NCBI RefSeq assembly: GCF_020524355.2
Contig: NZ_CP129019.1
Span: 3,782,001 to 3,846,000 of the forward strand
DNA from: Mesobacillus subterraneus
GTDB taxonomy: Bacteria > Bacillota > Bacilli > Bacillales > Cytobacillaceae
Reading direction: 5' to 3'
Length of the DNA stretch: 64,000 nucleotides
Each line of letters starts with the position of its first letter. Position 1 is the first letter of the stretch. Below are positions 1-64,000 of the stretch, piece by piece. The translations under genes were made by a program, and so were the position numbers. Under the pieces are notes generated by a model that was not told where the DNA came from, made no database searches, and was given only the letters and a program-made list of their open reading frames with translations.

Positions 1-738
1 GTTATCCAAACTACAAGAAATGAATTTAGGAGGTATGGTGAAGCATTTAGAGAACAATCCTTAAACAGAGAATACCAATCTATGAGTTTTGAAGATCGTT
101 TTTCCTTGCTTGTCGACCTGGAATATTCGCGTCGGAAAAGCAATCATCTAAATCGTTTAATTAAAAACGCCACATTTTCAGACTCAAAAGCCTGCATTGA
201 GGATATTGAATACCATGAGGATCGAAGACTTAAGAAGGAACTCATTTTGAAATTGGTAAAAGTACTTTTATATCAAGATCATCATAACATCATTTTAAAA
301 GGTCCCACTGGCTCCGGAAAAACCTACATGGCGTGTGCATTGGGTGTTTCCGCTTGCCGTCAGCAGTATAAAGTGAAGTATGTCCGGCTCCCAGAATTAC
401 TGGATGAACTGTCTCTGGCTAAATTGGCTGCCGACGGCAGCTATCGAAAGCTAATAAAAAAATACACAAAAACAGATGTACTCATTCTTGACGAGTGGTT
501 ACTTTCGGATCTTTCAAAAGATGAAGCAAATATCCTGTTGGAGATTACAGAAGCCCGGCACAAAACTGCTTCCACCATATATTGTTCCCAAATTGATCCG
601 AGCGGTTGGCATATCAAATTGGGTAACGGAACGATGGCAGAAGCAATTTTGGATCGCATTGTTCATGACTCTTACCAACTACTTTTGGATGGGGATATTT
701 CCATGCGGGAACGTCATGGATTGGGTATAGAGGTGTAG
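1..738 (+). pseudogene. istB: IS21-family helper ATPase IstB, frameshifted near its N-terminus
   Basis: AAA+ helper of IS21 transposition that assists the IstA transposase. Counting from the Met at 82, a Walker A motif GPTGSGKT lies near residues 74-81 and a Walker B-like LILDEW near 132-137, followed by the typical RHGLGIEV C-terminus. The N-terminal part typical of IstB (LSKLQEMNLGGMVK) reads in the frame starting at base 2, whereas the rest (AFREQ..EYQSMSFEDRF) reads in the frame starting at base 1. The two join if one G is restored in AAGCATTT at 41-48, so a one-base deletion or sequencing error is likely. Translation could restart at Met 82. The gene's 5' end is outside the window. Confidence 0.85.
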
Positions 739-739
739 G

Positions 740-1060
740 ATGAGGGAGTTATTAACGGTTCGGGAAGCCACCGAAATCTTACAATCTTGCGGAATAGAAT
801 GTCAGTTTCATGAAGTAAAGAAATGGGCTATAGAGGGGAAAATAAAAGCGAAGCATGAAAATAGAGTTTACAGAATCGGTCTTGATGATGTTTATGATTT
901 CCTCGAAATACTTTGGAAAGGCAGCTCATACGAGATTGGAATAAATGATGAAACAAAGATAAGTAGGCTCATTCAGGAGAACAAAGAGATTAAGGATAGA
1001 ATTATACAGCTAGAGAAGGAAAACAAAATACTAAGACAAAAGTTATCCTCGTTAAAATAA
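740..1060 (+). CDS. Small helix-turn-helix / coiled-coil protein carried by the IS21-like element
   Basis: 106 aa, starting one base after the istB stop, so almost certainly co-translated with it. The first 60 residues (LTVREATEILQSCG...VKKWAIEGKIKA...VYRIGLDDVYDFLE) resemble an excisionase/MerR-like winged HTH that reads a helix and a recognition strand. Residues 70-106 are a charged coiled coil (ISRLIQENKEIKDRIIQLEKE). No catalytic motif. Canonical IS21 elements carry only istA and istB, so this third gene may be a DNA-binding accessory protein or regulator; that role is inferred from position and fold only. Confidence 0.7.
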   Translation: MRELLTVREATEILQSCGIECQFHEVKKWAIEGKIKAKHENRVYRIGLDDVYDFLEILWKGSSYEIGINDETKISRLIQENKEIKDRIIQLEKENKILRQKLSSLK

Positions 1061-1078
1061 AGCTTTCAAAATTAATGG

Positions 1079-1114
1079 AATACCCCTGCCACTGGTCAAA
1101 TAGGCAGGGGTATT
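1079..1114 (+). terminator. Hairpin terminator after the IS21 gene cluster
   Basis: Perfect 12-bp inverted repeat AATACCCCTGCC / GGCAGGGGTATT with a 12-nt loop, 18 nt after the stop of the small HTH gene. The tail is only weakly T-rich (CTATTG). It probably ends the IS transcript. Confidence 0.6.
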
Positions 1115-1219
1115 CTATTGAAATGTGTATGGTAAAGAGCTTGGCATTTGGTGGTAAATTTTCTGTCATTGAGTGGTAAAAAAGATGGCACGGGTGGTAA
1201 ATTCTTTTGGCCGTAATCA

Positions 1220-1370
1220 CCGATCCGTTGCGTTCGGGGACATTCAGTACCGTCCGATGAGGATTTTCAACACGTTCATCATGAATGGCCACCAACATGT
1301 TTTCGACATCTCGAATGGCATCTTCGATTTTATAAATCGATTGGATTAGTTGTTCGTTCAGTATAAGCAT
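1220..1370 (-). pseudogene. 5' fragment of an ornithine cyclodeaminase / mu-crystallin family gene
   Basis: About 50 codons from an ATG at 1370, preceded by AAGGAGAG. The peptide begins MLILNEQLIQSIYKIEDAI and contains VENPHRTVLNVPERNGSV, the conserved substrate-binding start of the ornithine cyclodeaminase/mu-crystallin family (NAD-dependent imine/amino acid metabolism). Recognisable homology stops at NGSV, exactly where IS21-like terminal sequence begins, so the gene was cut by the insertion. The remainder is not in this window. Confidence 0.65.
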
Positions 1371-1397
1371 ATAGACTCTCTCCTTCTTATGTAAAAA

Positions 1398-1419
1398 CTC
1401 GGCCAATTATTTGGCCGAG
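1398..1419 (-). terminator. Hairpin terminator on the minus strand
   Basis: Perfect 9-bp stem CTCGGCCAA / TTGGCCGAG with a 4-nt loop, followed on the minus strand by TTTTT (1397-1393). It overlaps the stop codon of the transporter remnant and lies just before the ornithine cyclodeaminase start. Confidence 0.7.
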
Positions 1420-1494
1420 CTCATTTTACCAGTGATCACAGTTGGTTCAACGCGGCTTTTCACTGCCCAGATGGCAATCAGTGATACCACTAGA
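1407..1494 (-). pseudogene. C-terminal remnant of a membrane transporter
   Basis: The minus strand reads FLVVSLIAIWAVKSRVEP then TVITGKMSSAK followed by TAA at 1407-1409: a terminal transmembrane helix and short basic tail, typical of the end of an amino-acid permease or similar carrier. The 5' side is cut off by an inserted palindromic repeat at 1493. The family cannot be named from so little sequence. Its position upstream of the ornithine cyclodeaminase fragment suggests a former amino-acid uptake/catabolism operon. Confidence 0.45.
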
Positions 1495-1575
1495 AACACA
1501 GGGACGGTTCTGGCGTTTCATAAATTATTAAAATATTCATTTTACTGAAACAGAAGAACCGTCCCCACGTTTCCC
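1493..1575. repeat. REPIN-like palindromic repeat, family A, copy 1
   Basis: Imperfect palindrome of about 80 bp: CACAGGGACGGTTCTGGCG on one side and the inverse AAGAACCGTCCCCACGTTTC on the other, with an AT-rich centre. Near-identical copies occur at 5224, 7311 and 12178. Confidence 0.85.
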
Positions 1576-1746
1576 TTAATCAGGGTCTCCCCAATTTAAA
1601 CTTCTTATTAGTCGGCCGTGACCTTCGATTGCTTCAACCTCATTTATTTCATATGCTAGTTTTGTCCAATCCCCAGCATCAAATTTCGCTTCAATTGCCA
1701 GTGTAAGAGCATAAATAAGACGATCTTTATTTTCTGTATTTAGCAT
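1576..1746 (-). CDS. Small acidic protein of unknown function
   Basis: 56 aa from an ATG at 1746, with a good ribosome-binding site (GGGGAG, spacing 5). The sequence (MLNTENKDRLIYALTLAIEA ... WTKLAYEINEVEAIEGH ... SLNWGDPD) is a compact amphipathic, acidic protein without membrane segments. I do not recognise the family; the regular codon structure and ribosome-binding site argue that it is real. Its stop codon directly abuts a family A repeat. Confidence 0.6.
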   Translation of the reverse strand: MLNTENKDRLIYALTLAIEAKFDAGDWTKLAYEINEVEAIEGHGRLIRSLNWGDPD

Positions 1747-2018
1747 AATAACTCCCCGTTCTGAAAATAATAAATTTGGAAATTTCCAATTATTATCATA
1801 TCTAAGTTATTATCTAAAATCTATAACTTTCATATTGTAGCCTTCTGGCAGGTGATTGAAATGAAGAACCCTCCGAAAATATATTCTTTCCATTTTATGA
1901 AAAAATTGGCGGAAATAAAAAGGAAACGAAATTGACGGTGTCAAGTATAGATGTCACTGTCACTTTCGTTTCAAATTAGGACGTCGATAGAACGGGGTTC
2001 TTATTAACATCAGTATTG

Positions 2019-3377
2019 CTATTGATCAAGTGAATTATTATCATTTTTACTGTTTATAGTATTTATTTTATTTACAATTATTCTCGTAAGCGGAATGATA
2101 ATCACTAGGATTACCATTAGAATAATTACCATATATTCAAGCCAAAGGTTATTTGAATTTGAATTAAATAAATAAAAGACTATTACCACTATTGCAGTCA
2201 ACAAAAAAACTATTTTTTCGATTTGATTAATCTTTTCTTGCAATGAATACAAATTAAAACTACTTAAGCCGATTTTTAATTCCTTATAGAAGTAATAAAG
2301 AAAACAGGTCAATACCGCTATGATGATAGCAACGCGTTCGTCACCTTGAAACATACTTACATAAAGAGAATATATCTCCTTAAAAATATCCGTCATAAAT
2401 AATTCAATTTTTTCAATTTGGTCTACAAATAAAAATTGTCCTATTCCATAAAATAAAACCATTATTAAAAATAGTTTAATGATAAATTTATGAAATTGTT
2501 TCTTTTCTCTACGATTCATCTGAATATACTTTTCTTTAATAATTTTTAACTCTTCTCTCTTCAGGTATAGGGTATTTTTTAAATAAAGGTAAGAATAACT
2601 TTCTTTTTTGTCCATCCACTCTTGTTTCTCAATAAGAAAATCTTTATTTTCAATAACATACACCTTGTATAATTCACGAGCATTCTCAAGAATAAATGAA
2701 AAATTAAAAATCAAACCTAAAACTACTGGAACCACGAATATCATTTCAATTTCATTTCCATCTTTCACGTTCATTACAATTTGTGAAAATGAAAAACCAG
2801 CTAATAGAAGAAATAATAAAAACCAAAGCATAAATTTTCTTACAATACGTTGCTTATGCTCTACCGTACCTTCAGTAAAAAGCATTACCGAAAAAAAGAA
2901 ACAAAGCACCAATGTTCCAACCAACAACCAATTCTCTTCTGGAAATAGCTCAAATATAATATTAGAAAATAAGTAAAAATACAAAAGTGGTGCAGATATA
3001 GCCCAAGCAATTGCTAACATAACTTGTTTTAATAAATTTATTTTTATTATGACTAAGTAAATGTTAATAATGAAATTTGGAATATTCAATTTGGGATTCC
3101 CGATGTTTAATAATACGATAGGAAGCATGCAACCCCAAATAAATATATTCAAGTTAAGGAAAAGAGAAAAACTAAGAGCGATCTGCCCTTGTTTAAACAT
3201 CACGATATATAAACACATTAATCCGCCAACTGGTATAGAAATAATCATTATATAAAGCAAATGAAATAATATGGTTTTGATATAGGTTACAAATGTAGTT
3301 TTTCTCTGTTGAATATCCTTTAGTAACGTAGCAAAAAAGTAAGTTGTAAATAAAAATGGTTGTATTATATAATCCAA
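2019..3377 (-). CDS. Multi-spanning integral membrane protein of unknown function
   Basis: 452 aa with about ten hydrophobic segments grouped as an N-terminal set (roughly residues 35-230) and a C-terminal set (about 300-435), separated by a charged, Lys/Glu-rich cytoplasmic stretch (about 240-300: LIEKQEWMDKKES..., MNRREKKQFHK). No motif of a known transporter, kinase or protease is visible. Translation appears to start at TTG 3377 behind a weak AGGATG site. Very AT-rich, Ile/Lys/Asn-rich composition differs from neighbouring genes and suggests horizontal acquisition. Stand-alone; function unknown. Confidence 0.7.
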   Translation of the reverse strand: MDYIIQPFLFTTYFFATLLKDIQQRKTTFVTYIKTILFHLLYIMIISIPVGGLMCLYIVMFKQGQIALSFSLFLNLNIFIWGCMLPIVLLNIGNPKLNIPNFIINIYLVIIKINLLKQVMLAIAWAISAPLLYFYLFSNIIFELFPEENWLLVGTLVLCFFFSVMLFTEGTVEHKQRIVRKFMLWFLLFLLLAGFSFSQIVMNVKDGNEIEMIFVVPVVLGLIFNFSFILENARELYKVYVIENKDFLIEKQEWMDKKESYSYLYLKNTLYLKREELKIIKEKYIQMNRREKKQFHKFIIKLFLIMVLFYGIGQFLFVDQIEKIELFMTDIFKEIYSLYVSMFQGDERVAIIIAVLTCFLYYFYKELKIGLSSFNLYSLQEKINQIEKIVFLLTAIVVIVFYLFNSNSNNLWLEYMVIILMVILVIIIPLTRIIVNKINTINSKNDNNSLDQ

Positions 3378-3593
3378 TTCTTGTTCATCCTATCTCCGTC
3401 AAATTCCATTGCATTTAATTAGTAAGTATTCTATACACCATATCGGATATCCTTTACTTTTGAATGATAACTTAAGACACATTCAAATAATTTCCAAAAA
3501 CACTTTTGTCACTTTCCTAAAGCTAAACCTAAAGCCAACACCTTGTCTATCTCTTCGCTCCAACGAATTAAAGTGAATAACTCATCTTCCATG

Positions 3594-3668
3594 AGACACA
3601 GGGACGGTTCTTAAAGTGGACAATCGGAAGAAACAAAGGGGAAACAAAGGGACGGTTCCGGCGTTTCT
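3594..3668. repeat. Degenerate family A repeat, two half-units in tandem
   Basis: GACACAGGGACGGTTCTTAA at 3595 and ACAAAGGGACGGTTCCGGCG at 3644 are two copies of the left arm in the same orientation. The inverted right arm is missing, so this copy is rearranged. Confidence 0.6.
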
Positions 3669-3839
3669 CCAAAAACTTATAATAAAATTTTGTATCGGTA
3701 GATGGACCGCGAAATGATGGGAAACTGTCACATTCCTTGCGGAGCAGGGGAAAAGCCGGAGATTACTTCAAACGCTTACCTATTGCTAACTAATGTTTAG
3801 GGCCGCCGATTATTAAAAGTTACATTTGATTTATTAAGG

Positions 3840-3870
3840 CCTTGAGACTACGTCGTCTCAAGGGCTGTTT
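3840..3870 (+). terminator. Rho-independent terminator hairpin
   Basis: CCTTGAGAC / GTCTCAAGG stem (9 bp, 6-nt loop) followed by GCTGTTTTTTATTTT on the plus strand. No intact plus-strand gene lies upstream, so it probably served a lost gene. Confidence 0.6.
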
Positions 3871-4010
3871 TTTATTTTGTAATTTTAATGGAATGTTCAA
3901 CTTCACACTAATTAAAATAGCAAATTAATAGAATTAGATTAAATATCATTTTTCCACTTATAACCTATTTTGTAGTAAAATTAAATTACCAATAATAGGA
4001 GGGGACGAAG

Positions 4011-4496
4011 ATGCATCCATCACAAAAATCCGAAAGATTTGATTCTAAAGATATGCAGAATAGAGATAGTGAAAAAGAAACTATACCATCAGATGATGAT
4101 TTTAAAAATGAATTTGAAGAAAAAATGAAATCAGCGAAAGAGCATTTTTCAGATGTTAAGTTTTGGGAAAAGGTAAAAAAGTTTGGGAAAAAAGCAGGTT
4201 CTTCTTTGATATACATGGTACTGTTACTATATTTTACTCTTCAAAAACCAGACTTACCCTTATCAGCAAGAGCAACTATTATAGGAGCACTAGGGTATTT
4301 TATACTCCCTTTAGATTTAATCCCAGACTTAACACCCGGAGTAGGATTCACTGATGATCTTGGTGCTATTGGAGTTGCTTTATTCCAAATAGCGATTTTT
4401 ATAGATAAAGACGTTAAAGATAAAGCGAAAGCAAAATTAAGAGACTGGTTCGGGAATGATGTGGATACTTCGGAAATTGATGAAAGATTAGACTAA
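4011..4496 (+). CDS. YkvA-like DUF1232 membrane protein
   Basis: 161 aa. The last 100 residues contain the DUF1232/YkvA signature: a first membrane segment, then an LSARATIIGALGYFILPLD stretch with LIPDLTPGVGFTDDLGA and a second hydrophobic segment. The N-terminal 50 residues are a charged, Asp/Glu/Lys-rich extension absent from the shortest family members. Start ATG 4011 has AGGAGGGG seven bases upstream. Molecular function of the family is unknown. It precedes a membrane-anchored nuclease by 89 bp, separated by a weakly T-rich stretch, so they may or may not be co-transcribed. Confidence 0.85.
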   Translation: MHPSQKSERFDSKDMQNRDSEKETIPSDDDFKNEFEEKMKSAKEHFSDVKFWEKVKKFGKKAGSSLIYMVLLLYFTLQKPDLPLSARATIIGALGYFILPLDLIPDLTPGVGFTDDLGAIGVALFQIAIFIDKDVKDKAKAKLRDWFGNDVDTSEIDERLD

Positions 4497-4585
4497 AGTT
4501 TCTCAATTAACGGATACACATACTGTTTGCTAGGGTTATTAAGACTCTAGTTTTTTTTATAGAAATTGTATCAAGGGGGGATAAC

Positions 4586-5161
4586 ATGAAAAAAAGTTCC
4601 AAGAAACAAGATAAGCAGACGGAAAGTATAATGACACTTATATCAATGGCTGTCTTCGGATTAGTCTTTTATTTAACAGAATCGTTAATTACGGCAGCAA
4701 TAGCGTTATTGGTTATGATGTTAATTGCGGTTATATTTGTTCTCGTCCTTAATCAAAATAAACTAAAAAAATTAAGGGATTCCGGGATTTTCGAAATCGA
4801 TATGATGGATGGTACCCAATTCGAGCATTATTTAAGGGAATTGTATTTAGCATACGGATATAAAGCAACAGTAACGAGGGCCAGCGGTGATTTTGGAGCG
4901 GATCTTATACTAAATAAAAATGGCAGAAAAATAGTTGTCCAAGCCAAACGATATAAAAAGAATGTGGGAGTTAAAGCAGTACAGGAGGTTAAATCTGCAG
5001 AGCTTCATTACGGTGCTGACGAATCCTGGGTTGTGACAAACAGTTATTTCACCAAAGCAGCATACCAGCTTGCAAATTCAAATTCAGTAATTCTTATCGA
5101 TAGAGATCAATTAGTCAAAGACATAGTCTTTCTACAATCAAAATCGAATACAGCAATGTAA
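4586..5161 (+). CDS. Membrane-anchored Mrr-type restriction endonuclease domain protein
   Basis: 191 aa. Two transmembrane helices (about 14-32 and 34-56) are followed by a PD-(D/E)xK nuclease domain of the Mrr_cat type: GDFGADLIL (101-109, catalytic D106) and QAKRYK (119-124, Q119 and K121), then a conserved TNSYFTKAA segment. The Q in place of E is usual for this family. Strong site AAGGGGGG precedes ATG 4586. Mrr-like proteins cleave modified or foreign DNA; membrane-tethered forms are common in Firmicutes but their role is unclear. No methylase accompanies it. Confidence 0.88.
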   Translation: MKKSSKKQDKQTESIMTLISMAVFGLVFYLTESLITAAIALLVMMLIAVIFVLVLNQNKLKKLRDSGIFEIDMMDGTQFEHYLRELYLAYGYKATVTRASGDFGADLILNKNGRKIVVQAKRYKKNVGVKAVQEVKSAELHYGADESWVVTNSYFTKAAYQLANSNSVILIDRDQLVKDIVFLQSKSNTAM

Positions 5162-5223
5162 ATATAGTTTTATCGTTGTTTTACATGGGGTTTAGTGAAC
5201 TTTCCCTCCAAAGCCTCAATATA

Positions 5224-5308
5224 GAAAAACACAGGGACGGTTCTGGCGTTTCAAAAATTGGTAAAAAATTACTAGTTCACTTAACTGAAGAACCGTCCCC
5301 GCGTTTCT
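5224..5308. repeat. REPIN-like palindromic repeat, family A, copy 2
   Basis: Same arms as copy 1 (ACACAGGGACGGTTCTGGCG and GAAGAACCGTCCCCGCGTTT) around an AT-rich centre. Flanked by the nuclease gene and an RsfA-like gene remnant. Confidence 0.85.
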
Positions 5309-5384
5309 TCCACCCCGTTGCTAAATCCTGCCAATAAATACAAAAAACCGACAACTTTTAAATTGTCCGTTATCGAAATTCAAC

Positions 5385-5733
5385 TTACCCCAACGCCTTA
5401 AAAACAGTATTAATCGGGGTTGAATAAAATATAGGCTGCTCTTTTATTAATAAGTCTGATGGGACAGTCTGAAAATCAACAACTGATGATGCGGGGATCA
5501 GCACTTTCTTTGCTTCTGAACCCACACATACCTGCAGCACGTCGGCAAACTGTTCAACCTTTTCTATCGTTCCACCAACAGTCATATTACCGGGCAGCTG
5601 GTGTTCGTTTTACGTGCTGTCCTACTTCTTCAAAGACTCCTAATTGAGTTCCTCCCTCACGAATGTTTCTCAATACGGTTTTCGCAAGCAATTGATCTTC
5701 CTCTATGGTCCGGGAGTCTTGTTTTCGGTTCAT
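5385..5733 (-). pseudogene. Remnant of an RsfA/YlbO-like Myb-type sporulation regulator
   Basis: From ATG 5733 the minus strand reads 48 codons: MNRKQDSRTIEEDQLLAKTV then LRNIREGGTQLGVFEEVG and KRTPAAR, matching the N-terminal Myb-like helix set of prespore regulator RsfA and relatives (usually ...HIREGGTQLxAFEEVGxxLxRTAAACGFRWN). It stops at TAA 5587-5589 where family members continue with CGFRW. A second frame (5585-5385, 66 aa, MTVGGTIEKVEQFADVLQV...) follows at once and does not resemble the rest of RsfA; it may be a fused fragment of another gene. Likely non-functional, though a short peptide could still be made. Confidence 0.55.
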
Positions 5734-6193
5734 ACTCGCGCTTTTAGTTTCCGGTATTGCTATTTTATGCAGGTAAGAGAAAAATAGAAAGCTGTTCGTA
5801 AAGTATTTTGTTAAGCCGTGAAATGAATAGGTACTAATAAATTCCCCAAGTTCGTTAATTAGGAATAAGTGACTTAAACTAAGAGTTTGCCAGTATAATA
5901 TAAAATGGATTCTCCTGAAAGAAGAAACAAAGATTATCTTGCAAAATACCTTTAAGCCCCTTAGAGAATAAAGTCCTTAAAGGAACTATGGTCTGTTCTC
6001 TTAGAAGTTCAGCTCATATAAAATTTTCCCAACGTTAGTGATAGGTGAAATTGCCCAGAATAACTGACAGATATAGGAAAAGGTGATAAGGTATCATTGT
6101 AACGTTATGGTTAGAAAAAATATCCAAATAGGAATAAGCCTCCAAAACTTTATTTCTATTGCATGCAAAACACATATATTAGGAGGTATTTAA
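5734..6193. other. Intergenic region without recognised gene
   Basis: 460 bp. I see no convincing ORF or family A/B repeat. The final 30 bases carry the AGGAGGT ribosome-binding site of the next small gene. Confidence 0.4.
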
Positions 6194-6349
6194 GTGACTA
6201 GAAACAGTAAGCTTTCCATCGTCTTGCTAATGACGATCAGTGTCTTAATTACCTATTATGCGACTCAGCCTATGGTAGTCAATATCTTTAAAGGAGTGTT
6301 CTTCATATCAGTAGCCATAATGGTATGGGATGCATTTCGAAAAAAATAA
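6194..6349 (+). CDS. Small two-helix membrane protein, possible immunity partner
   Basis: 51 aa from GTG 6194, with an excellent AGGAGGT site at 6181-6187. Sequence MTRNSKLSIVLLMTISVLI... then VVNIFKGVFFISVAIMVWDAF and a terminal RKK: two hydrophobic helices with a positively charged tail. Its stop lies 8 nt before the ATG of the next gene, which codes for a secreted protein, so the pair is translationally coupled. Small basic membrane proteins in this position often protect producers against a co-encoded bacteriocin; that role is inferred from context. Confidence 0.65.
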   Translation: MTRNSKLSIVLLMTISVLITYYATQPMVVNIFKGVFFISVAIMVWDAFRKK

Positions 6350-6357
6350 GTAGTTTA

Positions 6358-7071
6358 ATGAGAATCCATATAAAAAAAATAGTATCAATGATTTTAAGTT
6401 TGGCACTTCTGATTTCAGTTTTTGCACCTTTATCAAAAGTACAAGCCGAAGAAAACACTAGGGAACGTATTCCTGCGCCAGCAGAAACTCCAACCTATGA
6501 GAATATAGAAACGGAAGTACTAACAGACAACGCTACTATGAACATCATGAAAGTTACATACGAAGAGAATGGGGAAAGAAAAACGAGCATTTCTCGTTAC
6601 AATAAAAAGACTGGCGATGCGTATTTTGACGGAAAGTTAGTAGCAACCATTAAGGAAAAGGAAGGTACTGACCAGTCGGAACAAGGAACAGTCATCCTGG
6701 AAGATGACCCAAACGTTATTATGCCTTATTATTCAAAATACACGATTGGTCCATCTGATGTAGGATCAGGAATGTACGTACATTCATATAGCAGAAATAT
6801 GAAAATTCATGTCTATAGTCTAGCAACTCAGCTAGCAATTGCTTCCGCTTTGGCACAATCCTTCCTTGAGAGGAAACCGGATGTAAAAGCTGCGGCATTA
6901 ATTGGAGCTGCCGCAGGTTTAATTGCGTTAACATTTGGAAGTTACACATATGAATTAACCTACAAGCATTATTACGACTACTCTAAGAAGTATTGGTACA
7001 TGGACAAACTTTTTGTCTATAAGAATGGTGCAATTCAAATGGAAATTCGTCACTTCTTCGGAAAGCTGTAG
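6358..7071 (+). CDS. Secreted protein with hydrophobic C-terminal domain, possible large bacteriocin
   Basis: 237 aa if started at ATG 6358, which gives a classical signal peptide (basic MRIHIKKIV, hydrophobic core, AxA cleavage near VQAEE); an in-frame ATG at 6325 would add 11 residues and overlap the upstream gene. The mature N-terminal half is hydrophilic and acidic. The C-terminal half has an alanine/glycine-rich hydrophobic stretch (AAALIGAAAGLIALTFG), then a Tyr/Lys-rich tail. Layout and size recall high-molecular-weight bacteriocins such as the geobacillin 26 type, but I cannot align it without a search. A good terminator follows. Confidence 0.7.
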   Translation: MRIHIKKIVSMILSLALLISVFAPLSKVQAEENTRERIPAPAETPTYENIETEVLTDNATMNIMKVTYEENGERKTSISRYNKKTGDAYFDGKLVATIKEKEGTDQSEQGTVILEDDPNVIMPYYSKYTIGPSDVGSGMYVHSYSRNMKIHVYSLATQLAIASALAQSFLERKPDVKAAALIGAAAGLIALTFGSYTYELTYKHYYDYSKKYWYMDKLFVYKNGAIQMEIRHFFGKL

Positions 7072-7080
7072 TTGTCAAGA

Positions 7081-7110
7081 AACAAGAGAGGCATTTCTCT
7101 CTTGTTTTTT
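7081..7110 (+). terminator. Terminator of the secreted-protein gene
   Basis: ACAAGAGAG / CTCTCTTGT stem with a 6-nt loop and a TTTTTTTG tail, ten bases after the stop codon at 7071. Confidence 0.85.
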
Positions 7111-7166
7111 TGTTTCAAAGTAGATTTGCACTAGAATTACGCATATAAAAATAGATATACACTTGA

Positions 7167-7260
7167 TATAATAAGAGTGTACTTACATTCAGAGCATGGT
7201 TGCTCTGCCTAATGCAAATGCAAAGCAGTTGGAAAACTGAGAGATCAACTCTCGTTTTTC
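7167..7260 (+). ncRNA. Candidate small RNA with extended -10 promoter and intrinsic terminator
   Basis: An extended -10 element TGATATAAT (7164-7172) precedes a region with a hairpin AGAGCATGGTTGCTCT (about 7191-7206) and a second hairpin GAGAG / CTCTC (7239-7253) ending in GTTTTTC. A longer-range inverted repeat GCAAAGCAGT / ACTGCTTTCTTTGC (7220-7229 and 7262-7275) encloses the latter. No ORF with a ribosome-binding site is visible. Transcript, start and function are inferred; the promoter has no good -35. Confidence 0.4.
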
Positions 7261-7310
7261 GACTGCTTTCTTTGCGTTTCCAGTAAGTCATTCATGAAAA
7301 AACACAGGGG

Positions 7311-7393
7311 AAAAACACAGGGACGGTTCTGGCGTTTCATAAATTGTTAAAATATGCTATCCACTGATATGGAAGAACCACCCCCACGTTTCC
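7311..7393. repeat. REPIN-like palindromic repeat, family A, copy 3
   Basis: AACACAGGGACGGTTCTGGC and the inverse GGAAGAACCACCCCCACGTT with the same AT-rich centre as copies 1 and 4. A partial duplicate of the left arm (AAACACAGGGG) precedes it. Confidence 0.85.
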
Positions 7394-7611
7394 AAGGTTG
7401 AACATGACATATAATGTATCTGATTTTGCTCCGGGAATACTTTGTTGGAAGCAAGCTTCTTTGCAAATGCCAGTATGAATATAAACATGAGGAAGGGGAT
7501 GATGTAACTTACCGATTCCAACAGAAAAGAATATTCATCTATCCCTTTTTAGTAAAAGTAATATTTTTGAAGTTTTTTGCTCCGCTGAGAGGATCTGTCA
7601 CCCCCGCTACA

Positions 7612-8319
7612 CTAAACCTCCATCCTCCACCCCGACACAGCGAGCCAGCGCTCATACCGTTCATATTCAGGCATGATTTTTCCGACAAGCCGCCAAAATG
7701 AACGGTCGTGATTCATATGGACCATATGGCACATTTCATGGACGACAACATAATCAATCACTTCCATTGGTGCCATGGACAGCTTCCAATTGAATGTCAA
7801 ATTCCTCATGGAATCACACGTTCCCCAGTTCGCCTTACTGTCCGTGATTCGAATCGAGCGCGGCTTTATTTTGAATTCGCTTTGAAAAAATTTAACCCGT
7901 TTTTCGACTAATGCCTTGCACTGCTGATAGTAAAATCGCTTCAAAGCCTGTTTGATGCTCTCTTCATTTTGCTCTTTCACATATACGTGGAGCTTGTCTG
8001 CCTCGAACACGGCATTGTCTTTTTCGATATCTGCATCCTGGGAAATCAGAATGTGATAGAGCCTCCCCAAATATAGAAACTGTCCGCCTGGTCCGTACTC
8101 TTTTTCCCTACCGGCTGAGGCCCGCTCTTTCATTTCCTTCGCCCTTTGCAGGATCAAGTCCCATTGGCCTTCTAGGATTTGAAGCACACTTGCATCTGAG
8201 GTCCCCTTAGGAGCGTGGACTTCGACATGGCCGTACAAATCCATATAAATGCCGATTGTTTGCCGATTTTTATAAATCACATCATACCCGATTGTTTCAC
8301 CCAAAAATGTATGGACCAT
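7612..8319 (-). CDS. YgjP-like zinc metallopeptidase (DUF45)
   Basis: 235 aa. The C-terminal third holds the zincin motif VVHEMCH (HExxH) followed by NHDRSFW, with an upstream SKANWGTCDSMRNLTFNW segment; this is the standard signature of the YgjP/DUF45 family of SprT-like metal-dependent hydrolases. The N-terminal 120 residues form the usual beta-rich domain. Start ATG 8319 has AGGTG upstream. Length is normal for the family. Family members are often linked to restriction systems, though none is adjacent. Cytoplasmic; substrate unknown. Confidence 0.9.
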   Translation of the reverse strand: MVHTFLGETIGYDVIYKNRQTIGIYMDLYGHVEVHAPKGTSDASVLQILEGQWDLILQRAKEMKERASAGREKEYGPGGQFLYLGRLYHILISQDADIEKDNAVFEADKLHVYVKEQNEESIKQALKRFYYQQCKALVEKRVKFFQSEFKIKPRSIRITDSKANWGTCDSMRNLTFNWKLSMAPMEVIDYVVVHEMCHMVHMNHDRSFWRLVGKIMPEYERYERWLAVSGWRMEV

Positions 8320-8389
8320 GTCATCACCTGCATTTTATTCAATAAATACGCCCCAGCCATCAGAATGGCCGCCGTAAGGCTTGCTTATT

Positions 8390-8656
8390 TTATCCAGCTT
8401 TTCCTGCACTTTTTTTTAATTCGCTATGGTTAAGGAGCATCCTTTTCGAGCAGCTGCAAGCCCACTCATCTGTCTCATCATCCTGATCGAGTAAGCCATG
8501 AAAGCCTGCTTCCTTCAATACGGGCAGAAGCTTTTCGCCAGTTGCCTTATCCGGCACAGCTATAAAAAACTCGACTGGCTGCGGCTTTTTAAAACTGACA
8601 CCTTCATTAAACAAACTGCGCAATGCTTCTCCATCCGCGTCGTTTGGAAATTTCAT
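8390..8656 (-). CDS. RraB-family protein (ribonuclease E inhibitor B-like)
   Basis: 88 aa, starting MKFPNDADGEALRSL with GVSFKKPQPVEFFIAVPD, the RraB-fold signature. A longer frame begins at GTG 8704, but GGAGG at 8665-8669 with 8-nt spacing supports ATG 8656 (or 8659). In E. coli RraB binds RNase E; Bacilli lack RNase E, so the target here is unknown. The next gene downstream is the YgjP-like peptidase, 70 bp away on the same strand, so an operon is possible. Confidence 0.8.
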   Translation of the reverse strand: MKFPNDADGEALRSLFNEGVSFKKPQPVEFFIAVPDKATGEKLLPVLKEAGFHGLLDQDDETDEWACSCSKRMLLNHSELKKSAGKAG

Positions 8657-8747
8657 CATCCATTCCTCCAATTGTGTGCCTTCGATGTTGTCATTATCAT
8701 GCACTTGCTAAATTTCTGCTAATCATTTGATTATGAGATTGTTGTGT

Positions 8748-8829
8748 TATAATGTAAATAACCTTTTGCTTTAAATTTTTTACTTTACCGGTTCCATGCC
8801 CCTACTCGTTCGTTGAGTAGGGGTTTTTT
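8748..8829 (+). ncRNA. Candidate short transcript: promoter-like TATAAT plus strong terminator
   Basis: TATAAT at 8748-8753 with an imperfect -35 (TTGATT at 8727) lies 50 bp before a perfect 9-bp hairpin CCCCTACTC / GAGTAGGGG (8799-8823) followed by six T. No plus-strand gene lies between or upstream. It may be a small RNA or a leftover terminator. Confidence 0.4.
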
Positions 8830-8854
8830 ATTGCTGTTATTTTTGAAAATAAAA

Positions 8855-8879
8855 AAACAGACCCTTTTGGAGTCTGTTT
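8855..8879 (-). terminator. Terminator of the cold-shock gene
   Basis: AAACAGAC / GTCTGTTT stem with a run of T on the minus strand, 19 bp past the csp stop codon. Confidence 0.85.
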
Positions 8880-8897
8880 CGGTATGCTATATCAAAA

Positions 8898-9098
8898 TTA
8901 AGCTTTTTGAACGTTAGCAGCTTGAGGTCCACGTGCACCTTGCTCAACGTCGAAAGTAACTTTTTGACCTTCGTCTAATGATTTGAAGCCTTCAGATTGG
9001 ATTGCAGAGAAATGAACGAATACATCTTCTCCACCTTCGCGCTCGATGAATCCGAAACCTTTTTCTGCGTTAAACCATTTAACTGTACCTTGTTCCAT
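8898..9098 (-). CDS. Cold-shock protein, CspA/CspB family
   Basis: 66 aa single cold-shock domain with both RNA-binding motifs: KGFGFIE (RNP1) and DVFVHFSAI (RNP2), plus GPQAANV near the C-terminus. An OB-fold RNA chaperone that melts secondary structure in mRNA at low temperature and in stationary phase. Full family length. AGGAGG sits 8 bases before ATG 9098, and the gene has a long structured leader and its own terminator, so it is monocistronic. Confidence 0.97.
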
Positions 9099-9233
9099 GT
9101 TTGTTGCCTCCTAGTGCTAATGCACATTGTATTACTATCCTTGCCCAAAGTGATCATTAGAACGAAGAGTCGAACTTTACACCGAACAAAAATAATTCTA
9201 CCTAAGAATAACAAGATTCAGGAAAAATTGCAA
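9099..9233 (-). promoter_or_regulatory. Cold-shock gene promoter and 5' leader
   Basis: On the minus strand TTGCAA (9233-9228), 17-bp spacer, TATTCT (9210-9205) forms a sigma-A-type promoter. The inferred transcript start near 9198 leaves a leader of about 100 nt before the ATG, as is usual for csp genes, whose leaders act as thermosensors. The thermosensing role is inferred. Confidence 0.6.
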
Positions 9234-9292
9234 GGGACTTTAGCAGGATGAGAACGTTACGGTTCAACTGCGATGAAAGTCGATCACAATGG

Positions 9293-9458
9293 AAGACACA
9301 GGGACGGTTCTCATGTCGCATTCAGGAACCGAAATAGTTAAGAAATCTTAGTTAAGCCCTGCCATACAACGATAAAAAGAAGTGGGGACAAAGTTCATTT
9401 CAGTCTTCGCGTTAAATCCTTACAATTCACGAGATGCCTGAACAGTCCCCTTGTCGCG
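9293..9458. repeat. Long diverged family A repeat
   Basis: GACACAGGGACGGTTCTCAT at 9294 and, inverted, GAACAGTCCCCTTGTCGCG near 9440. A second partial arm (AAGTGGGGACAAAGTTC at about 9380) sits in between, giving about 165 bp rather than 80. Confidence 0.5.
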
Positions 9459-9733
9459 GTATATAATATATTGTATCCCTAAAACAATGAAAGCCCTACC
9501 TCTCTTTCATCCTTACGGCTCCTAGTCCGTGCCAGTGTGAATCAGGATTGCAAAAATCAAGTGACTATTTTAACGAGTTTTTGATGAAACTTCAAACGTT
9601 CGTAAAGGAAATTCAAGTAATAAAAATGGATTAGATTGTAGAAAAAAACAAAAGAGGTTCATGGTCTACAGGTGAGTTGGAGAAGTTGAATGTCTTGGAA
9701 AAGAATATTTTCGGGAAATGTATGAAAGAAACC
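9459..9733. other. Intergenic stretch without recognised gene
   Basis: 275 bp between the family A repeat and the CarD-like gene, with short AT-rich stretches. I see no ORF, RNA or repeat that I can support. Confidence 0.35.
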
Positions 9734-10195
9734 TTAACAGAAACTTTTTATTTGATGATCAGTAATCCCTTTAATTAATCCCAGTTCACTGATCAAAAAT
9801 TTATGTGCGTTATCTAGCATTTGCTTTTCGCTTGTATTAAGTGCTTTTTCTTTCTTTATACGCATTAAATCACGTACAACTTCAGTACATTCTTGTATTT
9901 TACCTGTTTTAATTTTGTCCGTGTTCAGTTTATACCTTTGTTTCCACGGCAGTAAACGATCAGATTCTCCATGTTGGAAAATGTTCATGATGTGTTTTAT
10001 TGCACTTATGTCAGTAACAGGCCGTATATTTGAACTCAATATTTTACCCACAGGAATCATGACCTGCATATTACCGATTAACATTTTTATGACATAATAC
10101 TGTTGCTTTTCCCCTGAGATTTCCTTTTCTTCTATAGCTTTAATTATACCTACACCGTGCATTGGATAAACAATGGTATCGTCAATTTGAAACAA
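9734..10195 (-). CDS. CarD-like transcription regulator (TRCF RNAP-interacting domain)
   Basis: 153 aa from TTG 10195, chosen because GGAGGT lies seven bases upstream (10203-10208) and the protein then begins at the family start FQIDDTIVYPMHGVG. The N-terminal 60 residues are the Tudor-like CarD/TRCF RNA-polymerase-interacting domain (VYPMHGVGIIKAIEEKEI...YYVIKM). The C-terminal helical half (SAIKHIMNIFQ...) would touch promoter DNA. CarD-type proteins bind the RNA polymerase beta subunit and stabilise open complexes. Isolated gene. Confidence 0.88.
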   Translation of the reverse strand: MFQIDDTIVYPMHGVGIIKAIEEKEISGEKQQYYVIKMLIGNMQVMIPVGKILSSNIRPVTDISAIKHIMNIFQHGESDRLLPWKQRYKLNTDKIKTGKIQECTEVVRDLMRIKKEKALNTSEKQMLDNAHKFLISELGLIKGITDHQIKSFC

Positions 10196-10322
10196 ATAAT
10201 CCACCTCCATATATGGTAACCTTCTTAACCTTAACACATATATTATTTTTTAACAAATTTTTAATAATACCATAAATTTATTTTCAGTGTCAACTACTTT
10301 TCCTTTAAAATTTAAAAAAGTA

Positions 10323-10492
10323 AACACAGAGACACAGAGACGGTTTTCTCGTCTCAATCGTGAACCGAAATAATCATAGAAATGCATCAAGTATTCTTGT
10401 TTGAGTACACGCCGTACGAGACTGTGCTAGTAGAGATTACTTGGTTATACTTTTTCTATTAACGAGACGCCGGAATCGTCCCCTTGTCTCAT
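10323..10492. repeat. Long diverged family A repeat
   Basis: AACACAGAGACACAGAGACG at the left and the inverse ACGCCGGAATCGTCCCCTTG at the right, about 170 bp apart; the GTCTC/GAGAC arms pair. Same architecture as the copy at 9293. Confidence 0.5.
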
Positions 10493-10599
10493 AGGCACGT
10501 CCACGCGCTTCTACGAGGAGACTCTATTTCGACTCGAGACCTTTCTATAATGATAAGATGGTGCTAAACTGATCTTTTTTATGAAATGAGGTATGCCTT

Positions 10600-11112
10600 T
10601 TGCTAGTATTTGAGACGGAACGTTTGAAAGTCCGCTGGCTAGAAGTCAGTGATCAAGAGTTTATTTTTAAGTTGCTGAATGAACCAGGATGGCTGAAATA
10701 TATCGGAGATAAAGGCATTCGGTCGCTTGAGGATGCTATGAACTATATTTTGATCGGGCCAAGAAAGATGTATGAACGAGTAGGTTTCGGTCTTTTTATG
10801 GTTGAACTAAAAGAAAGCCAACTGCCGGTTGGTCTATGCGGTTTGATTAAACGGGATGGGCTGGAGGATGTGGATATTGGATATGCCTTTCTTGAAGAAT
10901 ATCAATCAAATGGATATGCCTTTGAATCAGCAAAAGGAACATTGGAATATGCCTATAATCTAGGTTTGGATCGGATCGTGGCTATTACAACCAAAGACAA
11001 TGCATCCTCCTCAAAACTCCTTGAAAAGCTTGGTATGGATTTTGAAGGATACGTGACTCTTCCTCAAAGCAATGAAGAGTTAAAACTCTATGCTATAAAC
11101 GCAGCAAAATAA
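10600..11112 (+). CDS. GNAT-family N-acetyltransferase (RimJ/RimL type)
   Basis: 170 aa from TTG 10600, with GAGGT upstream. Begins with ETERLKVRW, typical of RimJ/RimL-type enzymes; the acetyl-CoA site is represented by YAFLEEYQSNGYAFESAKG and the late helix by DNASSSKLLEKLGM. Transfers acetyl from acetyl-CoA to an amine; the substrate cannot be predicted. No neighbour on the same strand nearby. Confidence 0.88.
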   Translation: MLVFETERLKVRWLEVSDQEFIFKLLNEPGWLKYIGDKGIRSLEDAMNYILIGPRKMYERVGFGLFMVELKESQLPVGLCGLIKRDGLEDVDIGYAFLEEYQSNGYAFESAKGTLEYAYNLGLDRIVAITTKDNASSSKLLEKLGMDFEGYVTLPQSNEELKLYAINAAK

Positions 11113-11286
11113 TAGATTTTGTGACGTACCCTTTGCTCTTTTTCATGTTTTAGCTAATTAGAAAAAGACTGAGCTACTTACTTTACGCAGGAACCATGTC
11201 TCATTTAGGAAACAATGAACGTACTGAAAATATAGAATTGAGCTGTCTCCACCACTTTCGTACAAATTTAAGGTTTGGGCGATCAA

Positions 11287-11304
11287 TCCTCCAGCGAACG
11301 GAGG
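11287..11304 (+). promoter_or_regulatory. Self-sequestering ribosome-binding-site hairpin
   Basis: CCTCC (11288-11292) pairs with the GGAGG (11300-11304) that serves the small toxin-like ORF, leaving a 7-nt loop. This would hide the Shine-Dalgarno sequence, a device common in type I toxin mRNAs. Confidence 0.5.
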
Positions 11305-11311
11305 TGAGATC

Positions 11312-11419
11312 ATGGATTTAGCGACAGCAGCGTTCATAGTATGGGTATTATTGATTGGTTTAGTCGTTCAAATCATTAGCAAGAAAAAAGGTAATCCCCC
11401 TCATGGATTACCTTCGTGA
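11312..11419 (+). CDS. Candidate type I toxin: 35-aa single-helix membrane peptide
   Basis: ATG 11312 with a perfect GGAGGTGAGATC leader. The peptide MDLATAAFIVWVLLIGLVV continues with QIISKKKGNPPHGLPS: one transmembrane helix followed by a basic tail, like TxpA/BsrG-class toxins. Its 3' end contains the hairpin GGTAATCC / GGATTACC (11390-11412), which on the minus strand ends in a T-run and would terminate a convergent antisense RNA. Not in the usual gene-size range, so easily missed. I do not recognise the exact family. Confidence 0.55.
   Translation: MDLATAAFIVWVLLIGLVVQIISKKKGNPPHGLPS
11384..11412 (-). terminator. Terminator of the presumed antisense RNA
   Basis: On the minus strand GGTAATCC...GGATTACC is followed by six T (11389-11384). 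Any transcript entering from above 11450 on the minus strand would end inside the toxin ORF, giving about 60-120 nt of 3' overlap. Confidence 0.55.
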
Positions 11420-11512
11420 CAGCGACTTTCATCGCAGTTGAACTGTACCGTTAAGCATAATGGAATTTACCGGGTCCAAACCTCCGACAACATACTCTCT
11501 ACTTCCATTATA
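11390..11512 (-). ncRNA. Candidate antisense RNA (type I antitoxin)
   Basis: A minus-strand TATAAT at 11512-11507 would drive a transcript of about 110 nt ending at the hairpin at 11390. It contains GTTCAACTGCGATGAAAGTCG (minus strand of 11423-11443), a 21-nt sequence found again at 9262-9282. No good -35 is visible, so the start is uncertain. Confidence 0.4.
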
Positions 11513-11605
11513 CGACTAATTATATATTGTTTATAGACTACATTTTCTAAAATTCCTGTCTTATACTGTTATATACAAATCCCTAAAAAGTAGAGGTGTA
11601 TCAGT

Positions 11606-12022
11606 ATGAATGACATAAAAGCGGTCTTAGATAATGGTCCTTTCTTTCACGGTACTAAAGCAGAACTGAATATTGGAGATTTTTTAGAACCGCAGCACTT
11701 ATCAAATTACCAAGACAAAAAATCGAATTATATATATTTCACTGCAACATTAGATGCAGCTAAATGGGGTGCTGAATTAGCAACATCTCAATCAAAAGAA
11801 AGAATTTACATTGTAGAACCCTTAGGTGATTTTGAAAATGATCCGAACTTAACTGACAAAAAATTCCCCGGAAACCCAACGCGTTCGTATAGGTCTAAAT
11901 CTCCTTTGAAAATCATAGCTGAATTAGGTTCATGGGCAAGACATACCGATGAAGAAATAAATCATATGCATACATTTTTAAAAAAATCACGTGAACAAGG
12001 AACCGCAGTAATAGATGATTAA
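11606..12022 (+). CDS. arr: Rifamycin ADP-ribosyltransferase Arr
   Basis: 138 aa, full length. Contains FFHGTKAEL near the N-terminus, IYFTATLDAAKWGAELA, RIYIVEPLGDFENDPNL and the KFPGNPTRSYRS segment, all hallmarks of Arr enzymes. It uses NAD to ADP-ribosylate the ansa-chain 23-hydroxyl of rifampicin and so inactivates the drug. Start ATG 11606 has AGAGGTG upstream. Stand-alone gene; a weak hairpin (about 12112-12140) follows. Chromosomal Arr proteins are common in environmental Bacillaceae. Confidence 0.95.
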   Translation: MNDIKAVLDNGPFFHGTKAELNIGDFLEPQHLSNYQDKKSNYIYFTATLDAAKWGAELATSQSKERIYIVEPLGDFENDPNLTDKKFPGNPTRSYRSKSPLKIIAELGSWARHTDEEINHMHTFLKKSREQGTAVIDD

Positions 12023-12177
12023 TTATTTGGAGACATTCATGGTGATGGTTCATCTGTACAAAAAAATGCTGTATTCTGGTTAATTTCACCTACATGTCCC
12101 AAATCATATTTAAAGGGAAGCATAATTTAGCTTCCCTTAAATTATCTAAGCACCATTCAACTTTTATTTGGACTCCC

Positions 12178-12258
12178 AAAACACAGGGACGGTTCTGGCG
12201 TTTCATAAATTGTTAAAATAGGCAATTTACTAAAACAGAAGAACCGTCCCCACGTTTC
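12178..12258. repeat. REPIN-like palindromic repeat, family A, copy 4
   Basis: ACACAGGGACGGTTCTGGCG and AAGAACCGTCCCCACGTTTC arms about 80 bp apart; the centre is almost identical to copy 1. Confidence 0.85.
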
Positions 12259-12421
12259 TAATATGTACCTGTTTTAATTTTCATCAAGACACAAGGACCA
12301 TCCTTATGTCTTGAAAAACAGAAGCAAAAGGTGCGTCCCATATTTCCATCTCTGGAAGTGATGCACTTAAATTAAATAAATGGTAACATTGTTACAAATA
12401 CCCAATATGAAAGGTAATAAC

Positions 12422-13065
12422 ATGCTATCAAACTATAAAAATATCATCTCAACACAGGAAGAATTTGAAGAGTTTCGTTCTTCTATTGGAGAACCGAGCC
12501 TAAGGGCTGCAAATAAAGTGATTTCGTTTATTGACGATCATTGTAAAAACTTTATCTTGAAGTCTCCCCTTTTTATCCATGTCGACTTCTCACGCTGACG
12601 GCCATTGTGACGTTTCACCGCGTGGCGATGCTCCCGGGTTTGTGACAGTACTTGATGAAAAGCATCTTTTTATCCCAGAACGGCCTGGAAATCGCAGAAT
12701 GGATTCCGTTCATAACCTTATTACCAATCCACATATCGGGCTGCTCTTTTTCATACCGGGGCTGGGTGAAACTTTAAGAATCAACGGGAAAGCCTATATC
12801 TGCCGTGATGCTGACCTTCTCGAAAAAAACAGTGGTCAATGGAAAGACTCCATTGTTTGGTATTTTAGTAGAAGTAGAGGAATGTTACGCTCATTGTGCT
12901 AAGGCATTTATCAGATCAAACTTATGGCAGCCGGACTCCTGGTTACAGACAGAAGCCCTTCCCTCTGTCCCCAACATGCTAGTTGCGCACGCAAAGCTGC
13001 CAAACACGACCGCTGAACAAGTCGCAAAAGAATTAAATGAAGGATATACAAACAGGCTTTACTAA
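12422..13065 (+). pseudogene. Pyridoxamine 5'-phosphate oxidase family protein, two frameshifts
   Basis: The joined frames give about 212 aa: MLSNYKNIISTQEEFEEFRS..., MSTSHADGHCDVSPRGDAPG, VEECYAHCAKAFIRSNLW and LPNTTAEQVAKELNEGY, the signature of the MSMEG_1061-type PPOX (split-barrel flavin/F420-binding) family. The frame shifts first near 12577 (one extra base in ATCCATG) and again in a run of seven A at 12823-12829 where six would keep the frame. Both sit at simple runs, so sequencing errors are as likely as true mutations. If intact it would be a flavin-dependent oxidoreductase. Confidence 0.75.
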
Positions 13066-13237
13066 TCAGATCGAAGAATCATAGGACCAAAGAGTAGTAC
13101 AGAGGGGTTCCATGTCCCATTCGGAAACCCCCTGTTCCAAGGAATAGCGTTCGAAGGTTAAAAAGAAGGCATGAGACATGGATGAAACTATTCATGAGAC
13201 TACATGTCGGCTTTCCTATCAGTCTATTGCTCTTCTG

Positions 13238-13657
13238 CTAAGATACTAACTTTGATAGGGCGCGCTCGGTAATCATGATTTGGTTGAGGGCACTTTGTTC
13301 TTCGTTGCTTAGGTGTTCTTTTCCGCTCATTTCTTCAATATAATCTTCATATTCTTGAAGAAGCTGTTCGTATTGTTCTTTTTGGTCTTCGAATACTTCT
13401 TTTTGGTCAAGGAAGGCTGCTGCTTGGTCGAGCAGTTTTTGCTCATACTCCCTAGAGGCTTTTACATAGCCTTCTATTTTTCCATCATATCTTCCCGCAT
13501 TGTAGATATGGCTGATACCTGGTGTGTCTTCTAAGAAGTCCTCTCGTAACTTTTCTTTAATTCCATCAATGAAACCGTATGTCTGAACCTTATCAACCAT
13601 GTCTCTAGTGTTATAGAACGGGACGAGACTTTTCTTCACAAATCGTTTAAAACCCAC
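13238..13657 (-). CDS. Unrecognised protein, second gene of a two-gene module
   Basis: 139 aa. N-terminal FKRFVKKSLVPFYNTRDMV, then AGRYDGKIEGYVKAS and a long charged coiled coil from about residue 65 to 120 (EYEQKLLDQAAAFLDQKEVF...). No enzyme motif, no membrane segment. It starts 13 bp after the stop of the 378-aa gene and must be co-transcribed with it. I recall similar pairs in other Firmicutes but cannot name the family. Possibly a structural or partner subunit of the larger protein. Confidence 0.75.
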   Translation of the reverse strand: MGFKRFVKKSLVPFYNTRDMVDKVQTYGFIDGIKEKLREDFLEDTPGISHIYNAGRYDGKIEGYVKASREYEQKLLDQAAAFLDQKEVFEDQKEQYEQLLQEYEDYIEEMSGKEHLSNEEQSALNQIMITERALSKLVS

Positions 13658-13670
13658 TGTTCATCCACTC

Positions 13671-14807
13671 CTAAAAGTCATATCCTTTTCCACGAATGAG
13701 GTCATTGAATCCGCCGAATACAAACTCTTCTTTAATTTTTTGGATATATTCAATATCAGAGACCAAGCGATATAATGTGACGAGGAGGCCTCCAATATCT
13801 AGTTTTTTCACATCTTTACTGACTCCGACATATAGTAGATTGCTACTTGAAGCAATCAGATTCGAATAGCTTAGTATTTTCCTTGTTTTCACTTCATATA
13901 GTGACCAGGATGAATACTTGGATGGATCATAATACAGGGCGTGGATTGTTGCAATCAAAGAGTTAATTAGGATCGACAGCGAAGCCTGCTTCCCAACCGT
14001 TGCGACATTGCCCATATCCACTCCATACTCGGCCGCCTTTTGTGAAAGCTGCGGAGAAAGGGTACTAAGGGCTGGAATCGGTAGACCTGCCTTCGAATAT
14101 TGATCGGATTGTAGGTGGATCGCATGCTTAAACAATGCGACCCCCATGGCATTTTTCCCTTCTGTTCCATCATCAAGCAGGCGTTCTTTTGTATATGTAA
14201 AGACTTTTGCGGTATCTGCTCTATTGCTAATCTTGTCCCGCCGATGGAGATTGGCTGTCAGACCAGTTTTGATATGAAAGGACTGAAAATCCCAGGTGGT
14301 CATTGTGCTCGTCACAATATTTGCGAGGCCAAAAACCCAACCGAGCAAGGGATCATGCCCCAGTGTCTTGTACCGATGATTATGTCCGTTGAAACCTAAA
14401 TCAAATTCTTTTGCCCCATAAATAGCGTCATAAGGGACAGGACTTGTTTGGATTTCTTCCAGTGATGGCCAGTACCATTGATGAATCCGGTTGCTCGTTT
14501 CTTTCGGCTGCTGCTTCTTCACTTTCTTTGCAGCCTCTTTATCATTTAACCGTTCTTGAAACGGAGTCAGCAAGTATTGTCGAGCACATTGAAGGGCAGT
14601 AGCAAAGAAGAGAAAGCTTAAGTCCACACCATTCAGCCCTGTTTGATGCTCAAATTCAAGTGATAACTTTCGTAAAAGTTTCTGGGATTGATTTGCCACC
14701 CCTGCCACTCGTTTAGATTCTTCAGCAATCGTAGTGATGTTGCTTAGTGTGAGGTCGGTGTTTCGACTTAAATCCATCCTCTTTTTGCGTAGCTCTTCTA
14801 TAGTCAT
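13671..14807 (-). CDS. Unrecognised 378-aa protein with GHDPLLGWVFG motif
   Basis: The N-terminal 80 residues are helical. A basic linker (AAKKVKKQQPKE) is followed by PYDAIYGAKEFDLGFNGHNH, TLGHDPLLGWVFGLANIVTS and a series of moderately hydrophobic helices (LANIVTSTM, SILINSLIATIHALYY, IGGLLVTLYRLVSD). The His/Asp/Gly-rich GHDPLLG region looks like a conserved core but matches no motif I can name. First gene of a two-gene operon. No signal peptide. Isolated between unrelated genes and repeat elements, as defence or conflict modules often are; function unknown. Confidence 0.75.
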   Translation of the reverse strand: MTIEELRKKRMDLSRNTDLTLSNITTIAEESKRVAGVANQSQKLLRKLSLEFEHQTGLNGVDLSFLFFATALQCARQYLLTPFQERLNDKEAAKKVKKQQPKETSNRIHQWYWPSLEEIQTSPVPYDAIYGAKEFDLGFNGHNHRYKTLGHDPLLGWVFGLANIVTSTMTTWDFQSFHIKTGLTANLHRRDKISNRADTAKVFTYTKERLLDDGTEGKNAMGVALFKHAIHLQSDQYSKAGLPIPALSTLSPQLSQKAAEYGVDMGNVATVGKQASLSILINSLIATIHALYYDPSKYSSWSLYEVKTRKILSYSNLIASSSNLLYVGVSKDVKKLDIGGLLVTLYRLVSDIEYIQKIKEEFVFGGFNDLIRGKGYDF

Positions 14808-14980
14808 AGATCCTCCGGAATTCGCACTATTTATTAATTTTATTTTATCACTTTTTGTGCACCGTTGGGTATATTTTCCTACAACTCATATAATATCTAA
14901 TTTTTATGATTTGGATCAATGGCGTTCCCATTCACGGATGATTTACTTTGTACCAAACTTTCTGTTTTCGTGAAATCCTG

Positions 14981-15100
14981 TAAGCATAGGGACGCACCTT
15001 TTGCTTCAAACAAAACAATTACTGTAAGCATAGGGACGTACCTTTTGCTTCCAAAAACAAAAACGAAAAAAAGAGCAAAAGGTCCGTCACCCTTGCTCCC
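14981..15100. repeat. Family A variant (CACCTTTTGCTTC type) repeat cluster
   Basis: AAGCATAGGGACGCACCTTT at 14982 and again, with a GTACC variant, at 15026; the inverse AAAGGTCCGTCACCCTTGCT lies near 15080. The right arm also appears alone at 17238, 50545 and 57037 and resembles family A with a different core. Confidence 0.6.
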
Positions 15101-15148
15101 TGTTTGCTGCCTTATTGTACGTGCTCCATCTTTCTGTTCAAGAGTAGC

Positions 15149-16339
15149 TCAAGTTGTGCCTGATGATCCGACCCATGCGTCGGTATCATATCCTCTCACT
15201 TGCCAGTAACCTTCATGAGCATGATCAATAGCTTCGATTCGGACAAGCCATTTCACGGATTTATAGGCATACATTTTGGGGACAATCAGCCGGACGGGGC
15301 CTCCATAGTCTGACGGAATCAGCTCTCCATCCATGAGCACAGCGACCATGACATCATCCAAGGCTGCCTGTTCAAGGGACAATGAGTCCGTATAGACACC
15401 GTCGCCCGAGTAAAATTTCAGATGGGAGGCGTTCTCTTTCAGCTTTACCTTCTTCATGAGATCTTTCAGCAGGATGCCTTCATACGTGACATGAAGCACG
15501 GACCATCCAGTAACGCAGTGAAAATCACTGACCTGGACTGTCCTCTTCAATTTGACGAATTCTTCCCATGACAACGACACTGGTTCATCAACCAGTCCAT
15601 CAATTGCAAAATTCCAATTTCCATTGTTAAAAACCGGTGTCTCCGTCACTGTATAAATCCGGAATTTGCCTTCATACCCTCCGCCAATGGGAGGCGAGGA
15701 TTGCGTGGCGGGAATTGGCAGGGGCGAAAGCTCATTTGTGCTGTTCAGCGCCACCTCCTGCAGTGTCGATCCTCCATCATCCATCACTTGTTTTAGCCAT
15801 TTATATATAGATGGACCCAAAAAGATCGCAAGCAAAGTGACAATGCCGTATTTGAAAAACCCTCTGCGGCTGAAGGCATATAGTTCTTTCTTTTTCTCTT
15901 GCAGTTGACCTGATCTTTTCTTAAACCATCCTGACCTAGTCACTGAGTGGAAAAGGATGACCGGCAGACCCATCCAGGTGAATACATCATGTACGATCAA
16001 TGAAGCTTGAACGAGTTCTTCAGGAAGACTCCTTTGAAAAGTTAGAACCGTACCGCTAATAATCCAGCCAATGATCAATCCAATCACCATCGCAAGATTC
16101 CGTTTCTTCCCTTGTTGTTTTTTTATGACTTTGTAGTGGAAAGCAAAATAGCGGAAATAAAGCAAAAGGAAGGCAACCGTTGCAAAACCGATCCAAATAT
16201 GGACATCCTTCAACATCACACGGTATGAAGCGAGCGGCGGCCCCCGTAATGAAGGAATGAAAAGCAAGATTCCGCTTATGAACAAAAATAACGTAGCATA
16301 TCCATTCAAATGGTGAAGTCCTTTTAATCTTTTCCACAT
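15149..16339 (-). CDS. Membrane-bound molybdopterin oxidoreductase (sulfite oxidase/MsrP-like) with cytochrome b domain
   Basis: 396 aa fusion. Residues 10-135 form four transmembrane helices carrying several His (H9, H10, H47, H68, H117, H131), as in b-type cytochrome subunits; another helix at 164-180 anchors the catalytic part. Residues 225-396 are the oxidoreductase molybdopterin-binding domain with the Mo-ligand cysteine in SDFHCVTGW (C275) and DYGGPVRLIVPKMYAYKSVKW. It combines in one chain what MsrP and MsrQ do as two proteins. The exposed domain probably reduces sulfoxides or a related substrate; the exact substrate is inferred. Monocistronic. Confidence 0.9.
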   Translation of the reverse strand: MWKRLKGLHHLNGYATLFLFISGILLFIPSLRGPPLASYRVMLKDVHIWIGFATVAFLLLYFRYFAFHYKVIKKQQGKKRNLAMVIGLIIGWIISGTVLTFQRSLPEELVQASLIVHDVFTWMGLPVILFHSVTRSGWFKKRSGQLQEKKKELYAFSRRGFFKYGIVTLLAIFLGPSIYKWLKQVMDDGGSTLQEVALNSTNELSPLPIPATQSSPPIGGGYEGKFRIYTVTETPVFNNGNWNFAIDGLVDEPVSLSWEEFVKLKRTVQVSDFHCVTGWSVLHVTYEGILLKDLMKKVKLKENASHLKFYSGDGVYTDSLSLEQAALDDVMVAVLMDGELIPSDYGGPVRLIVPKMYAYKSVKWLVRIEAIDHAHEGYWQVRGYDTDAWVGSSGTT

Positions 16340-16722
16340 TTCGCTGCACCCACCTCTCGTTTAATCAGAAGCCTGAAACCTGAAGCGTCTTCCTTTTCCA
16401 ACAATAGCTGCTCCTTGGTGTTGAACCTGATGCAGGCCATTCTGGGACCAATATAATGATGAGAGAAGACTTTTGTTTATATCTGCTTAAGTCTTTAAAC
16501 AACCAGACTTATAAAATACTATTCAGACATTACGAGCATGATAGATAAATCGTACCAACATCCACATGATTCATGTTCCAATAATCTATAATTATAGACT
16601 ACTAGCAATAGTATATTCTAATTTCAATGGGCTAGAATGGTATCAATGGAAGACATATGGACAGTTCAAGAATAGTGAAAAACAAAATAAAGGCTTTCCC
16701 TGCCAATGGACATAAAAGTAGA

Positions 16723-16762
16723 AAAAAGCATGATGATTAGCAATTAAATCATCATGCTTTTT
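16723..16762. terminator. Perfect 16-bp hairpin, possible bidirectional terminator
   Basis: AAAAAGCATGATGATT / AATCATCATGCTTTTT with an 8-nt loop. A-run and T-run flank it on both strands. It is far from either neighbouring gene end. Confidence 0.6.
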
Positions 16763-16854
16763 AACTTCTGAATTTTATCATTCAAAGTCATTATAATTGG
16801 AATTACACTTTCATTTTAAGATGGGGAGTGTTTAAAGAAATTCCCTGACGGAAA

Positions 16855-17045
16855 ATAGTCGGAGAAATTCCGCTTAATAAGTAAATTACACTGAAAATAG
16901 ACGAAATAGACGGAGAAATTTCGTTTATTGACTCAAAAAAAGCTAAATGGCTGAATTTTGTTTGGCATAAGAGGAAAAACTCCACTTATTTAGTCGAAAA
17001 CGTACTCCATTTTGAATGTAACCGGAAAAACTCCGCTTATTATAC
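16855..17045. repeat. Family B palindrome array, four units
   Basis: Four copies of a short inverted repeat of the GGAGAAATTCCGCTTA type at about 16861, 16912, 16973 and 17024, that is, at steps of 51, 61 and 51 bp. The same four-unit layout recurs at 26147 and 38627. Confidence 0.7.
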
Positions 17046-17237
17046 TTTCGCTGGTATTTATTCAAGAACCAGACTTTTTTCTGCTGATGCATCTATTTTA
17101 TGTTTGGAAATTTTCCATTCCCATCAAATTTAACACAGTATTTTCAGGCAGGCGTTTGAGTATATAAACTAACAGCATGGTAATGTTCATTCTCACTTTA
17201 CTAATTGGTATGCTACTTACAGAGTAAATCATCAAAT

Positions 17238-17273
17238 GAACAAAAGGAGCATAAGGTCCGTCCCCTCGCTCCA
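17238..17273. repeat. Family A variant half-repeat
   Basis: GAACAAAAGGAGCATAAGGT followed by CCGTCCCCTCGCTCC: the right arm of the CACCTTTTGCTTC-type variant, without a left arm. Confidence 0.5.
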
Positions 17274-17319
17274 TTGAATGCCTATTTTGATCAACCAGGC
17301 GTTATTTTATATAATGATT

Positions 17320-18150
17320 TTAATTGTTTATATGAACGAACTTCCCCTCCAAAGCCTCAATATACCTCTTAGCGGATTTTTGAACAGACTGATGGGCACC
17401 TTCCTTAATGACACGATGAAAGGCATTATATAGTCTGTCAAAATTCAGGACGCTGACTTGAGCTGCCATCTCCTGAACCTTGACGGCTGGCAATGGAATA
17501 AGGTTTGGGTAACTATACATGAAACTGACCCATTGTCGATCGGCCACTATTGTAATAATATCACCAGTAAGCAGGACCCCTTGCTTGTTCACATCATTTT
17601 CCCAGTGTAAAACACTTCCCCCATTAAAATGCCCCCCCAAACGATGCAGGGTTACACCACCCTCAAGCTCCAGGGATTCACCAGACCAGAATATGATCCT
17701 GTCACTGTGCCTGGTGACCCACTGGCGATCGTTTTCGTGAATATAAATGCTTGCTCCGAATTTTTCAGCCCATTCCACCTGTGTCGAATAATAATGCGGA
17801 TGGGATAATGCGATGGCATCGATTCCTCCTAGGGAATGTATTTCATTTTCTGTTTTTTCGTCCAGGTAGGTGATGCAGTCCCATAACAAGTTGAACCCTT
17901 TATTCTGAACTAAATAGGCTGTCTGCCCAATCGCAAACGAAGGAGTCGTGGTAAGGCTGTACAGTCCTTCCTCTTCCTGGACAATGGTATTTTGATATTT
18001 CCCTGAATCTATAATTTGTTGAAGCGTTGTCCATGACTGTCCATCAGGATGAATATACTGTCTTTCGTCAGCGCAAATCAAGCAGGTTTCAGGAGCATGA
18101 GCAGAATGGGAATATTGGACACCGCAAGTATTGCATATATAATGGTTCAT
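17320..18150 (-). CDS. MBL-fold metallo-hydrolase with N-terminal zinc ribbon
   Basis: 276 aa from ATG 18150, preceded by AGGAAGGTG. The N-terminus has a rubredoxin-like knuckle pair, CNTCGVQ and ETCLICADE, likely binding Zn or Fe. The metallo-beta-lactamase core is degenerate but recognisable: ALSHPHYYSTQVEWAEKFGA (in place of HxHxDH), HRLGGHFNGGSVL and LTGDIITIV. Members of this group are annotated as hydrolases of unknown substrate; the altered HxHxDH motif suggests a modified metal site. Monocistronic. Confidence 0.85.
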   Translation of the reverse strand: MNHYICNTCGVQYSHSAHAPETCLICADERQYIHPDGQSWTTLQQIIDSGKYQNTIVQEEEGLYSLTTTPSFAIGQTAYLVQNKGFNLLWDCITYLDEKTENEIHSLGGIDAIALSHPHYYSTQVEWAEKFGASIYIHENDRQWVTRHSDRIIFWSGESLELEGGVTLHRLGGHFNGGSVLHWENDVNKQGVLLTGDIITIVADRQWVSFMYSYPNLIPLPAVKVQEMAAQVSVLNFDRLYNAFHRVIKEGAHQSVQKSAKRYIEALEGKFVHINN

Positions 18151-18401
18151 TTTGAACACCTTCCTGTGATTATCTTATCTTTAGTATAAGAAAACCATAA
18201 AGCAATCTCCTCGGAAGAATGGTGTAATCTATCTACAACTTTTGGCTGAGATGTTGAGTAGATACAGTGACGATTCTGAGAGATAACGCCTGCGTACTCC
18301 CTAAAAATTTCTAATGATTTTTCTAGGTAATTTGGTTTAAAAATCGTCTCACAGGGTATGTAATATCGATTGTTAAGTTATCACTACGGGGGTAAGGGAA
18401 A

Positions 18402-19223
18402 TTGAATAACATTATTATTTTAAGAGAAGAAATAAAGAACTACTTTAATGATAATGGGGCGATATTTGAAGAGAATTTACTTTCTCAAGCAGTGAATGTT
18501 TCGGGGAAGATCACTGAGATTTTAGAAAAAGGAAACATTGACCTTTTAAAAAACGCCAAGAAGTTAATTTTCTTCATAATTGATCAAAATGAAAAAGATC
18601 TAATCGCTTTTGCAGAGGAGGAGGGAATTGCCTGGGCAGGACATTCTCTAACTCTGTCTTTAAAATTGGAATGGGTTCAAGCAATCAGAAGAACTTTTTG
18701 GCAGATCATTGGGGAAATTGATGAAGAAAAGAACCTGACTGATGGAAAAAAGGATTTTTATGAAATGGAAGAATTCATAAACGAACAAATAGACCAATTT
18801 CTGAACAACTTCTTTCTCAGCTACTCAAAATATAAAGATCAAATGCTCCATAAGCAAAGAGAAATGGTTGAACATTTGTCTGTACCAATCATTCCTGTAA
18901 GTGAGACTGTTTCTGTTTTACCTCTAATCGGCACCATTGACTCCTTCAGGATTAGAATAATTGAAGAGAAAGTTTTAAACGAAATAGCTAACACAAGGTT
19001 CCAAAATTTAGTTATCGATTTATCAGGTGTAGCCATGATGGATAAGGATGTTATCGACTACTTTCAAAAGATCTTGACTGGAGTGGCTATGATGGGCTGC
19101 AAAGGCATTCTGACCGGGCTCCGTCCAGACCTTGTCAGAAAAATGATTCATGGAGGGATTCTTTTTGAAAAAGATACAGAAACAAGAGGGACTCTTAAGG
19201 AGACATTAAAGAATTACCTATAA
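18402..19223 (+). CDS. RsbR-like stressosome protein (STAS domain)
   Basis: 273 aa from TTG 18402 behind GGGGGTAAGGG. The N-terminal 145 residues are helical, resembling the non-haem-globin sensor half of RsbR paralogues. Residues about 155-270 are a STAS domain (VSVLPLIGTIDSFRIRIIEE, LVIDLSGVAMMDKDVIDYF, GCKGILTGLRPDLVRKM). RsbR paralogues assemble with RsbS and RsbT into stressosomes that control the sigma-B general stress response; none of those partners is encoded here. A strong terminator follows. Confidence 0.9.
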   Translation: MNNIIILREEIKNYFNDNGAIFEENLLSQAVNVSGKITEILEKGNIDLLKNAKKLIFFIIDQNEKDLIAFAEEEGIAWAGHSLTLSLKLEWVQAIRRTFWQIIGEIDEEKNLTDGKKDFYEMEEFINEQIDQFLNNFFLSYSKYKDQMLHKQREMVEHLSVPIIPVSETVSVLPLIGTIDSFRIRIIEEKVLNEIANTRFQNLVIDLSGVAMMDKDVIDYFQKILTGVAMMGCKGILTGLRPDLVRKMIHGGILFEKDTETRGTLKETLKNYL

Positions 19224-19227
19224 GTAG

Positions 19228-19255
19228 GAAAAAGACCATTTCGATGGTCTTTTTC
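19228..19255 (+). terminator. Terminator of the RsbR-like gene
   Basis: GAAAAAGACCAT / ATGGTCTTTTTC hairpin with a 4-nt loop, six bases after the stop codon. Confidence 0.9.
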
Positions 19256-19335
19256 TTTTATTTTAAGGCACAGGGACGTCTTGCCGTCCCAAAGTTTCTC
19301 TTGAACTTTCCCCATGTCCCCCACCTAAATGACGT

Positions 19336-20133
19336 TTACTTTTCCCGAATGACCGAAACGGTTCCTTTTTCCCTCAGGCCCGCTTTCTCCCAAGCAAAGG
19401 CAGATAATTCACTAGCCCATAAGCCATATGTTAGCTTTGAGGGATGAACTCCGTCACTAAAGAAATCCTCTGATTTCAGGTTCATTCTTGTTCGCCAATC
19501 TCTTAGCCGGATTTTTTGATCATTGTAATGGACTCCATTGAACTTTGAGGCAGTAGTCAACAATTCATTCCCCAAAATATCCACCAAATTCCCGATGAAC
19601 ACTCTGATTAAAAGTGGAAATGCCGGAAAGTCTTTGATCGGCGGCATATTGGCAAACACGATGGGTACATCCTCAAATCTTGACCTCAAATCAGTCACTA
19701 GATACTCTGATTGCTTTTGCCATGACCATGGATTATTAAGGGTAAAGGCATCATTGGCCCCAAGGCCTATCACAATCAAGTCCACTTTGCGATCTGGAAT
19801 TACCGGTACAATCTTTTCTCTGATTTTTTTTACAGTATACCCGCTTTTGGCATACACTTCCCAATGGACTGTCGCATTCGTTTTTTCTGCCATTTCTTTA
19901 GCAAAAACACCCGCGAACCCTTCTTCATGATGACGAACCCCCACACCGGCAATCGAACTTTCCCCCAGAAAAATAACGCGAAACTCCTGATCACCTTCAA
20001 GTTTCACCATGCCTTGGGTTCCTTCCGCTTCTGGTAACCGGGGCGTACTTGCTCTGACTCTTTTTCCTTGAAAATATAAAAATGGCAAGAAAGGAACAAC
20101 GATCATACTGCCGAAAAAGTATAATAATCTCAT
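19336..20133 (-). CDS. SGNH/GDSL-type lipase/esterase
   Basis: 265 aa. An N-terminal hydrophobic segment (residues 3-22) acts as signal or anchor. SGNH blocks: FLGESSIAGVG (block I, Ser nucleophile), GLGANDAF (block III, Asn) and SDGVHPSKLTYG (block V, Asp and His). A membrane-associated or exported esterase; the substrate cannot be predicted. Monocistronic and convergent with the RsbR-like gene. Confidence 0.9.
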   Translation of the reverse strand: MRLLYFFGSMIVVPFLPFLYFQGKRVRASTPRLPEAEGTQGMVKLEGDQEFRVIFLGESSIAGVGVRHHEEGFAGVFAKEMAEKTNATVHWEVYAKSGYTVKKIREKIVPVIPDRKVDLIVIGLGANDAFTLNNPWSWQKQSEYLVTDLRSRFEDVPIVFANMPPIKDFPAFPLLIRVFIGNLVDILGNELLTTASKFNGVHYNDQKIRLRDWRTRMNLKSEDFFSDGVHPSKLTYGLWASELSAFAWEKAGLREKGTVSVIREK

Positions 20134-20225
20134 TTATTTTTATGCATCCTTTCACTTAGCTTATAGGGACACAGCAACGGTTCTCGACCCGAATTTCAAA
20201 GGCGAAATACTTCCTCCTGCAGTCA

Positions 20226-20456
20226 CTATTTATACTTCAATGAGAAACCTTGCACATGTGCATAATCATTGATGTATTTCATTAATTTGCTTTTATTAAG
20301 GGAAAAAGCATTATGAACCTCTCTTTTTCCATCAATCACATATTCTTCAAATAAAATAAAATTATCCTTGTCCACCTTTTGAATGACAAATTGATTCCCT
20401 TCGTATTCTCCGCATCTGATATTGCCAGACCAGATTGAAGTCAATGATTCCATCAT
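20226..20456 (-). CDS. Small hypothetical protein
   Basis: About 76 aa (ESLTSIWSGNIRCGEYEGNQ..., VDKDNFILFEEYVIDGKREV..., LMKYINDYAHVQGFSLKYK). Looks like a small alpha/beta protein and is rich in aromatic and charged residues. The start is unclear: ATG 20456 or 20453, or GTG 20471, none with a strong ribosome-binding site, so the 5' end may be damaged. No family recognised. Confidence 0.5.
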   Translation of the reverse strand: MMESLTSIWSGNIRCGEYEGNQFVIQKVDKDNFILFEEYVIDGKREVHNAFSLNKSKLMKYINDYAHVQGFSLKYK

Positions 20457-20722
20457 AATACTCTTGATCACTCACTTCATTTTCTAAAAATGATTGTATT
20501 CTGCCGTTGTACACCAAACCATCCCATCTCCTTTACACAGTCTAAATTCCTCACCATCTTCAAAAAAACTGCTCTAATTTAACGATACCACAAAATGGAA
20601 GTTAGGATATATCTTCAGCAGCCAAAGCACAGTTTTGTGAGGCCAAGGCTGCATCAGTAATACATAATGGACGATTCCGCTTTCTATCACACTAAAAATC
20701 GCCCCATGTTTCGATTTCATTT

Positions 20723-21155
20723 CTATTTTTCTATTTCAACTAAATAATCCTTTAATCGCTCTTTTGAATCAGAGGAAAGTGGCGCAGATTTTCTAGTCTG
20801 GTCGTCTATTTGCACGATGAGACGGTATCTGCCACTGCAGCAATCTTGCCATTTTGATAGATTCCTTGAAACAAAGAGAAGGAACTGTTTCCAATTCTTG
20901 TAATGGCACTGCCAATCTCAACTGTTCCGGGCCACCGTATTTCAGATATTAAGTCCAGCTTTAGACTCTTGCTATGACAAATGAGGCGTTTTCAGCATGA
21001 AGCTGCTCCTTTGCATAGAGGAGCTCCGTTCTTCCCGTTTCCAGGAAGGTTGAAAAAAGTGCGTTATTTACATGTACCTGACGATCCGTATCTGCATACC
21101 TGATCTTGTCATATGTCTTTAATGGGAAATCTTCATATTTCGGTCTTATCTGCAT
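20723..21155 (-). pseudogene. Decayed second copy of the acyl-CoA thioesterase at 40.7 kb
   Basis: Closely similar to 40717-41142, including the upstream GGAGGAATGAGAGTG leader and MQIRPKYEDFPLKTYDKIRY. The catalytic-region DTDRQGHVNNA has become DTDRQVHVNNA, a two-base insertion near 20965 (AGACTCTTGC) shifts the frame, and a further change near 20820 breaks it again. Scattered substitutions on top of indels indicate real decay. The tandem array at 21327 begins about 170 bp upstream of its start. Confidence 0.85.
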
Positions 21156-21326
21156 CACTCTCATTCCTCCTGCCAATATGCTTCTAGAATTATTTCCTTC
21201 TAGATACATTTTTCAACACCTGAAACAACAAACCCTTCTTCAACATACCTTTCCTACATTTCATCAATTTAGGCTCTCTCCATTTTTTAGCTGTTCACCA
21301 GCACTAATGTTAGCATTAGTACTTTC

Positions 21327-22092
21327 TTGACAGCTTTGTGCTCCGCACCCTGAAACCTGTCACAATAACTACGTTTTCTTGACAGCTTTGGGCTCTACAA
21401 CCTGAGATCTGTCACAATAATTACGTTTTCTTGACAGCTTTGTGCTCTACAACCTGAGATCTGTCACAATAATTACGTTTTCTTGACAGCTTTGGGCTCC
21501 GCAACCTGAAACCTGTCACAATAACTACGTTTTCTTGACAGCTTTTAGCTCCGTAACCTGAAACCTGTCACAATAACTGCTTTTTCTTGACAGCTTTGGG
21601 CTCCGCACCCTGAAACCTGTCACAATAACTACGTTTTCTTGACAGCTTTGAGCTCCGCAACCTGAAACCTGTCACAATAACTGCTTTTTCTTGACAGCTT
21701 TGGGCTCCGCACCTGAAACCTGTCACAATAACTACGTTTTCTTGAAAGCTTTGAGCTCCGCACCCTGAAACCTGTCACAATAACTACGTTTTCTTGACAG
21801 CTTTGAGCTCCGCACCCTGAAACCTGTCACAATAACTGCTTTTTCTTGACAGCTTTGGGCTCTACAACCTGAAACCTGTCACAATAACTACGTTTTCTTG
21901 ACAGCTTTGAGCTCTACAACCTGAAACCTGTCACAATAACTACGTTTTCTTGACAGCTTTGGGCTCCGCACCCTGAAAGCTGTCACAATAACTACGTTTT
22001 CTTGACAGCTTTGAGCTCCGCACCCTGAAACCTGTCACAATAACTACGTTTTCTTGACAGCTTTGAGCTCCGCAACCTGAAAGCTGTCACAT
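21327..22092. repeat. Tandem array of fifteen 52-bp palindromic units
   Basis: Units start at 21327, 21379, 21431, 21483, 21535, 21587, 21639, 21691, 21742, 21794, 21846, 21898, 21950, 22002 and 22054; one unit is 51 bp by a single deletion and the last is partial. Each reads TTGACAGCTTTGGGCTCCGC... ACCCTGAAACCTGTCACAAT and contains an imperfect 35-bp palindrome with arms TGACAGCTTT.GGG / CCC.GAAACCTGTCA. Units differ by a few substitutions, some of which preserve pairing (AAAGCTGTCA near 21976 and 22080). No ORF spans it. Confidence 0.95.
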
Positions 22093-22172
22093 AGACAGTG
22101 GGACGGATCGGCTGTCTCATTTTTTTACATATTTTTACTATACATGAGACTTAAGAACCGTCCCCATGTAGC
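22091..22172. repeat. Family A repeat fused to the end of the 52-bp array
   Basis: GACAGTGGGACGGATCGGCT and the inverse CTTAAGAACCGTCCCCATGT around an AT-rich centre, 80 bp long; it begins inside the last array unit. Confidence 0.7.
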
Positions 22173-22431
22173 TAACCTATGTCGTGAACATTCAAAAAAA
22201 GTGAGAACAGCATCATCTCCGCTCATTGATTTCCATGAACGTGAGGAGACATGGGGATAATTCTAACGCTCCTCACTCTTAATCAAACGTTTGATTAAAT
22301 ATATGCTAACCTTAGAGGGACAAGGGTCTTTGTTTTAGATGGTCCATTGCCACCACAGGAATGGCTGCTGCCCCCAGACATGAAGTGAGACATGAGAACC
22401 ATTGCCCCCATGTCCCCCATACTTTTTTATC
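22173..22431. other. Intergenic region between array and cupin gene
   Basis: 260 bp with short GTGAG/CTCAC-rich segments and half-repeats such as AGACATGGGGA and GAACCATTGCCCCCATG. Nothing else recognised. Confidence 0.35.
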
Positions 22432-23241
22432 TTACATATTCTTGCTTTGCAGAAGAAGTTGCGACTTTCCGGAACGCTCCCACTCTTCCACTGTTTCATA
22501 TGCTTTTTCAGGAGTATACCCCTTCCCTACCAGGACTCCCATTAGAATGAATTCTTGAAGAATATGCGTAGCGTTGATTCCCCTTTTAACGTCCTCTAAT
22601 CCTTCCTGCACTAAATATTCAGTGTGCTGTACCCATTGATCTGGAGTTTTGCCAAAAACAATCGTATTTCCATTTCCGTTCGCTCCACCTTCACTGGCCA
22701 TTGCATCGGCTTTGGTTACGTGGACTGTCCCGAATGGATGGTTAGGTGGCGCATAGATGGAGTAGAGCTTTAACGGAGTATTACCGGTATTGGTCACATT
22801 ATGCCATGTTCCGGCTGGAATCATGATCGCAGAATCGTCAACGACTGGACTTTGGAAGGTGAGGTTATCCTTGCGCTTGCCCATCTGAACAATCCCCTGA
22901 CCTTGTTCGATCCGCAAAAATTGATCAACATCAGGATGGACTTCCAAACCGATATCATCGCCAACCTCGATGCTCATTAATGTGACCTGTAAATGTGTTC
23001 CTGTCCATAAAGCCGTACGATACGTGTTATTTTGCTTCGTTGCTTCATTGATATTTACCACATATGGATTGGGTCCATAATCCGCTAAAGGAATCATTCC
23101 ATTGCCGTTCGGATAACGGAAAGCATGAAAACCGTTGACCTGCTGCGCTCCATAAGGATAAGCCCATTGACCTGACTGTCTGCCATTGTAATTATTCGGT
23201 CCATAATATTGATTAAAATAACCATTTGGAACATAGTACAT
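22432..23241 (-). CDS. Cupin-domain protein with Asn/Tyr/Gly-rich N-terminus
   Basis: 269 aa from ATG 23241 (GGGAAGGG nine bases upstream). The first 50 residues are Tyr/Asn/Gly-rich and low-complexity (YFNQYYGPNNYNGRQ), as in spore-coat-like proteins. The cupin barrel follows: GDDIGLEVHPDVDQFLRIEQGQGIVQMG (conserved metal-ligand motif 1, HPDxDQFLRIEQG) and PAGTWHNVTNTGNTPLKLYS (motif 2). The C-terminal 80 residues are helical. Probably a metal-binding single-domain cupin; its coat association is only suggested by composition. Confidence 0.88.
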   Translation of the reverse strand: MYYVPNGYFNQYYGPNNYNGRQSGQWAYPYGAQQVNGFHAFRYPNGNGMIPLADYGPNPYVVNINEATKQNNTYRTALWTGTHLQVTLMSIEVGDDIGLEVHPDVDQFLRIEQGQGIVQMGKRKDNLTFQSPVVDDSAIMIPAGTWHNVTNTGNTPLKLYSIYAPPNHPFGTVHVTKADAMASEGGANGNGNTIVFGKTPDQWVQHTEYLVQEGLEDVKRGINATHILQEFILMGVLVGKGYTPEKAYETVEEWERSGKSQLLLQSKNM

Positions 23242-23449
23242 TTTTTTCAATCCCTTCCCAGTTCATCACAATATCCTATGCGATTTTTTTGGGAATGTAC
23301 TTAACAGAGAAGCAGTAGACACTGGGCAGTGTTGCTCCCCCTCCTAACTGCGTAAAGAAAACGTGAAGAAGCTCGGTGGTTCAGTAATTATCATTACCGC
23401 TGCTTGATATCCATATATATAGTGTAAAAGCTGACGGGAGTAGAAATCA

Positions 23450-24730
23450 TTGGACCAACAAAATAGCAGGTTTCGGTGGGTTGTATTTGTTTCCGTATTG
23501 TTCACTTACTTATTAATGTCGAGCCAGCGAACAGCTCCGGGATTGATAACCGAGCAGGTGATGAAGGATTTCCAGGTAACAGCGACAACGATTGGGTTGC
23601 TTACAAGTATGCAATTCCTTGTCTATACTAGTTTGCAAATTCCGATGGGGATTTTGGCTGATCGGTTTGGGCCGAATTTTTTTCTCATTATAGGAGCCAT
23701 CGTTACTGGGTTAGGCACGATCATTTACAGTCTTGGGACCCATGAGTTTGTCTTGTTTTTTGCCAGAATCCTTACGGGCATTGGAGATGCGACTATTTGG
23801 GTCAATATGGTATTGATTTTAGGACAATGGTTTAAAGTAAAGGAATTTGTTCGATTGATTGGTTTCGCGGGCATGACGGGAAGTCTTGGATTCCTTCTCG
23901 CGACAGTTCCTTTCTCCGCTTGGATTGACTTACTTGGCTGGAGAGCAGCCTTTTTTTCTGCGGGCATTGCTTTATGTCTATCCGGAATTCTTCTTTATAT
24001 TGTGCTGGTAAAGAAACCAAGACAACTTTTTCATGATGGATCGGCAACGGTAAAAGGTGAAATTCAACGGCAAAACGTTAGGATGTTACTGAAAAGAATA
24101 TGTTTGAATAAGCAGGCATGGGCTTTATTTTTCTGCCATTTTGGGGTTGTTGGCGGCTATGTGGGCTTTATCAGTTCATGGGCCGTGCCTTATGGGATGA
24201 ATATGTATGATATGACTCGATCAGATGCCAGTCAGCTTATCATGGTTGGTCTTATAGGGGCACTTATCGGGGCCCCGCTAACCAGTTGGCTTTCAAGCAT
24301 GCTTGGAACAATTAAGCGTCCTTATGTGATTGTTCATTTTATTGTTTTAACATGCTGGGCTGCATTCCTTTTATTCAAAGGCAATCCGCCACTTTTCATG
24401 CTCATTTTGCTTTTCTTTATCATTGGCTTCGGATTTGGAGCAAGCGCCTTAACTTTTGCTGTCGTTCGGCAATCCTTTCCTATCAGCGAATCTGGCTTAG
24501 TATCTGGTTTTGCGAATACCGGCGGATTTCTAAGTGCCGTTTTACTGCCAGGATTTTTCGGAAAAGTATTGGATCACTTTCAGTCTGTATCAGGCAGTAT
24601 GAGTGAAGGCTATTTCTATGGATTCATCATTCCAGTCATCTTTTCTCTAATTGGCTTGTTTGGAGTGATGTCTATTAAGGAAATGCGTCAGGTTGAATCG
24701 GTAGTATCAGAATCCCTCCGTCTAAAATAA
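23450..24730 (+). CDS. Major facilitator superfamily transporter
   Basis: 426 aa with twelve predicted helices. The loop 2-3 motif is GILADRFGP, and an alanine/glycine-rich helix 4 (ARILTGIGDATIWV) fits the anion/nitrate-nitrite or sugar-acid porter branches (YfkF/YybO-like). Starts at TTG 23450 behind CGGGAG. No neighbour gives a substrate. Convergent with the sigma factor gene, 53 bp away. Confidence 0.9.
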   Translation: MDQQNSRFRWVVFVSVLFTYLLMSSQRTAPGLITEQVMKDFQVTATTIGLLTSMQFLVYTSLQIPMGILADRFGPNFFLIIGAIVTGLGTIIYSLGTHEFVLFFARILTGIGDATIWVNMVLILGQWFKVKEFVRLIGFAGMTGSLGFLLATVPFSAWIDLLGWRAAFFSAGIALCLSGILLYIVLVKKPRQLFHDGSATVKGEIQRQNVRMLLKRICLNKQAWALFFCHFGVVGGYVGFISSWAVPYGMNMYDMTRSDASQLIMVGLIGALIGAPLTSWLSSMLGTIKRPYVIVHFIVLTCWAAFLLFKGNPPLFMLILLFFIIGFGFGASALTFAVVRQSFPISESGLVSGFANTGGFLSAVLLPGFFGKVLDHFQSVSGSMSEGYFYGFIIPVIFSLIGLFGVMSIKEMRQVESVVSESLRLK

Positions 24731-24783
24731 GGAGATAGATTCTTTTCAGCTACAAAAGTGGGCTGAAGTGAGTGTCCATGTGA

Positions 24784-25431
24784 CTAAGATATAATTTCTA
24801 GAATATTCCCATCCGGGTCTATAACATGTAATACGGAATGCACAGAACTTCTTCTCACATGAAAGTTTTGCGATTCTAACAGTCGATAATAAAAAAATAT
24901 TTGCATTGGCTTAGATTCCCGTATTGCTTTTGAGAGTGCAATAATAATTTCGTGATTAGGAGTTAGAGTTGCCTTTTCCAAAATATTAGTTTTTAGTTTT
25001 AGTTTCTTCCTAGAACGATGGAGTGCTGTTTTAATTGACTCATTACTTACTCTTAACATTATAGCTATTTCTTTTGAAGTGTATCCAAATACATCCTTTA
25101 AGGCAACGAGCATAGACTGTTTCAAAGGTAAGGTCGTAAGTAAGATTTCAATTAAACCGTAGTAATCTATGGAATTGTACTCCTCTCCGAATAAGTCTTC
25201 ATTAAAATGAATGCTTTCTTTATATTTCCTTTTCTCATCTATAAACTTGTTTTTAGCCACAGTACATAAATAGGAGAAAGTAAACTCCCTATTCGGTTCC
25301 GAACGTTTAATTTTATACACCTTTAGCATCGTTTCTTGTACAAGATCCTCGGCTGTCCAAGGTGAACCTGACAACTTTAAGCAATATCTATATAATTTAT
25401 TAATCTCAAACTCTAAATCATTAAAAACCAT
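24784..25431 (-). CDS. ECF-like sigma factor with C-terminal extension
   Basis: 215 aa. Region 2: LYRYCLKLSGSPWTAEDLVQ, ETMLKVYKI and FSYLCTVAKNKFIDEKRKYK. Region 4: LPLKQSMLVALKDVFGYTSK with EIAIMLRVSNESIKTALHRS. After region 4, about 65 extra residues (ALSKAIRESKPMQIFFYYRL..., then VLHVIDPDGNILEI) form a small C-terminal domain that recalls the SnoaL/NTF2-like tails of some ECF groups. AAGGTG precedes ATG 25431. No anti-sigma gene is adjacent; the divergent VOC gene 94 bp away may be a target. Confidence 0.88.
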   Translation of the reverse strand: MVFNDLEFEINKLYRYCLKLSGSPWTAEDLVQETMLKVYKIKRSEPNREFTFSYLCTVAKNKFIDEKRKYKESIHFNEDLFGEEYNSIDYYGLIEILLTTLPLKQSMLVALKDVFGYTSKEIAIMLRVSNESIKTALHRSRKKLKLKTNILEKATLTPNHEIIIALSKAIRESKPMQIFFYYRLLESQNFHVRRSSVHSVLHVIDPDGNILEIIS

Positions 25432-25525
25432 GTTTTAACACCTTCTTAATTAAATTTAGATGCATGTGTAACTTTTACACCATTATAACCGTTTTAAGGT
25501 AGAATTTAATTTGAGGAGGATGGTT

Positions 25526-25951
25526 ATGTTTAAGGTAGGTAGTATATTTATCCCAGTTACAGACATGGAAAAGTCGACAGAATGGTATGTGAAATTTCTT
25601 GGTGCAAAGATAATAGATAGTTGGGGAGACGGTACTGGCTTTTATTTACCAACTGGGTCAACACAATTAGCTTTAGTGAAAGTGGACTCCCCACAGCCCA
25701 CTGAGTTTATTACCAAAGGTGACCAGAAGAACTCTTATTTTAATTTTGTTGTGGATGATATTGAATCTGTCCATCAACACTTTAAGAAAAATGGCATAGT
25801 TACTACCGAGATTGATCATTTTGGCGGAATGAAATTTTTTGATTTCTTTGACTTGGATGGTAACCCATTTAGTGTGGTAAATGAAGTTTATGGTTCTCCT
25901 TATCACTCAGATAATGTTAGAAAAATGCAAGAAAGAGATAAAAAGAATTAA
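25526..25951 (+). CDS. VOC-family (glyoxalase/bleomycin-resistance-like) protein
   Basis: 141 aa. ATG 25526 chosen because GAGGAGG lies 7 nt upstream; a TTG at 25511 would add five residues. VOC half-sites: SIFIPVTDMEKSTEWYVKFL at the start and the end motif FFDFFDLDGNPFSVVNE. Metal-dependent glyoxalase-like fold; substrate unknown. Divergent from the sigma factor gene. A good terminator follows. Confidence 0.88.
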   Translation: MFKVGSIFIPVTDMEKSTEWYVKFLGAKIIDSWGDGTGFYLPTGSTQLALVKVDSPQPTEFITKGDQKNSYFNFVVDDIESVHQHFKKNGIVTTEIDHFGGMKFFDFFDLDGNPFSVVNEVYGSPYHSDNVRKMQERDKKN

Positions 25952-25966
25952 TAAATAATTTTAAAA

Positions 25967-26004
25967 AAGAATTACCACTTTAATAAGATTGGTAATTCTT
26001 TTTG
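25967..26004. terminator. Terminator after VOC gene
   Basis: AAGAATTACC / GGTAATTCTT stem with TTTTTG on the plus strand and an A-run on the other side. Confidence 0.85.
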
Positions 26005-26146
26005 TTTTCCTTTTCAATAAGATAATTTTTACATTCATGTACTTCTTTAAAAGCACAACTTCAATTCTCTGCTTTACCGATATTTGTGATACGGTTCCTC
26101 ATCTTCTTTCTTTCTTTTGATTGATGGAATCCTGCAAAAGAAAAAT

Positions 26147-26332
26147 AAGCGGAGATTTTCCGGCTAAATACAGAATGGAGCTCATTTCGAGGGAAATAAG
26201 GGGAGATTTTCCGGTTATGCAAAGCAAAACACCACTTTTTTATGTTTTTAGAGTCAATAAGCGGAATTTCTCCGGCTATTTGAGCTATTTTTTATTAAAA
26301 TTCATAATTAAGCGGAATTCTTCCGACTATTA
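26147..26332. repeat. Family B palindrome array, four units
   Basis: AAGCGGAGATTTTCCGGCTA-type units at 26147, 26198, 26259 and 26310: steps of 51, 61 and 51 bp, identical to the array at 16861 but in the opposite orientation. Lies between convergent genes. Confidence 0.8.
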
Positions 26333-26346
26333 ATCAGACCGGGTCC

Positions 26347-26999
26347 TTAACCTGATTCCCTAACCGATAAGAGCGGATCCTTTTGGTTCCAGTTGCAGGG
26401 ATTAGCATCTTTTTTTTCGACTAGTTGAGAAAGTACTTTTTTTACCGTCTTGTCACTTAGCTTTAAATACTTCTCGACTTCTGTTGGGGATATGTCTTCT
26501 CCTTTTCGAATCACTAGCCGAAGGACTTCCTTTTCAAGCAAGGACAGAGATGTCTGGTCCAATTCATCACCCAGCCATCGGCCTATCAATTGCTGAACAA
26601 CCTGTTGGCATCTACGCGGCTTCTCTTTCACTTGGTCAAAAGAGAAGCGAATCACAGTCCATCCATCAATCACCAGCTGGTTTTGACGTTCCAGGTTGTC
26701 GGAAAATTGCCATCTGCTTATGTTCTTTAGGTGAGGGCCATACCCCCGTCGATCTCAAAGCAAATTCGCATAGAGGGACGAATATAAGCAAAATCCAAAT
26801 ACCTTTTACCATCCTTGAAATCATCGACTTCATATTCTGGGTGAAGGTACTTAAAATGATAAAATAAAGGCCACCAAACTTGCTTCAAAAACAACAGTTC
26901 AGCCTGATTATGACCTTCTTGTAAGCGCCGAAACCGTTCACCGCTTCTTGCCTGTAAGTGAGCATTCAAAAAGGCCTGGTATTCTTCTTCAAATCCCAT
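26347..26999 (-). pseudogene. Endonuclease-like protein (DUF559/Vsr-fold), frameshifted
   Basis: Two frames join into one protein of about 217 aa. The first (26999-26727) has LDFAYIRPSMRICFEIDG, the second (from about 26745) continues as YGPHLKNISRWQFSDNLERQ, LVIDGWTVIRFSFDQV and then a C-terminal winged-helix-like region (ISPTEVEKYLKLSDKTVKKV). FEIDGYG...H...R...R is the Vsr/DUF559 nuclease signature. The break sits in a run of five C (26743-26747) and restoring frame needs an indel there; a sequencing error is possible. ATG 26999 has GGAGAGGG upstream. Confidence 0.75.
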
Positions 27000-27523
27000 A
27001 CATCCCTCTCCTAACTATAGGAATATTCACAACATAAACGTTTATAACACTTAATGAATCACTCAATGAAATTGAGACAGATTTTTGAGAAACTATGAAG
27101 TTTATAAGTGGTAGGTTACAACAAAATAAGAGGATTAATATGAAATCAACTGGAGAATTGCAAACGGCAAATAAGAATTTAGAAGTAGCAAGTTACAAGA
27201 AGAATTCGCGGATAGAACTAATTTTAGTTTAATAGAATTCTTACAATTGTCAATCCGTTTACTTCAATACTAGTTCCATAATTTTTCTTCTTGCCTCTCC
27301 TAACCTTAAGAGAGAGGTATTTGGTTAAAACCTCATTTACTTATGATACGGCTCAACTATAAATGTATTGGCAAAGTAATTAGCTTAGTATTTTTACAGT
27401 TGTCTTACCGACAAAAAGTAAAAAAACTGCTCACTGTTTGTAACGCACTTCAGTCAAGTAAATTCACCTATTACTAAATTAACTGACAGAAAAAATGCCC
27501 TGCAAAGTCGCAGGGCACTCTCT
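27000..27523. other. Intergenic region, no gene seen
   Basis: Over 490 bp of AT-rich sequence before the terminator at 27496. Short CTTAAG/TCTCTC palindromes near 27300 but no ORF with a ribosome-binding site. Confidence 0.4.
27490..27517 (-). terminator. Terminator of the detoxification operon
   Basis: TGCCCTGC / GCAGGGCA hairpin with a run of six T on the minus strand, just past the monooxygenase stop. Confidence 0.9.
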
Positions 27524-27811
27524 TTATACCAAAAATAAACGATGAACGTTCCTGCTTTCTATCAGCTGTTCTGCTTGTAGTCGGTACGCTTTATAATGAT
27601 TTGATTCTATGTGTTTCTTTAGTGATTCTTCATCTTGCCATATTTCATAAAATACAAATACACCCTGTTCATCTAAGGATTTATGCAGTTTATATGTGAT
27701 ACATCCGCTTTCGTTCCGCGAAGGGTGTACAACTTGGTGCAAGACTTCAAATAATTCGTTCTCACAGTCAGGTTTTGATTTGATTATTGCAGTAATGACG
27801 ATATTCTCCAT
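27524..27811 (-). CDS. Antibiotic-biosynthesis-monooxygenase (quinol monooxygenase) family protein
   Basis: 95 aa from ATG 27811 (GGAGAG six bases upstream). ABM fold: IVITAIIKSKPDCENELFEV, NESGCITYKLHKSLDE, FVFYEIWQDEESLKKHIESN. Such small dimeric ferredoxin-like proteins oxidise quinols or related compounds without cofactor. Last gene of the ALDH - DJ-1 - alcohol dehydrogenase - ABM cluster on the minus strand. Confidence 0.88.
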   Translation of the reverse strand: MENIVITAIIKSKPDCENELFEVLHQVVHPSRNESGCITYKLHKSLDEQGVFVFYEIWQDEESLKKHIESNHYKAYRLQAEQLIESRNVHRLFLV

Positions 27812-27832
27812 TTTATTCTCTCCGACCAACTT

Positions 27833-28813
27833 TTATAAAATCTTAGCGACGATTTTGCCTTTGACATGACGTTCAGAAAGTTCTTCAAGAGCTTGTGGAA
27901 TTTCTTCAAGAGAAATTGTTCTTTCAAGCGGAGAAGCCACTTTACCTTCTGCTACTAATTTTAAAAGTTCATCGCCCATTTTCGCGAGGTCTTCCTCAGC
28001 TGCTACATCATTCTGGTGATGGTTCGCATTTAAAGCAACTTCGTGATAGGAAATTACTTTTGTGAATGGTTTAATATGAGTGTAATCAGGTGCCCCAGCA
28101 ATATGTGCCAAATGTCCGCCATACCCAACGAGATCCAGTGAATTCGTAGCACTTTCGCGGCTTACTGTATCCAGGACTGCATCTACACCGCGCTCATTTG
28201 TAATTTCCATCACTCTAGCTCTGACATCTTCATCTCGATAATCTATGACGTGGTCTGCTCCAAGGGATTTCACATAGTCATGGTTATGTTCAGATGCAGT
28301 AGAAATAACTGTCTTTCCTGCATGTTTAGCCAGCTGAACACCAAATCCGCCAACTCCGCCTGCTCCCCCTTGAATCAAAATGGTTTTAATATTTTCCATC
28401 GGAAGTTTGCGGAACAAGGCCTGATAGGCAGTATAACCAGCCGTTGGAAGTGATGTGGCATTTTCAAACGAAACAGAGTCAGGAATACGGGAAATTGTAT
28501 GAGCAGTGGTAATGGCGTATTCAGCAAAACCGCCTCTCTTCCTAAAATCTCCGTGATACACGACTCGGTCTCCAATGGACCAGCCCGTTACACCTTCACC
28601 CAATGCTTCAATGGTTCCAGCTACATCTAAGCCTAAGATGTGAGGAAAAGTTCAAGCAGGATTGCCGTTCGTTCCAGTCTTATAATCAACAGGGTTCAAG
28701 CCTGCTGCATGTACCTTCACCAACACTTCCCCAGCTACAGGAATAGGGGTTTCTATTTCTTCTACCTTCATTTCACGCCACATATTCTTATCTTTAAGGA
28801 GTAATGCTTTCAT
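27833..28813 (-). pseudogene. Zinc-binding/NADPH dehydrogenase (MDR family) with in-frame stop
   Basis: Full-length frame from ATG 28813 (GAGGAGG upstream): MKALLLKDKNMWREMKVEEI, HAAGLNPVDYKTG, then TGA at 28654-28652 where the paralogue at 58.4 kb has TGG (NPNWTYPHILGLD), then IGDRVVYHGD, GGAGGVGGFGVQLAKHAGKT (Rossmann) and KGKIVAKIL. Medium-chain reductase, quinone/alkenal type. The nonsense codon is a single G-to-A change and is not at a homopolymer. Translation could resume downstream but would lack the N-terminal barrel. Confidence 0.85.
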
Positions 28814-28878
28814 TTCCTTTATCCTCCTCTATATTTAAGATTTAGGGCTGCAAGATGCAGCCCTGATTTGTATGTTAG

Positions 28879-29544
28879 TTAGTTGTTTAGTTGTTTTACT
28901 ACTTCATCCGCTACAGAAACAGTCGACTGCGGATTTTGGCCTGTAATTAGATTGCCATCCACTTGGACATGGTCCGCCCAGTTTCCTTTGACAATCACAT
29001 TTGCTCCAAGTTCACGAAGGCGAGTCTCCAGCAAGAAAGGCATAAAACGATCAAGTGTTGTCTCACGCTCTTCATCATCTGTAAAGGCAGTGATGGTTTT
29101 CCCAGCCACTAGAGGGGTCCCATCTGATAATGTTACTCCTACTAAGCCGGCAGGACCGTGGCAAACTGCTGCAACGATTTTATTTGCCTCATAAGCTTCA
29201 CGTACAAGCTGGTGGAGTTTTGTGTTATCAGGAAGATCGAACATCGTACCATGTCCGCCTGGCATGAAAATAGCATCATAGGCAGATGCATCTTGTACAT
29301 CTTCAAGTTTCATTGTATTTTCTAAATATTTCGCTGTATCAAGGATTTCCTGTGGTACTTCACCTTCAAGGCTTCGGTCATCCACTGGAGCTTTTCCGCC
29401 TTTAGGACTTGCGACTGTAATTTCATAACTTTGCTTTGCAAATTCCACATAAGCCTCACCAAATTCAGAAAGCCATAAACCTGTTGCATGACCCTCATTC
29501 ATTTTATCCGCTGTTGTTACTACCATTAAAATACGTTTTGTCAT
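28879..29544 (-). CDS. DJ-1/PfpI family protein (glyoxalase III / Hsp31-like)
   Basis: 221 aa. Nucleophile elbow AAVCHGPAGL with the catalytic Cys, preceded by the conserved IFMPGGHGTMFDLPD. The long form with an extra N-terminal WLSEFGEAYVEF segment fits the Hsp31-type glyoxalase III group, which convert methylglyoxal to lactate without glutathione. Second gene of the minus-strand cluster; 24 bp from the aldehyde dehydrogenase. Confidence 0.92.
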   Translation of the reverse strand: MTKRILMVVTTADKMNEGHATGLWLSEFGEAYVEFAKQSYEITVASPKGGKAPVDDRSLEGEVPQEILDTAKYLENTMKLEDVQDASAYDAIFMPGGHGTMFDLPDNTKLHQLVREAYEANKIVAAVCHGPAGLVGVTLSDGTPLVAGKTITAFTDDEERETTLDRFMPFLLETRLRELGANVIVKGNWADHVQVDGNLITGQNPQSTVSVADEVVKQLNN

Positions 29545-29568
29545 TTTTCAATTCCTCCAATTTTAAAA

Positions 29569-30999
29569 TCAGTTTATAGAACCCAATGATATATATTTCT
29601 CTTCAAGATATTCACTTATTCCCTGCTTCCCACCTTCACGGCCTAACCCACTTTCCTTCAATCCCCCAAAAGGAGCTTGAGCCGCAGAGGGCAACCCATC
29701 ATTCAAACCGATTACTCCATACTCTAATCTCTCTACCAAATATAAGGCTTCCTTCATATCCTGTGAAAACACATAAGCGGCTAATCCATAAGGAGTTTTA
29801 TTCGCACGTTCAATCGCTTCATCTATTGTTTTGAAGGTTGATACTGGCGCTAGTGGACCAAAGGTTTCTTCTGTCATACAAAGCATGTCGTCAGAAGCAT
29901 TTTTTACAACAGTCGGCTGATAAAAATACCCCATTTCCTCCATTACAGCAGAGCCGCCAGTTAAGACGATTCCACCTTTTCGGACCGCATCCTTCACGTG
30001 TTCCGTTATTTTCATCAATGATTTTTCATTGATCAGTGGTCCAACTAACACATCTTTTTCCAAACCATCCCCATATTTAAGATTGGCTGTCTCTACTGTA
30101 AATCGAGCAATAAATTCATCAGCTATATCTTCTTGAATGAGAAAACGATTTGCGGCAACGCAAGCCTGTCCACCATTGCGGAATTTAGATTGGATTGCTC
30201 CTTTGACAGCAGTTTCAATATCGGCTTTGTTGGTCACGATAAATGGTGCTTGTCCGCCAAGTTCTAATGAAAGTTTCTTCATTGTATCTGCTGCATCTTT
30301 CATTAAAAGCTTTCCGACGGGCGTAGAACCCGTAAAGGTTATTTTACGGACTCTGGAATCCGTTTGCCAAACCCCAACGATTTCTTTTGGGTCACCAGTC
30401 AGAACATTTATCACACCATTGGGTATACCGGCTTGTTCTGCCAGCTCTGCTAATTTAAGTGCGGTAAAAGGTGTTTCTTCTGAAGGTTTGAATACGACTG
30501 TGCAGCCTGCTGCCAAAGCCGGTGCTAATTTCCGGGTAACCATTGCGGCGGGAAAATTCCAGGGAGTAATCGCCGCAACCACACCTACAGGTACTTTTTG
30601 CACAAATAGTCGTTTTTCACTTGAAGACGATGGAATAAGCTCTCCATATAATCGTTTCGCTTCCTCTGCAAACCATTCCACATATTGATTCGCATAGTTT
30701 ATTTCACCTATCGCTTCATTTAGCGGCTTCCCTTGTTCCATTGTCATGATTCTGGCTAAAACTTCTTTATTATCCTCTATTAAGTCATGCCATTTCTTCA
30801 GAAGCCTGCTCCGTTCGTACGCAGTAGTCCCGGACCAAAGGGCTAAAGCATTAGCTGCAGCATCAACAGCCTGCACGGCTTCTTTGGTTCCAGACCTTGG
30901 AACGCTGCCCAAAATTTCTTTAGTAGCAGGATTTTGAATATTGATCGTCTCTTTTGTTTCAAACCAAATTCCATTCACTACATTTTTTTCTATAAACAT
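29569..30999 (-). CDS. NAD(P)-dependent aldehyde dehydrogenase (succinate-semialdehyde type)
   Basis: 476 aa from ATG 30999 (GGGAG upstream). Motifs: TPWNFPAAMVTRKLAPALAA, KLSLELGGQAPFIV (general-base Glu), KFRNGGQACVAANR (catalytic Cys) and EETFGPLAPV. The NPATKEILG start and GGQAPF are typical of GabD-like succinate-semialdehyde dehydrogenases, though the cluster context suggests a broader aldehyde substrate. First gene of the cluster, divergent from the LysR regulator 145 bp away. Confidence 0.9.
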   Translation of the reverse strand: MFIEKNVVNGIWFETKETINIQNPATKEILGSVPRSGTKEAVQAVDAAANALALWSGTTAYERSRLLKKWHDLIEDNKEVLARIMTMEQGKPLNEAIGEINYANQYVEWFAEEAKRLYGELIPSSSSEKRLFVQKVPVGVVAAITPWNFPAAMVTRKLAPALAAGCTVVFKPSEETPFTALKLAELAEQAGIPNGVINVLTGDPKEIVGVWQTDSRVRKITFTGSTPVGKLLMKDAADTMKKLSLELGGQAPFIVTNKADIETAVKGAIQSKFRNGGQACVAANRFLIQEDIADEFIARFTVETANLKYGDGLEKDVLVGPLINEKSLMKITEHVKDAVRKGGIVLTGGSAVMEEMGYFYQPTVVKNASDDMLCMTEETFGPLAPVSTFKTIDEAIERANKTPYGLAAYVFSQDMKEALYLVERLEYGVIGLNDGLPSAAQAPFGGLKESGLGREGGKQGISEYLEEKYISLGSIN

Positions 31000-31143
31000 G
31001 CAATTCACTCCCTTCTATATTGATCACTTGCTGCTAAGCAGATGTATTTGTTTTTGGTACTGCTATAGGTTATCATCTGTGTAGAAATTGCGGTACTTCC
31101 ACTATGTTTGTGGGTGATAACCAAACGTTATGAGGGATTCAGA

Positions 31144-31986
31144 ATGCGAATAGAATGGCTGGAAGCGTTCCAAACAACAGCTGAAACAAAGAGTTTAACC
31201 AGAGCAAGTGAAATACTAAACATGACACAACCTGCTCTAAGTAAACAAATAAGAAATCTTGAAAATGATATTGGAGCCAATTTGTTCAATAGATCGAGTA
31301 CGGGCGTAACACTAACCAAGGCTGGTGAGCTTCTTCTGGCAGCGAGCAAAGAAATTATAAAGGAGATAAACGCAGTCAAAAAGGCTATAGCGGTTGATCA
31401 GGGGTTAATGGGTATCACGATTGGAGCATGGCCAAGCATTGCTACTTCCTATTTGCCAAAGAAGCTCGCTTGTACACTACGTTCTGACTACAACTTAAAG
31501 ATCTCCCATAGTTATGTGGACTTATTAGCAGGATTAAATGAAGGTAGTTTGGATGTCGCATTATTTGATGAAAAAGGCATCCAACACCCCTACTACTCCA
31601 CATTTGTGTTTTCTGAAGGATTTATGCTTTTTGTCAATAAACTGCATCCTGAATTCGGAAACAAGGATTCTGTCACATTTGATGAGATAAAAGAGGAGGA
31701 ATTTGTGATGCTGTTGGAAACCTGTGATGCAAGAACTATAATCCAGCATGCATTCGCAGAGAGGAACGCAACTCTGAACATTTCTTCAGAAATTGAATTT
31801 GGTCACAGCATACTCGGTTTTATCGAGGCAAATATTGGCATATCCATCTTACCTGAAATATTCGTGAACGGGCTTTCCCCTAATATCAAAGCCATTCCGA
31901 TTACTGATTTTGACATACAGCGGAAGGTCTCACTCATCGCCAGGGATGAACAAGTTGGGAAAAAAGTATTAGCGATGCTTAAATAA
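31144..31986 (+). CDS. LysR-family transcription regulator
   Basis: 280 aa from ATG 31144 (GAGGGA upstream); a longer frame exists but lacks a site. N-terminal winged HTH WLEAFQTTAETKSLTRASEI, LNMTQPALSKQIRNLENDIG and a C-terminal effector domain of normal type. Divergent from the aldehyde dehydrogenase and directly upstream of a quinone oxidoreductase, so it likely controls both in response to an electrophile or aldehyde. This is inferred. Confidence 0.92.
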   Translation: MRIEWLEAFQTTAETKSLTRASEILNMTQPALSKQIRNLENDIGANLFNRSSTGVTLTKAGELLLAASKEIIKEINAVKKAIAVDQGLMGITIGAWPSIATSYLPKKLACTLRSDYNLKISHSYVDLLAGLNEGSLDVALFDEKGIQHPYYSTFVFSEGFMLFVNKLHPEFGNKDSVTFDEIKEEEFVMLLETCDARTIIQHAFAERNATLNISSEIEFGHSILGFIEANIGISILPEIFVNGLSPNIKAIPITDFDIQRKVSLIARDEQVGKKVLAMLK

Positions 31987-32009
31987 GTTTAATGAAAAGA
32001 GGTCTACAA

Positions 32010-32975
32010 ATGAAGTCTTTAGTATTTGGACAATTTGGCGGTCCAGAAGTTTTAGAATATAAAGATGTAAACGACCCAATGATCGGGCCAGACGAAGTCC
32101 TTGTCAGAACAAAAGCAATCGGATTGAACTTTGCAGATATTTATCGGAGAAAAGGTAACTATCATCTTGTCGGACAGCCACCCTATATTCTGGGGTATGA
32201 AGGTGCAGGGGTCGTCGAGAAAATTGGAAGTGAAGTATCCTCTGTTAAGATTGGTGACCGAATCGGGTTTGCTGATGTTCCTTATGCGAACGCAGAGCTT
32301 GTGGCGGTACCAATAGAAAAAGCCATTCCGCTTCCAGAGAGGATTTCTTTCGAGACTGCTGCATCCATTCTGCTGCAAGGCTTAACTGCGCACTACCTCG
32401 TCCGGGACAGCTACGCTATTAAACCTGGAGATGTGGCAGTCATACATGCAGCCGCAGGTGGAGTTGGGCAACTGTTAATTCAAATGGTCAATCTCCTTGG
32501 CGGGAAAGCAATAGGACTGACATCTTCTAAAAATAAAGCAGAGATCGCTTTGAAAGCGGGAGCAGAAGAAGTATTCCTCTACAACGAAAATTGGCCAGAC
32601 AAAATCCTGCAGGCAACTCATGGGAATGGAGCAGATGTCGTATTCGAATCAGTCGGTTCTACCTTATCGGATAGCTTTTCTGCAACGAGAACAGGCGGTA
32701 CGGTAGTATTTTTCGGCATGGCTGGCGGCGACCCTAAACCCGTTGATCCAAGGATGTTAATGGATACTTCCAAGACCTTAACAGGTGGTGACCTTTGGAA
32801 TGTCCTTATTTCAAGAACAGAAAGAATAAACCGTTCCATGCAGCTGTTCAAGTGGATTGAGAATGAAGAGTTAATCATACACTCCCCTATCACATACAAA
32901 TTAAAAGATGGTCAAGAGGCTCATCAATTATTAGAAAGTCGCAGGAGCACAGGTAAGATTTTATTAATACCATAG
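32010..32975 (+). CDS. Zinc-independent quinone oxidoreductase (MDR family)
   Basis: 321 aa from ATG 32010 (AGAGGT upstream). GLNFADIYRRKGNYH and YILGYEGAGVVEKIG at the N-terminus, then VIHAAAGGVGQLLIQMVNLL (Rossmann NADPH site) and a C-terminal STGKILLIP. No structural-zinc cysteines, as in QOR/zeta-crystallin types. Only 23 bp after the LysR stop, so probably co-transcribed with it. Confidence 0.92.
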   Translation: MKSLVFGQFGGPEVLEYKDVNDPMIGPDEVLVRTKAIGLNFADIYRRKGNYHLVGQPPYILGYEGAGVVEKIGSEVSSVKIGDRIGFADVPYANAELVAVPIEKAIPLPERISFETAASILLQGLTAHYLVRDSYAIKPGDVAVIHAAAGGVGQLLIQMVNLLGGKAIGLTSSKNKAEIALKAGAEEVFLYNENWPDKILQATHGNGADVVFESVGSTLSDSFSATRTGGTVVFFGMAGGDPKPVDPRMLMDTSKTLTGGDLWNVLISRTERINRSMQLFKWIENEELIIHSPITYKLKDGQEAHQLLESRRSTGKILLIP

Positions 32976-33132
32976 AATGAAGAAAGGAGGACTGTAATTA
33001 GTTCTCCTTTTTATATCTATTACTTAGTAAGAAAATTTCACTTTGCAAACTCTTTATTAGTGAAACTTCAACTCTTAGTTTCACCACTATTTGTGCTACA
33101 GTCAATTTAACCCATCTAAATGCGAAAAATAA

Positions 33133-33153
33133 AAAGAGGGTTATCCCCTCTTT
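33133..33153 (-). terminator. Terminator overlapping the coiled-coil gene stop
   Basis: AAAGAGGG / CCCTCTTT hairpin; on the minus strand it runs into TTATTTTT. Confidence 0.75.
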
Positions 33154-34099
33154 AGTCACTGCTAATCATTTGTGCTATCTTTATAGTCTGCAACTCTTTT
33201 TGAACAATGCTTATTGACGTAATACTCCTCTTGGATCGCTTAGCTAATTCATCAGGCAGCTTTTCAATCTTATCTATAGAAGCAACTAAATCTTCTTCGA
33301 TACTTTCTACCTCATTTTCAGCACTTCCTTCATCTTCTTTCCAAAACTGAATGGCATCTAGCGTATTTTTACTCATTTCTTGGATTGAACTAAAAAGAGA
33401 TTTAGTTTTACTTACTGTAGTTATCACACTTGAAGATAGTTCAAGAACTTTATGAGCTTCTACTGTAGAACTTCTTAAATCTTCAATCTGATAAATCAAA
33501 TTTGAGTTTAATTCTTGTTCAATTTGAAATAACAGTTCAATGTCCTTTTCCTTTTGATACTCTTCGTATAATGAATTTAACTTTTGATGAGAATCACCGA
33601 TCTCCTTTTGAATAACGGTTAAGTCCTCCAAACGAGATAATGTACTATCAATTTCATTAATTTGAATCTGTGCTGAAGCTAATTTAATACTTATGTTACC
33701 TACAACAGGAAAATCAACAAAAGTGTTGACTCCTTTAGCGACGGAAATTACTGAATCAAATTTGCCTATTCCATCTCTTATAGGAGCTAAATTCCCTTTT
33801 AGCCATTCAACATTTTCAACTACTAGATTAATATCCTGATTGTATTGATCCAGATCGTTAATTATTTTTGGCAGTTCAGTTTCTATTACTTTTAACGATT
33901 GATTTCTAGCTTCATCCATTTGCTTGTTCATATTTTTTGTCTCTGTTGGATTACTAACACTATTGTTGACAGCTATTTTGCTAGCTGTATATCCGATTGA
34001 ACCTGAAATTAAGATTGAGGAAATAATGGTAATAGGAAACAAATATTTTTGAAGCACCGGTTTTTGGTTAGATTCAACCCTGGTCTTCTCCACTTCCAT
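33152..34099 (-). CDS. Membrane-anchored coiled-coil protein of unknown function
   Basis: 315 aa. A single N-terminal transmembrane helix (about 20-45: YLFPITIISSILISGSIGY) and then about 260 residues of predicted coiled coil and helices (MNKQMDEARNQSLKVIETEL..., LEDLTVIQKEIGDSHQKLNS...). GGGGAGGAG precedes ATG 34099. Similar layout to methyl-accepting or septum-associated helical proteins but no signalling motif. Adjacent, with a 220-bp gap, to the yfj-like cassette; whether they function together is unknown. Confidence 0.75.
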   Translation of the reverse strand: MEVEKTRVESNQKPVLQKYLFPITIISSILISGSIGYTASKIAVNNSVSNPTETKNMNKQMDEARNQSLKVIETELPKIINDLDQYNQDINLVVENVEWLKGNLAPIRDGIGKFDSVISVAKGVNTFVDFPVVGNISIKLASAQIQINEIDSTLSRLEDLTVIQKEIGDSHQKLNSLYEEYQKEKDIELLFQIEQELNSNLIYQIEDLRSSTVEAHKVLELSSSVITTVSKTKSLFSSIQEMSKNTLDAIQFWKEDEGSAENEVESIEEDLVASIDKIEKLPDELAKRSKRSITSISIVQKELQTIKIAQMISSD

Positions 34100-34318
34100 T
34101 TGCGGCTCCTCCCCTTCACTAAGTTGTAGTTAGAACCAATGTTGACCGTTAAAACCATATTCTAAATGTCGAAATATCTACCTTATATATTTATTATACG
34201 ACGTATTTCTCAAAATTTTTTGTCATAACTTATCATACTTGCAAATATTTGTCCCTTTATATAAAAAAGAACTCGTCACCAGCCCCTATACAGGAATGAT
34301 GACAAGTCCTTTTAATTT

Positions 34319-34852
34319 TCACGCTGTATATCCCTTACCGCCATACCGTTTCGCCCAGTTCTCCTTCAATTCAGGAGTACCTTCTGGGACAACGTATGTA
34401 TCAAGGACTTTATGTACTTTTTGTTCGTTGACTAGGTTATAAGTAGAGAGTTTGATTTTTTTGTTATTCATGGTCCGAATCGCAATGTATTTAAAACCGC
34501 TGCCGCCCCACTGAATATCCTTGATATCGCTGATCCGGACACCTTTTTTCCTGCCTTTTAAATAGCCATCCTGTACGGTAATGACCGCTCTGCCGGATAA
34601 CAGCATGGTCAGCATCCTGATGAGCATCGACCCAAATACCAGCAAGCCAAATACACCAATGAGGATCCCGAAAAATCCTTTTACAAAACTTACGTCTGGC
34701 ACGATAAAGAAAATCACTAGTGAAGCAAGCGTCATCATGCCTATGCCAGTAAGCATACAACCAGCCCCGACGTTTGTATAAACGACCTCTACTTTATCCT
34801 CGGAAACGATAATATTATGTTCTTCCGTGTTATGCTCGATTTTATTTTCCAT
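34319..34852 (-). CDS. YfjD-like DUF5381 membrane protein
   Basis: 177 aa from ATG 34852 (AAAGGAAACGGTGAG upstream). Two transmembrane helices (about 30-50 and 60-85) followed by a PH-like beta domain (AVITVQDGYLKGRKKGVRIS, FKYIAIRTMNNKKI) and a YGGKGYTA end. B. subtilis carries paralogues YfjD and YfjE in the same order behind yfjB and yfjC. Overlaps the preceding gene by 11 bp, so it is translationally coupled. Possibly an immunity or accessory component. Confidence 0.8.
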   Translation of the reverse strand: MENKIEHNTEEHNIIVSEDKVEVVYTNVGAGCMLTGIGMMTLASLVIFFIVPDVSFVKGFFGILIGVFGLLVFGSMLIRMLTMLLSGRAVITVQDGYLKGRKKGVRISDIKDIQWGGSGFKYIAIRTMNNKKIKLSTYNLVNEQKVHKVLDTYVVPEGTPELKENWAKRYGGKGYTA

Positions 34853-35633
34853 CACTCACCGTTTCCTTTACTTTGACCTCGATATTGTCCTCAATAAGCA
34901 TCTTGATCATTTCCCGGTTGCAGGGTATTAGATAAAAGTCCTGTTCCCTTTTTTCAATCATCCAATTGTTTGCCGGATTATTCGTAAACAAGACAAGAGT
35001 TGTGACTTCGGGCTCTTTGGCTTCATTGAATTCGAAAAAGAGCAATGTATTCAATAATCCGTTCGACTCTTTTAATGATTGGTAGAAATCATTCTTTGAA
35101 CCTTCGTATTTCTGCTGCTCAAATAATGCAGAATTGTTCTCCAATGAATCGATCATGAATTCAAATTCTTGCTGGCTTAATGAAAAACCATTTGTTCCTG
35201 TTTCTCTATCACCTTGTATAGAATAAAAATCCGATACCAGATCGCTTGCCTCATCAAATGTCACACTTGAGAACACATGGACTTGCTCATCATAAAAGAG
35301 TGAGTGCTGGATGAAACGGTCTCCTCTCAGATGGTAGGATACCGCTTCTTCTCCACCCTCTCCATCATGCCTGGAAACTTTCATAGATTGGTCTGAGTAA
35401 TTAAGGATAGCAATGATATCAGCCAGTTCTTCTACAAGTGTAAACTTATGATTTTTATAGCTTACTAAGCTTTTAGACAACAATGAACGGGTTGAGATTT
35501 GCAGCAAGAGGTCCATTTTTTCATCATCCAGATCACCGAAGTAAACTTGCTTCAATGCGTTGCCCTGTTCAAAAAAACCTTCGCTGTAAAAGCAATAGAT
35601 TAATTCCTCAATCGAAAGCGAAATTTTGTCCAT
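34842..35633 (-). CDS. YfjC-like accessory protein of a yfjB-yfjC-yfjD type cassette
   Basis: 263 aa, soluble, mixed alpha/beta, acidic. GAGGAGAC precedes ATG 35633. No catalytic motif seen. Position between a YfjB-like secreted protein and a DUF5381 gene matches B. subtilis YfjC (DUF5081-like); I assign it by synteny more than by sequence. Probably a chaperone or immunity protein for the large effector upstream. Confidence 0.6.
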   Translation of the reverse strand: MDKISLSIEELIYCFYSEGFFEQGNALKQVYFGDLDDEKMDLLLQISTRSLLSKSLVSYKNHKFTLVEELADIIAILNYSDQSMKVSRHDGEGGEEAVSYHLRGDRFIQHSLFYDEQVHVFSSVTFDEASDLVSDFYSIQGDRETGTNGFSLSQQEFEFMIDSLENNSALFEQQKYEGSKNDFYQSLKESNGLLNTLLFFEFNEAKEPEVTTLVLFTNNPANNWMIEKREQDFYLIPCNREMIKMLIEDNIEVKVKETVSDGK

Positions 35634-35642
35634 AGTCTCCTC

Positions 35643-36935
35643 CTAATTTCCAAATGATAGTTTCCCGAAAAAGGATTTTGAACTATCCAGCAGGTTTGCT
35701 GCATGTGACTTAACATCATTAATGGCTTCTTTTGCATTGTTAAAGCTCTCCTTGACATTCCTGACGCCTGAAGCAACTGCCTCTGTACCTTTGTGGATAG
35801 AGTCCTTAAACCGCACTGATTGTTTATCGGTCCAAGCAGAAGTCATCGAGGCCACTTTATCTCCAAGCATACTGCCCAGATAGCCCCCAACTGTGGCGCC
35901 CGCTGCTGTACCTAAAGGACCGCCCAAGCTTCCAATTATACCGCCAATTACCGCTCCACCAACGGAACCAGCTGTTACTGTAGCAGTTTTGACAACAGCC
36001 CTTCCTACCACCTTAGCATTTTCTTCTTTTAATTTTTCGCCACTGTACATGCCATAGTTTTCGGTGATTTTAATGCCTGCTCCTACTGACTCCACACCTG
36101 CTGTGATGACTGTTGCCAGAAGGGCATTGGATCTGATAAGCTTTCCGCTGTTTTTCAGGATACTGCCTGCCTGGCTTTTTACAGCCTCGAATCCGCTTTT
36201 AAAAGTGCTTGAATCCCTGAGTGCTTGCTTTAATGTAGAAACGCTATTGCTAAGATTCACCATATCCTTAGGATAATAACTCGCCATCTTTTTATAAAGC
36301 AGTTCCGCTAACGGCATTTTGCGATTGTAAACCAAATATAATGGATTCACCATCATCCTCGCCATGAAGTTCAGCGGGCGGGAGTTTTCGACTCGCTGAA
36401 TCATGCTTGCGAGTGGGATTTTCAACTTCCCAGCCTTTATGTACTCAGCTACTTGGAACTTCTTAAGGACATCATCGACATCGGTGAACCTGAACCCGAG
36501 CAGATGCATCAGTCCTGCTCCTGCTGAATATTGGGCTCCATGCAGTATATGTTCTAGATGTCCGGCTATTGAATGGTATTTGTCATATAGTCCGCTCGCA
36601 TACCGATCGTTCAGCATTTTATCAAGAGCTAATGCAAATGCTTCTTTGACTTCCTCTGCCTGGCCATTGACACGCTTTTCTGCAATTGAATACTGATTTA
36701 TCGAATTGGCGGTATAGGTTTTCAGCTGAACCATCTTTTGTTCAATTCGATTGATGGACGCTGTTGCCCTGGACAAACTCCCGCCTATTCCTCTTCTGTT
36801 TATGATTCTTGGATCCACACTGGACTTCACATTGGAAATACCGTTCTCAACACTGATCAGCCGGGAAATATTTTGACTCAAACCCGTTAGGGAGGAGTTT
36901 ACCTGTTTAGGATTAAAAACAATTTTAGAATTCAA
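35643..36935 (-). CDS. YfjB-like type VII secretion substrate with glycine-zipper C-terminus
   Basis: 430 aa. N-terminus INRIEQKMVQLKTYTANSIN resembles LXG/WXG-type helical hairpins. Residues about 300-360 are a Gly/Ala-rich hydrophobic stretch (GSVGGAVIGGIIGSLGGPLG, TAAGATVGGYLGSML) typical of membrane-inserting toxins or colicin-like translocators; a charged helical tail follows. Begins at TTG 36935 with a weak site. First gene of a three-gene cassette. The small ESAT-6-like yfjA gene normally in front is absent here. Toxin activity is inferred. Confidence 0.7.
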   Translation of the reverse strand: MNSKIVFNPKQVNSSLTGLSQNISRLISVENGISNVKSSVDPRIINRRGIGGSLSRATASINRIEQKMVQLKTYTANSINQYSIAEKRVNGQAEEVKEAFALALDKMLNDRYASGLYDKYHSIAGHLEHILHGAQYSAGAGLMHLLGFRFTDVDDVLKKFQVAEYIKAGKLKIPLASMIQRVENSRPLNFMARMMVNPLYLVYNRKMPLAELLYKKMASYYPKDMVNLSNSVSTLKQALRDSSTFKSGFEAVKSQAGSILKNSGKLIRSNALLATVITAGVESVGAGIKITENYGMYSGEKLKEENAKVVGRAVVKTATVTAGSVGGAVIGGIIGSLGGPLGTAAGATVGGYLGSMLGDKVASMTSAWTDKQSVRFKDSIHKGTEAVASGVRNVKESFNNAKEAINDVKSHAANLLDSSKSFFGKLSFGN

Positions 36936-37159
36936 AAATAATCAATCCCTGACAAATTGGTGTACTTTTCCACTTCATTTTAATTATAAATGAGAAGTAA
37001 TCTTAATTAAATCACTACATTTTCCTATAAATAGGTGTAAAGGTGTGTTTTTCCAAATGTTATCCAGGTCCTATTACCCAATTATTCTATATTTTAAACC
37101 TGAATAATCCACCAGGAAAACAGGCAGTAGAAACCGGGAAGAAAAAAAGCAAAAAAAAT

Positions 37160-37191
37160 GGCGTGTAAACTGACACCAGTTTTGACACGCC
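37160..37191 (-). terminator. Terminator of the thioredoxin-like operon
   Basis: GGCGTGT / ACACGCC closing stem with an inner CAAAACTGGTGTCAGTTT segment; on the minus strand followed by ATTTTTTTTG. Confidence 0.85.
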
Positions 37192-37219
37192 GTTCTTTCA
37201 TAGAGCAATAATCAGTTTT

Positions 37220-37447
37220 TTATACATTAAGATTATTATTTTTATACTTAGATACAATCGTTATCAACAATACAACTAAAGTAATCAGAAGAAAAAGCAC
37301 TGTTCCTAGAAAGCTAAATATCGCAAATGAAGTGACCATGTCCATATCACTCGTCTTTTCCGCCAAAGAACCTGTAACCTGCCAAGATATTAAGCAAATA
37401 ATAAACAACACAAAGAAAATCAATAGGTATTTATTTTTTGTTATCAT
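37220..37447 (-). CDS. Small two-helix membrane protein
   Basis: 75 aa from ATG 37447 (GAAGGTG upstream; a GTG at 37462 overlaps the thioredoxin gene stop). Two transmembrane helices (YLLIFFVLFIICLISWQV, FLGTVLFLLITLVVLLITIV) with a basic tail. Translationally coupled to the thioredoxin-like gene. Function unknown. Confidence 0.7.
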   Translation of the reverse strand: MITKNKYLLIFFVLFIICLISWQVTGSLAEKTSDMDMVTSFAIFSFLGTVLFLLITLVVLLITIVSKYKNNNLNV

Positions 37448-37458
37448 AAAAATCACCT

Positions 37459-38016
37459 TCACTTAGGTTCAGTTAATAACGTCTCCTTAAAACTATCATA
37501 AACATCTGACCAAAGAACGGATTCCTCTGTATACCTCCTTCTTAAAGAACCAAAGGCTTCTTTTTGTTTCTCCGCAAAGGAGGGATTTTCTTTTGGTGGC
37601 AGTGCAGCACGAACTTCATCAACGATTTGCTGAGCTTTGGGTGCCCGAGGTCCCCACTTGCCAAGTAAATCTCCTTGATTATTAAAAATTAAAATCATTG
37701 GAATGGCGCGTCCACCGTTAGTTAAGTGGCGATCAATCAAATCAGTATCTGCATCCCGCAATGCGACGCGCATTTCTATATCCGCAGCCTCCGCCAATTT
37801 GCGAATAACAGGATTGATCATCATGGCATCTCCACACCAATCTTCGGTAATCGTCAGGAAATGAAGTTGATATTGTTTTAACTCCTCAGCAAATCCATCT
37901 GCCGGGAGATGAAATTGTTCATAAACAGCAAAACTTTCCTCTTTTAATGTGCCCATTTCATCCATATACTTTTGAATGGATTTCCCCTCTTCAAAATACA
38001 GTTGTTCTGTTTTCAT
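37459..38016 (-). CDS. Thioredoxin-like family protein
   Basis: 185 aa. Thioredoxin fold with the active-site motif EDWCGDAMM (single Cys in WCGDA), then MRVALRDADTDLIDRHL and IPMILIFNNQGDLLGKWGPR (cis-Pro loop). Proteins with WCGD(A/S) in Bacilli are cytosolic and lack the resolving Cys, so they probably act on thiols in a monothiol manner. ATG 38016 with weak site. Confidence 0.88.
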   Translation of the reverse strand: MKTEQLYFEEGKSIQKYMDEMGTLKEESFAVYEQFHLPADGFAEELKQYQLHFLTITEDWCGDAMMINPVIRKLAEAADIEMRVALRDADTDLIDRHLTNGGRAIPMILIFNNQGDLLGKWGPRAPKAQQIVDEVRAALPPKENPSFAEKQKEAFGSLRRRYTEESVLWSDVYDSFKETLLTEPK

Positions 38017-38119
38017 TAAGATTTTTCCTCATTTCTATGTTATATCCGTTTCGTAATGTAACGCAGGCATCCAGATTATCTAGTGATAATGTAATTCTTC
38101 CCTATTCAAAGCCATAGGC

Positions 38120-38557
38120 CTATAATGGTTTTCTAAATGAGTAGCACCATTTATCATAATCTAATTTCTCTTCATAAAAACGGTGAGCTTTGTCTCGCTG
38201 AACTCCTGATTCTAATGCCACGTATTCAGCTCCATTTTCTTTTGCCCAATTATGTATATAACTTAATAATTTCTCTCCATACCCAGATGAACGGTATGCA
38301 GCATCCGTTACCAGATCATAGATAAAAACGTGACGTTTATTATAGAAGTTCACTCTCCAGCTTAAACCAGCCAGGGATACAATCCGATTATTTATATATA
38401 AAGCATACAATGAATACCCATCTTTCCTCATTTCTTCAAGTAATTCCAGGTATGTCTCTTGAGTCAGCTCAGTACGCAGCTGATTGATAACTGGAAAGGC
38501 TTCTAACCATTGTTCTTTCTCCGTTAATTCTTGTATTATTTCTGACGCTGAATTCAC
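38120..38557 (-). CDS. GNAT-family N-acetyltransferase
   Basis: 145 aa from GTG 38557 behind AAGGAGGTG. Acetyl-CoA motif YRSSGYGEKLLSYIHNW and a terminal EKLDYDKWCYSFRKPL, which matches the short YobR/YhfO-type acetyltransferases. Substrate unknown. Preceded by the family B array. Confidence 0.88.
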   Translation of the reverse strand: MNSASEIIQELTEKEQWLEAFPVINQLRTELTQETYLELLEEMRKDGYSLYALYINNRIVSLAGLSWRVNFYNKRHVFIYDLVTDAAYRSSGYGEKLLSYIHNWAKENGAEYVALESGVQRDKAHRFYEEKLDYDKWCYSFRKPL

Positions 38558-38619
38558 ATTTACACCTCCTTTAGTAAAAAGCTCTGTTATATCTGTATGT
38601 TAATTTCACAGTGTTTGAA

Positions 38620-38811
38620 AATAGACGGAGAAATTCCGCTTAAATTTGCAAACAACCCTTGTTTCCTTAAAATAAGGGTCATTTTTCCGGTTATTTAATC
38701 CAAAGCGTTGGATTTTGCCTTATTTTTATTAGTTAACCGGAATTTCTCCGCTTATTTCTGCTTCAAAGGCGTTCTCTATATACAATAGCCGGAATTTCTC
38801 CGCTTATAAAT
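38620..38811. repeat. Family B palindrome array, four units
   Basis: GGAGAAATTCCGCTTA-type units near 38627, 38687, 38739 and 38791 (steps about 60, 52, 52) with both orientations represented. Similar to 16855 and 26147. Confidence 0.75.
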
Positions 38812-38878
38812 TCTATACCTACACGAAAATCAATAATGGATGATAACAGCGCTTAATAACCCCTCATGGATCAACGTA

Positions 38879-39361
38879 CTATCTTACTACTGCTAAAACT
38901 GTATGCTCAATATTGCTACTATCCTCCAATTTTTGTAACTGAGGAACAACAAACTCGGGTACTATTTTGTACTGATCAAGTTCATCGATCTCAATCCATT
39001 TATGAATATACCCCTCTTCCTCTCCTTTGAACTCATCTTTATAGTGAACTAATGGATGATCTTCAGGAATGTCCACAAGGTAATGCATCCCTAATTCCTG
39101 GATTTTTTTATTCTCTGTCTCTAAAAAATATTCCACTACCCAGCAGAGTTTCATGTGGTCTGCTTGTAAGTTAAACTCTTCCATTAACTCTCTTTTTAAC
39201 GTCTCCTCTGTCGATTCAAAATGCTCGACTCTTCCTCCTGGCAAAAACCAATTTTCACTATCAACCGGCCTTTGAAATAGGACCCTGCCATTATGTTGGA
39301 TAATCGCTGCAGATCTTACATGAAAGCTTCTGTCCTTATCGATTGAAAACTTGATCATCAT
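38879..39361 (-). CDS. NUDIX hydrolase
   Basis: 160 aa from ATG 39361 (AGGGTGG upstream; a longer frame from 39400 lacks a good site). NUDIX box GGRVEHFESTEETLKREL, then MEEF, with the REL(M)EE catalytic core. Hydrolyses a nucleoside diphosphate linked to a variable group; substrate unknown. Normal length. Confidence 0.92.
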   Translation of the reverse strand: MMIKFSIDKDRSFHVRSAAIIQHNGRVLFQRPVDSENWFLPGGRVEHFESTEETLKRELMEEFNLQADHMKLCWVVEYFLETENKKIQELGMHYLVDIPEDHPLVHYKDEFKGEEEGYIHKWIEIDELDQYKIVPEFVVPQLQKLEDSSNIEHTVLAVVR

Positions 39362-39415
39362 TTTGGTTCCACCCTTATCTTTAACATTGCCACCCGGCAC
39401 CTTCAGAACAATTAC

Positions 39416-39446
39416 AAAATGCCACCGTTGATTGGTGACATTTTGC
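39416..39446. terminator. Hairpin between NUDIX and GyrI-like genes
   Basis: CAAAATGCCACC / GGTGACATTTTG imperfect 12-bp stem with a 7-nt loop; lies 1 bp past the GyrI-like stop. Confidence 0.6.
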
Positions 39447-39447
39447 C

Positions 39448-39930
39448 CTAAGATTTTCTCTTTTTAACGGGTATGTATAGATCAACTCTACATTTCCCTT
39501 CAGGATCTTCGGAAAGGTTATTCATGTTGTATTCGAGGTTATCTCTCTCATAATCGGCTGTATAATCGCTAGTTGGCAGCCATTCGCCAAACATGTATTG
39601 ATAAGCAGAATGGAGCTTTTCAGGTTTTTCATAAAAGGAATACAGGGCGTATTGCCCGCCTTGCAACTTCCTGAATTCCATATCTCTATGGTTTTCTTTT
39701 TCAAATTCTTCTGGCAATGTAACGCAGGCATCGTGACGGCAATCCTTGCTTTCCACTTCATCCGGATTATCTAATGAAATACCGATAAATGACTGCTGGG
39801 GAGGGTATAGTCCATTGCCAGTCGCCCAACGGACCAGCTTTCCCCAGTGTTCTTGGGGCTCAAAGTAACTCCCGGTTCGTCTGATATACGCTATTTCCGT
39901 TTCAGGTAAATTCGCAATTAAGATATTCAT
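39448..39930 (-). CDS. GyrI-like small-molecule-binding domain protein
   Basis: 160 aa from ATG 39930. Matches the GyrI-like/AraC effector domain: EIAYIRRTGSYFEPQEHWGK, YPPQQSFIGISLDNP, GQYALYSFYEKPEKL and CRVDLYIPVKK. Stand-alone GyrI-like proteins bind and sometimes hydrolyse small lipophilic or cationic molecules and can confer mild drug tolerance. It stands between the NUDIX and flavodoxin genes. Confidence 0.9.
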   Translation of the reverse strand: MNILIANLPETEIAYIRRTGSYFEPQEHWGKLVRWATGNGLYPPQQSFIGISLDNPDEVESKDCRHDACVTLPEEFEKENHRDMEFRKLQGGQYALYSFYEKPEKLHSAYQYMFGEWLPTSDYTADYERDNLEYNMNNLSEDPEGKCRVDLYIPVKKRKS

Positions 39931-39961
39931 ATTCACCAACCCTGTTTGAATAGAGACATAA

Positions 39962-40615
39962 TTATAGACCTACCAATATTTCGTCCTTTAAGCCCGCTAG
40001 CCGTTTCTCCCAAGCTTGTATATGCTGCAGTCTCGTCTCCTCATCTGCACCTGCCGGAAATAAGAACGGTTCTAAGACGGTCATCCCACAAAAGTAAAGC
40101 TTCTCATGCTGAATATTGAACAAACGCTCTTCGACCTTGCCTTTTATTCCATTTTCTCCATACTCCGACAGATCCTCCGCGCCATGGGTCAAAGATATAA
40201 TGGCCGCTTTCCCCTTTAAGTTCCCATCTTCATACCGTCCTGGACCGTAGGCAAAGCTATACGAGAACACTCGATCAAACCATCCCTTCAATATGGCAGG
40301 AGCATCTGTCCACCACATCGGATATTGAAAAATGATTAAGTCCGCCCAGGTTACTAATCTTTGCTCTTCAACAATGTCAGCTGCAAAGGTATTATTTTTC
40401 AGTGCATGATATTGTTCAGAAATATAATTGAAACGGTTTGGGTTTTTAAGGACAAGGAAATCGTCTTGATCTGCAATTGCTTTAAATTTCTTTTTATAAA
40501 GGTCCGACACTTCTACCTTATGACCATTCTGTTCCAGGATTCCAACCGTTATGTCTTTCAGTGCCCCATTCAATGATTGTCCGTCCGGGTGGGCGAATAC
40601 GATGAGAACATTCAT
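39962..40615 (-). CDS. NAD(P)H:quinone oxidoreductase / flavodoxin-fold family (KefF-like)
   Basis: 217 aa. FMN-binding N-terminus NVLIVFAHPDGQSLNGALKD, the WWTDAPAILKGWFDRVFSYS core and SLTHGAEDLSEYGENG. AGGGG precedes ATG 40615. Two-electron reductase that detoxifies quinones; belongs to the NAD(P)H dehydrogenase (quinone) 2 fold. Distant partner of the other quinone genes in the window. Confidence 0.92.
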   Translation of the reverse strand: MNVLIVFAHPDGQSLNGALKDITVGILEQNGHKVEVSDLYKKKFKAIADQDDFLVLKNPNRFNYISEQYHALKNNTFAADIVEEQRLVTWADLIIFQYPMWWTDAPAILKGWFDRVFSYSFAYGPGRYEDGNLKGKAAIISLTHGAEDLSEYGENGIKGKVEERLFNIQHEKLYFCGMTVLEPFLFPAGADEETRLQHIQAWEKRLAGLKDEILVGL

Positions 40616-40716
40616 TTTCTAATCCCCTTACTAATTTTCTTTTTTGATTTACAGGAACCCTCTGTTCCGCTGTCTAGAACACTGATACCGTCCTCACGTT
40701 TCGATCATTGATTCCT

Positions 40717-41142
40717 TTATTGAATTTCAACTAAATATTGTCTTAATCGCTCTTTTGTTTCAGAGGAAAGCGGCGCCGATTTCCTCGTTTCCTCATCCAT
40801 TTGCACGATGACGGTTTCTGCCACTGCAGCAAGCTTGCCATTTTGATAGATTCCTTGAAATAAAGAAAAGGAGCTGTTGCCAACTCTTGTAATGGCACTG
40901 CCAATTTCCACTGTCCCGGGCCATCGTATTTCAGAAAGCAAGTCCAGCTTCAGACTTGCTATGACAAATGCCGCGTTTTCAGCATGCAGCGGCTCCTTTG
41001 CATAGAGAAGCTCCGTTCTTCCCGTTTCCAGGAAGGTTGAAAACAGCGCATTATTAACATGTCCCTGACGATCCGTATCTGCATACCTGATCTTGTCATA
41101 TGCCTTTAATGGAAAATCTTCATATTCCGGTTTCATTTGCAT
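40717..41142 (-). CDS. Acyl-CoA thioesterase (4-HBT fold, YbgC-like)
   Basis: 141 aa from ATG 41142 (or 41136); GAGGGTG lies upstream. Hotdog-fold motif IRYADTDRQGHVNNALFSTFL with the catalytic Asp in DTDRQGHVNNA. Hydrolyses acyl-CoA thioesters. A decayed duplicate lies at 20723-21155; the flanking sequence is also partly duplicated. Confidence 0.9.
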   Translation of the reverse strand: MQMKPEYEDFPLKAYDKIRYADTDRQGHVNNALFSTFLETGRTELLYAKEPLHAENAAFVIASLKLDLLSEIRWPGTVEIGSAITRVGNSSFSLFQGIYQNGKLAAVAETVIVQMDEETRKSAPLSSETKERLRQYLVEIQ

Positions 41143-41308
41143 CACCCTCATTCCACCTGTTTCCATGCTTTAGAGTCATTTCCGATAGATACATTGTTCA
41201 ACACCTTGAGCAATAAATCCTTCTTCAACAAACCTTTACTACATTCTTAAGCCGTTCAGTTTTGAGGTGCATAATGTATTTGCTCTTTAATTTATTTTAA
41301 CAATTTTA

Positions 41309-41380
41309 TTGACTATTCAGTTGAACTGTATTATCTTTTTATTAAGTTGAACTATATAGTCGAACTGAATAGAGGTTGAG
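41309..41380 (+). promoter_or_regulatory. Promoter and likely PadR operator
   Basis: TTGACT (41309-41314), 17-bp spacer and TATCTT (41332-41337). CAGTTGAACTG is nearly palindromic and overlaps the spacer; a second element AGTTGAACTATATAGTCGAACT lies at about 41345-41366, just before the ATG. Two such sites around the promoter suggest autoregulation by PadR. Confidence 0.6.
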
Positions 41381-41383
41381 GTT

Positions 41384-41686
41384 ATGAAACACAAATTATT
41401 ACCATTGTCTGAAACCATGCATTATATTTTATTGACTTTGCGTGAGCCACTCCACGGCTATGCCGTCATGCAAAAGATTGAAAAGATTAGTAACGGTTCT
41501 GTTATTTTAGCCGCTGGTACTTTATACGGTGCGATTGAAAACTTGAATAAGCACGGTTGGATTGAATCTGTTGGAGAGTCAGGTCGGAGGAAGGTTTATA
41601 AGGTCACTGCGGAAGGAAATGCGATCTTGAAAATGGAACAAGACAGGTTACTGCATATTTTATCCCTGTACGAAGGAAGTGAATGA
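41384..41686 (+). CDS. PadR-family transcription regulator
   Basis: 100 aa: LPLSETMHYILLTLREPLHG, YAVMQKIEKISNGSV, AAGTLYGAIENLNKHGWIES and GRRKVYKVTAEGNAI, the standard PadR winged helix. GAGGTTGAGGTT upstream. Its stop is one base from the DUF2812 start, so the two form an operon; PadR/DUF2812 pairs are common in Bacilli. Confidence 0.95.
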   Translation: MKHKLLPLSETMHYILLTLREPLHGYAVMQKIEKISNGSVILAAGTLYGAIENLNKHGWIESVGESGRRKVYKVTAEGNAILKMEQDRLLHILSLYEGSE

Positions 41687-41687
41687 A

Positions 41688-42257
41688 ATGAAGAAATTTA
41701 AGATGTTTGTTGATATTGAAAAAGAGGAGCAATGGCTGAACGAGCAATTACAAAAAGGATATCGCTGCACAAATATTAGTGGATTAGGAATATACACTTT
41801 CGAAAAGACTGACAAGAGATATGTGATGCGACTGGATTATCAAGAATATTTATCAAAGGAAAAATTGAATGAATATAAAGGGATATATGAAGACTTCGGT
41901 TGGAATTATATAAAAGGTACCTGGCTTGGTGGAATTCAATATTGGCAAAAGGACGATGACGGACAAACTGAAATCTTCTCGGATCGCCAATCGAGGAGAA
42001 ATTATTATAAAAGATTGATGGGTTATTCATCTAGTTTAGCTATAGTGTTTTTGCTTTTCTCTTATACGATTTACAAAGATTCAGGATTATATTTAGCCGA
42101 AGGTCTTTGGAGCATGAAAGGGTCATTATTTTGGAAAGCATTCTTATTTGAAACTCCATTTGCCCTATTAAGGTTGTTTCCCGCCATTATGGTTGCTTTT
42201 TATAGTATCAGTTACTATAAAGCTTATCGAAAGTATTCTAAGTTAAAAGAAAAGTGA
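41688..42257 (+). CDS. DUF2812 membrane protein paired with PadR
   Basis: 189 aa from ATG 41688. N-terminal DUF2812 domain (FKMFVDIEKEEQWLNEQLQK, GYRCTNISGLGIYTFEKTD, YVMRLDYQEYL) and two C-terminal transmembrane helices (about 110-130, 155-180). Probably senses envelope stress or an antibiotic together with PadR; the family's role is unknown. Confidence 0.9.
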   Translation: MKKFKMFVDIEKEEQWLNEQLQKGYRCTNISGLGIYTFEKTDKRYVMRLDYQEYLSKEKLNEYKGIYEDFGWNYIKGTWLGGIQYWQKDDDGQTEIFSDRQSRRNYYKRLMGYSSSLAIVFLLFSYTIYKDSGLYLAEGLWSMKGSLFWKAFLFETPFALLRLFPAIMVAFYSISYYKAYRKYSKLKEK

Positions 42258-42783
42258 TGCCAGGGGTTAAAAAAGTATTGTGAAGTAAAGTACTTAAACT
42301 ATTGACTATTGATTGGAAATTTAACAAAGGGGGTAGCTGCAGCGCCTCCTTTTGGTAGGTGTGGCTCTTAGGCCGAGCTTTTTATCATTATCAAATTTGA
42401 TTGATGGTAATGATTATTCTTCTTGGAATTTATTGTTTGAGTGCAGCAGGTGCTTGAATGTTTTTCTAACTAAGTAACGGGAGCAATATAACAAGAACCA
42501 GCTACCATTTAGGTAGCTTTTCTTATTTCACTAATGGGGCAGGTTAGCGGAAGAAGGATCTAGTAAGAATTAAACCAATGGGACGGATTTTTTGAGGGAG
42601 AAATAATGTTCTCCAAATTTAAAGGATTATATCTGCGTTAGCGGTCATTAGCCATCTTGAACTAATGGTTAGGTATAAAAAACTTTTGTTAAAAGTCTGA
42701 ACATTTAAAAAACAGTATATAATAAGTGGAAAGAGTTTCTATTAAATAAACCCTTAAAATAGGATTATTATGGAGGTATGCAG
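42258..42783. other. Intergenic region with hairpins
   Basis: Contains a hairpin AGCTACC / GGTAGCT (42500-42518) followed by a short T-run, and a GGCTCTTAGGCCGAGCTTTTT element near 42363. No ORF supported. TATGGAGGT at 42770 serves the next gene. Confidence 0.45.
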
Positions 42784-43737
42784 GTGAGAGCAGCAATTTA
42801 TAATACCTACGGTCCCCCTGAAGTTATGGGTATAGAGGATATTGAAAAGCCATCAATCAAGGAACAAGACAGGGTGTTGATTCGTGTTCACAGTGCATCT
42901 GTCAATACTTTGGACTATTTGTACCGAAAGGGTTATTTACCAACAAGGTTGGATAATGGACTAACAAAACCCAAAAATCCCATACTTGGCATAGATGTTG
43001 CGGGTACTATTGAGGCTGTCGGTGAAAATGTTCGCAAATTTAAGGTGGGTGACAACGTTTTCGGAAGTTGCTTCGGGTCCCATTCTGAATATGTCTCTCC
43101 ACGTGAGAATTTCCTATGTCATATGCCAAAAAACATAACTTTTGAAGATGCTGCTGCTATTCCGTGTGCTGCTCAAACTGCGTTACAAGCATTGAGAGAT
43201 GTAGCACAGGTAAAGGAAGGTCAAAGAGTCTTAATATATGGAGCATCTGGAGGAGTAGGGCATTTTGCTGTTCAACTTGCAAATTACTATGGGGCTGAAG
43301 TAACTGCTGTTTGTAGTACCTCCAATTTAGACTGGGTTAAGAATCTTGGGGCACATTATGTCCTTGATTATACTAAAGAAGATTTCACTGATCATAGAAA
43401 TAAATACGATGTTATTCTAGATGCTGTTGGCAAGCGAACCTTTTTCAGCTGCTTACGTACTTTAACCGAGAAAGGTGTTTATATTACTGAGCACCTGTTT
43501 TTTCCTAAATACCATCCGTTTCAAGTGATGATAGGTTCATTTTTAGGTAGCAAAAAAGCTAAGATTCATTTTACAAAACCCAATGATGTAGACTTGGCTT
43601 TTTTAAGTAGTCTTGTGGAACAAGAAAAATTAAGACCTGTTATTGAAAAATGTTACCCTTTGGAAAAGATTGTAGAGGCTCACAAGCATATTGAAAGTGG
43701 GCGTACAAAGGGGAAGATTGTTCTTAGAGTCAAATAG
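42784..43737 (+). CDS. Zinc-type alcohol dehydrogenase-like MDR protein
   Basis: 317 aa from GTG 42784, chosen because GGAGGT ends seven bases upstream whereas the in-frame ATG 42778 touches it. NTYGPPEVMGIEDIEKPSI, GIDVAGTIEAVGENV, YGASGGVGHFAVQLANYYGA (Rossmann) and KGKIVLRV. Third intact or damaged MDR enzyme in the window. Monocistronic. Confidence 0.9.
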   Translation: MRAAIYNTYGPPEVMGIEDIEKPSIKEQDRVLIRVHSASVNTLDYLYRKGYLPTRLDNGLTKPKNPILGIDVAGTIEAVGENVRKFKVGDNVFGSCFGSHSEYVSPRENFLCHMPKNITFEDAAAIPCAAQTALQALRDVAQVKEGQRVLIYGASGGVGHFAVQLANYYGAEVTAVCSTSNLDWVKNLGAHYVLDYTKEDFTDHRNKYDVILDAVGKRTFFSCLRTLTEKGVYITEHLFFPKYHPFQVMIGSFLGSKKAKIHFTKPNDVDLAFLSSLVEQEKLRPVIEKCYPLEKIVEAHKHIESGRTKGKIVLRVK

Positions 43738-43917
43738 GTATATTCATCTTAGAAGGTGCATTGATGGGGTGGACTACATTTAGACAAACAGTGTATCCTT
43801 ATGGTTTGTGAAAAATGTACTTAAACTAAAGGGGTTTAGTTAAAAAAAGAAGCAAAGGGCGCTGAACAGCATTGAACTGCTCCCCGTCAAGTAGACAGTG
43901 GAAATAATAAAAACAGC

Positions 43918-44804
43918 CTAAGCGGCTTTAGCCCTGAATTCTAGGGGGCTAAGGCCGTTTAATCTTTTTTGGTAACGTTCATGATTATAAAAGTATATGT
44001 ACTCATCAATCGCCGCAGAAAGCTCTTCAAAGGTCTTATATTTCTCCATGTAATATTTCTCGCTTTTCAGTGATCCCCAAAAGGATTCCATTGGACCATT
44101 GTCAATACATCTTCCGACTCGGGACATACTTTGAGTCATCTGTGCTTGATCTATTCTTTGTTTAAATCCAAAATGGGTATACTGAAAGCCCCTGTCGCTA
44201 TGTATAAGTGGGCGGTCACCATTCAGTAGGTAGTAGTACTGATCCAGCGTATCAAATACCAGTTTATTGTTGTTGGAATGTCCAAATACGTAACTAACGA
44301 TGGCTCCATCATGTAAGTCTTTAATTGCACTCAAATAAGCCTTTTTTGCTTCTCCATACTTGAACTCAGTCACATCAGTTACCCATTTCTCATTTGGACT
44401 TTCGGCTTGGAAATTACGGTCTAACACGTTTTCTGCGACGTGTTGAGGGGTTGACTTTTTATAGCGATTTTTCTTTTTCCGAATAACGCTTTGAATGCCG
44501 ACAATCTTCATCAGCCTATAGATTCGCTTTTCATTGAAGCTCTTGTTCAACCTTCTATTCAAAGTCATCGTAATCCTGCGGTAGCCGTAGATTCCTTTAA
44601 CCTCCTCATGGAGAGCCTTCATTTCTTCTACAAGCATCACATTTTGACATTCACGCTTGGAAGGTGTTCGCTTCAGCCATTTATAATATGCAGACCTGGT
44701 AACCCCGCAATTTCACAAAGCATAACGAAAGAGAATCCTTCTTCTTCGTGTAGTTCCTTGATAGCGATATATTTCTCCTCAAGGCGTATCTGGCTTATCT
44801 TCGC
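43918..44804 (-). pseudogene. IS3-family transposase OrfB (DDE), frameshifted
   Basis: DDE integrase-like domain: NEKWVTDVTEF (first Asp), HSDRGFQYTH (second Asp), ESFWGSLKSEKYY (Glu) and RYQKRLNGLSPLEFR. The upstream segment KISQIRLEEKYIAIKELHEE and then ...SFVMLCEIAG reads in a different frame and reconnects as VTRSAYYKWLKRTPSKREC if one G is added to GCGGGGTT (C-run 44703-44706 on the plus strand). A sequencing indel is plausible. It would normally be produced as an OrfAB fusion by -1 frameshifting from orfA. Confidence 0.85.
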
Positions 44805-45472
44805 CTCCTTTCGATCTCCTCTAACTTTTTTAGGAATAAGTTCTCTGCGCGTAATCGCTCATTTTCGCTCGCAAGCCTCTTCATCTCCAATTTCATCTTC
44901 TGTTCTGGGGAGAGTTCAACTTCTTCCTTTTTCCTCCCTCGCTTATCCCGAAGGGCTTCTTCGCCGCCATCCTCATACTTTTTAACCCATTGATATGCTT
45001 GTTGGTAAGAGACCTTAAAGGTCTCAGCTGCCTTCTGATAATCCTTGCCGTTCTCAAGGCAATAGAGCACAATCTCTTTTCGTTCATTTATGGTAGTGTT
45101 TCTTCTAGTCATAGTGTTTGTCCTTCCTTTGGAAGTGTCCTTTAATTCTCTATGACTATTATACTTGTTAATCCATTTCTGGAGGACGCGTCTACATGAG
45201 ATTTCATACTTTCTGATAACATCATTTTGAGAGTAGTCCCCACTAAGATAGTCCTGTACAGCCGCCAGCTTAAGTTCCTTAGAATACCTCTTCCAGGTAG
45301 AAGACTTCTTTAATCCTTCTGCTCCGTATTTTTCATACCTGTAGACCCAATCATAAATTGCATGATCATTTACTTTGTATATAAACTTCAGCTCTGAAAT
45401 AGAATGGCTACCCTTTTTTAACGCCTCTACAATCTTGATTTTATCTTGGAATGAATATGTCCTTTTTGACAT
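44795..45472 (-). CDS. IS3-family transposase OrfA
   Basis: 225 aa with two helix-turn-helix domains: SFQDKIKIVEALKKGSHSIS (N-terminal HTH), SKELKLAAVQDYLSGDYSQN, then KEIVLYCLENGKDYQKAAET, and a leucine-zipper-like tail MKRLASENERLRAENLFLKK. Standard IS150-type OrfA, full length. Confidence 0.92.
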   Translation of the reverse strand: MSKRTYSFQDKIKIVEALKKGSHSISELKFIYKVNDHAIYDWVYRYEKYGAEGLKKSSTWKRYSKELKLAAVQDYLSGDYSQNDVIRKYEISCRRVLQKWINKYNSHRELKDTSKGRTNTMTRRNTTINERKEIVLYCLENGKDYQKAAETFKVSYQQAYQWVKKYEDGGEEALRDKRGRKKEEVELSPEQKMKLEMKRLASENERLRAENLFLKKLEEIERRRR

Positions 45473-45480
45473 AATAAATA

Positions 45481-45534
45481 CTCCCCTTTAGGTAGACAGA
45501 TTTTTATTTTTTAATCTGTCTACCTAAAGGGGAG
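45481..45534. repeat. 22-bp perfect palindrome at the IS right end
   Basis: CTCCCCTTTAGGTAGACAGATT at 45481-45502 and its exact inverse at 45513-45534 with a 10-nt AT spacer. One arm is the IS terminal repeat; the other faces inward, giving a strong hairpin between orfA's promoter region and the outside. Confidence 0.85.
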
Positions 45535-45687
45535 CATATCACATCCTTTGCTTCTTTTATTCATCCATTCTTCACTATTCCCTGCCTTCAGAATTGCTCG
45601 TCATGAATTTCATTTCGTTTATATCATCGGAAATGTCTGCTTAGGAATCTTTTTCTTCAATAATCCATGCATGGACCTGCTATCCAA

Positions 45688-46410
45688 CTATTCAAGATGG
45701 ACTTCATCTCCAACATTGATTTCACCTGTTGTTATGACAGCAGCATACACGCCGAAATGATTATTCCTTTCTTTCGCAACCGCTTTAAGCAATGATGGAT
45801 CCCTTTTTGCATTTTCAGGATCAACGGTAATGATCATGCATCTTTCACAATGCCTTTTCACTTCCAGTGCCACTTCATTGCCTATTGTCATTCGTCTCCC
45901 AAACCATTCCTCTTCGATAAAAGGTTTGGGATCTTTTAATGCAATGAATAAATTGGGACGAAAACGCCTATAATCAACCTCTTTGCCCCAAATTTGTTCC
46001 AAACCCTGTAGTGAAGCGTCCGTAACCAGTTGAATATGCTCCTCTTCAATTGCGCCTAGAGGGACGTAAGACGGTCGGTATGAAGCAAAAGCAATTTCCC
46101 TTCCGGACCTAGCTTGTATTTCTTTCTCCAATTCCTTATTGCCCCATTCAAGAACTTTTCCCTCAGGTGTCACGATTTCGACCTTAGGGTACTCCTCCAT
46201 CTCTTCTTGTCCTATAAACCTCGCCTTGTATCGAGCCATCTCAGGGAACTGCGTAATCGTTAAAAATTCCCCTGACCTTGTTTGGTCATGGATCGTATGA
46301 CTGCGGTCTCCGTACAATCCATAATCCATAACCTTTGTTTTCTCGACGCTCTCTCCATAAAAGGATTTAACAGGATGCCGAACTATTTCTCTGATATGAC
46401 CAATTAGCAC
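45688..46410 (-). CDS. MOSC-domain protein
   Basis: 240 aa from GTG 46410, chosen for GGAGG seven bases upstream. N-terminal MOSC_N-like IREIVRHPVKSFYGESVE, and the MOSC core RFRPNLFIALKDPKPFIEEE, EVKRHCERCMIITVD (conserved Cys pair) and VYAAVITTGEINVGDEVHL. MOSC proteins act on sulfur carried by molybdopterin or reduce N-hydroxylated compounds. Monocistronic. Confidence 0.92.
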   Translation of the reverse strand: MLIGHIREIVRHPVKSFYGESVEKTKVMDYGLYGDRSHTIHDQTRSGEFLTITQFPEMARYKARFIGQEEMEEYPKVEIVTPEGKVLEWGNKELEKEIQARSGREIAFASYRPSYVPLGAIEEEHIQLVTDASLQGLEQIWGKEVDYRRFRPNLFIALKDPKPFIEEEWFGRRMTIGNEVALEVKRHCERCMIITVDPENAKRDPSLLKAVAKERNNHFGVYAAVITTGEINVGDEVHLE

Positions 46411-46499
46411 TACATTGCCTCCTAGTTTTATCCCTATTTTAACCCCTGTGCTGATAAACTCACAACTCCTGACAGCCTCACCCATGATCAAGAATACTC

Positions 46500-47606
46500 T
46501 TAATGCAGCTTTTCTTTTACAGAGTCCCGGAATTCGCTGTTTGTCATAAACTCAAGCTGAAAACGATTCATATTCTTTGCAAGCTTTTCGAATTCGAGAT
46601 TGCTCAAATCATTTGCCAGGAATGCCATTTCAGTACGATTGCCATCTTTGTCGGTTGCATACATGCTAATAGTAAAAACAAAGGCTGTAGAACCGCCCTT
46701 TTGCCCTGCATGCTCAAGCCATTCCCGGTTTTTCGGATTTTTCATTAGCTGTTCCATCACTGGATCCAAAAAAGAATGGACTTCTTTAGAAAAATACTTT
46801 TTGCTGTTTAACAGCTTCATAAGCTCTGCATAATCATCAGCAGAAGCACGCGGAAGCCGGTCAGACCACACCTTTTGAAATTCCATATCCAGAACCTTCA
46901 GCACTCTTTCTTTATCCTTTGCTTGCGGCGGGCTGCTTTCCCATTTTTGATGAATGTTTATAGCTCTCTTTCGATATTCTTCAAGACTCATGCTCTTCAA
47001 TTCTTTTAATGTTTCCTCTTTGGTGAATCCCATATCCTCCATCAGCTCCATCGGGATAAACAAGGCACTGACAAGCGGATACATCTCTTCATGACTGAAA
47101 AGCTGCAGATCATCAGGGAGCTTATTCACATTTTCAATCCCCAGAACTTTCAACAGGAAATCAGTATTAGCATTTGAACTATAAGCGATCATCCCATTTG
47201 CTACTTCGCTTAAAGGCACCTTTTCCGCATCATCTGCCAGGCTATCAATCCAAGCCTCATGGGCTCCGCCATCTGTTTTAGGAACATAGTACTTTTCCAG
47301 TGTCTTTAAATCGATATTTTGCTGCGGATCTATTTTCCCCTGTGCTGCTTGGCGTGCATATTCAATGACCACCATAATTTTGACCGTGCTTGCCAAAGGA
47401 AGCGGCAAGTCCTTATTGATGCTGACCCAGTCCTCATCGTTATGGCGAATAACCATAGCCATATTTTCTGATTCTCTGTGTTCTTGCACATAATTAATGA
47501 CTGACTCAGGATCTCCGCTGCTCTTACTCTTGAGATACAAAAATCCTGATAAAACTGCTGCTGTTAAAATTAGAATGACTCCAGTAATGATCCAAACCAT
47601 CTTCAA
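46500..47606 (-). CDS. Serine hydrolase of the class A beta-lactamase/PBP fold
   Basis: 368 aa from TTG 47606 (GGAGGT seven bases upstream). Single N-terminal transmembrane helix (first 25 residues). Active-site motifs: PLASTVKIMV (SxxK), AYSSNANTDF (SxN) and AGQKGGSTAF (K[T/S]G-like). Longer than a secreted class A beta-lactamase by about 90 residues inserted before the KGGS motif. Could be a membrane-anchored beta-lactamase-like esterase or a DD-peptidase; a resistance role is not established. Confidence 0.88.
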   Translation of the reverse strand: MKMVWIITGVILILTAAVLSGFLYLKSKSSGDPESVINYVQEHRESENMAMVIRHNDEDWVSINKDLPLPLASTVKIMVVIEYARQAAQGKIDPQQNIDLKTLEKYYVPKTDGGAHEAWIDSLADDAEKVPLSEVANGMIAYSSNANTDFLLKVLGIENVNKLPDDLQLFSHEEMYPLVSALFIPMELMEDMGFTKEETLKELKSMSLEEYRKRAINIHQKWESSPPQAKDKERVLKVLDMEFQKVWSDRLPRASADDYAELMKLLNSKKYFSKEVHSFLDPVMEQLMKNPKNREWLEHAGQKGGSTAFVFTISMYATDKDGNRTEMAFLANDLSNLEFEKLAKNMNRFQLEFMTNSEFRDSVKEKLH

Positions 47607-48183
47607 TAAGCTAACCTCCATGATTTTCGTTTATTTACTACATACGAAAGCTAATCTCTGAGGTTTCATTTTTATGGAAAATAGTTTTAGCTTGATAGGT
47701 TTATATGCACTATTCATTTGAAATAGAGGAAGTGAGGTACTGGGTTGCTTTGCTCCTAAAATTAGTCACAGGATACAGGTACACCCCCATGCTCCCTGGG
47801 ACATAACCTGGGCTCATTTTTATGTATCAAACAGGAATTTACCAGCCATGAACTGATTTCAGCAAATGACACGCGTTTCGCCATCCTCTCCTATCGCGGC
47901 GATCCTCTGGGCGATGATTTTGCCCAATCTTTCTGTTCTATTAATTGGTAGTCTATCAATCTTACCTATTAAAATATACGTCCGACGAATTGCCGAAAAA
48001 GTATCCGAAGAGAAGATAACGAATATTAACTGCTAGTATTTATTCGCAAGAATGGTTGTGGGACACCGCTGCGAAAACTGATTACTGGATTGAGTCTATG
48101 CCTGAACAAGTCAAAATGGGAATGGACCATTCCTTCGTGACAAAAAAGAAGCACAGGAATGCTTCCCCGTACTTCCTATGCCT
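47607..48183. other. Intergenic region with a transporter remnant
   Basis: 577 bp. A plus-strand frame near 47866-48036 reads ...PIAAILWAMILPNLSVLLIG then SLSILPIKIYVRRIAEKVSE, resembling the end of a polytopic membrane protein, with no start or ribosome-binding site. ACAGGTACACCCCCATGCTC near 47777 is a family A-like half-repeat. Confidence 0.4.
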
Positions 48184-49167
48184 TTACTCCCCTCCATTTG
48201 AAGAAGCTGCGACTGCTGCACCTGAAATAGCCGCGATCGATGCCGCTTGCTGAGCCTGGATCAATGTTTCGATTGTCGTTGAAAGATTGGTCTGAAGCAG
48301 GGAGGAATGTTCGACTTTATCACTGATGACGAAATTGACCGCCATCATGAAATTAATGTCTTTTTTCCATTTGAAAAACTTCTCTGCGTTCAACTGCTCC
48401 GATATTTCTTTTATTTCCGAAAGATTGTCGTTGTCTTGTTCAATTAATGTGAGCAGCGCAATCTGAGGATAGAACATGACCTTCGGTTTGATTCCTTCTT
48501 TTTTCATTCTGTCATAGATTTCAGTGGATAGAGCAACGATGTCATCTGCAGGGCAATTTTCATTTAGGGATAGTATATGGCTCATGCTTTGCAGATCGTT
48601 TCCTTTACGGAATCCATTTTGCGAAAGCTTGCTGTACAGGTCTTCAATATGAAAAATCATCTCATCTGTCTGAGTGTCGTGCTGAGCCAGCATGACAGCA
48701 AGAGGGTAGTCGCTGTGACCGGTCAAAAACAAATGCTCTTCCCTCATTTTCTTGTAAATGACTCTTGCCCGTTGAGACAGGGACTTAAGGTCTTCTGGAT
48801 TGGCTGTGACCAGTTGCATGGCGGCGATGTAGCTGAACGTATTTTTACTGAAACCTTCCGAGATCAATGCATGGTATGCGTTGATAAAGGCAGGGAATTT
48901 TTCTTGAGGACTATCGAATCTAGTGTCCAGCATAGCGGCAAAGGTGAAACGCGACTCAGTTCGCATAGGCGAAAAGATCCCCGACTCTCTTTTTATAAAA
49001 TCCGCAAGTTCAGTAAATCTATTGATATCAAAGGTCCGGTTGTTAGAGATATACAAAGATGCGACCATCATCAAAACTGATTGATCGGTCACCTTCCAGC
49101 GGAATCTCTCTCTCATCTGGGAATAAATCTCAATATAATTTTCAATATTCCTGTTTGCTTTGTCCAT
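48184..49167 (-). CDS. DUF4003 family protein
   Basis: 327 aa from ATG 49167 (GGAGG six bases upstream). Matches DUF4003: VLMMVASLYISNNRTFDINR, FTFAAMLDTRFDSPQEKF, GHSDYPLAVMLAQHD and a low-complexity C-terminus QAQQAASIAAISGAAVAASS. All-helical, soluble; common in Bacillaceae and of unknown function. Monocistronic. Confidence 0.9.
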   Translation of the reverse strand: MDKANRNIENYIEIYSQMRERFRWKVTDQSVLMMVASLYISNNRTFDINRFTELADFIKRESGIFSPMRTESRFTFAAMLDTRFDSPQEKFPAFINAYHALISEGFSKNTFSYIAAMQLVTANPEDLKSLSQRARVIYKKMREEHLFLTGHSDYPLAVMLAQHDTQTDEMIFHIEDLYSKLSQNGFRKGNDLQSMSHILSLNENCPADDIVALSTEIYDRMKKEGIKPKVMFYPQIALLTLIEQDNDNLSEIKEISEQLNAEKFFKWKKDINFMMAVNFVISDKVEHSSLLQTNLSTTIETLIQAQQAASIAAISGAAVAASSNGGE

Positions 49168-49298
49168 GTTAAACCTCCATTGATCCGTCATGACCTTTAA
49201 TACGATTCAACAAGGAAAAAGTTTTGTATTTTTATAGCAAAAGGAAGGTTTTCACATTTCATCTTGAAACCGAAATAGTTTAAAAGATTCCCCAGACG

Positions 49299-49433
49299 TC
49301 ACATAGGCACCGCCTGAGTATCTGCCGCAATTTCCCCGAGTTTTCTATACTCCCCAATAAAGACAATCAACGCACCTATAACAAGAATCGCCGTACCAAG
49401 AACAATGATGCTTTGTGTAGAATAGCTCTCCAT
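49299..49433 (-). CDS. 44-aa single-helix membrane protein
   Basis: ATG 49433 with GGAGGTG four bases upstream; the longer upstream frame has no site. MESYSTQSIIVLGTAILVIG then ALIVFIGEYRKLGEIAADTQ: one transmembrane helix and a charged tail. Downstream of DUF4003 in orientation but with no link. Function unknown. Confidence 0.6.
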   Translation of the reverse strand: MESYSTQSIIVLGTAILVIGALIVFIGEYRKLGEIAADTQAVPM

Positions 49434-49627
49434 TCTGCACCTCCAAAAATCAATCGCCCAATATCTTATTCTTACTTTATTCAATGGTGCAGGTTTCCTC
49501 AGAATTCACAGGCAGGCAGACGTTCACCGGTTTGTTTTTTTAGCTGTTGCGTGGGTGACAAATTCGGCTTTCGTCAGTATGAGCCATTCTGCAACTTTCT
49601 CTAAATAAACGGTTAAATAGGAAATTT

Positions 49628-50497
49628 ATGCTAAAATTATTTAAGAGAAATTGCCATTGTTCCGTCAAAGGGCTATTGTTATTGAAAAATAATCGATCAT
49701 GGGAGAGATTTACTATTACCGTATTTCGAATAGATATATTACAGATATTTTTGGCAAGTTTGTTTTTCACAGGCATTATCCTTTTTTCGTATAAGCTGTT
49801 TATTTGGGGAATGTTAACAGTCTTAATCTTTGTATTCATTGCCTTTTCTACCTCTAAATATCGATCAACCGTCTCTTTGTTTATCTTTTTTTTATTAGGG
49901 TTGTTACTGTTTCAAATAGCAAGCGATTATTATGCTCAATGGGATCTATCCAAAATGCTGAAAGTGATAATTAACAGAAGCACACTCCTGATTATCATAA
50001 GTGCACTAGTGATTTCCATTATGTTATCCAAGCAAAAAGTGTACCTTTTTAATAGGTTACCAGATTGGAAGAAATCCATAGTGTTTTCATCACATTCAAT
50101 TAAGATGCCACATTTTTTAATTCATGGACTAATAGGATCAACTACCATCTTCATACCGCTGTTGTTCCTTGGAGATATAAGCTATACAAAGTCATTCGTG
50201 TTGTATGGTATATCTTTCTCATTCATAAACGCTATTTTGGAAGAGTTTCTGTGGAGAGGTATTATGTTATCCAATTTAAAAAGAAATGTATCTACAATTT
50301 TCGCCATTCTCACTACCAGCATCGGATTCGGTCTTTTGCATCTATCAATAGGAATACCCATAATAATGAGTTTACTTTTTTCGCTAGGAGGAATTTTCTA
50401 CGCAGTCGTAGTTTTAAAGACCAATAGCATATACCCAGCCATATTATTTCATTTTATTATCAATTTAGGGATGGTTGCTAACGGCTGGATATTCTAA
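49628..50497 (+). CDS. CPBP-family intramembrane glutamic protease (CAAX-like)
   Basis: 289 aa with about eight transmembrane helices. Motifs EEFLWRG (motif 1), FGLLHLS (motif 2) and FHFIINLG (motif 3) identify the CPBP/Abi family. Bacterial members process lipoproteins or bacteriocin-immunity clients. The N-terminal 25 residues are basic. ATG 49628 has a weak site (GGAAATTT). Confidence 0.9.
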   Translation: MLKLFKRNCHCSVKGLLLLKNNRSWERFTITVFRIDILQIFLASLFFTGIILFSYKLFIWGMLTVLIFVFIAFSTSKYRSTVSLFIFFLLGLLLFQIASDYYAQWDLSKMLKVIINRSTLLIIISALVISIMLSKQKVYLFNRLPDWKKSIVFSSHSIKMPHFLIHGLIGSTTIFIPLLFLGDISYTKSFVLYGISFSFINAILEEFLWRGIMLSNLKRNVSTIFAILTTSIGFGLLHLSIGIPIIMSLLFSLGGIFYAVVVLKTNSIYPAILFHFIINLGMVANGWIF

Positions 50498-50563
50498 AGG
50501 GGCGTACCATTTGCTTCCGAAATTATGAAGGAAAAAAGAGCAAAAGGTCCGTCCCTTTGCTTT
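50498..50563. repeat. Family A variant repeat
   Basis: GGGGCGTACCATTTGCTTCC and its inverse AGCAAAAGGTCCGTCCCTTT 45 bp apart. Confidence 0.6.
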
Positions 50564-50593
50564 TGGTGGGTAGTTCAATAAGCTAGCTAGCGA

Positions 50594-52535
50594 TCAATCG
50601 GCACTGGCCCCGCCTCCATCACTGCCTCCTCCGCTGTCTCCTCCACCTGAATAGCCACTGTCTCCAGACACCGAGGATGACGAGCTGCTTCCTGGAGGGA
50701 TGCTCCACTTCCACGTATTCACCAGGAATTCTACAGGGTTCTGTCCTGTTGCAATTAGATAGGTTAATGGGGCTGCTGATTTTTCATCACCGTCGAATTC
50801 TTTTTCTAATGACCTTGATTGACGTTTTTGCTTGAATAGCAGACTGCGAATCATCCATTTATCGGATTGGCTGCTGATTTGATCTGGGAATCTCTCTAAC
50901 TTAAGCTGCTTTTTAAAAGCCTGTATGTCGTGCTCAATCGCGACAGCTTCTCCTGATAGCGTCATATGAGGCATCAGTAGAGTCACCATCGCTGAAAAGA
51001 CGGTCGTGATCAGCAGCAGGGTGAGTGCTTCGGCATCGTAAAGCATCACGGAAGCAATCAGGGATACCAGGTAAAATAGCATGAAGAACAATTTCCGTCC
51101 GGGTTTCAGCCAGCTTCTAATCAACAGGAACCCGGCCGTGATTGAATAGATGACTATAGCTGCAGTGGACAGGGAATCGAGATAATAAGCATAAACCATA
51201 GCCGAAACCAGAATCAGCATAAGTCCCCTGCCAACCAGCTTGCTCATTTTATCACTCATCATGCCTTCTTCCTTCACCTCGTTTAAAACACAGGCAAACC
51301 ATTCCTTTTCATTGTCCTTGAACAATTTGTACTTTGTATGATAATTGTTCAGATGCTGCGGGTTATTTCTTTGCTGGCTGGATGCGCCTGCGATATCACT
51401 CATCAAGAAAACCGGATTTCCATTTTTAGCTTTCCGCTTGAACAGCCAGGACACCAATACATGCTCACATTTCGATAAGCTCGTTTCCAGGGCCGTTAAT
51501 GTAAAATAGAGCGTTTGGTCAGAGGATTGATCGTCTTTTAGAAATCGGCCGGCATTTTGTTCCGTCCTCACGGTTGCTTTTCCTTTTTCAACAAGCGAAT
51601 ACAATCCGACGAGGAAAGCGTAAGAATCCATTTTACCCCGTCGGTTGATCATATACAGAATAAGCGGATCGGTCCGAAGCAGTTCCTCTGGCCGGTCAGC
51701 ACTCCGTAATTTCCTAAGCAAACGCGTGAAAAGCAGTGTCAACACTCCGAGTGCCAAGAAACCAGCAATGCCAAGCAATACATTTTCCAGCATGTTGAGC
51801 TGTTTCTCTTTGAACGCTTTCTTTTCAGCCAATTGCTCTTCCATTAAAATCGCGTCCTTCAATGACATCGGTGCCCTGGCCTTGGATTGCTCCGACATCA
51901 CGGAAGAAGGAAACAGCAGGCGGGTTTCGGTCAGTGAGTACATCTCGGACACTGAGGTGTTAAACCGCACTACCCAGGGGGCCTTTTTCAGTCACCTTGC
52001 CTTGACGATCATGGAAAAATGCAAAATAACTGTTCGGCCGGAGCTCTTTTGGGAAAACAAAGTCAATCGTCACCATATTTAAATCCTCATCATGGTTCGT
52101 ATCCGTTCCAAAGAAAGGGACAGTCAGATCGCTGTAAGAATCATAGGTCTTAACCGCGTTTTTTAATTCATAAATAAAGAAAACGTCTTTCTGTTCATCC
52201 TTTGCCGTCAGTCCTGCACGATAGGTATTATCCTCTCTCGATACCTTGAGGGGACGCAGGTCTTCCATATTCACATAACCAAGCTCCGCCTTAGGATTCA
52301 CCAATTCATACGCTTCAAAAAGCTCGACTCCTTTATGGTTTTTCTTATGTATAGCCCTGCTTACGCTGTCATAATCACCATCAAAGGTATACGTGAGGAT
52401 TTCATTAACTAGCAAATCACCATCAGGCTGAATCCACGCCCTTATCCGGACTTCATCAATCGAATAAGAACTTGCAAACACAGGCGTGGCAATGGGCAAA
52501 AGCAGAACCAGAAGAATCACGATCTTATTTATCAC
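50594..52535 (-). pseudogene. DUF2207 membrane protein (YciQ-like), frameshifted
   Basis: From GTG 52535 (AAGGAG): signal peptide IVILLVLLLPIATPVFA and the DUF2207 beta domain (YSIDEVRIRAWIQPDGDLLV, LTYTFDGDYDSVSRAI), then after the break VRFNTSVSEMYSLTETRLLF, transmembrane helices and a Ser/Gly-rich tail (SGYSGGGDSGGGSDGGGASA). The two frames overlap at 51960-51970 and join cleanly if one base is removed from the run of five G at 51977-51981 (plus strand), giving about 645 aa, normal for the family. Probably a sequencing error. Confidence 0.85.
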
Positions 52536-52865
52536 AACTACAACTCCTTAATTATATTGATGTCACAGACGAGAGGACAAAAATCAGAACAACTTTCATG
52601 CCGCCTTCTTACCAGACATCACTGCTCTTCTTCCGGCGCCAAAGCCTTATGAATCGATATTTATGAAGTGGATACTTACATCGGAATGTTCCTTTACGAA
52701 TAAGACAGAAAAGCATACAAGATTATGGATGCAGTCAGCATCTATAAAATCTTTTCATATGTATCTCCTTGGATATATGTATAGAAGAATTATAAACAGC
52801 CAATCTCACTTTTTCAAAAATTTCCCACAAAGAGTTATCAAAGCAGGTCAATCATGTAACGTGAC
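52536..52865. other. Intergenic region, no gene seen
   Basis: 330 bp between DUF2207 and a ferritin-like fragment. No supported ORF. Confidence 0.35.
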
Positions 52866-53177
52866 GTGAGATGGCACACCTTATCTAGTCACATTCTTTC
52901 ATCCATAGAAAAAAGTACAGGAAATGGAGTTATTTTAAGCCACGAGCAATTTGTTACGAATACTTACCGTCAAGCTTATAACTATGTAAATCCAATTGAC
53001 CCTCAGGCTGCCTTGATCATTCAGGACTTTTTAAGGGAACAAATAGATGAAGAAGCACAAGCTAAAACAATTATTGATCGTCTTAAACTTACAGGGAATA
53101 ATCCTTCCGCTCTTTTACTAATAGATCAAGAATTAGGAACAAGAATAAATGCAGCAACTCCCCCGGCAGCGGGTTGA
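52866..53177 (+). pseudogene. C-terminal fragment of a ferritin-like protein
   Basis: 103 aa from GTG 52866 without a ribosome-binding site. SHEQFVTNTYRQAYNYVNPI and FLREQIDEEAQAKTIIDRLK with a LLLIDQELG end match the last two helices of bacterial ferritin (EQxxEExxAKxIxxxL...DxEL). The N-terminal helices with the first half of the ferroxidase site are missing. Either a remnant or a mis-started gene; the upstream 300 bp do not encode the rest. Confidence 0.5.
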
Positions 53178-53408
53178 ACCGTGACAGAGTTTAGGTTCAG
53201 TTTTCCTAACAATAACGCAACTATCATGATTTCAATTTAAAATAGGCGTGGGACGGTCCGTTTTCCTGGGTCATGAGAATCGCCCCTTTGTTCCTCCGAG
53301 AACCGCCCCTGAGATTCCAAAAAAGCAATCGGCACACTCCCAAAACCGCAAATTCGGAAAAGAAATCCCCTTTCTCCCTCTCTATAATCTGTATAGGGGG
53401 AGATGAAA

Positions 53409-54641
53409 TTGACATTTTTGAAGAAAATGGATTCGTATACTGTTTATATATATACACGTTTTTGGTCGCAGTTCTTTTTTACGTTTATCTTTACGGTTAA
53501 CTTGCTGTATCATGTGAAAGTTGTCGGTCTTGATCCGTTGCAGCTGGTTCTGGTCGGCACTGTTCTGGAGGCAGTTGTTTTCCTGTTTGAGATTCCGACT
53601 GGGTTTGTGGCGGATTTGAAGAGTCGCAGGCTTTCTGTGATTATCGGGTATTTTTTGATTGGGGCTGGGTTCCTGATCGAAGGCTCGTTTCCGTATTTCG
53701 CAGCCGTGTTAGTGTCTCAAGTTCTTTGGGGAATTGGCTACACGTTTACAAGCGGTGCGCATCAAGCGTGGATTGCCGATGAAATTGGAGAAGATCGTGC
53801 TTCCGTGGCGTTTGTGAATGGTGCTAAGGCTGGCACACTTGGAGAAGTGATCGCAATTCCTTTAAGCATGTTGATTGGTTACTTTTTCATGATCAATCTG
53901 CCGATCATCATCGGCGGATTATCCATGCTGGGTTTAGCTGTTATTCTGCTCCTTTTTATGAAAGAAGAGAATTTCAAACCGGTTCAACATGAAAATACAT
54001 CAACCTGGAAGACGCTAAAAAATAATATCAACGAGATGGTCCATTATACAAAGGCCAGTTATATCATGCGGATTCTCTTCCTTATTAGTTTGTTTTTCGG
54101 GTTATATAGTGAAGGCTTTGATCGGCTATGGATTTCTCACTTTTTAGAAGAAACTCACCTCGCCTATATGACGGAAGGAAACTTGGTCATCTTGATCGGA
54201 AGCATTAATTTCGTCGTTATGCTCCTGTCCTTTATTGGCCTTCATTTTATCAGCCGGAGTTCCCTCCATCACCAGTTGAACACCATCTATGCTTCCTTGT
54301 TGATCGGATGTGTTCTGATTATCACGTCACTGACCGGTTTTGCTCTTTCGACCGGTATCATCGGTTTGCTGTGTTTTTACCTGATCATCCAGGGAACAAG
54401 GTCTGTCATGGCACCGCTTGAGGATACATGGCTGAATAAAATCATCCCTGATTCGTCGACACGTGCAACTTTCTTTTCGGTAAAAGGTCAGGTTGATGCG
54501 ATCGGCCAAATTGGCGGAGGACCGGCCATTGGATTCATTGCCGCAAATTTTTCGATTAAAATCGCCATGATTGTAAGTGCCATTCTGTTAACGCCTGTGA
54601 TCTATTTGTATCAGCTGGCTATCAAAAAATCTCGAGAGTGA
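53409..54641 (+). CDS. Major facilitator superfamily transporter (drug efflux type)
   Basis: 410 aa from TTG 53409 (GGGGAG six bases upstream; the ATG 53403 is too close to it). Twelve helices; EIPTGFVADLKSRRLSVIIG loop (motif A-like), GIGYTFTSGAHQAWIADEIG in helix 4-5, IGQIGGGPAIGFIA near the end. Similar to the tetracycline/efflux-type MFS proteins of Bacillus, but no substrate can be assigned. Converges on the AraC gene with a shared terminator. Confidence 0.9.
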   Translation: MTFLKKMDSYTVYIYTRFWSQFFFTFIFTVNLLYHVKVVGLDPLQLVLVGTVLEAVVFLFEIPTGFVADLKSRRLSVIIGYFLIGAGFLIEGSFPYFAAVLVSQVLWGIGYTFTSGAHQAWIADEIGEDRASVAFVNGAKAGTLGEVIAIPLSMLIGYFFMINLPIIIGGLSMLGLAVILLLFMKEENFKPVQHENTSTWKTLKNNINEMVHYTKASYIMRILFLISLFFGLYSEGFDRLWISHFLEETHLAYMTEGNLVILIGSINFVVMLLSFIGLHFISRSSLHHQLNTIYASLLIGCVLIITSLTGFALSTGIIGLLCFYLIIQGTRSVMAPLEDTWLNKIIPDSSTRATFFSVKGQVDAIGQIGGGPAIGFIAANFSIKIAMIVSAILLTPVIYLYQLAIKKSRE

Positions 54642-54663
54642 TAAATTTACTCTCGAGATTTTT
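54625..54663. terminator. Bidirectional terminator
   Basis: AAAAATCTCGAGAGT / ACTCTCGAGATTTTT, 15-bp perfect stem with a 9-nt loop, between convergent MFS and AraC genes; it overlaps both stops. Confidence 0.92.
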
Positions 54664-55561
54664 CTTTGATCGGAATATGTATTTCCATATAGACCTTTTT
54701 AAAATCCCAGTAATGGCAATGCTCGTCGTAAAATTCAAAGTCAAAGCCCTCTTCATCTACTTCATAGGAGGAGTGCGGAAACCAATCCTCGAGAATGTAT
54801 CTCCACGTCCCTTTGATTGCCGCAGCGAATTGATCAACCTCAACCAAAGGCGTCCGGAAAATCGCATAGACAGCCTCGGGAATTCGAGTAGAAGTTATTC
54901 CCGCTGGTAAGCCTTTTCCATCGTCATGGTCTACAGCAAATAAATAACTGCACCTGCCCTCATCCAGGCTGCGGCTCAAATTGATGCAATACTCCCCATG
55001 CTTTTTCGGCGACAGCTCTTTGTACAAGTACGTTTCAATCGACCCGTCTGTTAAACCCTCCTGGTCCCAAAAAGCGGGCACATTTCGGTCAGCAGGGAAA
55101 TTCTCGATCCTGAAGATTTTCCCGGCGACATTGAAGGCACTCCGGTTCACAATCTGTGGCTGCAAGACAATACCGCCCGTGTTCTTCTCGTGAAGGCTCC
55201 TCAGATTCAGTTTTTGAGGCAGTGATGTCGGACCATGCTCCTTGTAAAGGCTCGGAGGACTTCCAAAACATTTCTTAAACGCTCTCGTAAAGCCAGAATG
55301 TGTTTCAAAACCGTAATCCACGGCAATGTCGATAATCTTTTTCCCATTCACCAATTCATACAACGCAAACTGAAGCTTCCTTTTCAGCACATAATCCATC
55401 AATGTGTAACCTGTCTGTTTATGAAAAATCCGCGAAAAATGATAAGGTGAGTACCCAACCATCCTCGCCAGCTCTTCCGCACAAAGTTCCTCTTTAATAT
55501 GATCTTCTATATAATCGATGACTCGTTGAAGTAAAAGTAACTGTTGAATCGCGCTCACCAC
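54647..55561 (-). CDS. AraC-family regulator with GyrI-like effector domain
   Basis: 304 aa from GTG 55561. N-terminal double HTH: AEELARMVGYSPYHFSRIFH and IIDIAVDYGFETHSGFTRAF, then a C-terminal GyrI-like domain (IVNRSAFNVAGKIFRIENFP, VDQFAAAIKGTWRYILEDWF). Such regulators (Rob/BmrR-like architecture) sense drugs. Starts inside the stop codon region of a 41-aa zinc-knuckle-like ORF, so it is translationally coupled. Confidence 0.92.
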   Translation of the reverse strand: MVSAIQQLLLLQRVIDYIEDHIKEELCAEELARMVGYSPYHFSRIFHKQTGYTLMDYVLKRKLQFALYELVNGKKIIDIAVDYGFETHSGFTRAFKKCFGSPPSLYKEHGPTSLPQKLNLRSLHEKNTGGIVLQPQIVNRSAFNVAGKIFRIENFPADRNVPAFWDQEGLTDGSIETYLYKELSPKKHGEYCINLSRSLDEGRCSYLFAVDHDDGKGLPAGITSTRIPEAVYAIFRTPLVEVDQFAAAIKGTWRYILEDWFPHSSYEVDEEGFDFEFYDEHCHYWDFKKVYMEIHIPIKEKSRE

Positions 55562-55680
55562 TTTACGGTTGTTTTAAGCAGAGGTTCAAGACCGGCCATG
55601 GCAGCATGCTTATCCGTGGTACGGTCACTTTTGCATTTCGGGCATGGCGGCAAGTTCGTGATTATGTTGTAATGTTTCAT
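55555..55680 (-). CDS. 41-aa protein with a CPKC zinc knuckle
   Basis: ATG 55680, GAGGGAAAT upstream. MKHYNIITNLPPCPKCKSDR then TTDKHAAMAGLEPLLKTTVK. One CxxC motif. Its TGA overlaps the AraC start. Small zinc-ribbon-like proteins are frequent in Bacilli but this one is not a family I can name; coding status rests on site and coupling. Confidence 0.45.
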   Translation of the reverse strand: MKHYNIITNLPPCPKCKSDRTTDKHAAMAGLEPLLKTTVKW

Positions 55681-55808
55681 GGTATTTCCCTCTTTTGCTA
55701 TATGAAATAAGAAACTAGTTGTCTTCCATTTTATCGAAGGTTATGATAATCCTAATTTACCAAAATCTACTTTATTATAAAATGAAAAAATCTGTTGGAG
55801 GAATTTTT

Positions 55809-56264
55809 GTGGAAATTAAACAGGATGATTTAACAGGCTGCGAGGTTATTTCGTTAATTGGGGAGCATTTGAGCGGGATGACACTTCATTCTCCGCCGGA
55901 AAGCATTCATGCGCTGGGCCTGGAAGAATTGAAAAAACCGGAGATTTCCTTCTGGACTGTCTGGGATGGAGATCAGCTGATGGGCTGCGGGGCACTGAAG
56001 GAGCTTGATCGCCAGCACGGTGAACTTAAATCGATGAGGACGGCTTCTTCCCATCTTCGAAAAGGAGTCGCGCGAGCTGTACTACAATTCATCATTGATG
56101 AGGCAAGAAGGCGTGGCTATACAAAACTAAGCCTGGAAACAGGTTCAATGGAGGCATTCCTTCCAGCACGGAAGCTTTATGAAAAATTCGGCTTCCACTA
56201 CTGCCCGCCATTTGCCGATTACGCAGATGATCCAAATAGTTTATTTATGACGAAAGAATTGTAA
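55809..56264 (+). CDS. GNAT-family N-acetyltransferase
   Basis: 151 aa from GTG 55809 (GGAGG seven bases upstream). MEIKQDDLTGCEVISLIGEH..., HSPPESIHALGLEELKKPEI, then acetyl-CoA motif LRKGVARAVLQFIIDEARRR and LETGSMEAFLPARKLYEKFG. Resembles YsnE/PhnO-type acetyltransferases. The second tandem array begins just after it. Confidence 0.9.
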   Translation: MEIKQDDLTGCEVISLIGEHLSGMTLHSPPESIHALGLEELKKPEISFWTVWDGDQLMGCGALKELDRQHGELKSMRTASSHLRKGVARAVLQFIIDEARRRGYTKLSLETGSMEAFLPARKLYEKFGFHYCPPFADYADDPNSLFMTKEL

Positions 56265-56279
56265 GCAAGACAAAAGGGC

Positions 56280-56985
56280 GGTAAGGGCACCTTTTCCGCC
56301 TAACCGTACCCTTATAAGAGCTTCGGCCTCCACATAAGGATACAATTTCCGCCTAATCGTACCCTTATAAGAGCTTCTCCCTCCACATAAGGATACAATT
56401 TCCGCCTAATCGTATCCTTATAAGAGCTTCTGCCTCCACATAAGGATACAATTTCCGCCTAACCGTACCCTTATAAGAGCTTCTCCCTTCGCATAAGGAT
56501 ACAATTTCCGCCTAATCGTACCCTTATAAGAGCTTCTCCCTCCACATAAGGATACAATTTCCGCCTAATCGTACCCTTATAAGAGCTTCGGCCTCCACAT
56601 AAGGATACAATTTCCGCCTAATCGTACCCTTATAAGAGCTTCTCCCCCCACATAAGGATACAATTTCCGCCTAATCGTACCCTTATAAGAGCTTCTCCCT
56701 TCGCATAAGGATACAATTTCCGCCTAATCGTACCCTTATAAGAGCTTCGGCCTCCACATAAGGATACAATTTCCGCCTAATCGTACCCTTATAAGAGCTT
56801 CTCCCCCCACATAAGGATACAATTTCCGCCTAATCGTACCCTTATAAGAGCTTCTCCCTCCACATAAGGATACAATTTCCGCCTAATCGTATCCTTATAA
56901 GAGCTTCTCCCTTCGCATAAGGATACAATTTCCGCCTAATCGTACCCTTATAAGAGCTTCTCCCTTCACATAAGGATACAATTTC
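56280..56985. repeat. Tandem array of thirteen 53-bp palindromic units
   Basis: Unit TTATAAGAGCTTCTCCCTCC, ACATAAGGATACAATTTCCG, CCTAATCGTACCC; starts at 56312, 56365, 56418, 56471, 56524, 56577, 56630, 56683, 56736, 56789, 56842, 56895 and 56948. Internal inverted repeat ATAAGGATAC / GTA(C/T)CCTTAT frames an AATTTCCGCCTAATC loop. Variation is confined to a few positions (CTTCGG/CTTCTC, TCCACA/TTCGCA/CCCACA). It lies between convergent genes. Confidence 0.95.
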
Positions 56986-57036
56986 AAGAGGAAACAAGGG
57001 ACACGTTTCTTATGCTTCTAAATCAATCTTTAAAAA

Positions 57037-57065
57037 TGAAGCAAAAGGTACGCCCCCGCGCTTCC
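57037..57065. repeat. Family A variant half-repeat
   Basis: GAAGCAAAAGGTACGCCCCC followed by GCGCTTCC: right arm only, just past the 53-bp array. Confidence 0.55.
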
Positions 57066-57070
57066 AAGTT

Positions 57071-57394
57071 TCAACCGCAATCCGGCTCATTCCCTATTCT
57101 TCTGTCGCCCCAGGCACACATCAAGTTCAAGATTTCCTTTAAGGTCTCTCCTTCCTCACTTAGTGAGTATTCCACTTTCGGCGGAATTTCATCGTACACT
57201 TTCCGGTTGATGATTCCGTCTTTTTCTAGCTCCCTAAGCTGCTGGGAGAGCATTTTCTTTGTTATCGCAGGCATGACCCTCTGCAGTTCACTGAAACGTT
57301 TTTCGCCTTCTTTTAACAAGCATAAAATGACCACTTTCCATTTTCCGCCGATCACTTCAAGAGTCGCTTCAACTGGGACATTGTATTTTACCAT
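57071..57394 (-). CDS. HxlR-family transcription regulator
   Basis: 107 aa from ATG 57394 (GGAGGT upstream). HxlR winged helix: PVEATLEVIGGKWKVVILCL, GEKRFSELQRVMPAITKKML and SQQLRELEKDGIINRKVYDE with YSLSEEG. Members such as YodB, CatR and HypR control aldehyde/quinone detoxification. Divergent from a VOC gene followed by an MDR dehydrogenase, whose expression it probably controls; cysteines at residues near 25 and 75 could be redox sensors, which is inferred. Confidence 0.93.
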   Translation of the reverse strand: MVKYNVPVEATLEVIGGKWKVVILCLLKEGEKRFSELQRVMPAITKKMLSQQLRELEKDGIINRKVYDEIPPKVEYSLSEEGETLKEILNLMCAWGDRRIGNEPDCG

Positions 57395-57742
57395 CTTCAA
57401 ACCTCCAGCTACATAATATTCACACACGATATGGGTAAAAATAAATAGGGTTACTTATAAGGTACCAGGTTACATAAAAGTGCCGTCTTACATTCACAGT
57501 AAATACTCATTATACTTAAAAAGTCTTTTACTAAGACTGTTTTCATCATGATTATTGTTAAAATCCTCAAGCCGATTTTAACGTATTATAAGGCATTTTG
57601 CTTGTCGGTATCTAGTTTGCAAGCTCTTTACTCGTCTTAATCGTCTATTTAGACGAAGTTGCCTAGGTCATTCAAGACAATTTTGCAGCAAGTAGCAACA
57701 AAGTCTTACAAAAAAGCCATTATTAAATAAGGAGAAATTCAA
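57395..57742. promoter_or_regulatory. Divergent control region of the HxlR cluster
   Basis: 350 bp holding both promoters. A plausible HxlR operator lies among CTTACTAAGACTG and AGTCTTTTACTAAGACT-like segments near 57520-57545, plus TCGTCTTAATCGTCTATTTAGACGA at about 57635. GGAGAA serves the VOC gene. No ORF. Confidence 0.45.
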
Positions 57743-58240
57743 ATGAACAAAACTTATCCACGTTCTTTTTCACATATAGGATTATCGGTACCAAATATAA
57801 AAGAGGCTGTTAGCTTCTATACGGAGGTACTTGGGTGGTACGTTATCATGGAACCATCTGACGTAATCGAAGACGACAGCCCGATTGGCCAGATGTGTAC
57901 GGATGTATTCGGCGAAGGCTGGGGCCAATTCAAGATTGCTCATCTTGCTACATCTGATAAGGTCGGCATCGAGCTTTTTGAATTCCCGAGCAACGAAGCA
58001 CCGGAAAACAACTTTGAATTCTGGAAGACGGGAATTTTTCATTTTTGCGTCCAGGATCCGGATATTGAAGGGCTTGTTGAAAAGATTATTGCTCACGGCG
58101 GCAAACAGCGCATGCCAATCCGGGAATATTACCCGAATGAGAAACCTTATAAGATGGTCTACTGTGAAGACCCATTCGGCAACTTGATCGAAATTTATAC
58201 GCATAGCTACGAAATGACTTATTCACAAGGAGCTTATTAA
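57743..58240 (+). CDS. VOC-family glyoxalase-like protein
   Basis: 165 aa. SFSHIGLSVPNIKEAVSFYT, EVLGWYVIMEP, then GIFHFCVQDPDIEGLVEKII and VYCEDPFGNLIEIYTHSYEM. Typical of lactoylglutathione-lyase-like VOC proteins; the metal ligands His, Glu and His are visible. AAGGAG precedes ATG 57743. Overlaps the functional context of the MDR dehydrogenase that follows 15 bp later. Confidence 0.92.
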   Translation: MNKTYPRSFSHIGLSVPNIKEAVSFYTEVLGWYVIMEPSDVIEDDSPIGQMCTDVFGEGWGQFKIAHLATSDKVGIELFEFPSNEAPENNFEFWKTGIFHFCVQDPDIEGLVEKIIAHGGKQRMPIREYYPNEKPYKMVYCEDPFGNLIEIYTHSYEMTYSQGAY

Positions 58241-58255
58241 AAAGGAGAGTTGGTC

Positions 58256-59241
58256 ATGAAAGCATTACTGTTAGAGGACAAGGGAAAAGTTTTTGAAATG
58301 AAAGTAGGCACTACAGAAAAACCCGCTCCCGGAAAAGGAGAAATCCTCGTCAAAATAAAAGCAACTGCCTTGAATCCTGTCGACTATAAAACAGGAAACG
58401 GCGGGAATCCGAATTGGACATACCCTCATATTCTTGGCCTTGATTCTGCTGGCATCGTGGAAGAAGTCGGGTCAGGTGTTACGAATATCAAGGTCGGGGA
58501 CAAGGTCGTCTATCATGGAGACTTAACGAAAAAAAGGCGGCTACGCTGAATATGGTGTGACAACAGCCCATACCGTTTCCCTTATTCCGGAAGGCATTTC
58601 ATTTGAAGATGCGGCTGCTTTGCCTACTGCAGGCTATACAGCGTATCAGGCACTTTTCCACAAGATGCATGCTGCTAAGGGACAAACCATTTTAGTTCAT
58701 GCCGGTGCTGGCGGAGTCGGAGGCTTTGCGATCCAGTTAGCGAAAAATGCCGGACTGACGGTTTTAACAACTGCATCATCTGCCAATCACGAATATGTCA
58801 AAAGCCTCGGAGCCGACTATGCCATCGATTACCGTGAAGAAGACTTCGTCGAAAAAGCGCTGGAAATCACAAAAGGTCTCGGTGTTGATTTAGTCCTTGA
58901 TACAGTCGGCCGGGACAATGCAGACAAGTCATTGAAAGCTCTAGCTTTCAATGGGCAAATCGCTTTCATTGCCGGCCCGCCAAACGTAAACGATGCAATT
59001 ACATTTGCGCATCCACTATCCTTCCACCAGGTCGCTCTGGGAAGTGTGCACGAATCGAATCACCTGAGAGAGCAAAAAAAAGCTCGCAGAAATGGGCGAT
59101 CATATGCTTTCGATGCTGGCGGAAGGAAAAATCAACCCTTTGGTCGAGAAGGTGATTTCTTTAGAAGAAGTGCCTGAAGCCCTGGCTGAACTTTCAACCC
59201 GGAGAGTGAAAGGGAAAATCGTCGCCAAGCTCACTCAATAG
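58256..59241 (+). pseudogene. Zinc-binding dehydrogenase (MDR family) with two A-run frameshifts
   Basis: From ATG 58256 (AAGGAG) the joined product is MKALLLEDKGKVFEMKVGTT..., TYPHILGLDSAGIVEEVGSG, VVYHGDLTKKGGYAEYGVTT, AGAGGVGGFAIQLAKNAGLT, then EMGDHMLSMLAEGKINPLVE and VKGKIVAKLTQ. The breaks sit in a run of seven A (58529-58535, six expected) and a run of eight A (59074-59081, seven expected). Both are one extra A, so sequencing error is the simplest explanation. Paralogue of 27833-28813. Confidence 0.88.
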
Positions 59242-59338
59242 CTAAGGAGATACATCACGATTGTTGCGTCTCCTGCTGGTACTACCATTACGGCACAAGA
59301 AAAAACAACATCTTAACAGCAGTAATAGAAGAAAAAAA

Positions 59339-59367
59339 CGAAGGGACATTTTTTAATGTCCCTTCGT
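59339..59367. terminator. Bidirectional terminator
   Basis: ACGAAGGGACATT / AATGTCCCTTCGT 13-bp stem with a 4-nt loop, between convergent MDR and EthD genes. Confidence 0.9.
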
Positions 59368-59376
59368 TGTGTATAT

Positions 59377-59679
59377 CTAATCGACAATCGCCACTACTGG
59401 CGGCTTGTTAAGGTAGGTAACAAGGTTTTTAACATCTCCCTGCACTTCCTGGAATTCCGGAGTGGCCAGCGCCTGTGCCAGGACTTCTGGATTTTCAAAT
59501 TGCAGTTCAGCAATCAAGTATAATTTTTCATCTGTATACATGGACTGCAGCACATGGTGAACCTCAGCACCTTTTAAATTCGGAACCTTTTGTACGAGCG
59601 GAATATGCACCTCATTATAGTACTGTTCAAATCCCGCTTGATCCTTCGGCTGATCGTAAATAACAATAACCTTCGCCAT
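59377..59679 (-). CDS. EthD-family protein
   Basis: 100 aa, dimeric ferredoxin-like fold: VIVIYDQPKDQAGFEQYYNE, VHIPLVQKVPNLKGAEVHHV and PVVAIVD. EthD-like proteins are small accessory enzymes in ether or aromatic degradation. Convergent with the HxlR-controlled pair. GGGGGAAG precedes ATG 59679. Confidence 0.9.
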   Translation of the reverse strand: MAKVIVIYDQPKDQAGFEQYYNEVHIPLVQKVPNLKGAEVHHVLQSMYTDEKLYLIAELQFENPEVLAQALATPEFQEVQGDVKNLVTYLNKPPVVAIVD

Positions 59680-59792
59680 CTTCTTCCCCCTTAGAAAAAA
59701 TAATCACATATTCATTATAAGTAAATTTTCGTTCTCAATAAAGAATTACTGTTCGACAAAAAACTGGACACCTAGCTATCACCCATAACATA

Positions 59793-59868
59793 TGACACCG
59801 TGTCACATTCGTTATTGACAAGTGACACCGTGTCATATACTATATAATCATAATATGACACAGTGTCA
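59793..59868 (+). promoter_or_regulatory. TetR promoter with three palindromic operators
   Basis: Three 13-bp palindromes TGACACCGTGTCA (59793-59805), TGACACCGTGTCA (59823-59835) and TGACACAGTGTCA (59856-59868), spaced 30 and 33 bp (about three helical turns). The second and third lie in and just past the promoter TTGACA (59815) - 17 bp - TACTAT (59838). This is a textbook autoregulatory control region for the tetR gene that follows. Confidence 0.85.
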
Positions 59869-59891
59869 CATACCCGAACTGAGGTGATCAT

Positions 59892-60515
59892 TTGCCAAAG
59901 CAAACATTCTTTAATTTGTCAGATCATAAAAGGGAAAAGCTGATTGAATCAGCAGAAATCGAATTCGCTAGTGCTCCATTTTTTGAAGCTTCCATAGCGA
60001 ATATTATCAAAACAGCTGGTATATCAAGGGGAAGCTTTTATCAATATTTTGAGGACAAAGAGGATTTATATTTCTATTTATTAGAAGATAAATTAAAAAA
60101 GGCAAAATTCTATCTCAGCGGTTTACTTGAAAAACACCAGGGAGATCTGATTGAAGCCCTGATTGAACTTCAAAGTTACTTTTTGCATGCCCTATCCGAT
60201 GAGGAGGAGAAGCTATTTTTAAAGAATGCCCTGCTCTACACAACACATCGAGTAGAAAGTTCCTTTACAAGTGTTTGGGATACTCAGCTAGATAACCAGG
60301 AATCCAAGAAGGTCGGGGAATTAATTAATAGAGACTGCCTGAATTCAACTGCAGAAAAAGAGTTGGTACATATCTTCAAAATAGTTTCTGCCCTTTCCTT
60401 TAACAACCTGATTGAAAAAACAGTAAAAGGCTTATCTGATGATGAAGCTATGGAGTCCTTTAAACTTAGTATGAGTTTTCTAAAACAAGGCATATACAAG
60501 CAAAACTTAAAATAA
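59892..60515 (+). CDS. TetR-family transcription regulator
   Basis: 207 aa from TTG 59892 (GAGGTGATCA upstream). N-terminal HTH: LIESAEIEFASAPFFEASIA, NIIKTAGISRGSFYQYFEDK and EDLYFYLLEDKL. C-terminal ligand/dimer domain is helical and of normal length. Directly behind three operator palindromes, so autoregulated. The next gene, a Spx paralogue, starts 26 bp later and is likely in the same operon. Confidence 0.94.
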   Translation: MPKQTFFNLSDHKREKLIESAEIEFASAPFFEASIANIIKTAGISRGSFYQYFEDKEDLYFYLLEDKLKKAKFYLSGLLEKHQGDLIEALIELQSYFLHALSDEEEKLFLKNALLYTTHRVESSFTSVWDTQLDNQESKKVGELINRDCLNSTAEKELVHIFKIVSALSFNNLIEKTVKGLSDDEAMESFKLSMSFLKQGIYKQNLK

Positions 60516-60541
60516 CTGATAAGTACAGAGGTGCAGGTTAA

Positions 60542-60952
60542 ATGACTGTAACGATATATGGATTAGGATGCAGATCAACAAAGAAGGCAAGGCAATGGAT
60601 GATAACCAACCAAATTCCGTACGTTGAAAGAAATTTGCTGGACGATCCTTTAACAGTTCATGAGCTTCAGGAACTGTTACGATTGACAACCGACGGGACC
60701 GATGACATCATTTCTAAAAGGTCTCTTCCTTACAAAACCATGAATATCGATCTTGATAAACTTTCTTTACTGGAATTACTGGAAATCGTCCATGAACACC
60801 CCCGGTTGCTTAAAAGCCCTCTGATTGTAGAAAATAAGAAGCTTCAAGTTGGTTATAACGAGGAGGAAATCCGGCAATTCCTTCCCAGAAAAGTTCGCAA
60901 GTTTCAACGGCTTCAATGGAAAGCAGATCACTTACAGCTTTTAGATTTTTAA
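60542..60952 (+). CDS. Spx/ArsC-family protein with CxxT instead of CxxC
   Basis: 136 aa. Aligns with Spx along its length: IYGLGCRSTKKARQWMITNQ, IPYVERNLLDDPLTVHELQE, LRLTTDGTDDIISKRSLPYK and LQVGYNEEEIRQFLPRKVRK. G52, needed for the RNA-polymerase alpha-subunit contact in Spx, is kept. The redox switch C10xxC13 has become C10-R-S-T13, and the Spx RPI motif is KSP here. Spx proteins remodel RNA polymerase under thiol stress; this paralogue would lack the disulfide switch. Co-transcribed with tetR. Confidence 0.9.
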   Translation: MTVTIYGLGCRSTKKARQWMITNQIPYVERNLLDDPLTVHELQELLRLTTDGTDDIISKRSLPYKTMNIDLDKLSLLELLEIVHEHPRLLKSPLIVENKKLQVGYNEEEIRQFLPRKVRKFQRLQWKADHLQLLDF

Positions 60953-61063
60953 AAGAGAGTTATTTATATCAAAAGTGGCAGATGCCCCCTGTTAAAGTCC
61001 ACCCAATATTGATGGGCTGTAATAGGAGGGATAATCACCTATAACCACAAGGAGAAGCTCACA

Positions 61064-61828
61064 ATGGAAGAATTGACTCAACAGTATAGAATCCATCCAA
61101 AACAAATGAGGACCGAACTCAAAAGGTTTTCTTTGATTTATAAATTCGCACTGGATGAAATGAATACAAAAATCAATATTTTAAAAGAAGAATTCATTCA
61201 TATCCACGACTACAATCCAATAGAACATTGCAATTCTAGGATAAAGTCTCCAGAGAGTATCATCAATAAACTGAGCAGGAAAAACCTTGGCTTTTCGATA
61301 GATTCAATCAGGGAAAATATAAAAGACATTGCCGGGATCCGAATCATTTGTCCTTTTATCACCGATGTTTATAAAATAAGCCAGATGATTGAAAATCAAC
61401 AGGATATAGAGTTGGTTGAACGAAAGGATTATATCAAACAGCCAAAACCCAATGGTTATCAGAGCCTCCATCTTATTATTAAAATCCCGGTTTTCATGTC
61501 TGACCGAGTAGAAATGGTTTTTGTGGAACTGCAGATACGAACAATCGCCATGGATTTTTGGGCCAGCCTGGAACATAAAATATATTATAAGTATGATAAA
61601 GAAATACCAGAAAGAATCAAAAAAGACCTAAAAGACGCAGCCATTTCAGCAGCTGAGCTGGATAAAAAAATGGAGAGCATCAATAATGAAGTCGCGCATC
61701 TGAAAGTGAAAGAAAATCCGGATTCAGAACTTCTTATATCCACTGAAACGCTAAATATACAAAAAACTAATTTCCAATCCATCCTTAACGGCTTTTTCGT
61801 GGATGTTCCTAAAGAGGTAAAAAAGTAG
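61064..61828 (+). CDS. ywaC: Small alarmone synthetase YwaC (RelP/SAS2)
   Basis: 254 aa, longer than the B. subtilis protein by about 40 residues, mainly at the C-terminus. Synthetase motifs: KDIAGIRIICPF, KDYIKQPKPNGYQSLHL and FVELQIRTIAMDFWASLEHK. IYKFALDEMNTKINIL and IHDYNPIEHCNSRIKSPESI fit YwaC more than YjbM. Transfers pyrophosphate from ATP to GDP/GTP to make (p)ppGpp under cell-wall stress. AAGGAGAA precedes ATG 61064; terminator follows. Confidence 0.95.
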   Translation: MEELTQQYRIHPKQMRTELKRFSLIYKFALDEMNTKINILKEEFIHIHDYNPIEHCNSRIKSPESIINKLSRKNLGFSIDSIRENIKDIAGIRIICPFITDVYKISQMIENQQDIELVERKDYIKQPKPNGYQSLHLIIKIPVFMSDRVEMVFVELQIRTIAMDFWASLEHKIYYKYDKEIPERIKKDLKDAAISAAELDKKMESINNEVAHLKVKENPDSELLISTETLNIQKTNFQSILNGFFVDVPKEVKK

Positions 61829-61842
61829 CGATATTCAATATA

Positions 61843-61881
61843 AAAGGGTGTCCAAAAGTAAAAACCTTTGGGCACCCTCTT
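61843..61881. terminator. Bidirectional terminator
   Basis: AAAGGGTGTCCAAA / TTTGGGCACCCTCTTT imperfect stem with T-run, 14 bp past the ywaC stop. Confidence 0.85.
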
Positions 61882-61964
61882 TAATTTCAGGATAAATTGT
61901 GAGACATAAGAACGGTCTCAAGAATCGAAATAGCCAAGCCTGCGTGAGTCACTATTTTCTCTTA

Positions 61965-62945
61965 TTAAATATTCCTTTTTCCATTTACCGATACGTCGAA
62001 ATCCCCCTGAAGAAACGTTTCGACCTCCTCATATCGGGGCAAGGCTGTAATCGCGCCTTCCCTTGTTGTCGTTAGGGCACCAACAACATTAGCAAAATTC
62101 AAAATCCCCGCTATATCTTTCTCCTTTGCTTCAATGAGCGAATAAAGAATCGCTCCTATAAAAGAATCCCCAGCTCCAGTTGTATCCTTGACATCTACTT
62201 GATAGCCCTTTACTTTATAAGCGACGTCATCAACAATCGCTTCGACACCCTTTTCGCCTTTTGTGAGTATGAACCAAGAGATAGCTGGGTTTAGTTCCAG
62301 GATTTTTTGAATTGCTGCTTTTTCATCTTTCGTTTCGGTGATGAATTCTAACTCATCCTCTGATATCTTCAAAATATCTGCGTATGGAATAAACTCTTTG
62401 ATTGTTCTCCTGCAATCATCAGGACTTTCCCACAAGGGCAAACGCACATTAGGATCAAAGCTAATCAATGAGCCATTTTGCTTGGCATATTCAATGGCTT
62501 TTAAATGGGCATACTTAACCGGTGACTCAATAAGGTCCACACTGCAAAAATGAAGAATGTCCCCTTCCCGGAAGATTTCCGGTCTGATTTCTTCCTCTCT
62601 CAACAGCATGTCAGCACTTGGCTTGCGATAAAATGAGAAATCCCTTTCCCCAGATTCAGTAAGGGAAACAAAAGCCAGTGCAGTATTTGCCTCATCTGTA
62701 AAGAATACATCATCAGTATCAATTTTCTCTTCATTTAATACATCGATTAAATATTCCCCAAATGCATCCTGCCCTACTTTCCCTATGAATTTAGCGTGTC
62801 CTCCCAACCTGGAAACACAAGCTGCCACATTGGCAGGTGCTCCTCCAGGCTTCTTGATGAACCCTTCTACTTCCTTCAATTTGCACTCTCTGTTAATGGG
62901 AATAAAGTCAATCAATACTTCACCCATCGTGATTACCTTCGCCAT
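61965..62945 (-). CDS. PfkB-family fructokinase
   Basis: 326 aa. PfkB signatures: VEGFIKKPGGAPANVAACVS near the start and the ATP/anion-hole motif VDVKDTTGAGDSFIGAILYS near residue 255. GEVLIDFIP and the sugar-site residues fit ScrK-type fructokinase. GGAGGAGAAT precedes ATG 62945. It follows a GH32 sucrose hydrolase by 10 bp, so the pair hydrolyses sucrose-6-phosphate and phosphorylates the released fructose. Confidence 0.94.
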   Translation of the reverse strand: MAKVITMGEVLIDFIPINRECKLKEVEGFIKKPGGAPANVAACVSRLGGHAKFIGKVGQDAFGEYLIDVLNEEKIDTDDVFFTDEANTALAFVSLTESGERDFSFYRKPSADMLLREEEIRPEIFREGDILHFCSVDLIESPVKYAHLKAIEYAKQNGSLISFDPNVRLPLWESPDDCRRTIKEFIPYADILKISEDELEFITETKDEKAAIQKILELNPAISWFILTKGEKGVEAIVDDVAYKVKGYQVDVKDTTGAGDSFIGAILYSLIEAKEKDIAGILNFANVVGALTTTREGAITALPRYEEVETFLQGDFDVSVNGKRNI

Positions 62946-62955
62946 TATTCTCCTC

Positions 62956-64000
62956 CTAAGATATCGTCCATTTTAGAAGTTTGTTCACATGCGTCCTTCC
63001 ATTCGAAGAAAAAGAAACAAGGCCTCCCATTTCTTCAGTGAAAAACAAAGAAGTAAACACCAGTTCTCCACCATTTACAAAGATCTCAATCGAAGATACA
63101 TCCAAGAAGACAGATAGTTTTACTTCTTTGGACAAATCGATGTTCTGGCTCCTGGAATAATCATTTTTGTATGCAAGGTTTTCAATTGCGTATGTAGATT
63201 CTTTCCGATCCAGGACCATTTGGTTTCGGTTCTTATTGAATGTCAATGTCAGCTTCTCTTTGGCGCCCTTAAAGAAATCAATCGAAAAATGCGAACTATG
63301 TTCCATATTAAATTTAATATCAATTCGTTGACTCATATCATTAAGACGATCATTCTTATATTCGCCACTGATGATGAAATCATTAAGCTCAACTTGAATA
63401 TCCTGGTAGTTCTCAATCGTATGATACGGCCTTTGGATTAATCTTCCGTCTTTTATAGAAAGCTCTCGTGGAAGTGTCATGGAACCATTCCAACCGTGCC
63501 CTAATTCGTGCAGAGGGTATTTCATGTCCCACATGTTCATCCAGGCAATCATGACTCTCTTGCCTTCCAGGGTTAAAAGAGATTGCGGGGCATAGAAATC
63601 AAACCCCTGGTCAATTTCCTGATCGCTCTCTACTGTAAACTCCCCTGTAGAATAATCAAATGAACCAATCAATGCCATTGAAGAATGGACATTTTCAAAA
63701 TCATACCCTACCCGTGGTTTATCCTGGGGAGAAAATAGTAAGACATGTTTTCCATCCAATTCAAATAAATCCGGACATTCCCATACGGTCCCAAAGCTCT
63801 TTCCAAGCGTTAACCGATTCAAAAATTCCCACTTAACCCCATCTGTAGAGACATAGAATAAGACATGGCTGATATTTTCGATGCTTTTGGACCCTACTGC
63901 CATGAAGAATTTATTATTGTGAACCCAGACCTTGGGATCTCTGAAGTCTTCTATCCGGATTCCTTCAGGTATCTGATCTATTCCAATAATAGGATTATCA
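62956..64000 (-). CDS. GH32 sucrose-6-phosphate hydrolase, 5' end outside window
   Basis: At least 348 aa; the frame is open to base 64000 so the start lies beyond. Conserved GH32 elements: IEDFRDPKVWVHNNKFFM (FRDP), VWECPDLFELDGKHVLLFSP (ECPD acid catalyst) and a C-terminal beta-sandwich (VSSIEIFVNGGELVFTSLFF). The catalytic WMNDP site is expected upstream. Part of a scr/sac-type operon with the kinase; PTS and regulator would be upstream. Confidence 0.93.
   Translation of the reverse strand, partial: DNPIIGIDQIPEGIRIEDFRDPKVWVHNNKFFMAVGSKSIENISHVLFYVSTDGVKWEFLNRLTLGKSFGTVWECPDLFELDGKHVLLFSPQDKPRVGYDFENVHSSMALIGSFDYSTGEFTVESDQEIDQGFDFYAPQSLLTLEGKRVMIAWMNMWDMKYPLHELGHGWNGSMTLPRELSIKDGRLIQRPYHTIENYQDIQVELNDFIISGEYKNDRLNDMSQRIDIKFNMEHSSHFSIDFFKGAKEKLTLTFNKNRNQMVLDRKESTYAIENLAYKNDYSRSQNIDLSKEVKLSVFLDVSSIEIFVNGGELVFTSLFFTEEMGGLVSFSSNGRTHVNKLLKWTIS

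Follow-up and report, generated by a model that had tools for sequence, protein, structure and literature searches.

The window, a stretch of 64,000 nucleotides of the Mesobacillus subterraneus chromosome, contains an intergenic tandem array of 52 bp units that we read, tentatively and with somewhat less than even confidence, as a phased, replication-oriented array of putative protein-binding sites. As far as the available portion of PMC8161180 (Subirana and Messeguer 2021) describes it, the array is a member of a published and unexplained class of 52-nt tandem repeats of Bacillus.

Extent and flanks of the array

Tandem Repeats Finder places the array at 21323-22091 (period 52, 14.8 copies, 92% matches, score 1258), and its result together with splitting at the repeat start confirms the 15 units counted in an earlier note on this DNA, with starts from 21327 to 22054 and one unit of 51 bp. 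The array, its half-sites and its neighbours are:

20961..21209, minus strand, decayed second copy of a thioesterase-like ORF (PF13279), left flank of the array
21327..22091, minus strand, 52 bp array of 15 units (13 of 52 bp, one of 51 bp at 21691, the last of 38 bp)
21327..21337, first half-site, TTGACAGCTTT on the plus strand, block AAAGCTGTCAAG on the minus strand, every 52 bp
21353..21368, second, inverted half-site, AAACCTGTCACAATAA on the plus strand, every 52 bp, 26 bp from the first half-site
22432..23250, minus strand, cupin gene (PF07883), right flank of the array

Read on the minus strand, the window unit is AAAGCTGTCAAGAAA - N5 - GTTATTGTGACAGGTTT - N15. The array is not protein-coding, in agreement with the earlier note: there is no ORF of at least 60 aa inside 21350-22091, and a period of 52 is not a multiple of three. 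A CRISPR array, already disfavoured in the earlier note, can likewise be rejected, the 15 units being alike in all 52 columns (mean identity 93%) and thus without unique spacers. The thioesterase-like remnant on the left is 84.7% identical in nucleotide sequence to a longer copy at 40717-41166 (588 columns), while the cupin protein on the right has a match in 20 of the 21 genomes of the genus, in some of them to a paralogue only.

A terminator-like hairpin directly follows the array (22097-22121 / 22140-22170 area), with two such sites in the region against 1.0 in shuffled sequences, and the same area holds GGGACGG / CCGTCCC motifs that recur next to the cupin gene of two relatives (L267, L269). 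At gathering scores Rfam gives no match at the array; its only matches in the window are BsrC (9474-9560, plus strand) and the cspA thermoregulator (8850-9274, minus strand). A plasmid collection gave a single weak match, inside a cupin gene.

Unit anatomy

Comparison of the 19 arrays of this family in the genome (period 52, at least 2.5 copies, oriented alike) resolves each unit into two conserved blocks of 15 and 17 bp that carry the inverted half-sites, AAAGCTGTCAAGAAA at positions 1-15 and about GTTATTGTGACAGGTTT at 21-37. Between the blocks lie two spacers, of variable sequence but with fixed lengths of 5 bp and 15 bp. This redraws the unit proposed earlier, a 35 bp palindrome followed by a 17 bp linker: the AT-rich 'linker' lies within the conserved 37 bp core, and the centre of the supposed palindrome is the variable part of the unit. 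Loci differ from one another at 63% of spacer positions and 9% of block positions, a comparison that favours block conservation because the arrays were picked by block likeness (at most 7 mismatches in 23 positions) and a consensus period of 52.

The per-unit spacing counts are independent of that selection. Measured from start to start, the distance between half-sites in one direction is 26 bp in 241 of 243 cases; in the opposite direction it is 26 bp in 236 of 248, 25 bp in 8 and 27 bp in 4. The units themselves follow one another at 52 bp in 229 of 245 cases (51 bp in 8, 53 bp in 4, about two units in 4). No fixed change of spacer length was seen in the 19 loci, against about 34 expected under a rough model with an indel-to-substitution ratio of 638 to 4864 taken from aligned intergenic DNA, a star tree and JC distances. 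Spacer length is held while spacer sequence drifts, near to saturation.

Dispersal and sister families

The first two units of the window array give 188 matches on both strands of the 4.79 Mb genome, which fall, among the matches listed, in at least 22 separate places. Within the genus the unit is matched in 17 of 21 genomes, this one included; the family is thus dispensable, as four genomes have no match, one of these being only 66% complete. Among the 172 other genomes searched in the taxonomic family, at most four candidates were scored per genome and no match to the unit was obtained. Named records with the unit pattern are Mesobacillus boroniphilus, M. selenatarsenatis, several Bacillus sp. 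ISL strains, one Cytobacillus oceanisediminis strain and one titled Chryseobacterium. In the contigs titled Chryseobacterium sp. ISL-80 (L118, L126) the unit is present with flanks 83-96% identical to the genome of the window, and the record title is probably wrong.

The array is one of many. A survey of 864 kb, consisting of the window and 40 almost evenly spaced 20 kb stretches (period at least 15, at least 2.5 copies), holds 55 arrays, 24 with a period of 52-53 and 16 with a period of 20-21, so that the 52 bp class, in print but unexplained, is abundant here. A second of these arrays lies in the window itself:

56293..56985, plus strand, second array, period 53, 13.1 copies, arms TACCCTTAT / ATAAGGATA, same plan as the 52 bp array

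Its sequence is unrelated to the 52 bp unit and represents a dispersed family of its own; the core of this family, GTACCCT, also occurs in the B. indicus unit 7_52_18 of the part of PMC8161180 available. The genome has several 52/53 bp families with different arms, and a constant half-site spacing across them was not found. Arrays of period 20-21 are dispersed as well (e.g. at 490965, 3601519 and 4093281), several of them with the core TTTATAGCGAAAAT. The genes that flank arrays of the window's 52 bp family present no common theme: the 20 neighbours at 14 loci encode, among others, diverse enzymes, a permease and proteins of the EAL, GGDEF and NERD kinds, and one has no Pfam hit.

Orthologous sites in related species

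Relatives have arrays at the places of arrays of this genome in 62 pairs, one of which is the genome with itself and some of which come from loci fetched twice; the pairs were drawn solely from loci fetched for holding the unit and form a presence-only sample. A genuine partner at both flanks was found for 13 of the 19 loci. At 340147 and 3164555 the partner is weak, with blocks of the sole both-flank partner 34% and 25% different, and at the window locus the only both-flank partner (L266) is this genome itself. Mean differences at orthologous loci are 13% in flanks, 36% in spacers and 6% in blocks, subject to the selection of arrays that favours block conservation. Orientation agrees in 60 of the 62 pairs and is opposite in two. 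Copy number, which the earlier note had suggested counting between strains, differs freely between relatives at these sites.

Synteny is broken at the window's own locus. Of the 17 best cupin loci (L266-L282, this genome's among them), 5 have an array close to the cupin gene, and two relatives that lack one at this site (L267, L269) have a ferritin-like gene (PF00210) in its place. In L271/L141 the array is followed directly by residues 112-169 only of this ferritin-like gene, and in L086 and L103 an array lies beside the thioesterase-like region. A ferritin-like gene is also present as a fragment elsewhere in the window (52932-53174, residues 89-169); its intact relative, of 169 aa, is found at the array site in L269.

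The principal alternative, and to our minds quite a possible one, is a satellite born of replication, in which slippage or unequal crossing-over makes and resizes the arrays and the 52 bp size would come from the copying machinery with no protein needed. Free variation in copy number, spacers that change faster than flanks, and the coincidence of array sites at the cupin locus with gene remnants and broken synteny all agree with such an origin; blocks that change less than flanks at orthologous loci, and a length that stays fixed despite near-saturated spacers, do not. The strictly neutral minisatellite, with a neutral rate everywhere and a drifting length, is disfavoured by the holding of block sequence and length while spacers drift. 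The earlier note had reserved that verdict for a unit absent from all other strains and expanding only by slippage with random substitutions, and the recurrence of the unit in the genus, at orthologous sites and with blocks more constant than flanks, speaks otherwise.

Replication polarity

In this genome dnaA is at 4.411 Mb and the GC skew reverses somewhere between 1.70 and 1.92 Mb; we set the terminus at 1.81 Mb, and opposite dnaA in two complete relatives (G003 and G009). Of the 19 family arrays, 17 have their AAAGCTGTCAAG strand running with the fork. When matches were grouped by hand into places in the three genomes (this genome being G000), that strand did so in 19 of 22 places here, among the matches listed, and in 17 of 19 (G009) and 20 of 24 (G003) places in the relatives, which are partly ancestral loci shared with this genome.

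The same polarity is seen in base composition. The leading strand has a purine excess in 37 of 38 arrays of this genome (period 51-53, at least 4 copies; mean 0.232), compared with 145 of 223 non-array intergenic stretches of at least 300 bp (mean 0.031, sd 0.068; Fisher p = 1.2e-5). Of these arrays, 21 come from the window and the even sample, all with a purine-rich leading strand (21/21), and 17 from loci fetched by likeness, among which is the sole exception (array 2872775). With gene directions taken from a simple purpose-made gene caller, the polarity is kept between convergent genes (11/11) and between genes opposing the fork (4/4), and therefore follows replication and not transcription. 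It is not clear in the 20-21 bp arrays (8/12). Three genomes of other genera (1.2 Mb) contributed six arrays of period 51-53, in which the leading strand, assigned by local skew, is G-rich in all six and purine-rich in five.

The octamer GAGAAGGG, which we take to be the SRS octamer or SpoIIIE site, has no exact occurrence in the 38 arrays, and AGCGG, presumably the Chi sequence of B. subtilis, is present in 5 of the 38, about the background rate. With one mismatch allowed, the leading strand carries 58 GAGAAGGG-like sites and the lagging strand 1, compared with 36 (sd 5) in shuffled arrays, and the arrays may bear a loose likeness to this octamer. Neither a literature search nor the searched text of PMC8161180 yielded a report of fork polarity in 52-nt arrays.

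The polarity may be functional, or it may come from orientation-dependent stability or strand-biased mutation. A satellite origin would draw on the latter two, with only one orientation to the fork being stable or with biased mutation writing the purine excess, and a polarity that tracks replication suits it; the excess itself, however, greatly exceeds what the rest of the intergenic DNA shows.

Inverted symmetry and pairing

By itself, the window consensus shows a modest inverted symmetry (p = 0.047, with 300 mononucleotide shuffles as the control). Among the arrays of period 51-53 in the fetched parts of the genome, 20 of 42 reach p <= 0.05 where about 2 would be expected, and so do 15 of the 27 published 52-nt consensus units from the available part of PMC8161180. 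GACA occurs with TGTC in 6 of these 27 units (0.44 expected) and ATGA with TCAT in 8 (0.57 expected).

Substitutions that keep the pairing had been pointed out earlier, with covariation on aligned units as the proposed check. One pair is indeed restored in 2 of the 15 units, but no stem pair within the window array is changed on both sides, and compensatory change is almost absent more widely: the ten stem pairs of 110 distinct consensus units give 1100 cells, of which 1 has a two-sided change that still pairs, 3 have one-sided changes and 115 do not pair. At one stem position a G-G mismatch stands in 94 of the 110 units, which makes up 94 of the 115 non-pairing cells. The near-absent covariation and this standing mismatch imply that sequence rather than pairing is kept, and they favour recognition of sequence at the DNA level over a selected hairpin in RNA.

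A transcribed array whose units serve as RNA hairpins (small RNAs, sponges or 3' UTR elements), a possibility raised in the portion of PMC8161180 available, is in our view improbable. The same portion reports transcription of 52-nt arrays in B. coagulans, and single units fold slightly better than shuffled ones (z -1.2 to -2.1). Against this, predicted promoters in the array region are not in excess (3, with 2.1 in shuffles), the array has no Rfam match, and an RNA role is disfavoured by the near-absent covariation, by the standing G-G mismatch and by an orientation set by the fork rather than by the gene, even where genes converge on the array or oppose the fork.

A putative lattice of binding sites

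Our preferred explanation remains the phased array of putative protein-binding sites, and the earlier proposal that a protein-binding or structural array fits best is upheld as the best reading, with binding at the sites putative. Each 52 bp period, corresponding to five helical turns, would present two inverted half-sites of about AAASCTGTCA, 26 bp apart and with an AT-rich inner side, to which a sequence-specific protein would bind repeatedly on a fixed lattice. The earlier suggestion that all palindromes would lie on one face of the helix is compatible with these data. Such a lattice would extend over about 0.2-1.3 kb at roughly two dozen intergenic sites, and the covered arrays, set along the replication fork, could act as a nucleoid or chromosome-organising mark. 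We infer the binding of a protein, its cooperativity and any role in chromosome organisation. As half-sites and within-unit spacing differ between families, one protein cannot serve them all, and the other 52/53 bp families would be served by other specificities on the same lattice.

It is a more doubtful proposition, which we consider unlikely, that all 52/53 bp arrays belong to one replication-polarised chromosome-architecture system of Bacillaceae, in which phased inverted-site lattices mark fork direction. If this were true, selection would act on the period and strand of the arrays and not on one sequence, and the fork marks would serve segregation, loop loading or the handling of replication-transcription conflicts. 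The fork polarity, the slowly changing blocks and the strict 26 bp lattice make it testable which protein binds and what the inversion or removal of an array would do.

Comparison with known systems

The arrays resemble REP, BIME and REPIN elements in being dispersed, extragenic and palindromic, and differ from them in having 52 bp units in long head-to-tail arrays of fixed period. Spread of many such copies by a RAYT (Y1_Tnp) transposase, possibly a past one since lost, is very improbable because the transposase is missing, a PF01797 search that matched in 5 of 14 genomes having found no Y1_Tnp in this genome (188 unit matches) or in G017 (156) and having found it in two genomes with no unit match (G012, G019). 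MIRU-VNTR minisatellites of mycobacteria likewise consist of tandem units some tens of bases long, repeated in variable copy number at many intergenic sites; the 52 bp arrays are set apart from them by one fixed period over unrelated families, by inverted half-sites and by fork polarity. Polar motifs of the SRS/KOPS type share the strand bias along replichores, and here the tandem arrangement and the absent GAGAAGGG make the difference.

The closest likeness is to the class of Subirana and Messeguer (PMC8161180), and the view of the earlier note, to which no described element with this unit was known, is not supported. The available part of that paper describes 52-nt and 20-21-nt tandem repeats of Bacillus of constant size and variable sequence, and lists for B. 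alkalitelluris the signal AAAGCTGTC, a motif of the window unit. It also reports B. selenatarsenatis and B. boroniphilus as rich in 52-nt arrays, the former with 82 arrays, which B. boroniphilus and B. subterraneus have in common with it. The class is characterised by a period of 51-53 with at least 4 units, several families of the same period in one genome, and non-coding sequence; the window array has a period of 52, 14.8 copies and no coding function, its genome holds several families of this period and 20-21-nt arrays beside them, and short signals are shared. Strand, replication and the conservation of blocks and spacers at orthologous sites are not treated in the available text. To the published class our analysis adds the absence of a RAYT match in this genome, the near-absence of compensatory change, the block and spacer anatomy of the unit, its orthologous sites and its polarity with respect to the replication fork.
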